A stretch of DNA of 42,421 bases. It comes from Bacteroidota bacterium (GTDB lineage Bacteria > Bacteroidota > Rhodothermia > Rhodothermales > UBA10348). Shown piece after piece: positions 1 to 42,421 of this stretch (within the stretch, counting starts at the first letter, position 1; each line of letters starts with the position of its first letter). The notes under the pieces were generated by a model. It worked only from the letters and a program-made list of their open reading frames with translations, had not been told where the DNA came from and searched no databases. The stretch is taken from positions 1 to 42,421 of the forward strand of contig JAJCYP010000042.1 of assembly GCA_029262855.1 (NCBI GenBank), written 5' to 3'. Both the position numbers and the translations under genes were made by a program.

Positions 1-234
1 ATAAAGCTGCGCCGCCAGGGTCTTGTTGTGACTCATGACCAGAGTCGGGCGGCCAGCCTGTTGGATGACGTTCGAGATCGTGAACGTCTTTCCCGTCCCC
101 GTCGCCCCGAGCAGCGTCTGCTGGCGGTCTCCCCGGTGCAGGCCCTCGATTAATTCGGCGATGGCCTTCGGCTGGTCCCCGGTGGGCGTGAACTCGGATT
201 CAATCTCGAAAGAGGTGGGGACGACAGGCTGCAT
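1..234 (-). CDS. uvrB: UvrABC excinuclease subunit B, N-terminal part (runs off the left edge)
   Basis: This is the first 78 codons of UvrB, the helicase-like subunit that loads onto damaged DNA with UvrA and recruits UvrC in nucleotide excision repair. The translation contains the family start [17 protein letters not shown], then [19 protein letters not shown], which is the Walker A motif, then TISNVIQQ and [11 protein letters not shown], all in the usual order and spacing. The rest of the gene lies outside the window. The start at 234 (ATG) sits just before the conserved region. An in-frame ATG at 294 would add 20 residues (beginning MRLDPTVG); neither start has a clear ribosome binding site. 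The gene is divergent from the FIST remnant at 376. The identity is certain from sequence; the exact start is inferred. Confidence 0.93.
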
Positions 235-375
235 AGAGTCGGCTTTGCTGGTCGCCGTTTCCACGATGCTTCCGACCGTAGGATCCAGACGCATTTCGTG
301 GCTACCGGCCAAACCAATCCACTTGAGTTGAGCTTCATGATGCCGATAGTAGTGAGGTACCCTTGTCCCGAATTT

Positions 376-620
376 ATGCGCACTACTCAGACCACCTGGT
401 GGCCGGGTGAGGTCTTGCCTTGCGGAGAGGCTCACTGGATCCTCGCCTTCGGCGACCGCGACCAGATTACCCAGGCGTATCCGGCCATCAAGGCCGCCTA
501 TCCCGACGCGGTCATCGTATCCAGCTCTACTTCCGGCGAGATCTACGGCACTGAGGTATCGGATAACCGGAACTGCACAATCAGACCATGACCATTACTA
601 CTCTTCGTGAAGCAGCCTGA
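376..620 (+). pseudogene. FIST-domain sensor protein remnant with a large internal deletion
   Basis: FIST proteins are soluble sensors of roughly 380 residues (FIST_N plus FIST_C) encoded next to signalling proteins. Here the reading frame from ATG 376 gives a normal FIST_N start ([12 protein letters not shown], then [34 protein letters not shown]). It then breaks near 564-570. From there a different frame reads [15 protein letters not shown] and stops at TGA 618-620, which is the conserved tail of FIST_C. The two ends of one gene are therefore present and some 250-300 middle codons are gone, with a frame change at the joint; read straight through, the first frame stops at 591. The tail stop is followed after one base by the kinase ATG at 622, the normal junction of an intact pair. 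The deletion is seen directly; whether it is real or an assembly collapse is open. Confidence 0.75.
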
Positions 621-621
621 T

Positions 622-2160
622 ATGCACCGCCTCCTGCGTCGACAGATCCGCAAATACCTCGGGGAGGAGGTGCCTCGGGACCCTGCCCTTTCCGAATTCC
701 TGAGCGCTGTTGATGCCGCGTACGAGCAGTACGACGGGGACCGGAAGATTCTCGAGCGCTCAATGGATCTGAGCTCGGAAGAACTCTATGAGGCCAACGA
801 GCGCCTGCAGGATGAGATGAAAAACCAGGAGTTGGTGCTGTCCCAACTTCGGAATTCGATGCGGTCGCTGCGGAGTGATGAGGATACTTCGGGAGCCGAT
901 GCCCTGTCAGTAAGCCGGCTTCTCCAGGAGCAGATTGGCCTGCGAAACGAGGCGGAGGATGTGCTGCGTCTCGCCAAGGAGGCCGCCGAGGCGGCAAGCC
1001 GTGCAAAGAGTGAGTTTCTGGCCAACATGAGCCACGAGATTCGTACGCCCATGAACGCAGTCATCGGGATGACTGGGCTCTTGGAAGAGACGGATCTGAC
1101 GCCGGAGCAACATGAGATGGTGGAAACCATCCAGTCCGGCGGCGGGGCCCTCCTTTCACTCATAAACGACATTCTTGATCTCTCGAAGATTGAGGCCGGC
1201 AAGCTCAGCCTTGAGTCGACCCGCTTCAATCTGAAGTCGTGCATCACGTCGTCCCTTGATGTCTTCCGGCCGCTTCTGAATGGCGATTCGGTCCGGTTGG
1301 TCATGAACTATCACGATAGCGCGCCCGCGTGGGTGCTCTCCGATGAGACCCGAATCCGTCAGGTCCTGTTCAATCTCGTTGGCAACGCCGTCAAGTTTAC
1401 AACCTCGGGAGAGATCGTGGTGTCGGTATCGTCTCACAGGCGGGACGGACAGGTAGGGTATCACACCTCGGTGAGGGACACCGGAATCGGCATTGAGCCG
1501 GACATGCTCCGAACGATCTTCCAGCCCTTCTCGCAGGTCGAAGACGGGTATACCAGAAGTTCGGGGGGTACGGGACTGGGACTGGCTATAAGCAAACGAC
1601 TCGTGGAGGCCCTGGGTGGTGAGATCTGGGTAGAAAGCACGGTTGGAACTGGAAGCACCTTCCACTTCACGTTTGTCGTTCCGGAGACGGACCAGACGCC
1701 CGAGTCGATCGTCCCAGCGCTGGCTCCGGACAGACCAGCCCGGCCGATCGTCAATGACATTCGAGTCCTGGTGGTCGAGGATAATCCGACCAACCAGAAG
1801 GTGGTATGCCGGCTGCTGGAGCGCGCAGGAGTTGTGGCCGATGTCGTCGAGAATGGCGCTCAGGCCGTGGAGATGGCCAAGACCGAATACTACGAACTCA
1901 TCTTTATGGACGTTCAGATGCCGGTGATGAACGGGCTGGATGCAACGCGGGCCATTCGTGGGCTTGATATCCGACAGCCGCATATCATCGCGCTGACCGC
2001 CAATGCCATGGCTGAGGACCGTATTCGGTGCCGGGACGCCGGGATGGACGAGTACATGAGCAAGCCGATCGTGCTAACGGACCTCAAGAATGCGCTCGCC
2101 AACTACCAGAGTCTGCGGCGGTCGCGACGCAACTCGCTCGGGCAGGCCGAGTGGAGTTAG
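622..2160 (+). CDS. Hybrid sensor histidine kinase of the FIST-associated type
   Basis: This 512-residue cytoplasmic hybrid kinase autophosphorylates on histidine and passes the phosphate to its own receiver. Domains in order: an N-terminal region predicted to be helical (about 1-90; [19 protein letters not shown]) like that of kinases encoded beside FIST genes, a coiled stretch to 130, HisKA with the H-box SHEIRTP (His138), HATPase with NAVKF, DTGIGI and [11 protein letters not shown], and a C-terminal receiver with VLVVEDN, phospho-acceptor Asp430 in FMDVQMP, and the late Lys in SKP. No membrane segment is visible. The ATG at 622 is chosen because it follows the FIST tail stop (TGA 618-620) by one base, implying translational coupling; a GTG at 607 would extend into the FIST tail. 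All catalytic motifs look intact although its probable sensor partner is deleted. Confidence 0.92.
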
Positions 2161-2211
2161 AAACCTACCCTTGCCGGCGGCATCCAACGGGGCCCTAACC
2201 GACCCCTGCGC

Positions 2212-3399
2212 ATGTCCCGCTCTCTCCTGTCTGTCGTCGCCCTCTTCCTGATCGCTGGATGCGCCGCAACCGACGCGCCGCAGACTGTAGCGTCGAGGGG
2301 GGAGTCCCAGCCGGCCCCGTGGATTCTCCCGCCGGATCTGGCAGCCGTCCCAGAGAAGCTGGACGGGATGACCATCGAAGAGTATGAGCCGGTCTCAACC
2401 CTCCGGGTGCCGGGGTTTGGCGTGCCGTCCTCGAAATATCCGTTCGTCGATGTCCACGGGCACTGGTTCCGCGCCGCCGGATTCTCCGCTGGCCAGGTAG
2501 ACACGTTGGTCGCCCAGTTTGATTCGCTCAATTTGGCCGTAAGCGTCAACCTGAGCGGTGGAGCGGGCGACCGACTTCATCGGGCCATTGAGAACACGGA
2601 GGGTCGCCATCCGTCGCGTTTCGTCACGTTCGCGAACGTCAATTTCGACAGCGTTGGCGCGCCAGGGTGGACGGAACGGGCCGTTGCCCAGTTGGAGTCA
2701 GACTTCAACGCAGGGGCTCGCGGGCTGAAGATCTACAAGAATCTCGGCATGGACGTGCGCGACATGTCCGGAAACCGGGTGGCTGTGGATGATTCTCGAT
2801 TGGATCCGATCTGGGCCCTGTGCGGCGAACGCGGGAGGCCGGTGCTGATCCACACAGCGGATCCGGCCATGTTCTGGCAGCCACGAAACAAGCACAACGA
2901 GCGCTGGCTGGAACTGAAACTGCGCTCGCAGCGCTACCGGCCTGCCGACCAATTCCCCCCGTTCGATACAATCATCGGCGAACAGCACGCTCTTTTTTCC
3001 AACCATCCCGGCACCACATTCATCGCGGCACATCTGGGTTGGTTGGGAAGCGACCTTGATCAGCTCGGCGAATTGCTCGACGCCAACCCGAATGTGTACA
3101 CGGAAATCGGAGCGGTGGTGCAGGAACTTGGCCGCCAGCCACGCTATGCGGCCTCCTGGCTGACCAGGTACAAGGATCGGGTTCTGTTCGGGAAGGATTT
3201 CTACAACCCGGTGGAATTCCACACCTACTTCCGGGTGCTCGAGACGGACCACGAGTACTTCCCATACTACCGGAAGTACCACGCATTTTGGCGACTCTAC
3301 GGCCTCGCCCTACCGGACGATGTGCTCCGGGCGATCTACTATGGGAACGCCCTCCGGATCATTCCCGGACTGGACCGCAGCCTGTTTCCTTCGGCCTAA
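2212..3399 (+). CDS. Amidohydrolase-family (Amidohydro_2-like) lipoprotein
   Basis: A 395-residue metal-dependent hydrolase of the TIM-barrel amidohydrolase group, exported as a lipoprotein. The N-terminus is a lipoprotein signal with lipobox LIAGC (Cys17). Candidate metal ligands follow family order: the HxH pair in DVHGHWF (His82, His84), Lys173 in GLKIYKN, His214 in LIHT, His274 in AAHLGW and Asp329 in FGKDF. The substrate cannot be read from sequence. Its stop codon overlaps that of the convergent TonB receptor by 3-4 bases. It lies 51 bp behind the kinase gene on the same strand, with no clear promoter between them. The family call is firm and the reaction unknown. Confidence 0.85.
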   Translation: MSRSLLSVVALFLIAGCAATDAPQTVASRGESQPAPWILPPDLAAVPEKLDGMTIEEYEPVSTLRVPGFGVPSSKYPFVDVHGHWFRAAGFSAGQVDTLVAQFDSLNLAVSVNLSGGAGDRLHRAIENTEGRHPSRFVTFANVNFDSVGAPGWTERAVAQLESDFNAGARGLKIYKNLGMDVRDMSGNRVAVDDSRLDPIWALCGERGRPVLIHTADPAMFWQPRNKHNERWLELKLRSQRYRPADQFPPFDTIIGEQHALFSNHPGTTFIAAHLGWLGSDLDQLGELLDANPNVYTEIGAVVQELGRQPRYAASWLTRYKDRVLFGKDFYNPVEFHTYFRVLETDHEYFPYYRKYHAFWRLYGLALPDDVLRAIYYGNALRIIPGLDRSLFPSA

Positions 3400-5657
3400 C
3401 GGAGTTCCAGCTTCATCCCGACCGACGGGACCACGGGCAGCTGGTCGACGCGCTTGAACGTGAAGAGGTCGAAGTAGAAGAGGTTGTCGCGGTTGAAGAC
3501 GTTGATGGCGCCGGCTCGCAGCGTTCCGACATAGCGACCCCGTTCTATTTTGCGCTGGATGAATACGTCCACCCTGGCGTAGGTCGGCTGGCGCGCGCTG
3601 TTTCGCTCCGCATACAGGATCCGATCGATTCCGGCTTCAGTGGTCACATCCACGTCCGGCGTGAACAGGTACCATTCGTCGAAGCCGGCCGATGGTGTGA
3701 AGGGGAGACCGCTCCCGTACTGCCCCTGGACCGTCAAGCTGACTTCCCCCTTCGACACCGCAAGCGCACCCTGCACGTAGTGACGCCGGTCATGACCCGG
3801 CGTGTAGCTTCCTGATGCGGTCTCGTACTCTACCTTGCCAAGCGAGTAGCTGACCCTCCCGCTGAGCATGGTCTCCTCAATGAACTCGCGCTCATTCAAC
3901 TCCAGGCGAATGTCGGCTCCGTAGGCCTGGCCGTCGGCAGACTCCAGACGAGTCGTAAAGCGGGGAAAGGGGCTGAAAATCGGGACCTGGAGGGAGCTGT
4001 AGTCCTTGTAGTAGCCCTCGATGGCGAGCCGAAAACCGGGAAACGATCCCGACCAGCCCAGAATCGCATGCATCGCCGCAGGCAACTCCGAGCCCGCCTT
4101 TACGGGGGTCCACGCCGTGAATACGTTGCCTATGTCGCGCTCGTCGTTCAGACCGACAATGGCCTGATGGAACAACCCCCAGGATGCTGAGACCGAATGG
4201 TTGCCCGTCACGCTCCACTTCGCTCGAATCCTCGGCTCGATAACCGTCTCGCCGATTTCCGGCACGTTGTAGATGCGAACGCCCGGGTCCAGATCGAGCT
4301 TCTGACTGCGAATGCCGAGTCCCAGATAGGCAGCCGCCTCCGAGACCGTGTGGTGCTGCTGGTTGGGCACCGCTTCGAACTGCCCGGTGAGATTGAATCG
4401 GGTCTGGGTCGACCGGTACAGCCCGCCCATCTGGATCTCGGAAGACCCGAGAAACCAGATGATGTCCAGCTTGCCTTCCATGCTCTCTATGGTTGACTCC
4501 CTTTCCGGGTTTCCCGCGGGGCCGAAGTCCTGATCCGAGCCTGAGTAGCCGCCCGTAAGCGTCATCTTCGCGGGCAATCGGCCCGGGAGAATCTGATAGC
4601 GCGCCCCAATGGTGCGATTGGTCCATGCAATGCGACTCGAATCCGTATCCGCGGTCGAGACCGCATCGCCAAGGAAGGTCTTCTGGGTAGCGGAGAGATC
4701 ACCACGATCAAATGTGCTCAGTCCTGTGATCGACAGGCTCTGGCGGTTGCCGATCAAGGCGTGGATCTTCCCAAAGGCGTCTCCAAAACCATAGGCCATT
4801 CGCTGCCCAAATACCTCCGGAGTCAACTCCTCAACGAGTGATCGACGGCCCGACAACAGAAAAGACACCCGGCCGGGGACGATGGGCCCCTCCACGCGCA
4901 GACCGCTGAGGAATGGAGCCAGCGCCACGGCGCCGGCGATGTTCTGCTTGTTACCATTTCGAGCCGTGACGTCCATCACCGAGGACATCCGCTCCCCGTA
5001 CGCCGCGCCGTAGCCCCCTGTGTACAGATCCACCCCGTCTATGATTTCCTCAGGAAAGGCGGAGAAGAACGACAACACGTGGAGTGGAGCATAGACGGGG
5101 ATTCCGTCCAACAGCACCTGATTCTGATCGGGTGCACCCCCGCGAATGTGAAACTGCCCACCACGGTCTCCAGGGAGCACGACGCCCGGCACCGTCTGCA
5201 AATAGGCGGCAAGGTCTCCGGACACGCCCGGGATCGGCACTCGGTCGACATCCGCTGGACGGATGGTCTCGAGACCTGCGGCCACCGCGGTGATTCCTGA
5301 CTCCGCCTCTGCAATCACGAGCGCCTCTCCAAGCACGCCCTCGGCCTCCTCCAGGGTCACCGAAATGCTTCGGACTTGACCTGCCCGCAACGCGACCTGC
5401 TCTTCGTGCGTCTCGTACCCGACGAACGACACCCGCAGGCCATACTCTCCGGCGGCCACTCGCGTAAACGCGAAGAAGCCGTCACCATCGGTGGCCTGTC
5501 CAAAGACCTGTCCGGATGCCGAGGTGAGAACGACTGTCGCTCCCTGCAGCGCCGTCTCGGACGAGCCGTCTGTCACAAAGCCGCGCAGACCGGAATTCTG
5601 GGCAAGGGCCGGCAGCGTTGTTAAGGCCAGACAGAGGCAGGCGAATAATAGGCGCAT
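3396..5657 (-). CDS. TonB-dependent outer-membrane receptor
   Basis: A 753-residue outer-membrane active transporter driven by TonB-ExbBD. The start at 5657 gives a clean Sec signal (MRLLFACLCLALTTLPALAQ), so the in-frame codons up to 5702 are probably not used. After the signal comes a carboxypeptidase-regulatory-like beta-sandwich (about 24-100; GLRGFVTDGSSETALQGATV), then the plug (about 125-235; LQTVPGVVLPGDRGGQFHIRGG, LLDGIPVY, YGAAYGERMSSVMDV), then a long beta-barrel ending in an aromatic-poor LELR tail. No partner SusD lipoprotein is adjacent, so a siderophore, cofactor or peptide ligand is as likely as a glycan; the substrate is unknown. It is downstream of hisIE on the same strand with a 111-bp gap, so it may have its own promoter. 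Confidence 0.92.
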   Translation of the reverse strand: MRLLFACLCLALTTLPALAQNSGLRGFVTDGSSETALQGATVVLTSASGQVFGQATDGDGFFAFTRVAAGEYGLRVSFVGYETHEEQVALRAGQVRSISVTLEEAEGVLGEALVIAEAESGITAVAAGLETIRPADVDRVPIPGVSGDLAAYLQTVPGVVLPGDRGGQFHIRGGAPDQNQVLLDGIPVYAPLHVLSFFSAFPEEIIDGVDLYTGGYGAAYGERMSSVMDVTARNGNKQNIAGAVALAPFLSGLRVEGPIVPGRVSFLLSGRRSLVEELTPEVFGQRMAYGFGDAFGKIHALIGNRQSLSITGLSTFDRGDLSATQKTFLGDAVSTADTDSSRIAWTNRTIGARYQILPGRLPAKMTLTGGYSGSDQDFGPAGNPERESTIESMEGKLDIIWFLGSSEIQMGGLYRSTQTRFNLTGQFEAVPNQQHHTVSEAAAYLGLGIRSQKLDLDPGVRIYNVPEIGETVIEPRIRAKWSVTGNHSVSASWGLFHQAIVGLNDERDIGNVFTAWTPVKAGSELPAAMHAILGWSGSFPGFRLAIEGYYKDYSSLQVPIFSPFPRFTTRLESADGQAYGADIRLELNEREFIEETMLSGRVSYSLGKVEYETASGSYTPGHDRRHYVQGALAVSKGEVSLTVQGQYGSGLPFTPSAGFDEWYLFTPDVDVTTEAGIDRILYAERNSARQPTYARVDVFIQRKIERGRYVGTLRAGAINVFNRDNLFYFDLFTFKRVDQLPVVPSVGMKLELR

Positions 5658-5768
5658 GAGACGGGGGATGTTCGCGGGAATGTAGCGGGAACGTGCCCTC
5701 ATGCGCCCGGCCCGCCCATGAATAGTGTCTCGGCCCCTCCGGCTGGAATCAAACGAAGGCCAAGTGGA

Positions 5769-6371
5769 TCAGCTACGCTCGTGACGCTCTCGCAACCGCT
5801 CTCCCACATCGTCCAGTGTGAGCCCGCGGGACTTCAGCAGCACCAGGAGATGGTACACCAGATCCGAGGCCTCATCCACCAGGTGCTCGTCGTCCTCAGC
5901 CAGCGCCGCGATGACCGTTTCGACGGCTTCCTCGCCCACTTTCTGACCCGGCCCCGCGGGTCCCTTGGCCAGGAGGCGGGCCGTATAGGAGGATGATTCC
6001 GGGGCTTCGGCCCGCTCCTCGATGATGTTGGTCAAGTCGCCCAGGAAGCCGGCGCCTGTGGCCGAACGCGGCTCGCCCCAACACGTGGTCGCCCCCGTGT
6101 GACAGGTCGGGCCTTCGGGCCTTGCTCGAACGAGAATGGCGTCCCCGTCGCAGTCGGCGGCCATATCTACGAGGTGGAGGTGGTTGCCGCTCGACTCTCC
6201 CTTTATCCAGATCCTGTTTCGGGACCGACTGAAGAACGTCACTTTCCCCGAGGAACGCGTGAGGTTCAAGGCCTCTTGGTTCATGTACCCCAGCATCAGC
6301 ACGGCACCAGTCCGTGAGTCCTGAATTATCGCCGGGGCGAGCCCAGTCTGGGTATCGAAGACTACGTTCAT
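5769..6371 (-). CDS. hisI: Bifunctional phosphoribosyl-AMP cyclohydrolase / phosphoribosyl-ATP pyrophosphatase
   Basis: This fused HisIE protein (200 residues) carries out the second and third steps of histidine biosynthesis: removal of pyrophosphate from PR-ATP and ring opening of PR-AMP. HisI domain, about 1-105: [16 protein letters not shown], the metal site DCDGD (Asp73, Asp75, Asp77) and zinc cysteines Cys74, Cys90 and Cys97 with the family spacing. HisE domain, about 110-200: LARLLAKG-like motif [10 protein letters not shown], then [13 protein letters not shown] and the [10 protein letters not shown] helix. Its ATG overlaps the hisF stop as ATGA, so translation is coupled to hisF. Only these two his genes are in the window. 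Confidence 0.97.
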
Positions 6372-7141
6372 GTCGTCAGCGTGGGTGCCAGTCGAATGGA
6401 AATGCCAGACTCTGCCAGGTAGTGTTTCAATTCGGGCACGGGGATTTCGCCGAAATGGAATACCGAGGCGGCAAGGGCCGCATCGGCCGATCCGCTCACA
6501 AACACCTCCAGGAAGTGTTCAGGCTTTCCGGCCCCGCCCGAGGCGATGACGGGGACCGGGACTCGCTCGGAGATTTCCCGGGTGATGTCACAGGCAAACC
6601 CGTCCTTGGTCCCGTCATGATCCATTGAGGTCAGCAAGATTTCGCCAACACCGCGATTGACGGCTTCCGAAACCCATTCCCGTGTCTGAAGTGTCGTAGG
6701 CGTCCGCCCTCCGTGGGTATGGACAACCGAACGCTGACCGACCTCACGCGTGTCGACGGCAAGGACGATGCACTGGGATCCAAAGGCCGCCACCAATCTG
6801 TCGATGAGCGCCGGATCCCGTACGGCCGCCGAATTGACGGATACCTTGTCGGCGCCCGCGTTCAGGAGCGTTTCGACATGAGCCACGGCGCTGATGCCTC
6901 CGCCGACGGTAAAGGGAATGTTGATCGCGGCCGCGATCTCGCCCACCAGTTCGGCGAAGGTCTCGCGCTTCTCGACGGTTGCCGTGATGTCCAGAAACAC
7001 GAGTTCGTCAGCCAGCTCATTCGTGTAGCGCACGGCCAGTTCGACCGGGTCTCCGGCATCGCGCAGCCCGACGAAATTGACGCCCTTCACGGTGCGTCCG
7101 TCCCGGATATCCAGGCAGGGTATGATTCGCTTGGTGAGCAC
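6368..7141 (-). CDS. hisF: Imidazole glycerol phosphate synthase, cyclase subunit
   Basis: HisF (257 residues) is the (beta/alpha)8-barrel cyclase that, with the glutaminase HisH, converts PRFAR and ammonia into imidazole glycerol phosphate and AICAR. The catalytic acids are present: Asp11 in CLDIRDG and Asp130 in VLAVDTR. Phosphate-binding loops VGGGIS and [11 protein letters not shown] are also intact. The start is a GTG at 7139-7141. It sits 42 bp after the stop of the SnoaL-like gene and overlaps hisIE by 4 bases. hisH is not in the window. Confidence 0.97.
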
Positions 7142-7183
7142 GGCGCGCCGTACCGACTTCTCGGCGAAGTCGTTCCCCTTGGG

Positions 7184-7660
7184 TCAGTGGTTTTCGTGCT
7201 CCATGATGAGCGCCACAAACGGCCGGGCGAGTTCGTTGGGGACTGGAATGGTGAGGTGATACTGGGTAATGAGCCATTTGTCGCCGGACTTGATCAGCAC
7301 ACCCGTGCCCCGGGTGAGGCCCAGATTCTCGTTGTCGAGCAACTCATCGAACCACGCAACGTCCTCATTGGGAGAGAAGTCGATGTGTCGCTCCAGCGAG
7401 TGATAGGTCCACGCAGTGCCTGTCGCGAACCGGCCCTTTGTGTAGTCCTTGAAAATATCCAGGGGCCATCGCTCCGAGGCATCGGTGCCCAAAAACACCG
7501 CATTGTCGGCATAGAGCCCGAAGTAGCCCTCGAAATCGCCCTCTGATGCCTTCAGATGAAGCGCGTCCAGCACAGCGGACACATCATCTTCGGCACTCTG
7601 CGCCTGAGCATCGGTGAGTGGGATGGCGAGTACAGCGAGGAGGAGCAGGGAGCGTTTCAT
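7184..7660 (-). CDS. Secreted SnoaL/NTF2-like protein
   Basis: A 158-residue protein with a Sec signal (MKRSLLLLAVLAIPLTDAQA) followed by an NTF2-like cone fold pattern: a leading helix (EDDVSAVLDALHLKASEGD), FEGYFGLYADNAVFLGTDASE, and C-terminal strands ending LIKSGDKWLITQYHLTIPVP. This is the SnoaL/DUF4440 type, which includes small isomerases, ligand-binding proteins and proteins of unknown role; no catalytic set can be assigned. The start at 7660 is chosen for the signal peptide; a longer in-frame reading up to 8080 runs antisense to the oxidoreductase gene and is rejected. It is upstream of hisF on the same strand and divergent from the oxidoreductase, only 38 bp away. Confidence 0.85.
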   Translation of the reverse strand: MKRSLLLLAVLAIPLTDAQAQSAEDDVSAVLDALHLKASEGDFEGYFGLYADNAVFLGTDASERWPLDIFKDYTKGRFATGTAWTYHSLERHIDFSPNEDVAWFDELLDNENLGLTRGTGVLIKSGDKWLITQYHLTIPVPNELARPFVALIMEHENH

Positions 7661-7698
7661 GGGTACACCCGGTTTGTTTGGCGTGTGTATGTTAATGC

Positions 7699-9882
7699 AT
7701 GGCCCGACCACGAGCAGGCGGCGGATGGCCCGCCATTGCGTATTCGTTCCGGAAAGCCCGCGAAGCCGGGGGATTCCGGAAACTCTGGACTGCGATGCGG
7801 TCCCGCAACGCCTGCAAGACCTGTGCAGTCGGAATGGGTGGCCAACGCGGCGGCATGGTCGACGAGACCGGCCATTTTCCGGAGGTCTGCAAGAAGAGCC
7901 TCCAGGCCATGGTGGCCGACATGCAGCCTGCCATCCCGTCTGACTTCTGGCATCGGCGGCCGATTGGCCGGCTCCGCCAGATGACCCCCCGCGAACTCGA
8001 GAACGCCGGCCGGCTCGCCCACCCGATCCTCTACACCCGCGAATCGGGGCACTACGAGGCGGTCTCCTGGGAGCGAGCACTCGGGCTCATTGCCGACAAA
8101 CTCAAGGCGACGCTTCCGGAAAAGACATTCTGGTACTTTTCGGGCCGGAGCTCAAACGAGGCCGGGTTTCTCCTGCAGCTCTTCGCCCGCCTCTACGGCA
8201 CCAACAACGTCAACAACTGCTCCTACTACTGTCATCAGGCCAGCGGAGCCGGCCTCTCAAGCTCCATCGGAACCGGGACGGCGACGCTGGTTCTGGAGGA
8301 CCTGGACAAGTCCGACCTGGTGTTCCTGATCGGAGCCAACCCGGCATCCAACCACCCGCGTCTCCTGGAGACGCTCCGGCGAGTTCGAAAGCGGGGTGGC
8401 GACGTCATCGTCATCAATCCGCTGCGCGAGCCCGGCCTGGAGACGTTTCATGTGCCCAGTCGCCCTCTGAGCCTGCTCTTTGGCTCCGAGATCGCGTCCA
8501 GTTTCGTTCAGCCTCACATCGGCGGAGATCTCTCGCTGCTTACCGCGATTGCCAAGCGGGTCGTGGAGCTGGAGGCCCACGAAGCCAACTTCGTCGCGCT
8601 TCGGTGCGCGGGGTGGAGTGGATGGGCCGATGCGCTGGCAAGGTGGGAGTGGGACGATCTCTGCGCCTCTTCCGGAGTGGACTTCGCGACCATCGATCGC
8701 GTGGCGAGGCGCTACGCGGAGTCCAAGTACACCGTGTTCGCCTGGGCGATGGGCATCACGCATCACGCAAACGGCGTGGAGAACGTGCAGGCCATCGCCA
8801 ATCTCGCGTTGCTGCGCGGAATGGTCGGGAAGCCCGGGGCCGGCCTGATGCCGATTCGCGGACACTCCAACGTGCAGGGCATGGGATCGGTGGGCGTTAC
8901 ACCCGCGCTCAAGAAGGCGGTTTTCGATGCACTGGAGTCCCGACTGGATGTGTCGCTGCCGACGGAGGTCGGGCTGGACACCATGGCCTGCATGGAGGCC
9001 TCGGCGGACGGGGCCATGAAGGTTGGCGTTTGTCTGGGAGGCAACCTGTACGGATCAAATCCGGACTCGGCCTTCGCGGCCGCCGCGATGAGAAACCTCG
9101 AGTTGTCTGTCTACTTGAGTACCACGCTGAACACCGGCCACGCCTGGGGTGTCGGCAAACAATGCATCATTCTCCCGGTGATGGCCAGGGATGAGGAGCC
9201 CGAAGCCACCACACAGGAGTCGATGTTCAATTTCGTCCGACTCAGTGACGGAGGTCCCGCACGCCTTGATGGCCCACGAAGCGAAGTCCAGGTCATTGCA
9301 GACCTCGCGGAACGCGTGTTGGACCACTCGGCCCCGGTTGACTTCGGATCGATGCGTTCGACGCGGAATATCCGAAAGCACATCGGCGCCGTGATCCCTG
9401 GATACTCCGCAATCGGCGGGATTGACGAGTCAAAGGTGGAGTTCCAGATCGAGGGTCGAACACTTCATGAGCCGGTGTTTCCGACCGAGGACGGATTGGC
9501 ACGCCTTCATGTTCATGCGTCGATGGGCGGGCCGCCACCCGAATCCGGCGAGCTCCGCCTGATGACGATTCGGAGCGAGGGCCAGTTCAACACGGTGGTG
9601 TACGAAGAGGAGGATCTGTATCGGGGCATTTCCGCTCGCGATGTGGTCCTGCTGCACCCTGCCGATTTGGCATCCGCGTCACTCGAGTCCGGGGACCGAG
9701 TGGCGGTCCATGGCCCGGCCGGCAGCATGGCGCCGGTGACTGCGATTTCCTTCGAGCGACTCCGGCCCGGCAGCGCAGCCATGTACTTTCCTGAGGCCAA
9801 CCGACTGCTGAGTCGCGAGGTCGACCCGAAAAGCCGGACACCCGCCTTCAAGGGTGCACGGATCAGACTGGAGGCGCTTTGA
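7699..9882 (+). CDS. FdhF/YdeP-family molybdopterin oxidoreductase
   Basis: A 727-residue member of the formate-dehydrogenase-H-like molybdopterin family, the YdeP branch. It should bind bis-MGD in the cytoplasm; the physiological substrate of this branch is not established. Seen in the sequence: the YdeP-type N-terminus (RNACKTCAVGMGGQRGGMVDE, FPEVCKKSLQA), the molybdopterin domain with NNVNNCSYYCHQAS, where Cys178 occupies the place of the selenocysteine of E. coli FdhF, LIGANPASNHPR, RGHSNVQGMGS, and the C-terminal molydop-binding domain (LRLMTIRSEGQFNTVVY). The ATG at 7699 is supported because the family's N-terminal residues begin right after it. No signal peptide is present. The downstream M24 gene overlaps its stop. 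Confidence 0.88.
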   Translation: MARPRAGGGWPAIAYSFRKAREAGGFRKLWTAMRSRNACKTCAVGMGGQRGGMVDETGHFPEVCKKSLQAMVADMQPAIPSDFWHRRPIGRLRQMTPRELENAGRLAHPILYTRESGHYEAVSWERALGLIADKLKATLPEKTFWYFSGRSSNEAGFLLQLFARLYGTNNVNNCSYYCHQASGAGLSSSIGTGTATLVLEDLDKSDLVFLIGANPASNHPRLLETLRRVRKRGGDVIVINPLREPGLETFHVPSRPLSLLFGSEIASSFVQPHIGGDLSLLTAIAKRVVELEAHEANFVALRCAGWSGWADALARWEWDDLCASSGVDFATIDRVARRYAESKYTVFAWAMGITHHANGVENVQAIANLALLRGMVGKPGAGLMPIRGHSNVQGMGSVGVTPALKKAVFDALESRLDVSLPTEVGLDTMACMEASADGAMKVGVCLGGNLYGSNPDSAFAAAAMRNLELSVYLSTTLNTGHAWGVGKQCIILPVMARDEEPEATTQESMFNFVRLSDGGPARLDGPRSEVQVIADLAERVLDHSAPVDFGSMRSTRNIRKHIGAVIPGYSAIGGIDESKVEFQIEGRTLHEPVFPTEDGLARLHVHASMGGPPPESGELRLMTIRSEGQFNTVVYEEEDLYRGISARDVVLLHPADLASASLESGDRVAVHGPAGSMAPVTAISFERLRPGSAAMYFPEANRLLSREVDPKSRTPAFKGARIRLEAL

Positions 9883-11261
9883 AGTCGCGCATTGCTTTAC
9901 GTGTTGGACTGACCGGGCTGTTGTTCCTCTGGGGGTGTGGGCAGACGCCTGAATCGTCCATGCCCTCGGAGATTCGGGTCTTGGCTGCCCCAACGCGAGC
10001 CGAACTGAATGCCCGCCGAAGCCAACTCATGACCGCTCATCGGGACGGGCTCATTCTCATTCCCGGGAATGGAGCGGAAAAGGGAATGACAGATCCTGGC
10101 TGGATGCAGGCTCCGACGTTTCAGTACTTCTCGGGGTTGGCCCATCTGCCCGGTGCCTTACTGGTCCTCGACCCGGCCACAAACGAAACCACGCTTTTCA
10201 CCGGCCCGGCTCCTGCCGCCTTTGGAGTACCGATCTCGTCGCTGGATGCCGGCCTGCATCCAGAGATCGCCGCCGGCGCGTATGCCGATCAGGTCCTTTC
10301 CTCCGCGGTGTTAGCGGGCTGGATGTCGGATCGCCTCCCCGGGGTCAACTCCGTGATTTATCTGGATTCCCCACGTAGGCCCGAACCCACCGGCGTGCCG
10401 GAAGGGATGCTGCCTGTCCTGGGATTCCACGCGCTGTGGGAGCAGAGTCTGCGGGATTCCTACCCAGATGCCGAAGTCCGTTCCATGGCCGAAACCGTGC
10501 GCAGGCTTCGGTGGGTAAAGTCTGACTCCGAGATTGTCGAACTCCGTCGAAACGCCGTGGCGACGGCCCATGCGCTTGGCGAGGGAATGCGAGCGGTCGG
10601 GGTGGGCGTCAGCCAGCGCAGCGCCGAGGCGGCGGTCGTCGCAGGTTGTCTGGCGGCCGGTGCTGAGGGCCCTTCCTTCTGGCCCTGGATGATGGTTGGG
10701 CCCAACGGCGGGTTTGGTCGTCTGGTCCAGTCGTTCTTTGACTATTCCAGCCTGAATCGAGTCATGGAAGCAGGGCAACTCGTTCGCGCCGATGTAGGCT
10801 GCCAGGGTGGCGGATATGGCGGCGATGTGGGACGCACCGTTCCCGTCAGCGGCGCCTTCACGCCGGCGCAGGCGCGGGTCTGGGACCTGTTGATCGAGGG
10901 ATATCTGGCGGGACTCGAGGCCATGCGGCCGGGACTGCCCCTGGATTCGGTTCGTGCCGCCAGTCGAAAACGCATCGCCGAAGGCGGATCAGAAGACCCA
11001 TCGCTCGCCGAATTGGCCTTAGCGTTCAATGCCGAGACCGGCGTGGACTGGCACATTCACGGTGTAGGGATTGAGAGTGGCGAGACTCCTGGCGGCCAGC
11101 TGGAGGCCGGGGTCGTTCTGGCGTACGAGCCGATGATTGTCATCGGGGACGACGCGTTCTATCTGGAGGACATGGTCGTGATCACGGCGACGGGAGCCGA
11201 GGTACTGAGCACCGGTCTGCCCTACTCGGCCGCCGAAATGGCGGCGTTTCTGGCGCGCTAG
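9879..11261 (+). CDS. M24-family (Xaa-Pro aminopeptidase-like) lipoprotein
   Basis: A 460-residue pita-bread metallopeptidase relative exported as a lipoprotein (lipobox LFLWGC, Cys20). The N-terminal creatinase-like domain (about 38-200) is followed by a C-terminal domain with the five dinuclear metal ligands in family order: Asp305, Asp316, His394 (in WHIHGVG), Glu417 (AYEP) and Glu430 (LED). It should therefore be catalytically competent, probably removing N-terminal residues before proline from peptides in the envelope. The start is a TTG at 9879 that overlaps the TGA of the oxidoreductase gene (TTTGA), implying coupled translation. Its stop overlaps that of the convergent transporter gene by 3-4 bases. 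The exact substrate is inferred. Confidence 0.88.
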   Translation: MKSRIALRVGLTGLLFLWGCGQTPESSMPSEIRVLAAPTRAELNARRSQLMTAHRDGLILIPGNGAEKGMTDPGWMQAPTFQYFSGLAHLPGALLVLDPATNETTLFTGPAPAAFGVPISSLDAGLHPEIAAGAYADQVLSSAVLAGWMSDRLPGVNSVIYLDSPRRPEPTGVPEGMLPVLGFHALWEQSLRDSYPDAEVRSMAETVRRLRWVKSDSEIVELRRNAVATAHALGEGMRAVGVGVSQRSAEAAVVAGCLAAGAEGPSFWPWMMVGPNGGFGRLVQSFFDYSSLNRVMEAGQLVRADVGCQGGGYGGDVGRTVPVSGAFTPAQARVWDLLIEGYLAGLEAMRPGLPLDSVRAASRKRIAEGGSEDPSLAELALAFNAETGVDWHIHGVGIESGETPGGQLEAGVVLAYEPMIVIGDDAFYLEDMVVITATGAEVLSTGLPYSAAEMAAFLAR

Positions 11262-12538
11262 TCTACCCGGTCAGCGTTGTCTGATCTCTGTTCGTGCTGA
11301 CCCCCCAGTCGAAGTGCTACCAGTCCCCAAACGGCCGCGACGGGCGCCGCAACAAGGGCAATGGCTCCCACCGACAGGCCGACCGCTGCCAAACCGTAAT
11401 AAATCCACCCGGAGACCAGGTCTCCTCCCCGGTAGACCGCCGCGTCCAGAAATGACTTCGTCTGATACTTCTCTTCCCGGCTCACGACAGTAAACAGGAC
11501 TTCCCTCCCGGGTTTGGTGAGTCCGTAGCGGCCAGCCCGGTACAGGACCTGCATCACGACGAGGACGCCGAGCAGGGGAAAGACTCCCAGGCCGATGAAC
11601 CCGAGGGCGGTGACGGCGGGGAGAAAAATGAGGCACGCCGTCAGGCCTATCCACTGGATGACCCGTGCTGTGACGAACAACTGTAGCATGATCGTGATGA
11701 CGTTTACCGCAACATCAATCTGGGCGTAGAACGCCGTCCTAGCCACACGGTCGTTGGCAAACGCCTGGGCGATCAGGTCCGCCTGCAGGAAGTAGAGCAC
11801 CGTGCTGGAGAAGGTCATCAGGACGATGAAGACCAGAATCCCCTGCAGGTAGGGCGATCCTTTCACCGCCCGCATTCCGCTCAGGGCGGTACCGGCCAGG
11901 GGCTGTTCCCTTTGCGGGTCAGCCGCAGGTCCTCTCCCGCCGTTCTCGCGGTTGAGGGCGGATACGCACCAGGTCCCCATCTCAAGCGGGACGCAGGCAA
12001 TAAGCAGGAGTGAAAAAGGGGGTACACTGGATGCGAGGAACGCGGAAATCGAAGAGCCCACCAGGGCACCGGCCGAGGCGCCGAAGGCGATGAACGGGAA
12101 TAGCCGCTTGGCCTGCTCGTTGCGGAAGAGGTCGGCGAAGAACCCCCAGAACACGGTGACCGCGAACAGCGCGAACACGCTGGCCCAGACATAGAAGACG
12201 CGGTCTATCCAGGGTCGGGCCGTGTCTGGCAGGGTCATCAGGGCCACATAGAAGCCCAGGAGATTGACCAGGAAGAATCGGTTTGTGATGGGGACGAATC
12301 GCCCTCTGGCAACGCGCGTCGTCAACCACGAATAGGCGGCCACCGCCCCGATCATCACGAAGAAGACGGCCGTCCAGATGATCTGGAGATTGCCGCGATC
12401 TGCCGACGAGATCTCATCCCGGACCGGGCGCAGGATGTAGTACGCCGTGAAAATCAGGAAGCCGTACAACGTGGCCCACAGCAACGACCGGACCTCTTCG
12501 TCACGTACCGGGACCAGCCGCTTAAAGAGCTTCAACAC
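11258..12538 (-). CDS. MFS-like membrane protein of the Npt1/Npt2 (ATP:ADP translocase-like) type
   Basis: A 426-residue inner-membrane protein with about 10-12 hydrophobic segments (for example LWATLYGFLIFTAYYILRP, IIWTAVFFVMIGAVAAYSW and a final VGAIALVAAPVAAVWGLVAL). The N-terminal AYYILRPVRDE signature is shared with the nucleotide-transporter (NTT/TLC) group and its free-living MFS relatives. In free-living bacteria the substrate of this group is unknown, so no nucleotide exchange is claimed. The start is a GTG at 12536-12538, one base after the TGA of the thioredoxin-like gene, so the two are almost certainly co-transcribed. C-terminal residues after the last helix are hydrophilic. Confidence 0.8.
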   Translation of the reverse strand: MLKLFKRLVPVRDEEVRSLLWATLYGFLIFTAYYILRPVRDEISSADRGNLQIIWTAVFFVMIGAVAAYSWLTTRVARGRFVPITNRFFLVNLLGFYVALMTLPDTARPWIDRVFYVWASVFALFAVTVFWGFFADLFRNEQAKRLFPFIAFGASAGALVGSSISAFLASSVPPFSLLLIACVPLEMGTWCVSALNRENGGRGPAADPQREQPLAGTALSGMRAVKGSPYLQGILVFIVLMTFSSTVLYFLQADLIAQAFANDRVARTAFYAQIDVAVNVITIMLQLFVTARVIQWIGLTACLIFLPAVTALGFIGLGVFPLLGVLVVMQVLYRAGRYGLTKPGREVLFTVVSREEKYQTKSFLDAAVYRGGDLVSGWIYYGLAAVGLSVGAIALVAAPVAAVWGLVALRLGGQHEQRSDNADRVD

Positions 12539-12539
12539 C

Positions 12540-13133
12540 TCAGTTTCCCGAGGCGGCCGCTTCCATGAGTTCTATCACCTCAAGCATGGTGGTCGCACCG
12601 AGGTCGTCATCATACCAGGCGAACTTCTGGGTCAGATACTCATGGTCACTGAGCTCACTTCGATGGGCCGTCGCCCACTCCTGGAGCGGGGCCGGGCGCT
12701 CGATGAAGGCTCCCGCTTCCTCAAAGGCCTCGTCCAACAGGAGCACCGTCGGGGTTGCGGCCCGCCCATCGGGCGTCGGGTGGGCGGTCATCAACTCGCG
12801 ACCCGCCCTGGAATCGATGATGCGGAGATCGAGCCCTTCGACGGCCTCAGAGAGGGTGGCCAGGTAGGGTATGGTGTTCGCGGAGTCGCTGCAGCCGTCG
12901 ACGGCGACAACCAGCAGATGCCACGTCCCACCAACCGCTTGAGCCCTTGCCAGAAGATCATCCGGGACCACCGCCTTTTCGGTGTTCGCGTGCCACATCG
13001 CCTTCCTGCGATCGGCCTCCTCCAGAAACGTCTCGTAGGTCTGGCCGCCCTCGAATAGAGCTTTGAGCGTGTCATCCAGGCCGAATCCAGTCAGGAAAAC
13101 CAGAACCGCGGAAAGGGCAAGTATCGAGCGCAT
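12540..13133 (-). CDS. Secreted thioredoxin-fold protein with a single active-site cysteine
   Basis: A 197-residue protein with an N-terminal signal (MRSILALSAVLVFLTGFG) and a thioredoxin-like core. The beta1 strand WHLLVVAVDG leads to the active-site position, where CSDS (Cys81) replaces the usual CxxC; the cis-proline strand AATPTVLLLD is present. It may be a thiol-dependent reductase or sensor using one cysteine, or a non-catalytic member. The start at 13133 is chosen because it begins the signal peptide and lies 24 nt from a perfect TATAAT box on the same strand; an in-frame extension to 13214 overlaps that promoter. It is followed after one base by the transporter-like gene. Confidence 0.75.
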   Translation of the reverse strand: MRSILALSAVLVFLTGFGLDDTLKALFEGGQTYETFLEEADRRKAMWHANTEKAVVPDDLLARAQAVGGTWHLLVVAVDGCSDSANTIPYLATLSEAVEGLDLRIIDSRAGRELMTAHPTPDGRAATPTVLLLDEAFEEAGAFIERPAPLQEWATAHRSELSDHEYLTQKFAWYDDDLGATTMLEVIELMEAAASGN

Positions 13134-13157
13134 GGGCAGACCAAGTGATTCGACCCC

Positions 13158-13163
13158 ATTATA
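13158..13163 (-). promoter_or_regulatory. Candidate -10 box for the thioredoxin/transporter pair
   Basis: On the minus strand the sequence reads TATAAT exactly, 24 nt upstream of the ATG at 13133, giving a predicted transcription start near 13151. The -35 region (TTTTTG or TTTTGA at 16-17 bp spacing) is poor. It lies in the 89-bp divergent gap between the thioredoxin-like gene and the Tat epimerase gene, so it fits as a promoter by position as well. Confidence 0.5.
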
Positions 13164-13222
13164 GCGGTTACCCGCAGACTCAAAAAACTGCATATTGTGT
13201 CCAATCTGTCCCAAATACGCTG

Positions 13223-14314
13223 ATGGACTTATCTCGACGCCAATTCCTGACCACGAGCGCCCTCGTTACCGGCGCCGTTGGTCTGGGCCTTCGCCCGTCT
13301 CATCCCCTCCGCATTCTGATTCTCGGGGGGACCGGATTTCTCGGTCCGCATCTGGTCCGCTTCGCCCTGTACCGGGGGCACCACGTGACAATCTTCAACC
13401 GCGGCCGAACAGAGCCGACCATGTTCACCAACCTGTTCTCCCAGGTCGAGAAGCGGGTCGGTGACCGGGCCGATGATCTGGCCTCTCTCGCATCGGGCGA
13501 GTGGGATGTTGTCATTGACAACTCCGGCCGGGACGCGGACTGGACCGCGGCCTCGGCGCAGCTGTTGAAGGGCAGAGTCGGGCGGTACATGTATACGTCA
13601 TCGACGGGCGTGTACTACCCCTACTTCGGGGACGATATCACGGAGGAAACGCCGGTGTTGACCGAGGTCATGGAAAACGACGACGGATCCTCGGCCTATG
13701 GCGTGATGAAAGTTCTCTCCGAGCGTGCCGCACAGGCGGCGTTTGGGAGCGACCGGACGGTGGTCGTCCGACCGACGTACATCGTGGGACCCGGAGACCG
13801 GTCCAATCGGTTCGAGTACTGGCCGGCGCGAATCCAGAAGGGCGGCGAGATCCTGGTGCCTGGCAACGCGGATGACCCGATCCAGTATATTGACGTACGG
13901 GATCTGACTGAGTTCATGATACGGCTACTCGAGAACGAGGCGTCCGGGACACTCAACTGCGTAGGGCCCGAGTCTCGTTTGGGGATGCACGCGTTCGTTC
14001 ACGGAGTCCACGCGATCACCTCGGCCGCGGTCCACTGGGTGCCGATCCCGGACCATGACTTCCTCATCGAACACGGCGTGCCCTACGCCGTGCCGTGGAT
14101 CATGCCGGCCGGCAATGAAGTCGGGTCCGCACGAATCAATTTTCAGCACGCGCTCGGCGAAGGGTTGACCTACCGACCACTGGCCACCACGGCGGCTGAC
14201 ACGCTGGAGTGGTGGTACTCCGATGCCGTCACACCGGAACGTCGAGCCCGCCTGGAGGAGGGCCTCATGGCCCGGGAGGCCGGGATTATTGCGGCCTGGA
14301 GGGAACGGCTATGA
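13223..14314 (+). CDS. Tat-exported NAD-dependent epimerase/dehydratase family protein
   Basis: A 363-residue extended short-chain dehydrogenase fold behind a twin-arginine signal (LSRRQFLTTSALVTGAVGLG). The Rossmann motif is ILGGTGFLGPHL at about 35-46; the catalytic serine region is YTSSTGVYY and the YxxxK motif is in SAYGVMKVLSE. RPTYIVGPGDRSNRF and YIDVRDL are typical of the family. A Tat signal on this fold means it is exported folded with its cofactor; the nucleotide-sugar or other substrate is not evident. The start at 13223 is chosen for the Tat signal; in-frame codons upstream to 13145 overlap the divergent promoter region. No operon partner is seen downstream on this strand. Confidence 0.86.
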   Translation: MDLSRRQFLTTSALVTGAVGLGLRPSHPLRILILGGTGFLGPHLVRFALYRGHHVTIFNRGRTEPTMFTNLFSQVEKRVGDRADDLASLASGEWDVVIDNSGRDADWTAASAQLLKGRVGRYMYTSSTGVYYPYFGDDITEETPVLTEVMENDDGSSAYGVMKVLSERAAQAAFGSDRTVVVRPTYIVGPGDRSNRFEYWPARIQKGGEILVPGNADDPIQYIDVRDLTEFMIRLLENEASGTLNCVGPESRLGMHAFVHGVHAITSAAVHWVPIPDHDFLIEHGVPYAVPWIMPAGNEVGSARINFQHALGEGLTYRPLATTAADTLEWWYSDAVTPERRARLEEGLMAREAGIIAAWRERL

Positions 14315-14348
14315 GAGGGATACCACTCCTGATGTCGATCAGGTTTTC

Positions 14349-14370
14349 GGCGCTAGCCGGCGCTAGCCGC
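14349..14370. repeat. Tandem decamer (CGGCGCTAGC x2) at the end of a small membrane protein gene
   Basis: The ten bases CGGCGCTAGC at 14349-14358 are repeated exactly at 14359-14368 and begin a third time. The second copy contains the TAG stop (read on the minus strand) of the 55-codon gene, so the duplication extends the 3' end of that gene. Confidence 0.7.
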
Positions 14371-14530
14371 CGTTTCCGTCGCCAATGTGGAGTTCAATAT
14401 CCGGTCCGTCTGGGGCAGAATCGGTCGAGGGCCCGCGTAGAAAAAACATGTAAAAAAACAGTCCCGCCAGAATGACCAGAACTACGATCGCGACCGTCGC
14501 GACGTTGTTGTTGCCACTATCGTCAGCCAT
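14363..14530 (-). CDS. 55-residue single-pass membrane protein
   Basis: A short gene of 55 codons. The start ATG at 14530 is preceded at the right distance by AGGTGA, a good ribosome binding site. The product begins MADDSGNNN, then one strong hydrophobic helix (VATVAIVVLVILAGLFFYMF, residues 10-29), a basic LR at the membrane edge, and an acidic, proline- and glycine-rich tail (PSTDSAPDGPDIEL, ending GDGNGG). The topology is probably N-out with a cytoplasmic or periplasmic acidic tail; the charge rule is not decisive. A sigma70-like promoter lies at 14606-14635. I recognise no family; it resembles small membrane proteins with a poorly conserved tail. Confidence 0.72.
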   Translation of the reverse strand: MADDSGNNNVATVAIVVLVILAGLFFYMFFLRGPSTDSAPDGPDIELHIGDGNGG

Positions 14531-14597
14531 TGCATATCACCTGAATAATTGAGGTCGGACTACAAATGTTGGATGCCCAAGACTGAAGATACGTCAT
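14523..14597 (-). CDS. Possible 24-codon leader reading frame overlapping the small membrane protein start
   Basis: ATG 14597 is preceded by AGGAGGGCG and opens a frame of 24 codons (MTYLQSWASN..., ending VICNG) whose TGA overlaps the first codons of the 55-residue gene. If translated it would couple to that gene. The predicted promoter -10 box ends only eight bases upstream of this ATG, so the mRNA may begin at or very near the ATG, in which case the ribosome binding site would not be transcribed. The signal is real but its use is uncertain. Confidence 0.3.
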   Translation of the reverse strand: MTYLQSWASNICSPTSIIQVICNG

Positions 14598-14605
14598 CGC
14601 CCTCC

Positions 14606-14635
14606 TGTATAAGCACGTAAACACAATTGAATCAA
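14606..14635 (-). promoter_or_regulatory. Sigma70-like promoter for the 55-residue membrane protein
   Basis: On the minus strand TTGATT (14635-14630) and TATACA (14611-14606) are separated by 18 bp, giving a predicted start near 14598 and a 5' leader of about 68 nt to the ATG at 14530. It is the only good promoter match in the 141-bp gap between this gene and the M20 amidohydrolase upstream. Confidence 0.5.
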
Positions 14636-14671
14636 GGATCTATATCCGTGGGACCCAATCAGGCGAGTCTC

Positions 14672-16228
14672 CTACCGGTCCCTTGTCGTGGGGTACGTGA
14701 TCCCCAACTGCTCCAGGTAGGTCTCGTATTTCGACGGATCATAATAGAACTCCTTCAGCTGCTCGCGATACATGCCCTGCCGCTCCGCGTTCATGTGGAT
14801 CGGCGGTGGATCGTCCTTTGAAAGGAAGGACACGTAGGTCTGATCTTTGGTCTGCACCTCTCTGAAGTACGTCCACGCTTCGTCAACTTTTTCGGGGTTC
14901 AGAAAGAAATCCAGCGCAGTGCGTGCCATGACCCGGGCCCCGGCGAGTGAGCCCTTGTGCGCGATGGGAGTGGCCATCGCCACCGCGCTCGACCAGTGGT
15001 GTCCCTGGATGCCAGGCATGTTTGCGGGGAAACGGAGGGTGACCGTCGGAACTGCCCACGAGATGTCGCCGATGTCATCGGATCCCCCACTCCTTCGGGG
15101 TCCTGTCGGGACGCCGATTGAATCCAACTCTGTGTTCAGTCCCTGCTCATCGCGGCCCATTTCTTTCTGCAGGGCCCGCGCCAGCGCGTGATCGTCCTCG
15201 GTCCACTCGGGAAGGCCGACCTCGCGGATGTGGCCGTCCATGGACTCGGCGATCACCTTGTTGAAGTGCCTGGGCCATGCCGCACCCACTACCTGATAGC
15301 TCATCTCGGTGTTGGTCATCATGGCTGCACCCTCGGCCATGCGCTTGGCCGTTTCATAGTTGCGGGCGATGCCGTCGTAGTCCATCTCACGGATGTAATA
15401 CCAGACCGTCGCCGCAGCAGGCACCACGTTGGGTTGATCACCGCCATCGACAATCACGTAGTGCGAACGCTGGAGTGGGTTGAGGTGCTCGCGCTTGAAA
15501 TTCCAGCCGACATTCATGAGTTCGACCGCATCGAGCGCCGAGCGCCCTCGCCAGGGATCTCCGGCCCCGTGGGCGGCCTCCCCGGCAAAGGAGAACCGGA
15601 CGGAGACGAGGCCGGTGCCATTCGCCTGTCCATGACTCACACGGAGGTTGGACGAGACGTGAGTGAAGAAGACCAGATCCACGTCGTTGAAGAGTCCATC
15701 GCGAACGAACCAGGCCTTGGAGCCCAGGAGCTCCTCGGCGACCCCTGGCCAGAGTACCAGCGTGCCGGGGATGTTCTCGCGCTCCATGACTTCTTTCACC
15801 GAGAGAGCCGCAGCAACGTTGACCGCTTGGCCTGAGTTGTGACCTTCGCCATGGCCGGGTGCGCCCACGACCAGCGGATCGTGATAGGCTACCCCCGGCT
15901 TCTGGTTCGCCTTGGGGATCCCGTCGATATCCGACCCAAAGGCGATCACAGGCTCGCCGGAACCCCAACTCGCCCACCAGGCCGTGGGTATCCCCGAGAT
16001 GCCCCGCTCGACATGGAAGCCGTTCTCTTCCAGAATCCCCGTGACATACCGGCTCGTCTCGACCTCCTGGAATCCGAGCTCGGAGAAGCTGAAGATCTGA
16101 TCCACCATCACCTGCACCTGTTTGGCGCGGGCATTCGTGGCGGCATCTACCTGCGCGATCAGGTGGTCCTGGGCTTGGGTCGGGGCGACGAATGCGGCCG
16201 CGGCGAACAGAATGAGCATGCGTTTCAT
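14672..16228 (-). CDS. Secreted M20-family amidohydrolase (AbgB-like)
   Basis: A 518-residue zinc amidohydrolase with a Sec signal (MKRMLILFAAAAFVAPTQAQ). Motifs of the M20/AbgB group are visible: GSDIDGIPKAN, GAPGHGEGHNSG (metal-binding His and Asp/Asn set), WPGVAEELLGSKA (catalytic Glu pair), a dimerization domain with AGEAAHGAG, and the C-terminal GIQGHHWSS with the last metal histidine. Relatives cleave N-acyl or N-aminoacyl amides such as aminobenzoyl-glutamate or acylated amino acids; the substrate here is inferred only by class. It is 22 bp downstream of the GNAT gene and probably ends the pxp gene train. The signal peptide places it in the periplasm. Confidence 0.9.
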   Translation of the reverse strand: MKRMLILFAAAAFVAPTQAQDHLIAQVDAATNARAKQVQVMVDQIFSFSELGFQEVETSRYVTGILEENGFHVERGISGIPTAWWASWGSGEPVIAFGSDIDGIPKANQKPGVAYHDPLVVGAPGHGEGHNSGQAVNVAAALSVKEVMERENIPGTLVLWPGVAEELLGSKAWFVRDGLFNDVDLVFFTHVSSNLRVSHGQANGTGLVSVRFSFAGEAAHGAGDPWRGRSALDAVELMNVGWNFKREHLNPLQRSHYVIVDGGDQPNVVPAAATVWYYIREMDYDGIARNYETAKRMAEGAAMMTNTEMSYQVVGAAWPRHFNKVIAESMDGHIREVGLPEWTEDDHALARALQKEMGRDEQGLNTELDSIGVPTGPRRSGGSDDIGDISWAVPTVTLRFPANMPGIQGHHWSSAVAMATPIAHKGSLAGARVMARTALDFFLNPEKVDEAWTYFREVQTKDQTYVSFLSKDDPPPIHMNAERQGMYREQLKEFYYDPSKYETYLEQLGITYPTTRDR

Positions 16229-16250
16229 GGCGGGGTCGGATGTCGATGAG

Positions 16251-16700
16251 TCAAGAGAATACGGGAGGCAGCACTTTCTTGAACTTCAGGCTGGTAAAGT
16301 CATAGCCCAGGCCCTCGTAGAATGCGTGGGCGTCCTTGAATCGACGGTTGCTGATGGCCTCGACAATCGTACACCCCGCGGCGGACAACTCGTGCTCTGC
16401 CGCCATCATCAGCGCCCGGCCGATCCCTCGACGCTGGACGGACTCGGCCACCGCAAGCAACGTGATTCGACCGACAGGGTGCGGGCGATGGAGGGCCGGC
16501 GTGAGATGCGCGGTCAGCAGCCCCACAATACGACCCTCCAGATCCGCGGCCAGCGCCAGGTCGGCAGAACCCGCGAGTGCCTCGAGTCGATGGGCGATCG
16601 TGGGGACGTCGACAGGAAAACCCACCGCCGCGAGCAGGGGCTCGAGGTCCGGCGCGTCGGCGGGAAGGGCAGGTCGAATATGAGGAACGAGGGCCGTCAT
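16251..16700 (-). CDS. GNAT-family N-acetyltransferase
   Basis: A 149-residue acetyltransferase with a typical GNAT layout: strand and helix IRPALPADAPDLEPLL, the beta4 strand VGRITLLAVAESV, the acetyl-CoA pyrophosphate loop QRRGIGRALM (Q/RxxGxG/A), and the late motif NRRFKDAHAFYEGLGYDFTSLKFKK. It should transfer an acetyl group from acetyl-CoA to an amine; the acceptor is unknown. Its ATG overlaps the pxpC stop as ATGA, so it is coupled to the 5-oxoprolinase genes, which makes an amino acid or amino-acid derivative a reasonable but unproven acceptor. Confidence 0.88.
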   Translation of the reverse strand: MTALVPHIRPALPADAPDLEPLLAAVGFPVDVPTIAHRLEALAGSADLALAADLEGRIVGLLTAHLTPALHRPHPVGRITLLAVAESVQRRGIGRALMMAAEHELSAAGCTIVEAISNRRFKDAHAFYEGLGYDFTSLKFKKVLPPVFS

Positions 16701-17638
16701 GTCCGCACCCCGAAGAACGAGTCCATCCGCGCAGCCTCCGTTCGTGCAGCGTCGGGGTCACCGACGACAAATCGAACTACGCTCCCGGGACGAGCCTGGG
16801 CCAGTCGGTCCAGATGAGCGGGCAGCACCGCTCCCAGTTTGGCGTATCCCCCGATGGTGGGTCGATCCCTCATGAAAACAAGTGGCGTTCCGTCGGCCAG
16901 TACCTGTATCGTTCCGTCCACCAATGGCGCCGAGTCGAGTACTTTGGGGCCGGACAGCAGCGGAGGGCCGTTCAATCGGCAGGCGACCCGGTCGGAGACT
17001 GGTGTGACCGTCCATGCCGCGGATAGCAGGCTTTCGCAGTCTTCGCCCGAGAATTCGGTCCACTCGTAGGCCGGAATGAACTCGACAGTGAGGAAGGGGC
17101 CGCGGGCCGGACGAAATCGGGGCGGCACCAGCCCTCTATGGGAGTCGGCGGACGCACCGAGCGATTCCGGATTGGCATGCCACCGAAGGATTTCGCCCCC
17201 TGAAACGGGTCGACCCAGCGACCCCGGTAGTCCCTCGCGCATGACGACGGACGCCGAGCCTGCGAAGCTGGCCACCTGCAGTCCGCCCGGGAAAGCCAGG
17301 TAGGCTCGGAGGCCCGACCGGGCGAAGCCCAGCCGGAGTGTCTGACCTGCCTGAATCTCCAGGGTGCGCCAGGACTCCCGGGCCCGGCCGTCCACCGTCA
17401 CGGGACATTCTGCTCCGACGACCGCAATGGTGGTCGACCGTTCGAAGATCACCTCGAATCCTCCCATGGTCACCTCGAGACTCGGGACGTCAGGTGCATT
17501 CTCCAGCAGTCTGTTGGCCCACAGAAAGGCTCGCCGGTCCATCGCACCTCCGGGCGAAAGGCCCAATCGGGCCTGGCCCTTCCTCCCCAGATCCTGAACG
17601 GTGGTGAGGGGTCCCGCTTTAATCACGCGGGCGCTCAC
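16697..17638 (-). CDS. pxpC: 5-oxoprolinase subunit C (biotin-dependent carboxyltransferase-like)
   Basis: PxpC (313 residues; formerly KipA/YbgK) is one of three subunits of the ATP-dependent 5-oxoprolinase that opens pyroglutamate to glutamate. The family start SARVIKAGPLTTVQDLGRKG, then GLSPGGAMDRRAFLWANRLL, LEVTMGGFEVIF, and the C-terminal VSDRVACRLNGPPL and RPTIGGYAKLGAV are all present. The start is a GTG at 17638 that overlaps the pxpB stop (GTGA). The frame is open further upstream to 18028 but that portion is antisense-like and antecedent to the family start. Confidence 0.95.
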   Translation of the reverse strand: MSARVIKAGPLTTVQDLGRKGQARLGLSPGGAMDRRAFLWANRLLENAPDVPSLEVTMGGFEVIFERSTTIAVVGAECPVTVDGRARESWRTLEIQAGQTLRLGFARSGLRAYLAFPGGLQVASFAGSASVVMREGLPGSLGRPVSGGEILRWHANPESLGASADSHRGLVPPRFRPARGPFLTVEFIPAYEWTEFSGEDCESLLSAAWTVTPVSDRVACRLNGPPLLSGPKVLDSAPLVDGTIQVLADGTPLVFMRDRPTIGGYAKLGAVLPAHLDRLAQARPGSVVRFVVGDPDAARTEAARMDSFFGVRT

Positions 17639-18303
17639 GCTTCCCTCTCGAAGTCCTTGAGGGAAATCACCCTGAAACTGACCGGCTGGCCGGGGCTGAA
17701 GCGCGTCAGTCGCTCGCTGGCGTCCGCGAACAGGGATGGGGGTACCCGCCCGATGAGCTGCCAACCACCAGGACCGGATGACGGGTACACACCTGTCCGT
17801 CGATCCGCCAGTCCTATGCTGCCCGCTGGCACGGACTGTCTTGGCGCTGTTCTTCTCGGCACGGCCATTGCGGACGCCACATCCCCCAAGTAGGCAAATC
17901 CAGGAGCAAATCCCGTTGCCAGAACGGTGTAGCGCCCTTCGGCGTGGAGCCGGACTACCTCGGAGCTCGCCATACCGGTCCGGCCGGCTACCTCTGCGAG
18001 GTCGGGGGCCACAGCCGTGTCGTAGCATGCTGGAAGTGCAATCGCCTCAGCACATGGAATCTCCGGTAGTGGGCCCGAGACCGCCCGGGCCATCAGCTGA
18101 TCCAGTCTTGCACTCACGCCGGCCGGGTCCCAGTCCGTTGGATGTCCGGTAACAAGGAGCCGATTGAAGGCCGGCAGCGTCTCAAGCGTCGGCTCCCATT
18201 CCAGGACCATCTGCTCGAGGTGAAGGACTCGCAGTACCGTTTGTCCGGTGGGAGGCAACGGGAGCGTCACCAATGCGCTCCAAGGCCCGGGATGCTGAAT
18301 CAC
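17635..18303 (-). CDS. pxpB: 5-oxoprolinase subunit B
   Basis: PxpB (222 residues; KipI/YbgJ) pairs with PxpC in the 5-oxoprolinase. The conserved core is seen: IALPACYDTAVAPDLAEVA, GRYTVLATGFAPGFAYLG, VPRRTAPRQSVPAGSIGLA, TGVYPSSGPGGWQLIGR. The start is a GTG at 18303 overlapping the pxpA stop (GTGA), and its own stop overlaps the pxpC start, so the three subunits are translationally coupled in the order A-B-C. Confidence 0.95.
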   Translation of the reverse strand: MIQHPGPWSALVTLPLPPTGQTVLRVLHLEQMVLEWEPTLETLPAFNRLLVTGHPTDWDPAGVSARLDQLMARAVSGPLPEIPCAEAIALPACYDTAVAPDLAEVAGRTGMASSEVVRLHAEGRYTVLATGFAPGFAYLGDVASAMAVPRRTAPRQSVPAGSIGLADRRTGVYPSSGPGGWQLIGRVPPSLFADASERLTRFSPGQPVSFRVISLKDFEREA

Positions 18304-19040
18304 TGGAGCCAGTCCCCGTGAGGTATCAGCGCCCGGATTCGGCGCACAGCCTCCAAGGTTTGCGGATTGTCGCCATGGACGCAGAGGGTGTCCGCCTGGA
18401 TGGGGACCTCGCCCTCCGAGGTGTCCACGTATCCCTCGCGCAGGCGGGTGACATGGTTCACGACGTCTTCCGGATTCGTAAGCACCGAGCCTTCGACGTC
18501 TCGCGACTGCAATCGCCCGTCCGGCCGGTAAGCCCTGTCCGCGAACGCCTCGAAGGCCAGCTTCAGGCCGGTGTTTTGAAGCGCCATCTCGTGTCGCTCC
18601 CTGTCCGGTGTCGCCTGAAGCACGAAGACGAGGCCGGGATCCAGCGCCGCGACAGCTTGAGCGAGTCGCACCAAGAGCCCCCAGTCCTCCATCATGGCGT
18701 TGTAGAGCGCACCGTGAGGCTTCACGTGATGCAGCGTCATCCCCTGGGCCCGGGCGAGGCCCATCAGGGCACCGACCTGAGCCTGCACCTCGTGCGCCAA
18801 CGACTCGAGGGGGATGTCCTGCCGGACTCGGCCGAAGTTTCGCTTGTCGGGATAGCCCGGATGCGCCCCCGCCTTGACGCCGTGCTCTTTGGCGAGGGCA
18901 AGGGTCCGCGCCATGGTATCGGGGTCGCCAGCATGGCCGCCGCAGGCGATGTTGGCCCAGTCGATGAGCGGCATGATCTCCTCATCCCGCCCCATTTTCC
19001 AAGGGCCAAAACTCTCGCCGATATCGCAGTTCAGCAGCAT
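18300..19040 (-). CDS. pxpA: 5-oxoprolinase subunit A (LamB/YcsF family)
   Basis: PxpA (246 residues) is the LamB/YcsF-type barrel subunit of 5-oxoprolinase. The N-terminal signature LNCDIGESFGPWKMG and ANIACGGHAGDP, then VKAGAHPGYPD, HVKPHGALYN and the C-terminal LCVHGDNPQ are diagnostic. The ATG at 19040 matches the usual family start; an ATG-proximal extension to 19055 is possible. It lies 27 bp after the ABC exporter stop, so it may share that transcript. Confidence 0.95.
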   Translation of the reverse strand: MLLNCDIGESFGPWKMGRDEEIMPLIDWANIACGGHAGDPDTMARTLALAKEHGVKAGAHPGYPDKRNFGRVRQDIPLESLAHEVQAQVGALMGLARAQGMTLHHVKPHGALYNAMMEDWGLLVRLAQAVAALDPGLVFVLQATPDRERHEMALQNTGLKLAFEAFADRAYRPDGRLQSRDVEGSVLTNPEDVVNHVTRLREGYVDTSEGEVPIQADTLCVHGDNPQTLEAVRRIRALIPHGDWLQ

Positions 19041-19067
19041 AGAGCAAGATAGCACATGCCCCGGACG

Positions 19068-20828
19068 TCAGGGCAGGAGGACATCGGTGCGAAACTGGAG
19101 TTCGTGGAGTCGGGCGTAGAGGCCGGCGTGGGTCAGCAGTTCGTCGTGTGTGCCAGACTCCACCAGGCGGCCCGATTCGAGCACCAGTATCCGGTCGGCA
19201 TTCTGGATTGTGGAGAGTCGGTGGGCAATCACGATGGTGCTCAGCTGCTTGTACTTCGAAAAGCAGCCCTCCAGGGCATCCTGGATCACCGCTTCGGATT
19301 CGCTGTCCAGACTCGCCGTGGCTTCATCCAGAATCAAGACGCGGGCGTCCTTGAGGATCGCTCGGGCGATGGCGACGCGTTGCTTCTGGCCGCCAGAGAG
19401 CTTGGTCCCCCGCTCGCCAATCTGCGTATCGTATCCCTCTGGCAATTCCTTGATGAAGCCGTCCGCATTGGCAATCTCGGCGGCCCAGATTATTTCACTC
19501 TCGGTGGCCTCAGGTCTGGCGTAGCGGATGTTGTCGCTCACCGTTCCGGAGAACAGCGTGGGCTCCTGAGGCACGACGGCGATGGCCCGCCGGAGGGCGT
19601 CCAGGGTGTACGCACCGATGTCGGTGCCCCCAATGCGTATTTGGCCGGTGTCAGGATCAAAGAACCGGGCCATCAGCTTGGTGATGGTACTCTTGCCTGA
19701 TCCGGAGGGGCCCACGAGCGCGACCGTTTGCGCCTGGCCGACGGTGAAGCTCAGATCCAGGATCACAGGAGACGGGGCCCCGGGATAGGTGAAGGTCACG
19801 GCATCGAATTCAATGTCGCCGCTCGGCATCTCGGTGGAATCACCTTCCTGTTCCAGATCCGTATCCAGAAGTGCGGCCACCCGTTCCAGCGCAGCCATGC
19901 CGGACTGGAGCTGGTTGTTGAAGAACATGACGGACATTACCGGACCCTGCAGCATCCGCTGATACATGAGAAAGGCCGTCAACTCGCCCACGCTGAGGCT
20001 TCCCTGCGCCACGAGCCAGCCCCCGTAGATCAGGATGGTACCGATCCCGTATTCGGCGGTCAGACTGATCAGGCTCTCCATCATGCCGACATCCTTGCGA
20101 CGGTCCAGGTTGAACTGCACGTAGGCATTGTTCTCCTCACCGAAGCGTGCCGTCTCACCCGGCTCGGCGGCAAAGGACTTGACCACCTGGATATTGCCGA
20201 TGGCTTCGCTGGCCACGGCCGTCATCTCACCAACACGCCGGCGGATTCGTCGTGAGGCCTGTCGCAGCGGCTCCTGGTAGTGCCGCGTGATGAAGGCCAG
20301 CATGGGGGTCACGACTAGATTGACCAGCGCGAGTTTCCAGTTCATCGCGATAACGATTCCCAGGACCACCAGAATGCTGAAGAGCTGGCCGGCGAGCCGC
20401 GTCGACCCCGCCTGAATCATCCCCTCCAGAGCGTTTACGTCGGAGACCACCCGCGAGACCATCGACCCGGATCGCTCTTCCGTGAACCGGACGACAGGGA
20501 GTCGGAGGAGGCGCGAGTAGGCGCGCATTCGGATGTCGCTGACGATGCCCTGCGTGAACGCAAAGCTCAGGTACATCCCCGCGTACGAGACTCCCGCACG
20601 CAGGAGGTAGAAGCCTCCGTAGGCTGCGGCCAACCAGATGAAGAGTTGGACTTCCCCACTCGGGATGACGGTGTCGAACGCAATCCGGACGAACTGCGGG
20701 CCGATGGTACCCAGCGATGCCGAGGCGCTGATGAGCAGCGACAGCAACAGGACTCGGCCCTTGTAGGGTCTGAGGAGGCGGCCGAGGCGCCGGACGCTCT
20801 CGAAGCGTTCTTCGGGGGGGTCAGGCAT
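19068..20828 (-). CDS. ABC transporter, fused permease and ATPase (MsbA/lipid-exporter-like)
   Basis: A 586-residue half-transporter that should act as a homodimer in the inner membrane. The N-terminal transmembrane domain spans about residues 20-310 with six predicted helices (for example VLLLSLLISASASLGTIGP). The nucleotide-binding domain has Walker A GPSGSGKST (near residue 370), signature LSGGQKQRVAIARA, Walker B VLILDEATASLD and the switch histidine in IAHRLSTI. Relatives export lipid A, other lipids, peptides or drugs; the cargo is not evident. The ATG at 20828 is supported by GGGAGG six bases upstream; the in-frame codons to 20867 are not needed. Confidence 0.93.
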   Translation of the reverse strand: MPDPPEERFESVRRLGRLLRPYKGRVLLLSLLISASASLGTIGPQFVRIAFDTVIPSGEVQLFIWLAAAYGGFYLLRAGVSYAGMYLSFAFTQGIVSDIRMRAYSRLLRLPVVRFTEERSGSMVSRVVSDVNALEGMIQAGSTRLAGQLFSILVVLGIVIAMNWKLALVNLVVTPMLAFITRHYQEPLRQASRRIRRRVGEMTAVASEAIGNIQVVKSFAAEPGETARFGEENNAYVQFNLDRRKDVGMMESLISLTAEYGIGTILIYGGWLVAQGSLSVGELTAFLMYQRMLQGPVMSVMFFNNQLQSGMAALERVAALLDTDLEQEGDSTEMPSGDIEFDAVTFTYPGAPSPVILDLSFTVGQAQTVALVGPSGSGKSTITKLMARFFDPDTGQIRIGGTDIGAYTLDALRRAIAVVPQEPTLFSGTVSDNIRYARPEATESEIIWAAEIANADGFIKELPEGYDTQIGERGTKLSGGQKQRVAIARAILKDARVLILDEATASLDSESEAVIQDALEGCFSKYKQLSTIVIAHRLSTIQNADRILVLESGRLVESGTHDELLTHAGLYARLHELQFRTDVLLP

Positions 20829-20910
20829 GGATTGCCTCCCGGGCGGCGCTACCGGTGCCGATCTCATATCGCTAATTGGGGCATGTCACAAAGGTAGGGG
20901 CGGCGAACCG

Positions 20911-21336
<426 letters not shown>

Positions 21337-21338
21337 TC

Positions 21339-21908
21339 ATGACCAAGCGGTTGCAGACAATGGACTGGATTGAGGAGCAGGCAAAGGCCCTGGAAGAGAT
21401 GGCCGTTACCATCACGGCTGAATTTTCGGGTCTCCCCGCTGAGACGGTTGACTACAAGCCTGACGCAAACACCTGGAGCATCAACGAATGTTTTGACCAC
21501 CTCATCCAGAGCAATCGGGAGTACTATACACTCTTCGATGCGCTCCACGATGGGACGTACCGTCGCGGAGCACTCAGCCGGATCCCACTATTGTCTCGAG
21601 GGCTGGGGCGCCTCGTTGCCCGAGTTGTCTCTCCGGACTACAAGGGCCGATCCAGGACGAGCCATCAGCTGTATCCCCGGCAGCCCCGATACGGGCGGAA
21701 TCTTGCCGATGACCTCGTTGAGGAAAACCAGGTCCTCATTGCCCATATCCGGAGGTGTGGCCAGTACGACCTCGGCCGCGTGGTGACCTCGCCCATCAAT
21801 GGACTGGTTGCCTACTCGCTGGGCGATTGCATCCGGATTCTTGTGGACCATGAGGCTCGTCACCTTGGTCAGGCCAGAAGCGTAAAGGCCGGCTTGTCCA
21901 AGGTGTGA
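21339..21908 (+). CDS. DinB-family four-helix protein
   Basis: A 189-residue member of the DinB/YfiT metal-binding superfamily. The metal-ligand pattern is visible in NECFDHLIQSN near the N-terminus and in VDHEARHLGQA at the C-terminus. Members include bacillithiol/mycothiol-linked thiol transferases, but most DinB_2 proteins have no assigned reaction. The ATG at 21339 follows GGAG at a suitable distance; the frame is open upstream to 21255 but that part overlaps the divergent DUF6122 start. Transcription is away from the DUF6122 gene. Confidence 0.82.
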   Translation: MTKRLQTMDWIEEQAKALEEMAVTITAEFSGLPAETVDYKPDANTWSINECFDHLIQSNREYYTLFDALHDGTYRRGALSRIPLLSRGLGRLVARVVSPDYKGRSRTSHQLYPRQPRYGRNLADDLVEENQVLIAHIRRCGQYDLGRVVTSPINGLVAYSLGDCIRILVDHEARHLGQARSVKAGLSKV

Positions 21909-21912
21909 TGCT

Positions 21913-21932
21913 CACGGTTTCGCCAAACCGTG
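21913..21932. terminator. Hairpin in a 38-bp convergent gap
   Basis: CACGGTTT and AAACCGTG form a perfect 8-bp stem with a four-base CGCC loop exactly between the stops of the DinB-like (+) and lipoprotein (-) genes. There is no T-run on either side, so it is a hairpin with terminator-like position rather than a full intrinsic terminator. Confidence 0.45.
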
Positions 21933-21946
21933 GTGCGGTCACAGGC

Positions 21947-22540
21947 TCAGCGCCGCCGGAACACCCACTCAGCCAATAGCTCGGGCGAAGGCCCACTGAA
22001 TCGATAGAGGCGCTCCACGTACGAATCGGCGCCGTGCGACTCGAACTCCCATCGGCGGGATTCGCTGCCCGTTTCCGTGAGCGGGTCCACGAAGTCCGAG
22101 AACACCTTCCCGGACGTGACGTCCCTGACCGCTCGCAGTTTCTGGATCCTGCCAATACCGTCCATCCAGATCACTTCGAATTCTCCCTCGCCAACCACCT
22201 TCCAATACATCAAGGCGCCGAAGGTCGCACCATTGGGCATGGTGACCAACATATCCGCCTTGAGAAATTGTCCGCCCAGTTCGAGTGTCCAGGCACGGGT
22301 GAGAGAGAGCCGGTTGCCGTCGAACTGCCCGCTTCCCTCCCAACTGCCGAGCAACTGATGGGCCAGCGTGCTGTCGGCAAACCCTTGCGCGTTGGCCTGC
22401 ACGGACGGGGCCTGGACTTCCTGCACCGGCGGCGCGGGAGCTCCGGAGTCGGATGCGGGTTGGCATCCGGTGCTCAACAGCGCCAGACAACAGAGCATCG
22501 CGAAACGGGAGAGTTTGGAGTCGGTGGGGCTGAGATTCAT
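21947..22540 (-). CDS. Putative lipoprotein with DUF1579-like beta-barrel region
   Basis: A 197-residue exported protein with a lipoprotein signal (AMLCCLALLSTGC, Cys26), a proline/alanine-rich linker (about 27-55), and a domain that begins LLGSWEGSGQF and continues with alternating strands (RLSLTRAWTLELGGQFLKAD, GALMYWKVVGEGEFEVIWMD, ending LLAEWVFRRR). The pattern resembles small lipocalin-like or DUF1579 proteins, which have no common function. It is divergent from the Cys-containing hypothetical gene at 22678. Confidence 0.7.
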   Translation of the reverse strand: MNLSPTDSKLSRFAMLCCLALLSTGCQPASDSGAPAPPVQEVQAPSVQANAQGFADSTLAHQLLGSWEGSGQFDGNRLSLTRAWTLELGGQFLKADMLVTMPNGATFGALMYWKVVGEGEFEVIWMDGIGRIQKLRAVRDVTSGKVFSDFVDPLTETGSESRRWEFESHGADSYVERLYRFSGPSPELLAEWVFRRR

Positions 22541-22677
22541 GCGGATAGCTTAGTGCCTTTCTGAATAGCAACCAGTGCTGGAGTAGGGGATCTCCCGACC
22601 AGCGGTTGGGTAATTTCCTGTCACTCTTTTCGGGCCCTACCGCGTTGATTGTGGCCGGTGATTTTGTGAGGTGAAAC

Positions 22678-23205
22678 ATGGAAACCAACGCACTCCCCAA
22701 CTATGATTCCAGTGACAGCCCAACCGGTTGTTGCCCGAGGTTCAACCCGCAGGGATGGGACGCGATCGATCTGCACTTCGAGAACAAGCTCTTTCTGAAG
22801 GCCGAAACTCGAGCCGTTTTCCACATTCCGACCAACATGGCGGCGGTATTCGCGAAGACGTTCGCAGATATCGAGGCTGTAGGCGCGCAGTCCGACGACG
22901 ACTGCATCGTGATGTCCCGCGATAGCTCGAATTGGAAATCCGAGCACCTCTTCGCTGTGACCAAGGAGGTGCCCGGCCATGAGATGGTCAGGCTCTCGGG
23001 TGACTACCTGACCAAGACCTTCGAGGGGCCCTTCCGCGACATGCGAAAGTGGGAGAAGGACATGGACCAGTTTGTTAAGTCCCGCGGCTTTCGGACTCTC
23101 AAGTCGTACTACTTCTACACGACCTGTCCCAAGTGTGCGAAGGCATACGGGAAGAACTATGTAGTCGCGGTGTCTGAGGTCGAGCCGGAGTTGGTCGCGG
23201 CCTGA
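22678..23205 (+). CDS. Conserved hypothetical protein with two cysteine motifs
   Basis: A 175-residue soluble protein starting at ATG 22678, six bases after GAGGTG. It has an N-terminal GCCPRFNPQGWD motif, a middle region with FENKLFLKAETRAVFHIPTNM and a C-terminal CPKCAKAYGKNYVVAVSEV. The paired cysteines (GCC near residue 17 and CPKC near 152) suggest metal binding or a thiol role. I recall similar proteins annotated only as hypothetical or loosely as hydrolase; no catalytic residues can be assigned. A nested hairpin begins four bases after its stop codon. Confidence 0.72.
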   Translation: METNALPNYDSSDSPTGCCPRFNPQGWDAIDLHFENKLFLKAETRAVFHIPTNMAAVFAKTFADIEAVGAQSDDDCIVMSRDSSNWKSEHLFAVTKEVPGHEMVRLSGDYLTKTFEGPFRDMRKWEKDMDQFVKSRGFRTLKSYYFYTTCPKCAKAYGKNYVVAVSEVEPELVAA

Positions 23206-23208
23206 GCA

Positions 23209-23290
23209 GACAGGCCTGGCCGAGCCCCTAGACCTAGAGAACTGCTCGGTACACCGCACCGAGCACGGGGCTGGCATTGTAAAGCCTGTC
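23209..23290 (+). ncRNA. Nested three-stem RNA-like structure directly after a stop codon
   Basis: Three complementary blocks are nested in 82 nt: GACAGGC 23209-23215 with GCCTGTC 23284-23290 (7 bp); GCCGAGCCCC 23219-23228 with GGGGCTGGC 23267-23275 (9 bp with one bulged G); GCTCGGT 23244-23250 with ACCGAGC 23258-23264 (7 bp, seven-base loop). Together they make one long rod with internal loops. It starts four bases after the stop of the Cys-containing hypothetical gene, so it could be a 3' UTR stability element, a Rho-type terminator hairpin, or a separate RNA. No T-run follows. I recognise no known RNA family. Confidence 0.4.
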
Positions 23291-23301
23291 CTGAACAAGG
23301 C

Positions 23302-23679
23302 TCAGAACACCCACATGTAAACCAACGGCCGTGGGTTGTGGACCGCGCTGCAAACGGAGAACATCTCCGAGGTGTATCGAACTGACAAGGTTGATAACCG
23401 ATTGAGCTCGCTGTCCAAAACGCGAACTCCCTCAAGACCATCCAGGACAAAGCAGTATTCACTCGTAGCCGCAGTGCCGCGAATCTCAGTGAACTGCACC
23501 CGAGGCCTTTCTTGTCGTCGGACTGGAGTGCAGAGCCGGTCAGGTGTCCACATAATGCGTTCGGTCCTCGCGGCCGGGGCCGGGAGTTCGCAGGGCGGGT
23601 GTTCGAGCCTGTGCGTCTGTTCCAGCGACGTGGAATAGAGAGTCATATTCCACCTATTCGATGAGAATGGGGGGTCCAC
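23302..23679 (-). pseudogene. Possible remnant of a six-bladed beta-propeller protein
   Basis: A frame of up to 125 codons (a second ATG lies at residue 43) whose C-terminal half, VQFTEIRGTAATSEYCFV then LDGLEGVRVLDSELNRLSTL, has the look of one propeller blade from the NHL/six-bladed group. It then ends at TAG after about one and a half blades instead of continuing for some 300 residues. The first 40 residues are compositionally unlike a protein N-terminus and have no ribosome binding site. It is a guess that this is the eroded start of a propeller lipoprotein; it could also be chance. In the rest of the gap (23680-23933) I see no gene, RNA or repeat that I can support. Confidence 0.3.
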
Positions 23680-23933
23680 GTGTAATCGAGTTGCCAGATT
23701 CCACTTAGACTGCGTTCAAACCGTGCCTTGAAATGGAATGGGGGCCCGTTATTCAACTTATGTCGTCGGGCGTATTCGCATGGGGGTGCCAATTCAACCT
23801 GGAGGAGCAACGGCCATAAACGTGTTCGACGACCGCAAGTCGATCTAAGGAGGCGCAACAGCACCGAGCCTTTGGCAACGCATTCAGGGGTCGCCTCCAC
23901 CTTGTCGGACTGCTGAACCGCTCACGAGGCGAC

Positions 23934-23966
23934 CTCTAGGCGTCTCTAGGCCTCTCTAGATACTAG
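23934..23966. repeat. Period-10 CTCTAG repeat with four CTAG sites
   Basis: CTCTAGG, CTCTAGG and CTCTAGA occur at 23934, 23944 and 23954, exactly ten bases apart, followed by ACTAGG. That places four CTAG tetramers (23936, 23946, 23956, 23963) in 31 bp. The last CTAG contains the stop codon of the small membrane protein gene. CTAG is rare in many bacterial genomes, so the cluster is unusual; its function is unknown. Confidence 0.6.
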
Positions 23967-24178
23967 GACGCCACCGAACGACCCGACGTCGCCAGGCGAA
24001 TCGCCCATAGGCTGAGGGACCCAGCAACCACGAACGCGATCCACGATACCGATACCGGTAGCGTCATCGGTCCTATTTCAAATGCCCAGCCATTGGCGGC
24101 TCGGGCAAGGTGCAGGATTGCAACCAGGCCAAAGATTACCCCGGACGCAATCAGATAGCCTTGAGATTTGTCCTTCAT
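23963..24178 (-). CDS. 71-residue two-helix membrane protein
   Basis: A small gene with a strong ribosome binding site (GGAGGT five bases before the ATG at 24178). The product MKDKSQGYLIASGVIF... has two hydrophobic helices, about residues 7-28 (IASGVIFGLVAILHLARAA) and 38-62 (LPVSVSWIAFVVAGSLSLWAI), separated by a short loop, and a basic/serine-rich tail. It resembles small membrane proteins of the DUF-type found scattered in many phyla, but I do not recognise a family. A 17-bp dyad lies in the leader just upstream. Confidence 0.75.
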   Translation of the reverse strand: MKDKSQGYLIASGVIFGLVAILHLARAANGWAFEIGPMTLPVSVSWIAFVVAGSLSLWAIRLATSGRSVAS

Positions 24179-24196
24179 GGTTTACCTCCAGATCTC

Positions 24197-24213
24197 GTGT
24201 AGCGGAACTACAC
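24197..24213 (-). promoter_or_regulatory. Dyad symmetry in the leader of the 71-residue membrane protein
   Basis: GTGTAG and CTACAC form a perfect 6+6 dyad around a five-base centre, 18 bases upstream of the start codon and just before the ribosome binding site. It could be an operator or an mRNA hairpin; no matching regulator is adjacent. Confidence 0.35.
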
Positions 24214-24273
24214 AATCGACATCATGCGCGACATTTGCCAGTTTTGCGAGCCCACGAGGCGGAAGGGCGGGCC

Positions 24274-24459
24274 GGTGGGCTCGCACCGCATGACCACGAG
24301 GCGACACGGCACCGGGAGGGGATTTGCTCGCTGCGCTCGCACATCCCGGTGGGGGTGGGCTCGCACTGCATGACCACGGGGCGACACGGCACCGGGGGGG
24401 ATTTGCTCGCTTCGCTCGCACATCCCGGTGGGGGTGGGCTCGCACCGCATGACCACGGG
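24274..24459. repeat. Tandem 80-bp repeat, two full units and a partial third
   Basis: Unit 1 runs from about 24274 to 24353, unit 2 from 24354 to 24432 and a partial third copy from 24433 to 24459. Units are nearly identical (a few substitutions and one indel). Each contains GTGGGCTCGCACCGCATGAC, the tract GATTTGCTCGCT(G/T)CGCTCGCA and a hairpin in which CACCGGG-GAT pairs with ATCCCGGTG around that tract; the hairpin survives the indel as a change in bulge size. An inverted copy of TGCGAGCCCAC lies just outside at 24245-24255. Both strands stay open through the repeats, giving artefactual frames of up to 155 codons. No gene is supported between 24179 and 24601. Confidence 0.8.
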
Positions 24460-24471
24460 CCTGACGGCCCT

Positions 24472-24570
24472 GGTTTGTCCGCTGGGGCCCGCTTACAAGC
24501 CGCTGCGGAGGGCGCGATTATCGTTGGGCATTTTGGTGGCGCGGCTTGACGGGGCCCCAACGAACAAACC
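24472..24570. repeat. 99-bp element with 19-bp terminal inverted repeats (MITE-like or structured RNA)
   Basis: The 19 bases at 24472-24490 (GGTTTGTCCGCTGGGGCCC) are matched in inverted orientation at 24552-24570 with two differences, and nested inside is a perfect 8-bp inverted pair, CAAGCCGC 24496-24503 with GCGGCTTG 24541-24548. In an RNA from the minus strand both differences become G-U pairs, so all 19 positions pair, followed by a 5/3 internal loop and the 8-bp stem. No clear target-site duplication flanks it. It begins inside the T-tract of the tRNA terminator. It could be a non-autonomous insertion or a transcribed structure. Confidence 0.6.
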
Positions 24571-24592
24571 CCGACTGCGGGGCAGTCGGGGT
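24563..24592 (-). terminator. Intrinsic terminator of tRNA-Ser
   Basis: On the minus strand, ten bases after the tRNA 3' end, CCCCGACTGC-type arms (24582-24591 with 24569-24578) form a 10-bp G+C-rich stem, extended by an A-T pair, with a three-base loop and followed by TTTGTT. This is a normal Rho-independent terminator for the tRNA gene. Confidence 0.75.
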
Positions 24593-24600
24593 CATGCGGT

Positions 24601-24690
<90 letters not shown>

Positions 24691-24805
24691 GTAGCAGCCA
24701 ATCTACAATGTGCCCCGCCTCTTGATCCAGCCATGCCTGCCAGATTCTCCGACGCTTCGGACACGACCGCGAGAGCCTCAGGACATACCCTCTTCGCCTC
24801 CTTTG

Positions 24806-24932
24806 CTGGGGTGGTCCAGAATTGCGTCAGATCAAGGCGGGCAAGGCGAGGAAGCGGAGCTGTACTCCAGTACAGTGAGCATTCCGAGTCCGCAGCCCAA
24901 CGCAGAGATGGCGGAATTATGGGCTACCCCAG
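24806..24932. repeat. 127-bp ERIC-like imperfect palindrome overlapping the end of atpG
   Basis: Left arm CTGGGGTGGTCCAGAATT (24806-24823) and right arm AATTATGGGCTACCCCAG (24915-24932) are inverted copies matching at 15 of 18 positions. At the exact centre CTGTACT and AGTACAG (24860-24875) form a 7-bp hairpin with a two-base loop, and the flanks between show weaker symmetry. The right arm contains the TAG stop of atpG. Length, central hairpin and position in transcribed intergenic DNA resemble the ERIC class of enterobacterial palindromes, including a core like AGCT-TAC...GTA-GTGA, but it is not a classical ERIC sequence. It could fold in the atpG 3' end and act as an end signal. Confidence 0.65.
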
Positions 24933-25838
24933 AGCGTCAGCGCCGGACGTAATCTCTATCAGCTCCTTAGTAATCGCGTCCTGACGCGCCCGATTGTACT
25001 TCAGCTTCAGGTCCTTGAGCAGATCCTCAGCGTTGTTGGTCGCGCTATCCATCGCCACCATGCGGGCTCCCTGCTCGGCGGCATTGGACTCGAGAAGGGC
25101 GCGCCACACCTGATAGTTCAGGTAGCGCGGCACCAGTTCGTTCAGAAGTTTCTCCGCGTCGGGCTCAAACAGGTAGTCGACCGCCGCTTTAGGCTCCTCC
25201 GTCTCACCAAGGCCCTGATCTTCCATCACCGGAGTCAGGAACTGGTGGCTCGGGATCGGAAGGAAGGGCTCGACCACCCGGTTCTGTGAGATGGTGTTCT
25301 TGAACTCGTTGAAGATCAGGAATACCTGATCCCACTTGAGCGCGTTGTAGCCATCCACTGCCTCTTTCGCCACTTCGCTGGCCGTCGAAAACGAGAGCTT
25401 GTCGAAGGCACCTCGATGATCGCCGAGAATCTGGTAGTCGCGATGGGCAAAGTGCTCGTGACCCTTTCGCCCAACGCAGATCAGGTAGAGATGGCCGTTG
25501 TCACGCTCGGTGGAAAACCGCTCTTCGATGACCTTCTCGGCAACCTTGATCAGGTTGGAGTTGAACCCGCCGGCGAGACCGCGATCCGCCGTGACGATGA
25601 TGAGGCAGACACCCTCAGACACGTCCTCCATGCTGAAGAGCGGATGGCTCGACGGATCAACGTGGCGTTTGAGGTGGCTGATAATCTCGCCCACCTTGAA
25701 CGCATACGGACGGGTGTGAAAGATGCCTTCCTGCGCCTTCCGCAGTTTTGCGGCCGAAACCATCTTCATCGCCCGGGTTACCTGCTGGGTATTCCGGACC
25801 GATGAAATGCGGTTTCGTATGTCTCTGAGGCTTGCCAT
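24924..25838 (-). CDS. atpG: F1F0 ATP synthase gamma subunit
   Basis: The 304-residue rotor shaft of the F1 motor. The N-terminal helix SLRDIRNRISSVRNTQQVTRAMKMVSAAKLRKAQ and the C-terminal helix NAAEQGARMVAMDSATNNAEDLLKDLKLKYNRARQ, followed by ITKELIEITSGADAL, are diagnostic. The Rossmann-like middle domain (ADRGLAGGFNSNLI) is intact. It is the last gene of the atp cluster, 15 bp after atpA, and its stop lies in the right arm of the 127-bp palindrome. Confidence 0.98.
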   Translation of the reverse strand: MASLRDIRNRISSVRNTQQVTRAMKMVSAAKLRKAQEGIFHTRPYAFKVGEIISHLKRHVDPSSHPLFSMEDVSEGVCLIIVTADRGLAGGFNSNLIKVAEKVIEERFSTERDNGHLYLICVGRKGHEHFAHRDYQILGDHRGAFDKLSFSTASEVAKEAVDGYNALKWDQVFLIFNEFKNTISQNRVVEPFLPIPSHQFLTPVMEDQGLGETEEPKAAVDYLFEPDAEKLLNELVPRYLNYQVWRALLESNAAEQGARMVAMDSATNNAEDLLKDLKLKYNRARQDAITKELIEITSGADALG

Positions 25839-25853
25839 CCGTCGGTACCTGGG

Positions 25854-27443
25854 CTAAGCAGTCTTGAGGGCTACGAGGTCGCCGGCGACCTGCTTCAGCG
25901 TGGCCGCAGCTTCGTCAGAGGTCTTGCCCGTCTCCCTGATTTCGTCGAGCAGCGCGCCGTGCTTCAGTCTCAGGCGCTCCAGGAAGTCCTTCTCCAACCC
26001 GCGAATCTGATCCACCGGGACCGCATCCAGGAATCCCTGGGTGGCCGCGTAGATGATCGCAATCTGCTCTTCCACCGGAAACGGCTGGTAGAGTCCCTGC
26101 TTCAGCACCTCGACGAGAAGGGCTCCACGGGTCAGCTGACGCTGCGTGGCGGGATCGAGATCGGAACCGAACTTGGAGAAGGCCTCCAGCTCGCGGTACT
26201 GCGCCAGGTCAAGGCGGAGCGTTCCCGCGACCTTCTTCATGGCCTTGGTCTGTGCGTTTCCGCCCACACGGGAGACAGAGATGCCCACGTTAATGGCGGG
26301 CCGCACACCTGCGTTGAAGAGATTGGACTCCAGGAAGATCTGACCGTCGGTGATCGAGATCACGTTGGTCGGGATGTACGCAGAGACGTCGCCGGCCTGG
26401 GTTTCAATCACCGGCAGCGCCGTCAACGAGCCACCACCCTTGATCATCCCGTTCAGCGAGTCGGGAACGTCGTTCATGGCCTGAGCCACAGCATCGGTGG
26501 AGTTCACCTTTGCCGCACGCTCGAGAAGCCGGGAGTGGAGGTAGAACACGTCGCCGGGATAGGCCTCGCGCCCAGGCGGGCGGCGCAGGAGCAACGACAC
26601 CTGGCGATAGGCCACCGCCTGCTTCGACAGGTCATCGAAGATGACGAGTGCGTGGCGGCCGGTATCGCGGAAGAGCTCACCAAGGCAGGCACCGGCGTAC
26701 GGTGCGATGTACTGCAGCGTCGCAGGATCCGAGGCCGAGGCGTTGACGATGGTGGTGTACTCCATCGCGCCGTACTCCTCGAGCACGCGCTGAACCTGAG
26801 CCACGGTCGAATTCTTCTGACCGACTGCGACATAGATGCAGTAGACCGGCTTGTCGGTCTGGTGCGTCGCCTTCTGGGCCAGAATGGTGTCCACCAGCAC
26901 AGAGGTCTTGCCAGTCTGCCGATCCCCGATCACCAACTCTCGCTGACCGCGACCAATCGGGATCATGGAGTCGATCGCCTTGATCCCCGTCTGCAGCGGC
27001 TCCGAGACCGGCTCCCGGTAGATGACCGATGGGGCCTTGCGTTCCAGCGGCATCTCGTAGGTCTTGCCGGCGATGGGGCCGCGACCATCAATCGGAACCC
27101 CGAGAGGATCAATCACGCGGCCGAGCATTCCCTCGCCCACGTTGATCGAGGCAATGCGCTTGGTCCTGCGGACCTCGTCGCCTTCCTTGACCGAATCCGC
27201 GTTGCCGAACAGCACCGCGCCTACGTTGTCCTCTTCCAGGTTCAGCACCATACCGGAGACACCGGTGGAAGGGAATTCAAGGAGCTCTCCGGCCTGCACT
27301 TTCGAGAGGCCGTAGATGCGGGCGATTCCGTCTCCAACCTGGAGAACAGATCCTACCTCGTAAACGTCGGTTGCCGATTCAAAGCCACCGAGTTCGCGCT
27401 TCAGGACTGCAGTGACCTCATCGGGTCGAATTGCCGTTGCCAT
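25854..27443 (-). CDS. atpA: F1F0 ATP synthase alpha subunit
   Basis: The 529-residue regulatory subunit of F1, alternating with beta in the catalytic hexamer. Visible: the beta-barrel start ([22 protein letters not shown]), Walker [10 protein letters not shown], the [15 protein letters not shown] segment, the conserved [17 protein letters not shown] and [24 protein letters not shown], and the arginine-finger region [15 protein letters not shown]. Starts with ATG 36 bp after the atpH stop. The beta and epsilon genes are not in this cluster. Confidence 0.98.
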
Positions 27444-27479
27444 CGCGTATCAAATTGTAAGGGCTTCGATAAGCCCTGG

Positions 27480-28025
27480 TTAGTTCATCGTGGCGGGATC
27501 CAACATGCGCTCACGAAGTGAGGCCAACCTGTTGGATACGCTTCCGTCATACACCGTGTCTCCCACCTGAACGACTATCCCCCCGATGAGGGACGCGTCC
27601 ACGGAGACGTCCAGTCGCACTCGTTTCGCAAGTTGCTCCTCCAAGGCCGCCGAGATGGCCTTTCGGTCATCGCTCGACGGTTCCCGGGCAGAGCGCACGG
27701 CAACCTGAACAATTCCTTCCTCCTCGTCCCGGAGATCCTGGTAGGCGATGGCCATTTCCATCACCTCTCCCTCACGTCGCTTGTCCACCAAGAGGTGAAG
27801 CATGCGGACCGTGACGGCACTCAGGCGATTGGAAAACAGGCCATCAACCACGGCCCTTTTCTTGTCCCGTGAAATCACGGGGCTACCGAAGAAGCGAACC
27901 AGCTCAGGCGAGTCGTCCATGGCTTCGCGAAGGTTCGCGATGTCCAGGTCAACGGCGTCCCTGGAGGCGGCCGCCCCTTCCAGAAGGGCCTGCGCGTAGC
28001 GACGCGCGATGGTGAGGTTGCTCAT
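27480..28025 (-). CDS. atpH: F1F0 ATP synthase delta subunit
   Basis: A 181-residue peripheral-stalk subunit joining F1 to subunit b. The N-terminal SNLTIARRYAQALLEGA, the middle ELVRFFGSPVISRDKKRAVVDGLF and the C-terminal domain with VRLDVSVDASLIGGIVVQVGD match the OSCP/delta family. It is placed between atpF and atpA in the normal order, 10 bp after atpF. Confidence 0.97.
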   Translation of the reverse strand: MSNLTIARRYAQALLEGAAASRDAVDLDIANLREAMDDSPELVRFFGSPVISRDKKRAVVDGLFSNRLSAVTVRMLHLLVDKRREGEVMEMAIAYQDLRDEEEGIVQVAVRSAREPSSDDRKAISAALEEQLAKRVRLDVSVDASLIGGIVVQVGDTVYDGSVSNRLASLRERMLDPATMN

Positions 28026-28035
28026 CTAATGGCGC

Positions 28036-28545
28036 TCAGTTGGTCGGCAGGTCGTTCAGGAAGTCGGTCACCAGCTTGCGCTGGCGATCGCCATTCATGC
28101 TTTCACCCAAGACCCGCTCAGCAGCCTGAAGGGCCAGATCGGCCACCTCGGTGCGAAGCGCCACGAGGGCAGAATCGCGCTCGCGCTCGATTTCTGCCAG
28201 CGCGGATGCCTGCATCTGCCGAAGCTGGTTCTTGGTCTTGTCGACCTCCTCTGCACGCAGGGTCTCAGCCGTGTCGCGGGCTTCCCGAAGGATGCGCTGC
28301 GCCTCGACCTCCGACTCGCGGCGAGCCTTGTCGTTGTCCGCCTGAATCAGTCTCGCCTCGGCCAGGGCCTTTTCAGCCTGATCGAGTGAAGTCTGAATCG
28401 TGGTCTCACGTTCGTCCAGCGCCTTGGTAATCGGTCCCCACGCGAACGTGCGGAGCAGAATCAGCAGAAGGATAAAAGTCAGGGCCACCCAAATCGCCAA
28501 ACCGAAGTTGGGATCCAGGAGACCTGCGGCCAGGATCGGTGTCAT
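28036..28545 (-). CDS. atpF: F1F0 ATP synthase subunit b
   Basis: A 169-residue stator subunit: one N-terminal membrane helix (GLAIWVALTFILLLILLRTFAW) followed by a long charged coiled coil (KALDERETTIQTSLDQAEKA ... AESEVEAQRILREARDTAET) ending in ERVLGESMNGDRQRKLVTDFL. The ATG at 28545 is preferred over the in-frame TTG at 28551. Only one b gene is present, so the stalk is probably a homodimer. Confidence 0.97.
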   Translation of the reverse strand: MTPILAAGLLDPNFGLAIWVALTFILLLILLRTFAWGPITKALDERETTIQTSLDQAEKALAEARLIQADNDKARRESEVEAQRILREARDTAETLRAEEVDKTKNQLRQMQASALAEIERERDSALVALRTEVADLALQAAERVLGESMNGDRQRKLVTDFLNDLPTN

Positions 28546-28601
28546 GGTCAAGAGGGTCAGAGGCCGGCCCGGTGACGGGCCAGCCGAATTGCCGGTGCGA
28601 T

Positions 28602-28829
28602 TTACTTGATCGCGAGCAGGATGCAGATAACCAGACCGAAAAGTGCCACGCCCTCAATGAGGGCAGCGGCAATAATCATCGTGGTCCGGATATCGCCTGC
28701 GGCCTCGGGCTGGCGGGCAGAGCCCTCCATGGCCGGGCCGGCAAGACGGCCAATGCCGAGGCCGGCTCCGAGTGCGATAAGACCGGCGCCGAGTCCTGCT
28801 CCCAGGTAAGCCAAAGCTGTCGGTTCCAT
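28602..28829 (-). CDS. atpE: F1F0 ATP synthase subunit c
   Basis: A 75-residue hairpin of two membrane helices forming the rotor ring. Helix 1 has the glycine-rich AGLGAGLIALGAGLGIG; the polar loop is ARQPEAAGDIRT; helix 2 carries the ion-binding carboxylate in ALIEGVALFGLVI (Glu59). The residues next to that glutamate lack the serine/threonine pattern of sodium-binding rings, so proton coupling is the better inference. It sits between atpB and atpF. Confidence 0.97.
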   Translation of the reverse strand: MEPTALAYLGAGLGAGLIALGAGLGIGRLAGPAMEGSARQPEAAGDIRTTMIIAAALIEGVALFGLVICILLAIK

Positions 28830-28909
28830 TGTATCAGTGGGTGTTCTTCGTTGTGTAAAAGTGGCTCGCCTCGCGGCCGACCTATGCCGGCCGGAGACTC
28901 ACCGGATAG

Positions 28910-30118
28910 CTATTCGAGGACCGCTTCGTGCATCTCCGCCATCCCTGGCGCGTGATGCTGATCTTCCTCGTGGTGATGCTCGTGCTGTGCCACGGCCATG
29001 CCGATGAACAGAGCAGAAAGCATCGTAAAGACGTAGGCCTGGATGAAGGAGACCAGCAGTTCCAGGCAGTAGATAAACAGCGCGAAGGCCACCGAGATCG
29101 GCGCGACACCGTAGCCGGCGACGCCGCCAAAAAGACTGCCGAAGGTGAAAATGAGTCCGATCAGACTCAGGATCACAAGGTGACCCGCGGTCATATTGGC
29201 AAAGAGCCGGATGGCCAGGGCGATGGGCTTCGTAAACAGTCCCAGCAGCTCAACCGGGATCAGGATGGGCTTCACAAACGCGGGCACACCCGGCGGATTG
29301 AAGATGTGCATCCAGTGATCCCGCGACCCGCCCAACTGGGTGAGCACAAAGGTGATGGTCGCCAGGACCGCCGTGACCATGATGTTGGACGTCGCAGTCG
29401 CGCCGAAGGGCACCAGACCGAGCAGATTGCAGGTCAGAATGAAGAAGAAGACCGTCAGGAGGTACGGGAGGTACTTGTCGGTCTTGTCGCCCAGATTCGG
29501 ACGGGCGATCTCATCGCGAACAAACAGGACCAGCGTCTCCAGCATGTTCTGCAGCCGGCCTTTGGGAGCCGAGGTCCGTCCTATGCCGGCCTTGTAGCGT
29601 CCGGCCAGGCGAATGAACAGGAAGGCCACCAGAAGCATCCCGAACCAGGCAAAGAGCAACTGGCGGGTTATCGACATGTCGATGACGACCGAGCCGGCCG
29701 CGGGACTCAGGGCGGCGTAGTAGTAGTCGTGTCGACCCTCGACCGCAGCCTCGGTATGCTCGTCTGGCGCCGCACCGGCGTGATCACCTTCGGCCTCGGC
29801 CGGGGCTGCGTGGCCATCGTCCGCCCAGACTGCGGTGTAGTGTCCTGCATGAACCGCCGCAGTGGAACTCCAGAAGAAGTCTACACCCAGGCCGCCCTCG
29901 GCGTCACGGACGACAAAAATGCGAGGCAGCTCCACCTTCCCCTTCCGATCGGTACCGATCTTCAGAGGCGAGAAATCCCAGTAGTAGCCGTCGGCCACGT
30001 GACCGACGATGTCCAGGTCCTCACCCTCGGAGGCTCCCTGAGCGGCCATCGGCGCGAGCACCATCATTGCGATGGCGGCCGCAAAAAGCGAGGTGCCGAA
30101 TCGGAATGTCTTGATCAT
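28910..30118 (-). CDS. atpB: F1F0 ATP synthase subunit a with long exported N-terminal extension
   Basis: The proton-channel subunit, 402 residues, much longer than the roughly 270 of E. coli. Residues 1-29 are a signal-like helix (LFAAAIAMMVLAPMAAQGA), and residues 30-165 form an extra domain with a His/Glu/Ala-rich stretch (DDGHAAPAEAEGDHAGAAPDEH). The usual membrane core follows, with the essential arginine in LAIRLFANMTAGHLVI and SFIQAYVFTMLSALF. The C-terminus is histidine-rich (QHEHHHEEDQHH). Long N-termini of this sort are known from Bacteroidota-type AtpB. Its ATG overlaps the upstream atpI-like stop (ATGA). Confidence 0.95.
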   Translation of the reverse strand: MIKTFRFGTSLFAAAIAMMVLAPMAAQGASEGEDLDIVGHVADGYYWDFSPLKIGTDRKGKVELPRIFVVRDAEGGLGVDFFWSSTAAVHAGHYTAVWADDGHAAPAEAEGDHAGAAPDEHTEAAVEGRHDYYYAALSPAAGSVVIDMSITRQLLFAWFGMLLVAFLFIRLAGRYKAGIGRTSAPKGRLQNMLETLVLFVRDEIARPNLGDKTDKYLPYLLTVFFFILTCNLLGLVPFGATATSNIMVTAVLATITFVLTQLGGSRDHWMHIFNPPGVPAFVKPILIPVELLGLFTKPIALAIRLFANMTAGHLVILSLIGLIFTFGSLFGGVAGYGVAPISVAFALFIYCLELLVSFIQAYVFTMLSALFIGMAVAQHEHHHEEDQHHAPGMAEMHEAVLE

Positions 30119-30429
30119 GAACGCTGAACCGCTTGCCGGGTCTGCTGGCGATGGAGAAGGGTTATCTCGAGCGTCAACGCCATGGCGAAGACCGCGAAGA
30201 AGCTGACGATGAACACCATGGGCAGCACCGGAGCAAACGCCAGTACGAGCGCGACCGCGGCTGCCGCCACAAACAGTCGAGCGGCCATGCCACCGAATGC
30301 CACCACCATGAAGGTCTGGGGAGACCGATTGAGCGCCACTCGATACGTGAGGTAACTCACAACCCCGTAGACCAATCCGAAGCCGATTCCGAGACTCAAG
30401 CTCAAAATGTACGCGTCGTCAGGTTCCAA
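30115..30429 (-). CDS. AtpI-like small membrane protein of the ATP synthase cluster
   Basis: A protein of about 104 residues with several hydrophobic helices (LSLGIGFGLVYGVVSYLTYRVAL, FMVVAFGGMAARLFVAAAAVALVLAFAP, MVFIVSFFAVFAMALTLEITLLHR), typical of the unassigned small subunit-I protein between atpZ and atpB. It probably helps assemble the c ring or a subunit, as proposed for AtpI. The start is uncertain: no ATG or GTG fits between the atpZ stop and the first helix, and a TTG at 30429 (reading LEPDDAYILSL) is the best choice without a ribosome binding site. The frame stays open far upstream through the atpZ gene. Confidence 0.65.
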   Translation of the reverse strand: MEPDDAYILSLSLGIGFGLVYGVVSYLTYRVALNRSPQTFMVVAFGGMAARLFVAAAAVALVLAFAPVLPMVFIVSFFAVFAMALTLEITLLHRQQTRQAVQRS

Positions 30430-30592
30430 GGGTCCGGTGTCAACGGGAGGGCCCTTCGAGCCCCGGTTTCGAGTAGTTAGGTATTCTACGCTAGACCTCT
30501 CCGGAGGGACGAGGGGCAGGGGTGAATTATGAATGAACGGACCCGCAGAAAGCAGTGAAATAGCTGTGAATGGCCCAAAAACGCCATTTCTG

Positions 30593-30991
30593 TCAACGCC
30601 CTCCCTTTCGGCTCGCGTCTGCCCCCCAGTCCTTGTCACGGTCCCATTCGTCCTTCCACTCGTTCTTCCACTCGTCCGCGTCCTGCGGGTCATCGGTCCA
30701 CTCCGATTCCTTGTACTCCCGATATTTCCTGCCGCGGGCACCCCGCTGAGTCTCCGCATTCATCTTCCGGACCACGCGGGCCAGCTGAATAAAGAACGCG
30801 ATCATCCCGACCACGGCGCCCCCGACCAGTCCCCACGGGGAGGTATCCAGCCACGTGTCCACCAGGAATCCGACTCCCACATAGATGAGCACGGCACCCG
30901 CCAACTGAAAGCCCAGCCCCAGGTAGGGACTGGATTCAAGCATGGATTTCTGCCAGGCCGCCCCCGGGGTTTTTCGTGGGGAGTCGGTCAC
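30593..30991 (-). CDS. AtpZ/AtpI-family protein with Trp-rich charged tail
   Basis: A 132-residue protein whose core (about 15-75) has two membrane helices, GLGFQLAGAVLIYVGVGFLVDTWL and GLVGGAVVGMIAFFIQLARVV, typical of the AtpZ/AtpI family (PF09527 type) encoded at the head of atp operons; AtpZ has been linked to cation transport and ring assembly. The tail (about 78-132) is unusual: highly charged and tryptophan-rich with near-repeats EWKNEWKDEWDRDKDW. It starts 9 bp after the bactofilin stop. Confidence 0.85.
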   Translation of the reverse strand: MTDSPRKTPGAAWQKSMLESSPYLGLGFQLAGAVLIYVGVGFLVDTWLDTSPWGLVGGAVVGMIAFFIQLARVVRKMNAETQRGARGRKYREYKESEWTDDPQDADEWKNEWKDEWDRDKDWGADASRKGGR

Positions 30992-31000
30992 CGTTCAGGC

Positions 31001-31417
31001 CTAGCTGTTCAGGGCCGGCTGTATGGACTTGCCAGAGTGTCCGTTGCCGATTGCGGCCTTCCGCGCAGCATCCAGTCGGCCCATGGTGCAGGTGCCTTCG
31101 AACTTTGCACCTTCCTCGACTACAAGGCGCCCCGTGCGGATGCTGCCCTCTACCTCAGCGGTTGCCTTCAGAACCAGTCGGTCCTCGACCACAATGTCGC
31201 CTTCGATCCTCCCGGCCACGTCGGCGCTCTTCGCCTTCATTTTGCCGTTAATCACCCCCTTATCGGCAATGATGACTTTCCCCTCCACAAGGAGGTCGCC
31301 CTTGATCCGCCCGTTCACGCGGACATCGGTGGTGGATTTCAGGGTTCCTTCGACCTCTGACCCTTCGCCGATGAGGTTGATGGAAGTGAGATCGGGCGTC
31401 ATCTGTGATTTGGCCAT
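31001..31417 (-). CDS. Bactofilin (polymer-forming cytoskeletal protein)
   Basis: A 138-residue bactofilin. The central right-handed beta-helix repeats are visible as short regularly spaced strands with V/I and G (INLIGEGSEVEGTLKST, VRVNGRIKGDLLVEGKVIIA, GVINGKMKAKSADVAGRIEG, DIVVEDRLVLKATAEVEGSI). Bactofilins polymerize without nucleotide and localize envelope enzymes; they commonly work with M23 peptidases. Such a peptidase is encoded directly upstream (45 bp) and atpZ directly downstream, so all are probably co-transcribed. Confidence 0.93.
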   Translation of the reverse strand: MAKSQMTPDLTSINLIGEGSEVEGTLKSTTDVRVNGRIKGDLLVEGKVIIADKGVINGKMKAKSADVAGRIEGDIVVEDRLVLKATAEVEGSIRTGRLVVEEGAKFEGTCTMGRLDAARKAAIGNGHSGKSIQPALNS

Positions 31418-31462
31418 GGCTGAGAGGGGCGATCAGGTTTGAGGTGCATCCAGACACCTGCA

Positions 31463-32356
31463 TTATAAGGTCAGCAGGTATGCAACGGGATCCTGCGCCA
31501 GGCCATCCCGCCACAATTCAAAGTGCAGATGCGGCCCGCTGGTGATTTCCCCGGTATTACCTGAAATGGCAATTGGTTCTCGGGAGGCGATGCGATCGCC
31601 GGCCCGCTTGAGCAGTCGCTGATTGTGTTTGTACACAGAGAGGTAGCCCCCGGAATGCTGAACGGCGATGGTATAGCCGCCGTCGTGGGTCCAGTCCGCC
31701 AGGATCACATAGCCCGCGCTGATGGAGCGCACCACGGACCCCTCCGTCACCGCGATGTCCAGAGCGTAGTGACCGATTCGCGGATCGAAGCCTCGCGTGG
31801 TGAACCCATCCACCGGAGGCAGCACCGGAAACCGCGGGGCATTGAACCCAGCTTGAGAGCCAGCCGCTGCAGGCAGGACGGTGCCCGCCTCTATCGGGAG
31901 AGAGCCCAGCGCAATGGCCGGCTGTTGGTGATCTTCCCAGTCAGCGGAGGCCGGATCCACCTCGCCTTCGACAAGGCCGCCGGTATCCGGGTTCTCAAGA
32001 GCGGGAGCCTCACCTCCCGGCTCGACGCGCCCCATCATGAGATCTCGCAAATGCGACATGTAGGAGTCCTGCGTGGCCAGAGAATCCTCCAGCGCAGAAA
32101 GTCGGAGGCTGTTCAACCGGGCCTCCTCTTTCAGTTCCTGCGTGGCGAGTCCGGGGAACAGCCCCCGCATCGGAGTCGCCACAATCATCAGAAGGAAGAG
32201 CAGGCTAATGCCGAGGGAGACGAATCCGGCCAGGGTCAGGATCTGCCCGGGTCGAACCCGGTATCGCCTGGGCGCATCGAGCCCATCCTCATCGAGCAGG
32301 ATGATATCGACGGCCTGGCCGGCGCTCCGGATGAAATCGGCAAGAAAGGAGAACAT
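31463..32356 (-). CDS. Membrane-anchored M23 (LytM) peptidoglycan endopeptidase
   Basis: A 297-residue protein with a short cytoplasmic start, one membrane helix (about 40-62, LTLAGFVSLGISLLFLLMIVA), a coiled-coil stretch (about 70-108), a linker, and a C-terminal LytM domain. All four zinc ligands are present: His196 and Asp200 in GHYALD, and His276 and His278 in PHLHFE, so it should be an active peptidoglycan endopeptidase. This architecture is that of the LmdC/DipM-type partners recruited by bactofilins, and a bactofilin gene follows it. ATG 32356 is chosen to remove an N-terminal extension that is not hydrophobic. Confidence 0.9.
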   Translation of the reverse strand: MFSFLADFIRSAGQAVDIILLDEDGLDAPRRYRVRPGQILTLAGFVSLGISLLFLLMIVATPMRGLFPGLATQELKEEARLNSLRLSALEDSLATQDSYMSHLRDLMMGRVEPGGEAPALENPDTGGLVEGEVDPASADWEDHQQPAIALGSLPIEAGTVLPAAAGSQAGFNAPRFPVLPPVDGFTTRGFDPRIGHYALDIAVTEGSVVRSISAGYVILADWTHDGGYTIAVQHSGGYLSVYKHNQRLLKRAGDRIASREPIAISGNTGEITSGPHLHFELWRDGLAQDPVAYLLTL

Positions 32357-32426
32357 CCAATCAGTGTAGGTCGTGGGATGGCCGCTCAACGAGACCGTCT
32401 TCCGGGCGGTTCCGCTCGTCTCCGTA

Positions 32427-32455
32427 TTGACGAACCGGATAAGGCGCGCTATATT
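32427..32455 (+). promoter_or_regulatory. Sigma70-type promoter of rpsT
   Basis: TTGACG at 32427-32432 and TATATT at 32450-32455 are separated by 17 bp, a near-consensus pair. The predicted start is near 32462, giving a leader of about 48 nt to the rpsT ATG. The divergent M23/bactofilin/atp train begins 71 bp away. Confidence 0.7.
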
Positions 32456-32509
32456 GGCGGGCTCTGATAGATTTAATTGGCTCTAGTCGCGGACACCCCG
32501 CGTACCACC

Positions 32510-32761
32510 ATGCCCCAGCACAAGTCAGCCGCGAAGCGCGTGCGGCAAACCGAAAAGAAGCGTGTCTCCAACCGTCTGCACCGCAGCCGCCTGAGGACTA
32601 TGATGAAAAAACTGCGCTCCTCGGAGACAAAGGACGAGGCGGGCTCCCTGCTGAACGAGGCGAAGGCCTATCTGGATCGCCTGGCCTCGAAGCGCATCAT
32701 CCACAGGAACAAGGCAGCCAACTACAAGAGCGAACTCGAGCGGCACGTCAACACGCTCTAG
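32510..32761 (+). CDS. rpsT: 30S ribosomal protein S20
   Basis: An 83-residue basic, three-helix ribosomal protein that binds 16S rRNA. The start MPQHKSAAKRVRQTEKKRVSN, the middle SRLRTMMKKLR and the end IIHRNKAANYKSELERHVN match S20. ATG 32510 gives the usual length; an upstream in-frame ATG at 32477 would lie within the leader. It has its own promoter and a strong terminator, so it is a single-gene unit. Confidence 0.97.
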   Translation: MPQHKSAAKRVRQTEKKRVSNRLHRSRLRTMMKKLRSSETKDEAGSLLNEAKAYLDRLASKRIIHRNKAANYKSELERHVNTL

Positions 32762-32782
32762 ATCCCTCGCCCCTGAGATTTG

Positions 32783-32822
32783 AAAGGCCCGATTCCCGTG
32801 GGGAGTCGGGCCTTTTCCTTTT
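32783..32822 (+). terminator. Intrinsic terminator after rpsT
   Basis: AAAGGCCCGATTCCC pairs with GGGAGTCGGGCCTTT (15 bp with one G-U) around a three-base GTG loop, followed by a T-rich tail (CCTTTTCC). It lies 22 bases after the rpsT stop. The arms are A-rich on the other side too, so it could also work in the opposite direction. Confidence 0.85.
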
Positions 32823-32985
32823 CCGAGCGTTTCGCGCGATTGGCCAGCGCTTGTTCCATTGTTGGAAAGTAGCCTGCATGAGTCTCAAAACAGTACCGCC
32901 ACCCTCCCAAAAACGCCCCCAGAGCCGTTTTTCCATTGTGGCACGGGGATTGGGACACCTCTGCTGAACAGACCTGCATTCATTC

Positions 32986-33001
32986 AACACCACGTGGTGT
33001 T
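32986..33001. promoter_or_regulatory. Perfect 16-bp palindrome touching the OmpA-like start codon
   Basis: AACACCACGTGGTGTT is an exact palindrome that ends on the base before the ATG at 33002. It takes the place where a ribosome binding site would be, and the mRNA can form a six-pair hairpin with an ACGU loop next to the start. As DNA it looks like a dimeric repressor operator with a CACGTG core. Nothing else in the 180-bp leader (32822-33001) could be called except two copies of TTCCATTG (32854, 32931). Confidence 0.55.
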
Positions 33002-34198
33002 ATGCCGAAGACCCTTCGTCTTATTGCGTTGACCCTGATCCTGAGCGCGCTCAGTTTTGGGAACACACAGGCACAGAGCAACCAGTTTCGGGACTCTCGT
33101 GCACACCTCGGCGTCGCCGCAGGTCTCTTTACCTATCACGGCCCGATCAACCTGCTGGCCGGTCGTTCGTCCACGAACTTCGTTCGCGAAAGCGATCCGG
33201 CCGCGGTCCTCTTCGGGTCCTTCCCGATCAGGTCCGACCGGTTCTATTTCCGGGGTATGCTGGCGCTCACGAATTTCAGCCAGAAGGACGGCGAAGAACT
33301 GGTGGCAGCCCAGCCGGCCCCGTCCAAGAACGAGTTCTTGACCGGCTTCCTGCTGCTCTTCGAACCCGAACTCGTGATGACGCTCACGCCGGGTTCCAAG
33401 TCACGGATTCTCCCCTACATCTTTACGGGCTTCGGTGCGATGGTCGCCGACCCCTTCAAGTCCGAATCGAAGGTGGACTTCCCCGGTACGGGCGTGCCTG
33501 GACCCGAGCGTTCTGTCTACCACCTTCCCGTGGGTGCCGGCATTGATGTTGCCCTAAACGGATGCTGGTCTGTATTCGCGGAAGCAAGCTGGCGATTCGA
33601 CCTGAACTACGTCTGGCGCAATGAGGCCGACTACGATGCCCATAACACTTCACTCGTGTTGGGAGGTCTGAGGATGTGCATGAATCGTCGGAGAGCCCGG
33701 GCTCCGGAGCCGAGCCGCATACCCGCACCCATGACGGTGCCGGCCTACGCGCCACCGCTGCCTGAATCGCCGCTGATCTGTCCGCTGGTTGAATTGAATT
33801 CGGTCTACTTCGAGTATGGCAGTGCCGAACTGATGCCAGAGACCCGGGCTCTGCTTGACGAGAACGTCGAGGCCCTCGTGATCAATGAGGCCTGCTGCGT
33901 GGAAATCATCGGATACACCGACCGCGACGACTCAGGCATTGAGGCCTTGAGAATGTCTCGGGCTCGAGCCGAGGCCGTGTTCAACTACTACGTCCGCTCC
34001 GGACTGCCCGCCGACATGTTCACGGTTTCCGCGGAAGGCTACGGTGAGTCCTGCGGCAAGGCGAAAGATACGCTCGGCCCTGGGTGCCCAAGAGCCCGGA
34101 GAGTGGACTCCCTGCCGTTTGATTGCGCCAGAGTAATGCGAAATGCGATACTTGGAAGCGGCCGTTCGAACCGCTCCAGACTGCTGGAAAACATGTAG
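33002..34198 (+). CDS. OmpA-family outer-membrane protein
   Basis: A 398-residue protein with a Sec signal (LRLIALTLILSALSFGNTQA), an N-terminal beta-barrel region of about 210 residues (FRGMLALTNFSQKDGEEL, LPYIFTGFGAMVADPF, ASWRFDLNYVWRNEADYD), a proline-rich linker (PAPMTVPAYAPPLPE) and a C-terminal OmpA domain (VYFEYGSAELMPETRALLDEN, VEIIGYTDRDDSGIEALRMS, RARAEAVFNYYVRSGL) that should bind peptidoglycan. Pairs of cysteines surround the OmpA domain (CPLVE, ACCVEI, SCGKAK, GCPRA) and may form disulfides. The start at 33002 is directly preceded by a 16-bp palindrome rather than a ribosome binding site. Confidence 0.9.
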   Translation: MPKTLRLIALTLILSALSFGNTQAQSNQFRDSRAHLGVAAGLFTYHGPINLLAGRSSTNFVRESDPAAVLFGSFPIRSDRFYFRGMLALTNFSQKDGEELVAAQPAPSKNEFLTGFLLLFEPELVMTLTPGSKSRILPYIFTGFGAMVADPFKSESKVDFPGTGVPGPERSVYHLPVGAGIDVALNGCWSVFAEASWRFDLNYVWRNEADYDAHNTSLVLGGLRMCMNRRRARAPEPSRIPAPMTVPAYAPPLPESPLICPLVELNSVYFEYGSAELMPETRALLDENVEALVINEACCVEIIGYTDRDDSGIEALRMSRARAEAVFNYYVRSGLPADMFTVSAEGYGESCGKAKDTLGPGCPRARRVDSLPFDCARVMRNAILGSGRSNRSRLLENM

Positions 34199-34278
34199 GC
34201 TGCTCGGGCAGGCACCACTGCCACTGCCTCGGCCACAACCACTACCACGGCCTCGGCCATACCGGCAACAGCCTCTCA

Positions 34279-34317
34279 AGGGCGGCGTTCTCCCTCAGAA
34301 CGTCGCCCTTTTTGTTT
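34279..34317 (+). terminator. Intrinsic terminator between the OmpA-like gene and queG
   Basis: AGGGCGGCGTTCT and AGAACGTCGCCCT form a 13-bp stem with one G-U pair and a five-base loop, followed by TTTTTGTTT. The T-tract ends one base before the queG ATG. The sequence before it (34199-34278) is low-complexity with GCCTCGGCCA twice, 24 bases apart (34228 and 34252), and holds no gene. Confidence 0.85.
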
Positions 34318-34318
34318 G

Positions 34319-35284
34319 ATGCCTGGATTTGATTCTGCCAGCCAGACCCGTCTGGCAAGAGCCCTCAAGGTGCGGGCGAAGGAACTCGGATTCCTTGGAT
34401 GCGGCATCTCGAAGGCGGAGCCGCTCGATCAGGAAGCCAGGGACCTCGAGGCCTGGCTTCGGGCCGGCCGGCACGGCACCATGCAGTGGATGGAAAACCA
34501 CTTCGACGAGCGTATCGATCCAACCCTGCTCGTTCCCGGCGCCCGATCCGTGATCTCGGTGCTCGACAACTACTACCAGCCCCCGGCGCCCACGGATTCA
34601 CCGGCCACCGGTCGCATCAGCCGGTATGCATGGGGGGACGACTACCATGTGGTCATGAAAGAGCGGCTGGCGGAACTCTACGCCTGGCTGGATGAGGCGG
34701 TTGGAGGAGTATCCGGGCGGGTATTCGTGGATTCCGCCCCCGTAATGGACAAGGCCTGGGCGCGACGATCCGGGCTGGGGTGGATCGGCAAGCACACCAA
34801 CCTCATCTCCCAATCTGTGGGCTCCTGGTACTTCATCGGGGAAATGATTGTGGACGTCCCGTTCCCGCCAGATGTACCGACCACCGACCACTGCGGCTCC
34901 TGCACGCGCTGCATCGAAGCCTGCCCGACCGATGCCATCACGGCCCCCTATGAGTTGGATGCCGAACGGTGCATTTCCTATCTCACCATCGAGTACCGCG
35001 GCGAGGAATTGCCGGAAGAGACCGCGAGCGAAGTCGGAAACTGGATTTATGGCTGCGACATCTGCCAGGAGGTCTGTCCGTGGAATCGGTTCAGCCAGCC
35101 AGCGTCAGAGCCGGGCTACTCCGTTCGCGAGGCCCTGCCCGAGACTTCTCTCGACACCTGGGAAGAACTGGACATCGAGTCGTTCCGCGTTCTGTTTCGG
35201 AAGAGCGCAGCTAAGCGGACCAAGTATGCCGGTCTCATGCGCAACATCCGGAACGCCGCCCGAAATCGGGACAGGTCGGTCTGA
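34319..35284 (+). CDS. queG: Epoxyqueuosine reductase
   Basis: QueG (321 residues) reduces epoxyqueuosine in tRNA anticodons to queuosine, using cobalamin and two 4Fe-4S clusters. The N-terminal domain has VRAKELGFLGCGISKAEPL, the catalytic region VDSAPVMDKAWARRSGLGWIGKHTNLI, and cluster motifs CGSCTRCIEACP and GCDICQEVCPWN. The C-terminal HEAT-like extension of some homologues is absent. The start at 34319 gives the expected N-terminus; no ribosome binding site is visible because the upstream terminator ends at 34317. Convergent with the multi-PAS kinase gene, 8 bp apart. Confidence 0.95.
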   Translation: MPGFDSASQTRLARALKVRAKELGFLGCGISKAEPLDQEARDLEAWLRAGRHGTMQWMENHFDERIDPTLLVPGARSVISVLDNYYQPPAPTDSPATGRISRYAWGDDYHVVMKERLAELYAWLDEAVGGVSGRVFVDSAPVMDKAWARRSGLGWIGKHTNLISQSVGSWYFIGEMIVDVPFPPDVPTTDHCGSCTRCIEACPTDAITAPYELDAERCISYLTIEYRGEELPEETASEVGNWIYGCDICQEVCPWNRFSQPASEPGYSVREALPETSLDTWEELDIESFRVLFRKSAAKRTKYAGLMRNIRNAARNRDRSV

Positions 35285-35292
35285 GACCGCCG

Positions 35293-38007
35293 CTATCCGC
35301 GGTGTGGTCGAGGCAATCGCGTAGAGGCGCTGTCTGGCGTCCGGGCTGCAGGCAGCGTCACCTTGAAGGTTGAACCCTCACCCTTCCGGCTCTCCACCTC
35401 AATGGTTCCGTCCATGAGTTCGACGAGCTTCTTGACGAGCGCGAGTCCAAGTCCGGTGCCTTCGAATCGACGATTCTTCCAATCGTCCTCCTGAGTGAAG
35501 GCCTCGAACAGTTGGTCTTTGAACTGGTCGGCGATGCCGATACCGGTGTCGGCGATTTCGATTTCCACATTCTGCCGAGTGTGGCGCGTGCGGACCGACA
35601 CGGATCCCTCCTCAGTGAACTTGACGGCGTTGGACAGCAGGTTGTCCAGAACCTGTTCCAGGCGATGGGGATCTCCAGTGACCTTGGGGTCGCGACTGTC
35701 GAGCTGCAGGTGCATGCGAACGCCCTTCTTGCGGAGGGACGCCGCGGTTTTCTGGGCCGACTTTCGGATCACACCATGGATGGCCACTGGCACTTTCCTG
35801 ATGGAGACATCGCCCATCTCCAGACTGGATACCTCGAAGAGGTCCTTGACCAATTCGGAGAGTCGTCCTGAGCGGTCGCCAATCGCCTTGACGAATTCGT
35901 GTACTTCGCCCGGAAGCGCGGTTCCGGTCTTGGCTTCGAGATCGGAAATCTCGCGCTCCAGAAGCTGCGCGTATCCGTGCACCGCTCCCAGGGGCGTGCG
36001 GATTTCATGGCTCAGCGTCGCGATAAACCCGGTCTTGCGCTTGACGGCCAGTTCGGCCTGCTGCTTGGCATCCATCAGGACGTCCTCGGCGCGCTTGCGC
36101 TCTGTGATGTCGGTCAGGGTGCCGGAGACCGTGCTGAATCCGGCTGGGTCCGGATTGGGGGCGGCCTGCTCCAGGATCCAGCGGACCGAGGTGTCGGCCG
36201 AGCGGATTCGGTACGTGATTCGACTTTCGTGTCCCTGCTCCAGCGTTCGGTCGTGGGCGCGGACCATGGCGCGATCATCGGGATGAACCACCGATTCGAC
36301 CCAGTCCAGAGATCCGTGCAGATTCGTGAACGAAGAGGCCGGATGTCCGGTGATGTCCTCGATCTGATCGGTCACGAAGAGGTAGCGTCGCGCCCCATCG
36401 TCCCCGAATGCGAATCCGAATAGGGCGTTGTCGACCGCGGCCACCACCATGCGATAGCGCGAGCCCACCTCGATCCAGGACCAGAGGGTCTCGAACACTT
36501 CCTGCAGCTTCTTCAGGAACGACCGTTCCCGAGGTGTCCAGGCCTTGCGGGACTCGTGCTCGCCGGGGAGGCGTTCAAGTGCAAGGAAGGTATCGAAGCC
36601 CCCTTCCTTGCCGAGTCGAAGCCAGATGGCTTCGTGAATGTCTATGACGGACGCGAGCGCGGCCGCATCGGCGTCCTCGTCCGGGCCGACATACAATTCG
36701 GTACCGGGACCCATGGTGACGAGGACTTCGCGGTCGCCACCGTGATTCTGCCGGGCGTATCCGTTTGAAGCTGTCCACATGGCCCGGGTGAATGGTGCCG
36801 TGGCAGCCGGATCACTGAACAGGACTCGAACGCGATCTGCACCAGCGGCCTCGCCGATGATGCGTGCCGCGGAATCCAGGAAAACGTTGACGTCCGGTGA
36901 TGCCGTCGCAATCTCCCGGAGGGTAAGCGAAGCGGCCTCGTAGCGGGTACGCGGGTCATTCCAACCGTCGCGCCCGTCCGCGCCGTGCAGCATTACGGTA
37001 CATCCGGCGCGAACGCCCTCCAGATATACCGGACTCACGCCCAGGGTCGCATTCTGAATTGATCCGGACGCAGTCTCGAATCGGGCCTCCAGGCTGCGGG
37101 CTGCATCGCCGTCAGCAAGACAGCGCCGGATGCTGCGTGCGGCCTCCGGATCGAATCCGGGTGCCTCGTCGACGAGTCGCTGTTTCCAGCTGTCGGCGGT
37201 GGTGATCCCCACGAGTTCCTGTACCCGGTTGTTCATGTAGCGCACAGAGCCACCTGCGTCTACCCAAAGCATTCCCACCGGGCTTTGATCAATGGCGCGG
37301 CGAAGCGTCTGGTTCAGCTCCTGCTCCTCACCGCCGCTCTCGAATCGAGTCAGATCGAAAACGACGGCCTCGACCTCGTAGGCCTCGCTGAAGTAGAGAT
37401 GCATTTCCGCCCGACGAACAACGCCCTTGGCAGTGCGATACTGAAACGTGACCATACTGGCCGTCTCAGCCGTCACGGTACGAATGCACTCCTCAACCTG
37501 GGAAAGATCTTCCGGAAGTACCACCCGCGACCAGAACCGAATGCCGACGATATCCTTGTCGGAAAACCCGGTTCTACGAGGAGCTTCCTTGTTGACCGCC
37601 AGCACCGTTCCGTCGGTCTGCATGCGCAGGACCATGGCCGGCATCTGGTCCAGAAGCGCGGCGAAGGCAGGACCATCTTTGTCCTCGTGGTCCAACGCAT
37701 CCGGCTCATATCCTATGACAACCCAGCCCTGTTCGCCGGCCAGTCGCACCGCCTGCAAATAGAGCCCACCTTTCTTCAAAGGCAGCGTTTCAGACGAATC
37801 CGGGGCCATTTCGCGCAGCATCCAGTCCACATCGTCCGGCATCGAATGGCCTTCCTGCCAGTCCCAGCAGAGGCGTGCGAACGGATTGAGCGTCTGGATC
37901 ACGCCCGCGGCGTTCACCTCGGCGAAGGCGAACTCCTTGAGATCTGCCAATTCCTGCAGCGCATCGGCGCTGAGGGCAGAGACTTGCATCCACGTTGGTG
38001 ATGCCAT
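35293..38007 (-). CDS. Multi-PAS/GAF sensor histidine kinase
   Basis: A soluble-looking kinase of about 904 residues. Domains: a PAS-like N-terminus (about 1-100), PAS (about 110-230, MPAMVLRMQTDGTVLAVNKEA), PAS (about 240-350, SPVGMLWVDAGGSVRYMNNR), a GAF-like domain (about 365-530), a PAS/PAC (about 530-650, ending SGTLTDITERKRAEDVL), HisKA with His667 in SHEIRTP, and HATPase (NLLSNAVKFT, DTGIGI, GTGLGLALVKK). No receiver is attached, and no response regulator is adjacent, so the partner is unknown. The start is uncertain (candidates at 38007, 37989 or a TTG at 38064). It is the last gene of the lysS train. Confidence 0.88.
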   Translation of the reverse strand: MASPTWMQVSALSADALQELADLKEFAFAEVNAAGVIQTLNPFARLCWDWQEGHSMPDDVDWMLREMAPDSSETLPLKKGGLYLQAVRLAGEQGWVVIGYEPDALDHEDKDGPAFAALLDQMPAMVLRMQTDGTVLAVNKEAPRRTGFSDKDIVGIRFWSRVVLPEDLSQVEECIRTVTAETASMVTFQYRTAKGVVRRAEMHLYFSEAYEVEAVVFDLTRFESGGEEQELNQTLRRAIDQSPVGMLWVDAGGSVRYMNNRVQELVGITTADSWKQRLVDEAPGFDPEAARSIRRCLADGDAARSLEARFETASGSIQNATLGVSPVYLEGVRAGCTVMLHGADGRDGWNDPRTRYEAASLTLREIATASPDVNVFLDSAARIIGEAAGADRVRVLFSDPAATAPFTRAMWTASNGYARQNHGGDREVLVTMGPGTELYVGPDEDADAAALASVIDIHEAIWLRLGKEGGFDTFLALERLPGEHESRKAWTPRERSFLKKLQEVFETLWSWIEVGSRYRMVVAAVDNALFGFAFGDDGARRYLFVTDQIEDITGHPASSFTNLHGSLDWVESVVHPDDRAMVRAHDRTLEQGHESRITYRIRSADTSVRWILEQAAPNPDPAGFSTVSGTLTDITERKRAEDVLMDAKQQAELAVKRKTGFIATLSHEIRTPLGAVHGYAQLLEREISDLEAKTGTALPGEVHEFVKAIGDRSGRLSELVKDLFEVSSLEMGDVSIRKVPVAIHGVIRKSAQKTAASLRKKGVRMHLQLDSRDPKVTGDPHRLEQVLDNLLSNAVKFTEEGSVSVRTRHTRQNVEIEIADTGIGIADQFKDQLFEAFTQEDDWKNRRFEGTGLGLALVKKLVELMDGTIEVESRKGEGSTFKVTLPAARTPDSASTRLPRPHRG

Positions 38008-38088
38008 GAGCGGTGAGTTGGTCCAGTTGGGTGTTCGAGCCATCCCTATCGAAAAGGGTGCCAATCCCGCTTTCGCGGCAGCATGGAT

Positions 38089-39384
38089 CTATCCAGACCC
38101 TTGTCGGGCCGCCACCGCTTTCTGAAAAAGCCGCTCCTTGGGCACCACCATGATCAACCAGAGGGCGCCACAGAAAAACTGAACGCCGCCCAGGAGCAGA
38201 ATCACACCACGCAGATCGAGCATCTCGGCATCCAGAATGAGACTCGCCGCCAGAATGGCGACGGTGTCGGCTACCATCACGGCCAGCCACTCGGTTGCAA
38301 AAACGCGTCCTCGCCACCGGTCCTCTGTCCGTTCCTGCAGCAGCACATTGGACAAGACCCAGTTCGCTCCAGAGGTCGCGTGCGCGACGATGATCAACCC
38401 GGCGATCCAGTAGGTCCAGGGCATGAATCCAATCGCGAGGTAGCAGAGTGCGCTCACCGAGACGCAGACGCCCAGGATGGCAGGCCAGTGTCGGCGGTCC
38501 CGGGCCAGCGATCTTGCCACGATGGGACCGACTCCAGTGCCCAGGCCTCGTGCGGCGAACAGTATGCCTATGGCCACGGAGGCGGCGGCAGGCTCCAGCG
38601 CCTCGCCCAGCAGCGCCAGGAGAAAGACCAGTCCGCCGCCGGCGATTGCCCAGGTGGCCTTGGCCAGCGCCATCCGGCCAACCTCGGGCACCTCGATCAT
38701 GTGCCTCCAGCCAGCCAGGACGTCCTTGAACGCGGTGGTTATCAGGCTTCCGTCGCTGCGGACGGGATCGGTTTTCTGCGGAATGACCGTCCGCCAGATG
38801 AACCAGGCCGACACCAGGTACGTCAGGGAATCGAGCACGAAGACCGCCTTCAGCCCCAGATACGCCGTGGCAAAACCACCGGCTGCGGCTCCGAATGCCA
38901 GGAGCGTGGACCACGTGGCGGCCATGAGTGCGTTGGCCGTCATGAGCTCGTTGGGCGCCGTGATGTTCGGAACGGACGAGTTCTGAGCCGGCCGAAACAC
39001 CGAGCCCACCACTACCTGTATGACGGTAAAGAGGTAGATCAGCCAGACCTCACTGGCCTCATCAACCAGGAGAAATCCCAAGACCACCACGGCGCGGATC
39101 AGGTCGGCCCCGATCATCACCCGGCGGCGGTTGAAGCGGTCAACCACGAGCCCTGCCACGGGCGACGCCAGCCCTGACGGCAGCATCTTCGCAATGAACA
39201 CGGCGCCCAGGGCCAGCTCGGATCCGGTCAGCTGCAGGATCAGTGCGTAGAGGGCGATGGTGTTGAACCAGTCTCCCAGCAGCGAGACCACGTTACCCAA
39301 CCAGAGTCGGCGGAACATGACGTTCTGCCGAACGAGCTGGACATAGCCCACCTCCCAGGTCGCCGCGGTGCTGGCCGAACTCAC
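38089..39384 (-). CDS. Major facilitator superfamily transporter (MFS_3-like)
   Basis: A 431-residue inner-membrane protein with about 12 hydrophobic helices. The motif-A region is [15 protein letters not shown] after helix 2/3, typical of MFS exporters of the enterobactin/multidrug group. The substrate is not evident. The start is a GTG at 39384 overlapping the lysS stop (GTGA), so it is coupled to lysS; the gap to the downstream kinase is about 80 bp. Confidence 0.88.
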
Positions 39385-40961
39385 TGGCCTGGTGCGCCCG
39401 GCCCTTCCGTCTCCGCTGTATCTTCTGTCGCTTCCGGGTCTTCCGTGGCTTCCGGTCTCAGCAGCGGAAAGAGGATCACATCCCGGATCGAATGCGAATC
39501 GGTCATCAGCATGGCCAGACGATCAATCCCGACCCCCAGGCCGGCCGTAGGCGGCATTCCGTATTCCAGGGCGCGTAGATAGTCCTCGTCGATCGCCATC
39601 GCCTCGTCATCTCCGGCCGCATGCAGGCGATCCTGAGCCTCAAACCGACTCCGCTGGTCATCCGGATCGTTCAGCTCGCTGAAGGCATTGCATATTTCCT
39701 TCCCACCGATAATGGCCTCGAACCGCTCCACGAGCCCGGGGGTCGTCCGGTGTCGCTTGGCGAGGGGACTCAACTCCACCGGATAATCCGTGATGAAGGT
39801 CGGCTGGATGAGATTGGGCTCGACGAACTCGCCGAAGATCTCATCGATGATCTTACCCGATCCCATTGAGCTGTCGATCTCGAGCCCGAGTTCCTTACCG
39901 ATTCGCGCCAGCTCCTCTCGGGACAGCCCATAAAGGTCGTGGCCGGTTCGTTCTTGAATGGCCTCGAACATCGGGATCCGCTTCCAGGGGCGCTTGAAGG
40001 AAATCTCGTGATCGCCGAATTGAACCACGGGCATGCCATTGAGCAGCGTCGCGACGTGCTCGACCAACTCCTCCACCAGGTCCATCATCCAGTCGTAGTC
40101 CCGATAGGCTACGTAGAGCTCCATCATCGTGAACTCGGGATTGTGGAATCTGCTCAGGCCCTCGTTCCGGAAGTCCTTGGCAATCTCGTAGACCCCGTCC
40201 AGGCCGCCCACAATGAGCCGCTTGAGATACAACTCATCTGCGATCCGCAGAAAGAGCGGCATGTCGAGGGCGTTGTGATGCGTCGTGAAAGGCCGGGCCG
40301 CTGCGCCTCCGTAAACGGGCTGCAGCGCCGGCGTCTCCACTTCCAGATAGCCCTTCTCGTCCAGGAACGACCGGATGCCCGTGATCATCCGGGCGCGCTT
40401 GCGGAAGGTCTCCCGCACCTTGGGGTTGACCACGAGATCCACGTACCGCTGGCGATAGCGGAATTCCTTGTCGGTGACCTCGTTGTAAACCTGGCCGTCC
40501 TGCTCCTTCACTACGGGCAGCGGACGAAGGGCCTTGGCCAGCAGGACGAGGCGCTCGGCATGAACCGAGACCTCGCCCATCCGCGTCCGGAAGACGAATC
40601 CTTCGATGCCGACAATGTCTCCGATGTCGAGCAGCCGCTTGAATACCGTGTTGTAGAATCCCTCGGGGAGATCATCCCGCCGGACGTAGACCTGAATGAG
40701 GCCCTCGGCGTCCTGCAGGTGGAAAAACGAGGCCTTGCCCATGATGCGCCGGGACATCATGCGTCCGGCGACGCTCACGCGCAGTGGCGCCGGCCCGTTT
40801 TCTTCGCCCGGCTGGTGCTCTTCATCGGTGAATGACGCGATCAGGGACGCAGAACGGTGCGTGACAGACCACGAATGCGGATAGGCGTCTATGCCTGCCG
40901 CTTCGAGTTCGGCGCGCTCCTCACGGCGACGCAGTTCCTGTTCTGTGTAGTCGCGACTCAT
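39381..40961 (-). CDS. lysS: Lysyl-tRNA synthetase, class II
   Basis: A 526-residue synthetase charging tRNA-Lys. OB-fold anticodon domain about 60-170 ([23 protein letters not shown]), then class II motifs: motif 1 region ([23 protein letters not shown]), motif 2 ([22 protein letters not shown]) and motif 3 ([15 protein letters not shown]). The tail after FPLLRP is extended by an acidic, low-complexity segment of near-repeats ([18 protein letters not shown]). Its ATG overlaps the cyclophilin stop (ATGA). Confidence 0.97.
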
Positions 40962-41659
40962 CGACTGGCGGGTCGAATGACCATCGGCAGCGGCTCCAGG
41001 GGTTGGTCGCCAAGGGCCTGCGTCGTCGCGTCGCCGCGGCTGTTTGGAGTGTCCACTCGGCTGATGGCGTCAAGCACGTCCATGCCCGATACGATCTCTC
41101 CGTAGACCGTGTACTGGGTGTCCAGAAGCGGGGCGCCACCAACGGTGGTGTAGACCTCTCGGTGCTCCGCCGGAAACGTGAACGGCTGACCCGATTGGGC
41201 GCTGTAGTGGGCCTCGATCTGGTCCAACTCCGCGTCCGCATAGGCGCGGCCCGTTACGAGGTAGAACTGACTGCCACTGGATGCCTTCTCGGGATTGTTG
41301 GTGCGGGCGGCCGCCAGCGCACCCTTCTTGTGGAAGTACTCGGGGCGCAGTTCTGCGGGTACCGTATACCCGGGACCACCGATGCCGTTATTCATCGGAT
41401 TCCCGTCCTTCGAGTTCGGATCACCGCCCTGGACCATGAACTTGGGGATCACGCGATGAAACAGCGTCCCGTCATAGAACTTTTCCGAAACGAGCTTCCG
41501 AAAGTTCTCGGCATGCAGGGGCGTGTTTTCATAGAGTCGAACCGTGATCGTGCCCAGTTGGGTCTCGATGTCAAACAGATCGTTCGAGGGCTCCTCAGTT
41601 GGCGCGCAGCTTACCAGCAAGAGTGTCGACAGAAGTAGCAGCGTGAGATTCCGAAACAT
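40958..41659 (-). CDS. Cyclophilin-type peptidyl-prolyl isomerase lipoprotein
   Basis: A 233-residue periplasmic or envelope folding catalyst that interconverts cis and trans proline bonds. It has a lipoprotein signal ([12 protein letters not shown], Cys18) and a full cyclophilin domain: [21 protein letters not shown], the catalytic region [19 protein letters not shown] with the arginine, GALAAAR and SGSQFYLV. It lies 3 bp after the small conserved gene and overlaps lysS. Confidence 0.95.
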
Positions 41660-41662
41660 GAT

Positions 41663-42037
41663 TTAGGGGTCCGCTTGTAGCGTTTTGGCCAGATAACGGG
41701 CAATGGCCGTCTGGAGAAGACGTTCCTGATCAAGCTCGGAAAGCACTGGAACCGTTTGGATCCGCTCCCATCCGGCACCGTCCCCGGTCCTTCGGTAGAC
41801 TCCGATCTCAGACAGAACCGCATAGGTGCCGTCCATGATCAGGTCCTGCTTCATCTCCTTCTTCAGGCGAGGCTCAAATTCGCCACCCCGGGAATCAATG
41901 CCTATCAAGAACAGAAGAGATTCCACGGAGGGCTCCCGGCCGAATCGTGCGCGGGCCCAATCGCACGCCTTTTCCCATTCAGCCTCTTGACCTGGGTCAG
42001 TTAGCAGGGTCTCAATAGAGGGGGTCTGGGCCGTCAC
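41663..42037 (-). CDS. Small conserved protein of unknown function
   Basis: A 124-residue, mostly helical, charged soluble protein (MTAQTPSIETLLTDPGQEAE ... EPSVESLLFLIGIDSRGGEF). It has the pattern of a conserved small protein common in Bacteroidota with a LLFLIGI motif, a KKEMKQDLIMDGTY segment and a DxxGW turn. I do not know a function. The start is a GTG at 42037 overlapping the stop of the DUF2520 gene (GTGA), and the cyclophilin gene follows after 3 bp. Confidence 0.68.
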   Translation of the reverse strand: MTAQTPSIETLLTDPGQEAEWEKACDWARARFGREPSVESLLFLIGIDSRGGEFEPRLKKEMKQDLIMDGTYAVLSEIGVYRRTGDGAGWERIQTVPVLSELDQERLLQTAIARYLAKTLQADP

Positions 42038-42421
42038 TCGTGCCCCTCAGCCGGTGGCACGGGCAACGCGTCGATGGCACGATCCAGTATCTCCATGGCG
42101 TCCGCGCTGGAGAGCCGCGCAGTTTTTCGGGCGATGCGGACGGTCTCGGTCACGATGGCTACGTAGGCCGTTATCAGGTGAGGTGCGCGATCAACCAACA
42201 TCTCCACGTGGCGAGCCACGGTCTCCGTGTCCCCTCGCACCACAGGCCCAGTCAGTGCCCGGTCGGGGCCTCGTTCTCGAATATTGGCCACCGTGCCCTC
42301 AAGTAGCGGTTGCAGCATACCCACGATCTCCTGCTCCCCCAATCGTGTGGTCTGCAGGATTTCACGGGCGAGTGACGCCACGGTCACCGTGAAATTGGAG
42401 ATCACCGAGGCGGCGGCGTGG
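42034..42421 (-). CDS. Rossmann-like/DUF2520 protein, C-terminal part (runs off the right edge)
   Basis: The window holds about 128 C-terminal codons. The visible part starts HAAASVISNFTVTVASLAREIL and continues with helices RLGEQEIVGMLQPLLEGTV, GPVVRGDTETVARHVEML and LITAYVAIVTETVRIA, the C-terminal all-helical domain of the DUF2520 family, relatives of ProC-type reductases whose N-terminal Rossmann domain is outside the window. The function is unknown. Its stop overlaps the next gene (GTGA). Confidence 0.78.
   Translation of the reverse strand, partial: HAAASVISNFTVTVASLAREILQTTRLGEQEIVGMLQPLLEGTVANIRERGPDRALTGPVVRGDTETVARHVEMLVDRAPHLITAYVAIVTETVRIARKTARLSSADAMEILDRAIDALPVPPAEGHE

Follow-up and report, generated by a model that had tools for sequence, protein, structure and literature searches.

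Near the start of the stretch of DNA analysed here (the window, all 42,421 nucleotides of contig C42 of the Bacteroidota assembly G000), the two ends of a FIST sensor gene lie joined directly before the gene of a hybrid histidine kinase. This arrangement raises the question of whether the middle of the sensor gene has really been lost and, if it has, what has become of the control of its partner kinase. A first-pass annotation had described a FIST gene collapsed in place, with its head, its tail and the neighbouring kinase preserved, and had left the choice between a kinase escaping sensor control and an assembly collapse. We compared the locus with those of two congeners, G001 (88% complete) and G002; the assembly that holds the window comprises 4.74 Mb in 146 contigs and is 98.95% complete, with 4.29% estimated contamination. 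In the reading that we favor, at a probability of roughly 0.6, a unit of FIST protein and hybrid histidine kinase has truly lost both of its sensory modules, has done so recently, and now has a kinase uncoupled from them.

Only the two ends of the FIST gene are present

In both congeners, an intact FIST gene (369 codons for the protein in G001, 370 in G002) lies directly before the orthologous kinase gene, and the remnant in the window occupies that same place between kinase and uvrB, the latter on the minus strand (Table 1). The intact genes back the proposal of an in-place internal loss with both ends kept. The head of the remnant corresponds to the first 64–65 codons of the gene (376–569) and its product starts MRTTQTTWW. 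Residues 22–64 match the Pfam FIST N profile with an E value of 2.5e-4 and 21.4 bits, slightly below the curated cut-off of 23.2, and cover only profile positions 3–47 of 189; the intact relatives score 138–148 bits. A search with the G001 FIST protein recovers the head at 67% identity across residues 3–66 (E 4.4e-22). The tail holds the last 16 FIST codons and the stop, and all 16 of its residues are identical to the C-termini of both congeners' proteins. These likenesses at either end, together with the shared position between uvrB and kinase, identify the remnant, on sequence comparison, as a descendant of a FIST gene.

The annotated joining of head and tail of one FIST gene in different frames is borne out: the head contains no stop of its own, and its frame runs through the junction to end at 591 after 71 residues. 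The assignment of the tail to FIST_C did not survive a search against FIST families. In the intact proteins the Pfam FIST_C match spans residues 210–346 of 369 (G001, 126 bits) and 210–347 of 370 (G002, 141 bits) and thus ends before the tail, which at 16 residues is also too short for the profile scanner; alignment to G001 and G002 nonetheless shows it to be the conserved C-terminal end of this FIST protein. The tail stop (TGA, 618–620) is, as had been noted, separated by one base from the kinase ATG at 622, and G002 also has a single base there; in G001 the two codons share one base.

Alignment with the intact pairs placed the breakpoint at 569/570. Relative to G002 868 bp are missing, and relative to G001 865 bp, both 1 mod 3 and equivalent to about 289 codons, which falls within the 250–300 proposed; size and breakpoint are estimates, made against relatives and not against the ancestral sequence. 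The missing part takes in the whole of FIST_C and the greater part of FIST N. Microhomology at the junction amounts to one base (the G at 570), and neither G001 nor G002 has a longer common stretch at the borders, and a repeat-mediated deletion was rejected on these grounds. Profile searches of the G000 assembly returned no FIST_C match at E values up to 10 and no further FIST match up to an E value of 0.001, and the G001 FIST protein matched the head alone. The searches thus revealed no intact FIST gene in this assembly, and neither a further copy nor the missing middle on another contig. G001 and G002 each gave one FIST_C match, both above the cut-off. No relative of known structure was found by sequence for G001 FIST at E values up to 1.

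Table 1. Features of the locus, with window positions unless another contig is named
Feature	Position	Strand	Remark
uvrB, 5′ part	1–234	−	Divergent neighbour, truncated where the contig ends; start codon assigned by comparison with relatives
First 141 bp, identical to the end of contig C53 (G000:C53:22455-22595)	1–141		
FIST remnant ORF, 71 codons	376–591	+	FIST N-terminus to ~569, then a few out-of-frame tail codons and TGA
Deletion junction in the FIST gene	569–570		G at 570 assignable to either side
FIST C-terminal tail and stop	570–620	+	Frame differs from that of the head
Putative reinitiation mini-ORF, 10 residues	588–620	+	From sequence; function putative
Hybrid histidine kinase (512 aa) lacking a PAS domain	622–2160	+	Domain scan
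Kinase N-terminal helical region, common to FIST-neighbouring kinases of the order	622–936	+	
PAS-loss junction	931–969	+	Counterpart of both G002 linkers flanking PAS
HisKA domain	1003–1200	+	Pfam scan
HATPase_c domain	1342–1674	+	Pfam scan
Receiver (Response_reg) domain	1765–2097	+	Pfam scan
nirK match	G000:C115:49004-49906 (locus L165, ORF 8903-10315)		Above the copper nitrite reductase family cut-off

The adjoining kinase lacks the PAS domain of its relatives

The annotation of the kinase as intact proved wrong. In G002 the kinase is 633 residues long and carries PAS at 123–230 (Pfam PAS, 61 bits); the window kinase is 512 residues long, and no PAS family matches it at E values up to 10. 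When the two are aligned, 123 residues are absent from the window kinase in frame, between similar EDALR/EEALR linkers. The linkers that flank PAS in G002 resemble each other, and the window keeps one copy (931–969). A PAS-like stretch is found by alignment at the same place in G044, from another family of the order, and since PAS is thus present in G002 and, by alignment, in G044, its absence from the window kinase is most simply a loss. The G001 kinase is interrupted within the PAS region, its two parts lying at contig ends, and its PAS domain is seen at its two ends only. A search for the ortholog's PAS domain elsewhere in the G000 assembly gave a best match of 34% identity and 38 bits, located inside other open frames. 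In a structure model of the window kinase, one helix (91–154) passes through the PAS-loss junction into HisKA, to which we attach little weight at a pLDDT of 54–62 for the block and a pTM of 0.36.

Read from these comparisons, the in-frame loss of PAS and the loss of ~868 bp inside the FIST gene both appear to have taken place in the window's lineage. Their junctions are ~360 bp apart, placing two losses within 400 bp. The double loss is gene decay and not a new kind of system; this type of event is known, though its occurrence twice in one unit is unusual. Internal deletion is an ordinary route to pseudogenization of sensor genes, with a frameshift, minimal microhomology and the flanking genes left in place. 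The FIST loss in the window is like this in all three respects; what differs is that the partner kinase has also lost its own sensory domain, in frame.

The losses appear local and the remnants show no clear decay

A large part of the contig runs collinear with G002. We compared the window with 85 G002 ORFs of at least 130 codons in a 60-kb stretch that ends before the window does, excluding approximately the last 2 kb of the window; 50 matched the window and 35 had no match. At least 90% coverage at 50% identity or more was found for 27 of the 50. Among the 23 others, identity reached at least 60% in five: FIST, the kinase, uvrB, which the contig edge cuts, and the pair g75 and g76, which are shortened solely at the N-terminus. 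The other 18, with matches below 60% identity, were taken for antisense or paralogous matches on the basis of position and identity. No other internally shortened ortholog was seen among the testable G002 ORFs in this unfiltered comparison, in which genes reduced below detection are invisible. Elsewhere in the window, ~9883–11260 has no counterpart in the collinear G002 region, where the two orthologs flanking it abut.

Both pieces of the FIST gene still differ from their relatives in the manner of coding sequence. Over 57 codons of the head, differences from G002 number 13, 7, and 36 at codon positions 1, 2, and 3, and in the tail they number 1, 0, and 8 (8 of 9 at third positions). The head has a pN of 0.22 against both relatives at a pS of 0.71–0.76, and the intact pair G001–G002 has values of 0.195 and 0.60 over the same region (58 codons); for the kinase core, pN is 0.14–0.20 at a pS of 0.69 against the relatives, and 0.18 and 0.65 between them. 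These ratios are rough, as synonymous sites are near saturation. As head and tail show no clear decay and resemble coding sequence under constraint, the FIST loss would be recent, if it is not an artefact.

Possible assembly error or decay of the whole unit

Recent deletion and assembly artefact look alike in sequence, and the preservation of head and tail is equally expected if chimeric reads or a strain mixture produced one or both deletions and the real genome carries an intact FIST gene and PAS domain. We consider this unlikely, though several properties of the assembly keep it in play: only this one genome of the species was seen, it is in 146 contigs with 4.29% estimated contamination, and the contig ends 569 bp from the FIST junction. 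It also appears to be a short-read assembly, the exact 141-bp overlap between contigs suggesting a de Bruijn graph with k = 141. Because the first 141 bp of the window equal the end of C53 exactly, the graph branched in uvrB, at least 428 bp from the junction. Against these points, the FIST junction offers no repeat that an assembler could collapse (1 bp), and the sole direct repeat reported in 300–1100 is 15 nt at 80% identity and located elsewhere. The missing parts of FIST and PAS, moreover, were not found in the assembly, and an artefact would presuppose that two independent errors arose less than 400 bp apart and that one of them kept the frame and fell on a domain boundary. An assembly collapse of the FIST gene, the alternative raised in the first-pass annotation, is thereby made less likely. 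Contigs C42 and C53 overlap inside uvrB, the rest of which lies on C53, and they are probably neighbours in the genome.

The state of the kinase bears on a second alternative, that the whole unit is dying, with a functionless kinase also heading for loss and nothing left to escape control. Deletions in two adjacent genes and the disappearance of the sensor are in keeping with this, and relaxed selection would not show yet if the loss were very recent. However, the kinase frame is fully open, and HisKA (79.6 bits), HATPase_c (110.6), and the receiver (94.9) all score above cut-off and near their G002 counterparts; the kinase core has, in addition, low nonsynonymous divergence at the pN and pS given above, and the PAS loss preserved the frame. 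We therefore regard a dying unit as quite improbable. That the 71-residue head peptide (376–591) is a new small gene product still binding or regulating the kinase is very improbable indeed: its frame is open, its start is kept and the head has no stop, yet it retains only FIST N profile positions 3–47 of 189 and nothing of FIST_C, takes its final residues from a shifted frame, and has no other N-terminal-only counterpart among the 29 FIST matches listed.

Predicted consequences for the kinase

If both modules have truly been lost, as we favor, the anatomy of the locus suggests how the present state may have arisen. A deletion that removed ~868 bp from within the FIST gene, its borders sharing almost no homology, would have destroyed the sensor protein while sparing the upstream region as well as the 51 bp at the 3′ end of the gene that lead up to the kinase start; PAS would have been lost in frame between the similar helical linkers that flank the domain. 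Since the upstream region of the FIST gene and its 3′ end, the leader of the kinase, are kept, the kinase can probably still be made, and its translation may be aided by the ATGA overlap at 588–591. In the alignment before the kinase start, G001 has AGGGAGG and the window GTGAAG, both putative ribosome-binding sites. At the ATGA, the remnant head ORF stops on bases shared with an ATG in the frame of the tail, and the mini-ORF begun there ends 1 base before the kinase start.

With its restraining FIST partner gone, the kinase would run at its own basal rate, uncoupled from both the FIST ligand and the PAS signal. Such uncoupling is the likely result because FIST partners restrain kinases of this sort elsewhere. 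In Burkholderia pseudomallei, as described in PMC12570481, the FIST protein NosP binds the neighbouring kinase NosK, described there as having no recognised sensory domain, and lowers its autophosphorylation, more so with a nitric oxide (NO) donor; the same account has NO relieving inhibition in some other species. In Pseudomonas aeruginosa, NosP is described as an inhibitor of its co-cistronic kinase NahK (PMC11784011). The idea of a kinase escaping sensor control, put forward in the first-pass annotation, may thus be right, in that it fits both the anatomy and the NosP/NosK literature. A kinase that is always on may nevertheless be too simple a picture, because B. pseudomallei is reported to show similar phenotypes whether it has lost the FIST partner or the kinase (PMC12570481). 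Nor need the absence of PAS mean lost control, since G089 pairs a PAS-less kinase (by alignment) with an adjoining intact FIST gene.

The comparison with these systems has limits. The intact pairs of G001 and G002, like NosP–NosK and NosP–NahK of Burkholderia and Pseudomonas, have the FIST gene directly before a histidine kinase gene, and the C-terminal half of the kinase resembles the NCBIfam model near_NosP_CTERM. Unlike the NosP partners, the kinases score far below the cut-offs, with 179.8 bits (window) and 191.6 bits (G002) of 400 for near_NosP_CTERM and 132 of 1500 for NahK (window kinase). The intact FIST proteins of G001 and G002 likewise reach 50.1 and 57.0 bits on the NosP model (NCBIfam NF041558) against a cut-off of 450, and the window head has no match to that model. 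As the relatives' FIST proteins and kinases fall below the NosP, NahK, and near-NosP cut-offs, a NosP–NosK mode of action is an analogy, and unlike in that system the FIST gene of the window is broken. Compared by description, the locus also resembles VpsV–VpsS of Vibrio cholerae, where, in the account of PMC4398556, a FIST protein is encoded upstream of a cytoplasmic kinase without an obvious membrane span and the signal was not known. On an Azospirillum oryzae plasmid (NZ_CP054620.1), a FIST gene whose product is 43% identical to that of G001 over 99% of the latter is followed after 4 bp by a gene for a PAS S-box protein and then by a response regulator gene; unlike in the window, these genes are annotated whole, and the PAS protein far exceeds the window kinase in length.

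If real, the locus amounts to a natural experiment: a sensory kinase has been deprived of both its partner sensor and its internal sensor and yet keeps the catalytic chain. Comparing it with the intact pairs of its congeners would reveal what FIST and PAS each contribute to the kinase, in bacteria other than the proteobacteria to which the NosP papers cited here refer.

A possible connection to nitric oxide

A match to NirK (copper nitrite reductase) above the family cut-off, at 363 bits, was found in G000 only among the four genomes G000, G001, G002, and G044, all of which have NosZ (N2O reductase) above cut-off. Contamination of the nirK stretch, though conceivable, is not suggested by its composition: its tetranucleotide correlation with the window is 0.984 and its GC content 0.62, compared with 0.615. 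Among the three congeners, G000 alone has a NirK match above cut-off, which may let it make NO itself, and alone lacks both sensors, FIST and PAS. Were the FIST partner to sense NO in the manner of NosP, NO of the cell's own making would restrain the kinase and render an NO-operated brake costly, and the two input losses would free it. An adaptive double disarming of this kind is improbable and no more than a lead, with one genome set against two, one of those 88% complete.

FIST–kinase pairing across the order

The G001 FIST protein finds matches (E up to 0.001) in 20 of 114 genomes, and the kinase N-terminal region in 10. Immediately before the kinase, a FIST match of at least 300 bits is present in six of these 10 (G001, G002, G044, G050, G072, and G089), G000 has the remnant, and three (G052, G057, and G100) have the kinase N-terminal match with no FIST match; in G100 the kinase-region match reaches only E 4.9e-4 and belongs, by eye, to another kind of protein. 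A further 13 genomes have distant FIST matches only (38–120 bits) and no such kinase. Given these 13 and the three kinases with no FIST match, the pairing is not universal. None of the 29 FIST matches listed, besides that of the window, is confined to the N-terminal part of the protein. In the literature library searched, we found no paper on the FIST domain in Rhodothermales and nothing pertinent on sensor loss. In G057, one of the genomes with no FIST match, a kinase with a similar N-terminal region lies on the minus strand of locus L161 (G057:C94) at ~1765–4125, and the gene upstream of it is, by eye, MaoC-like.
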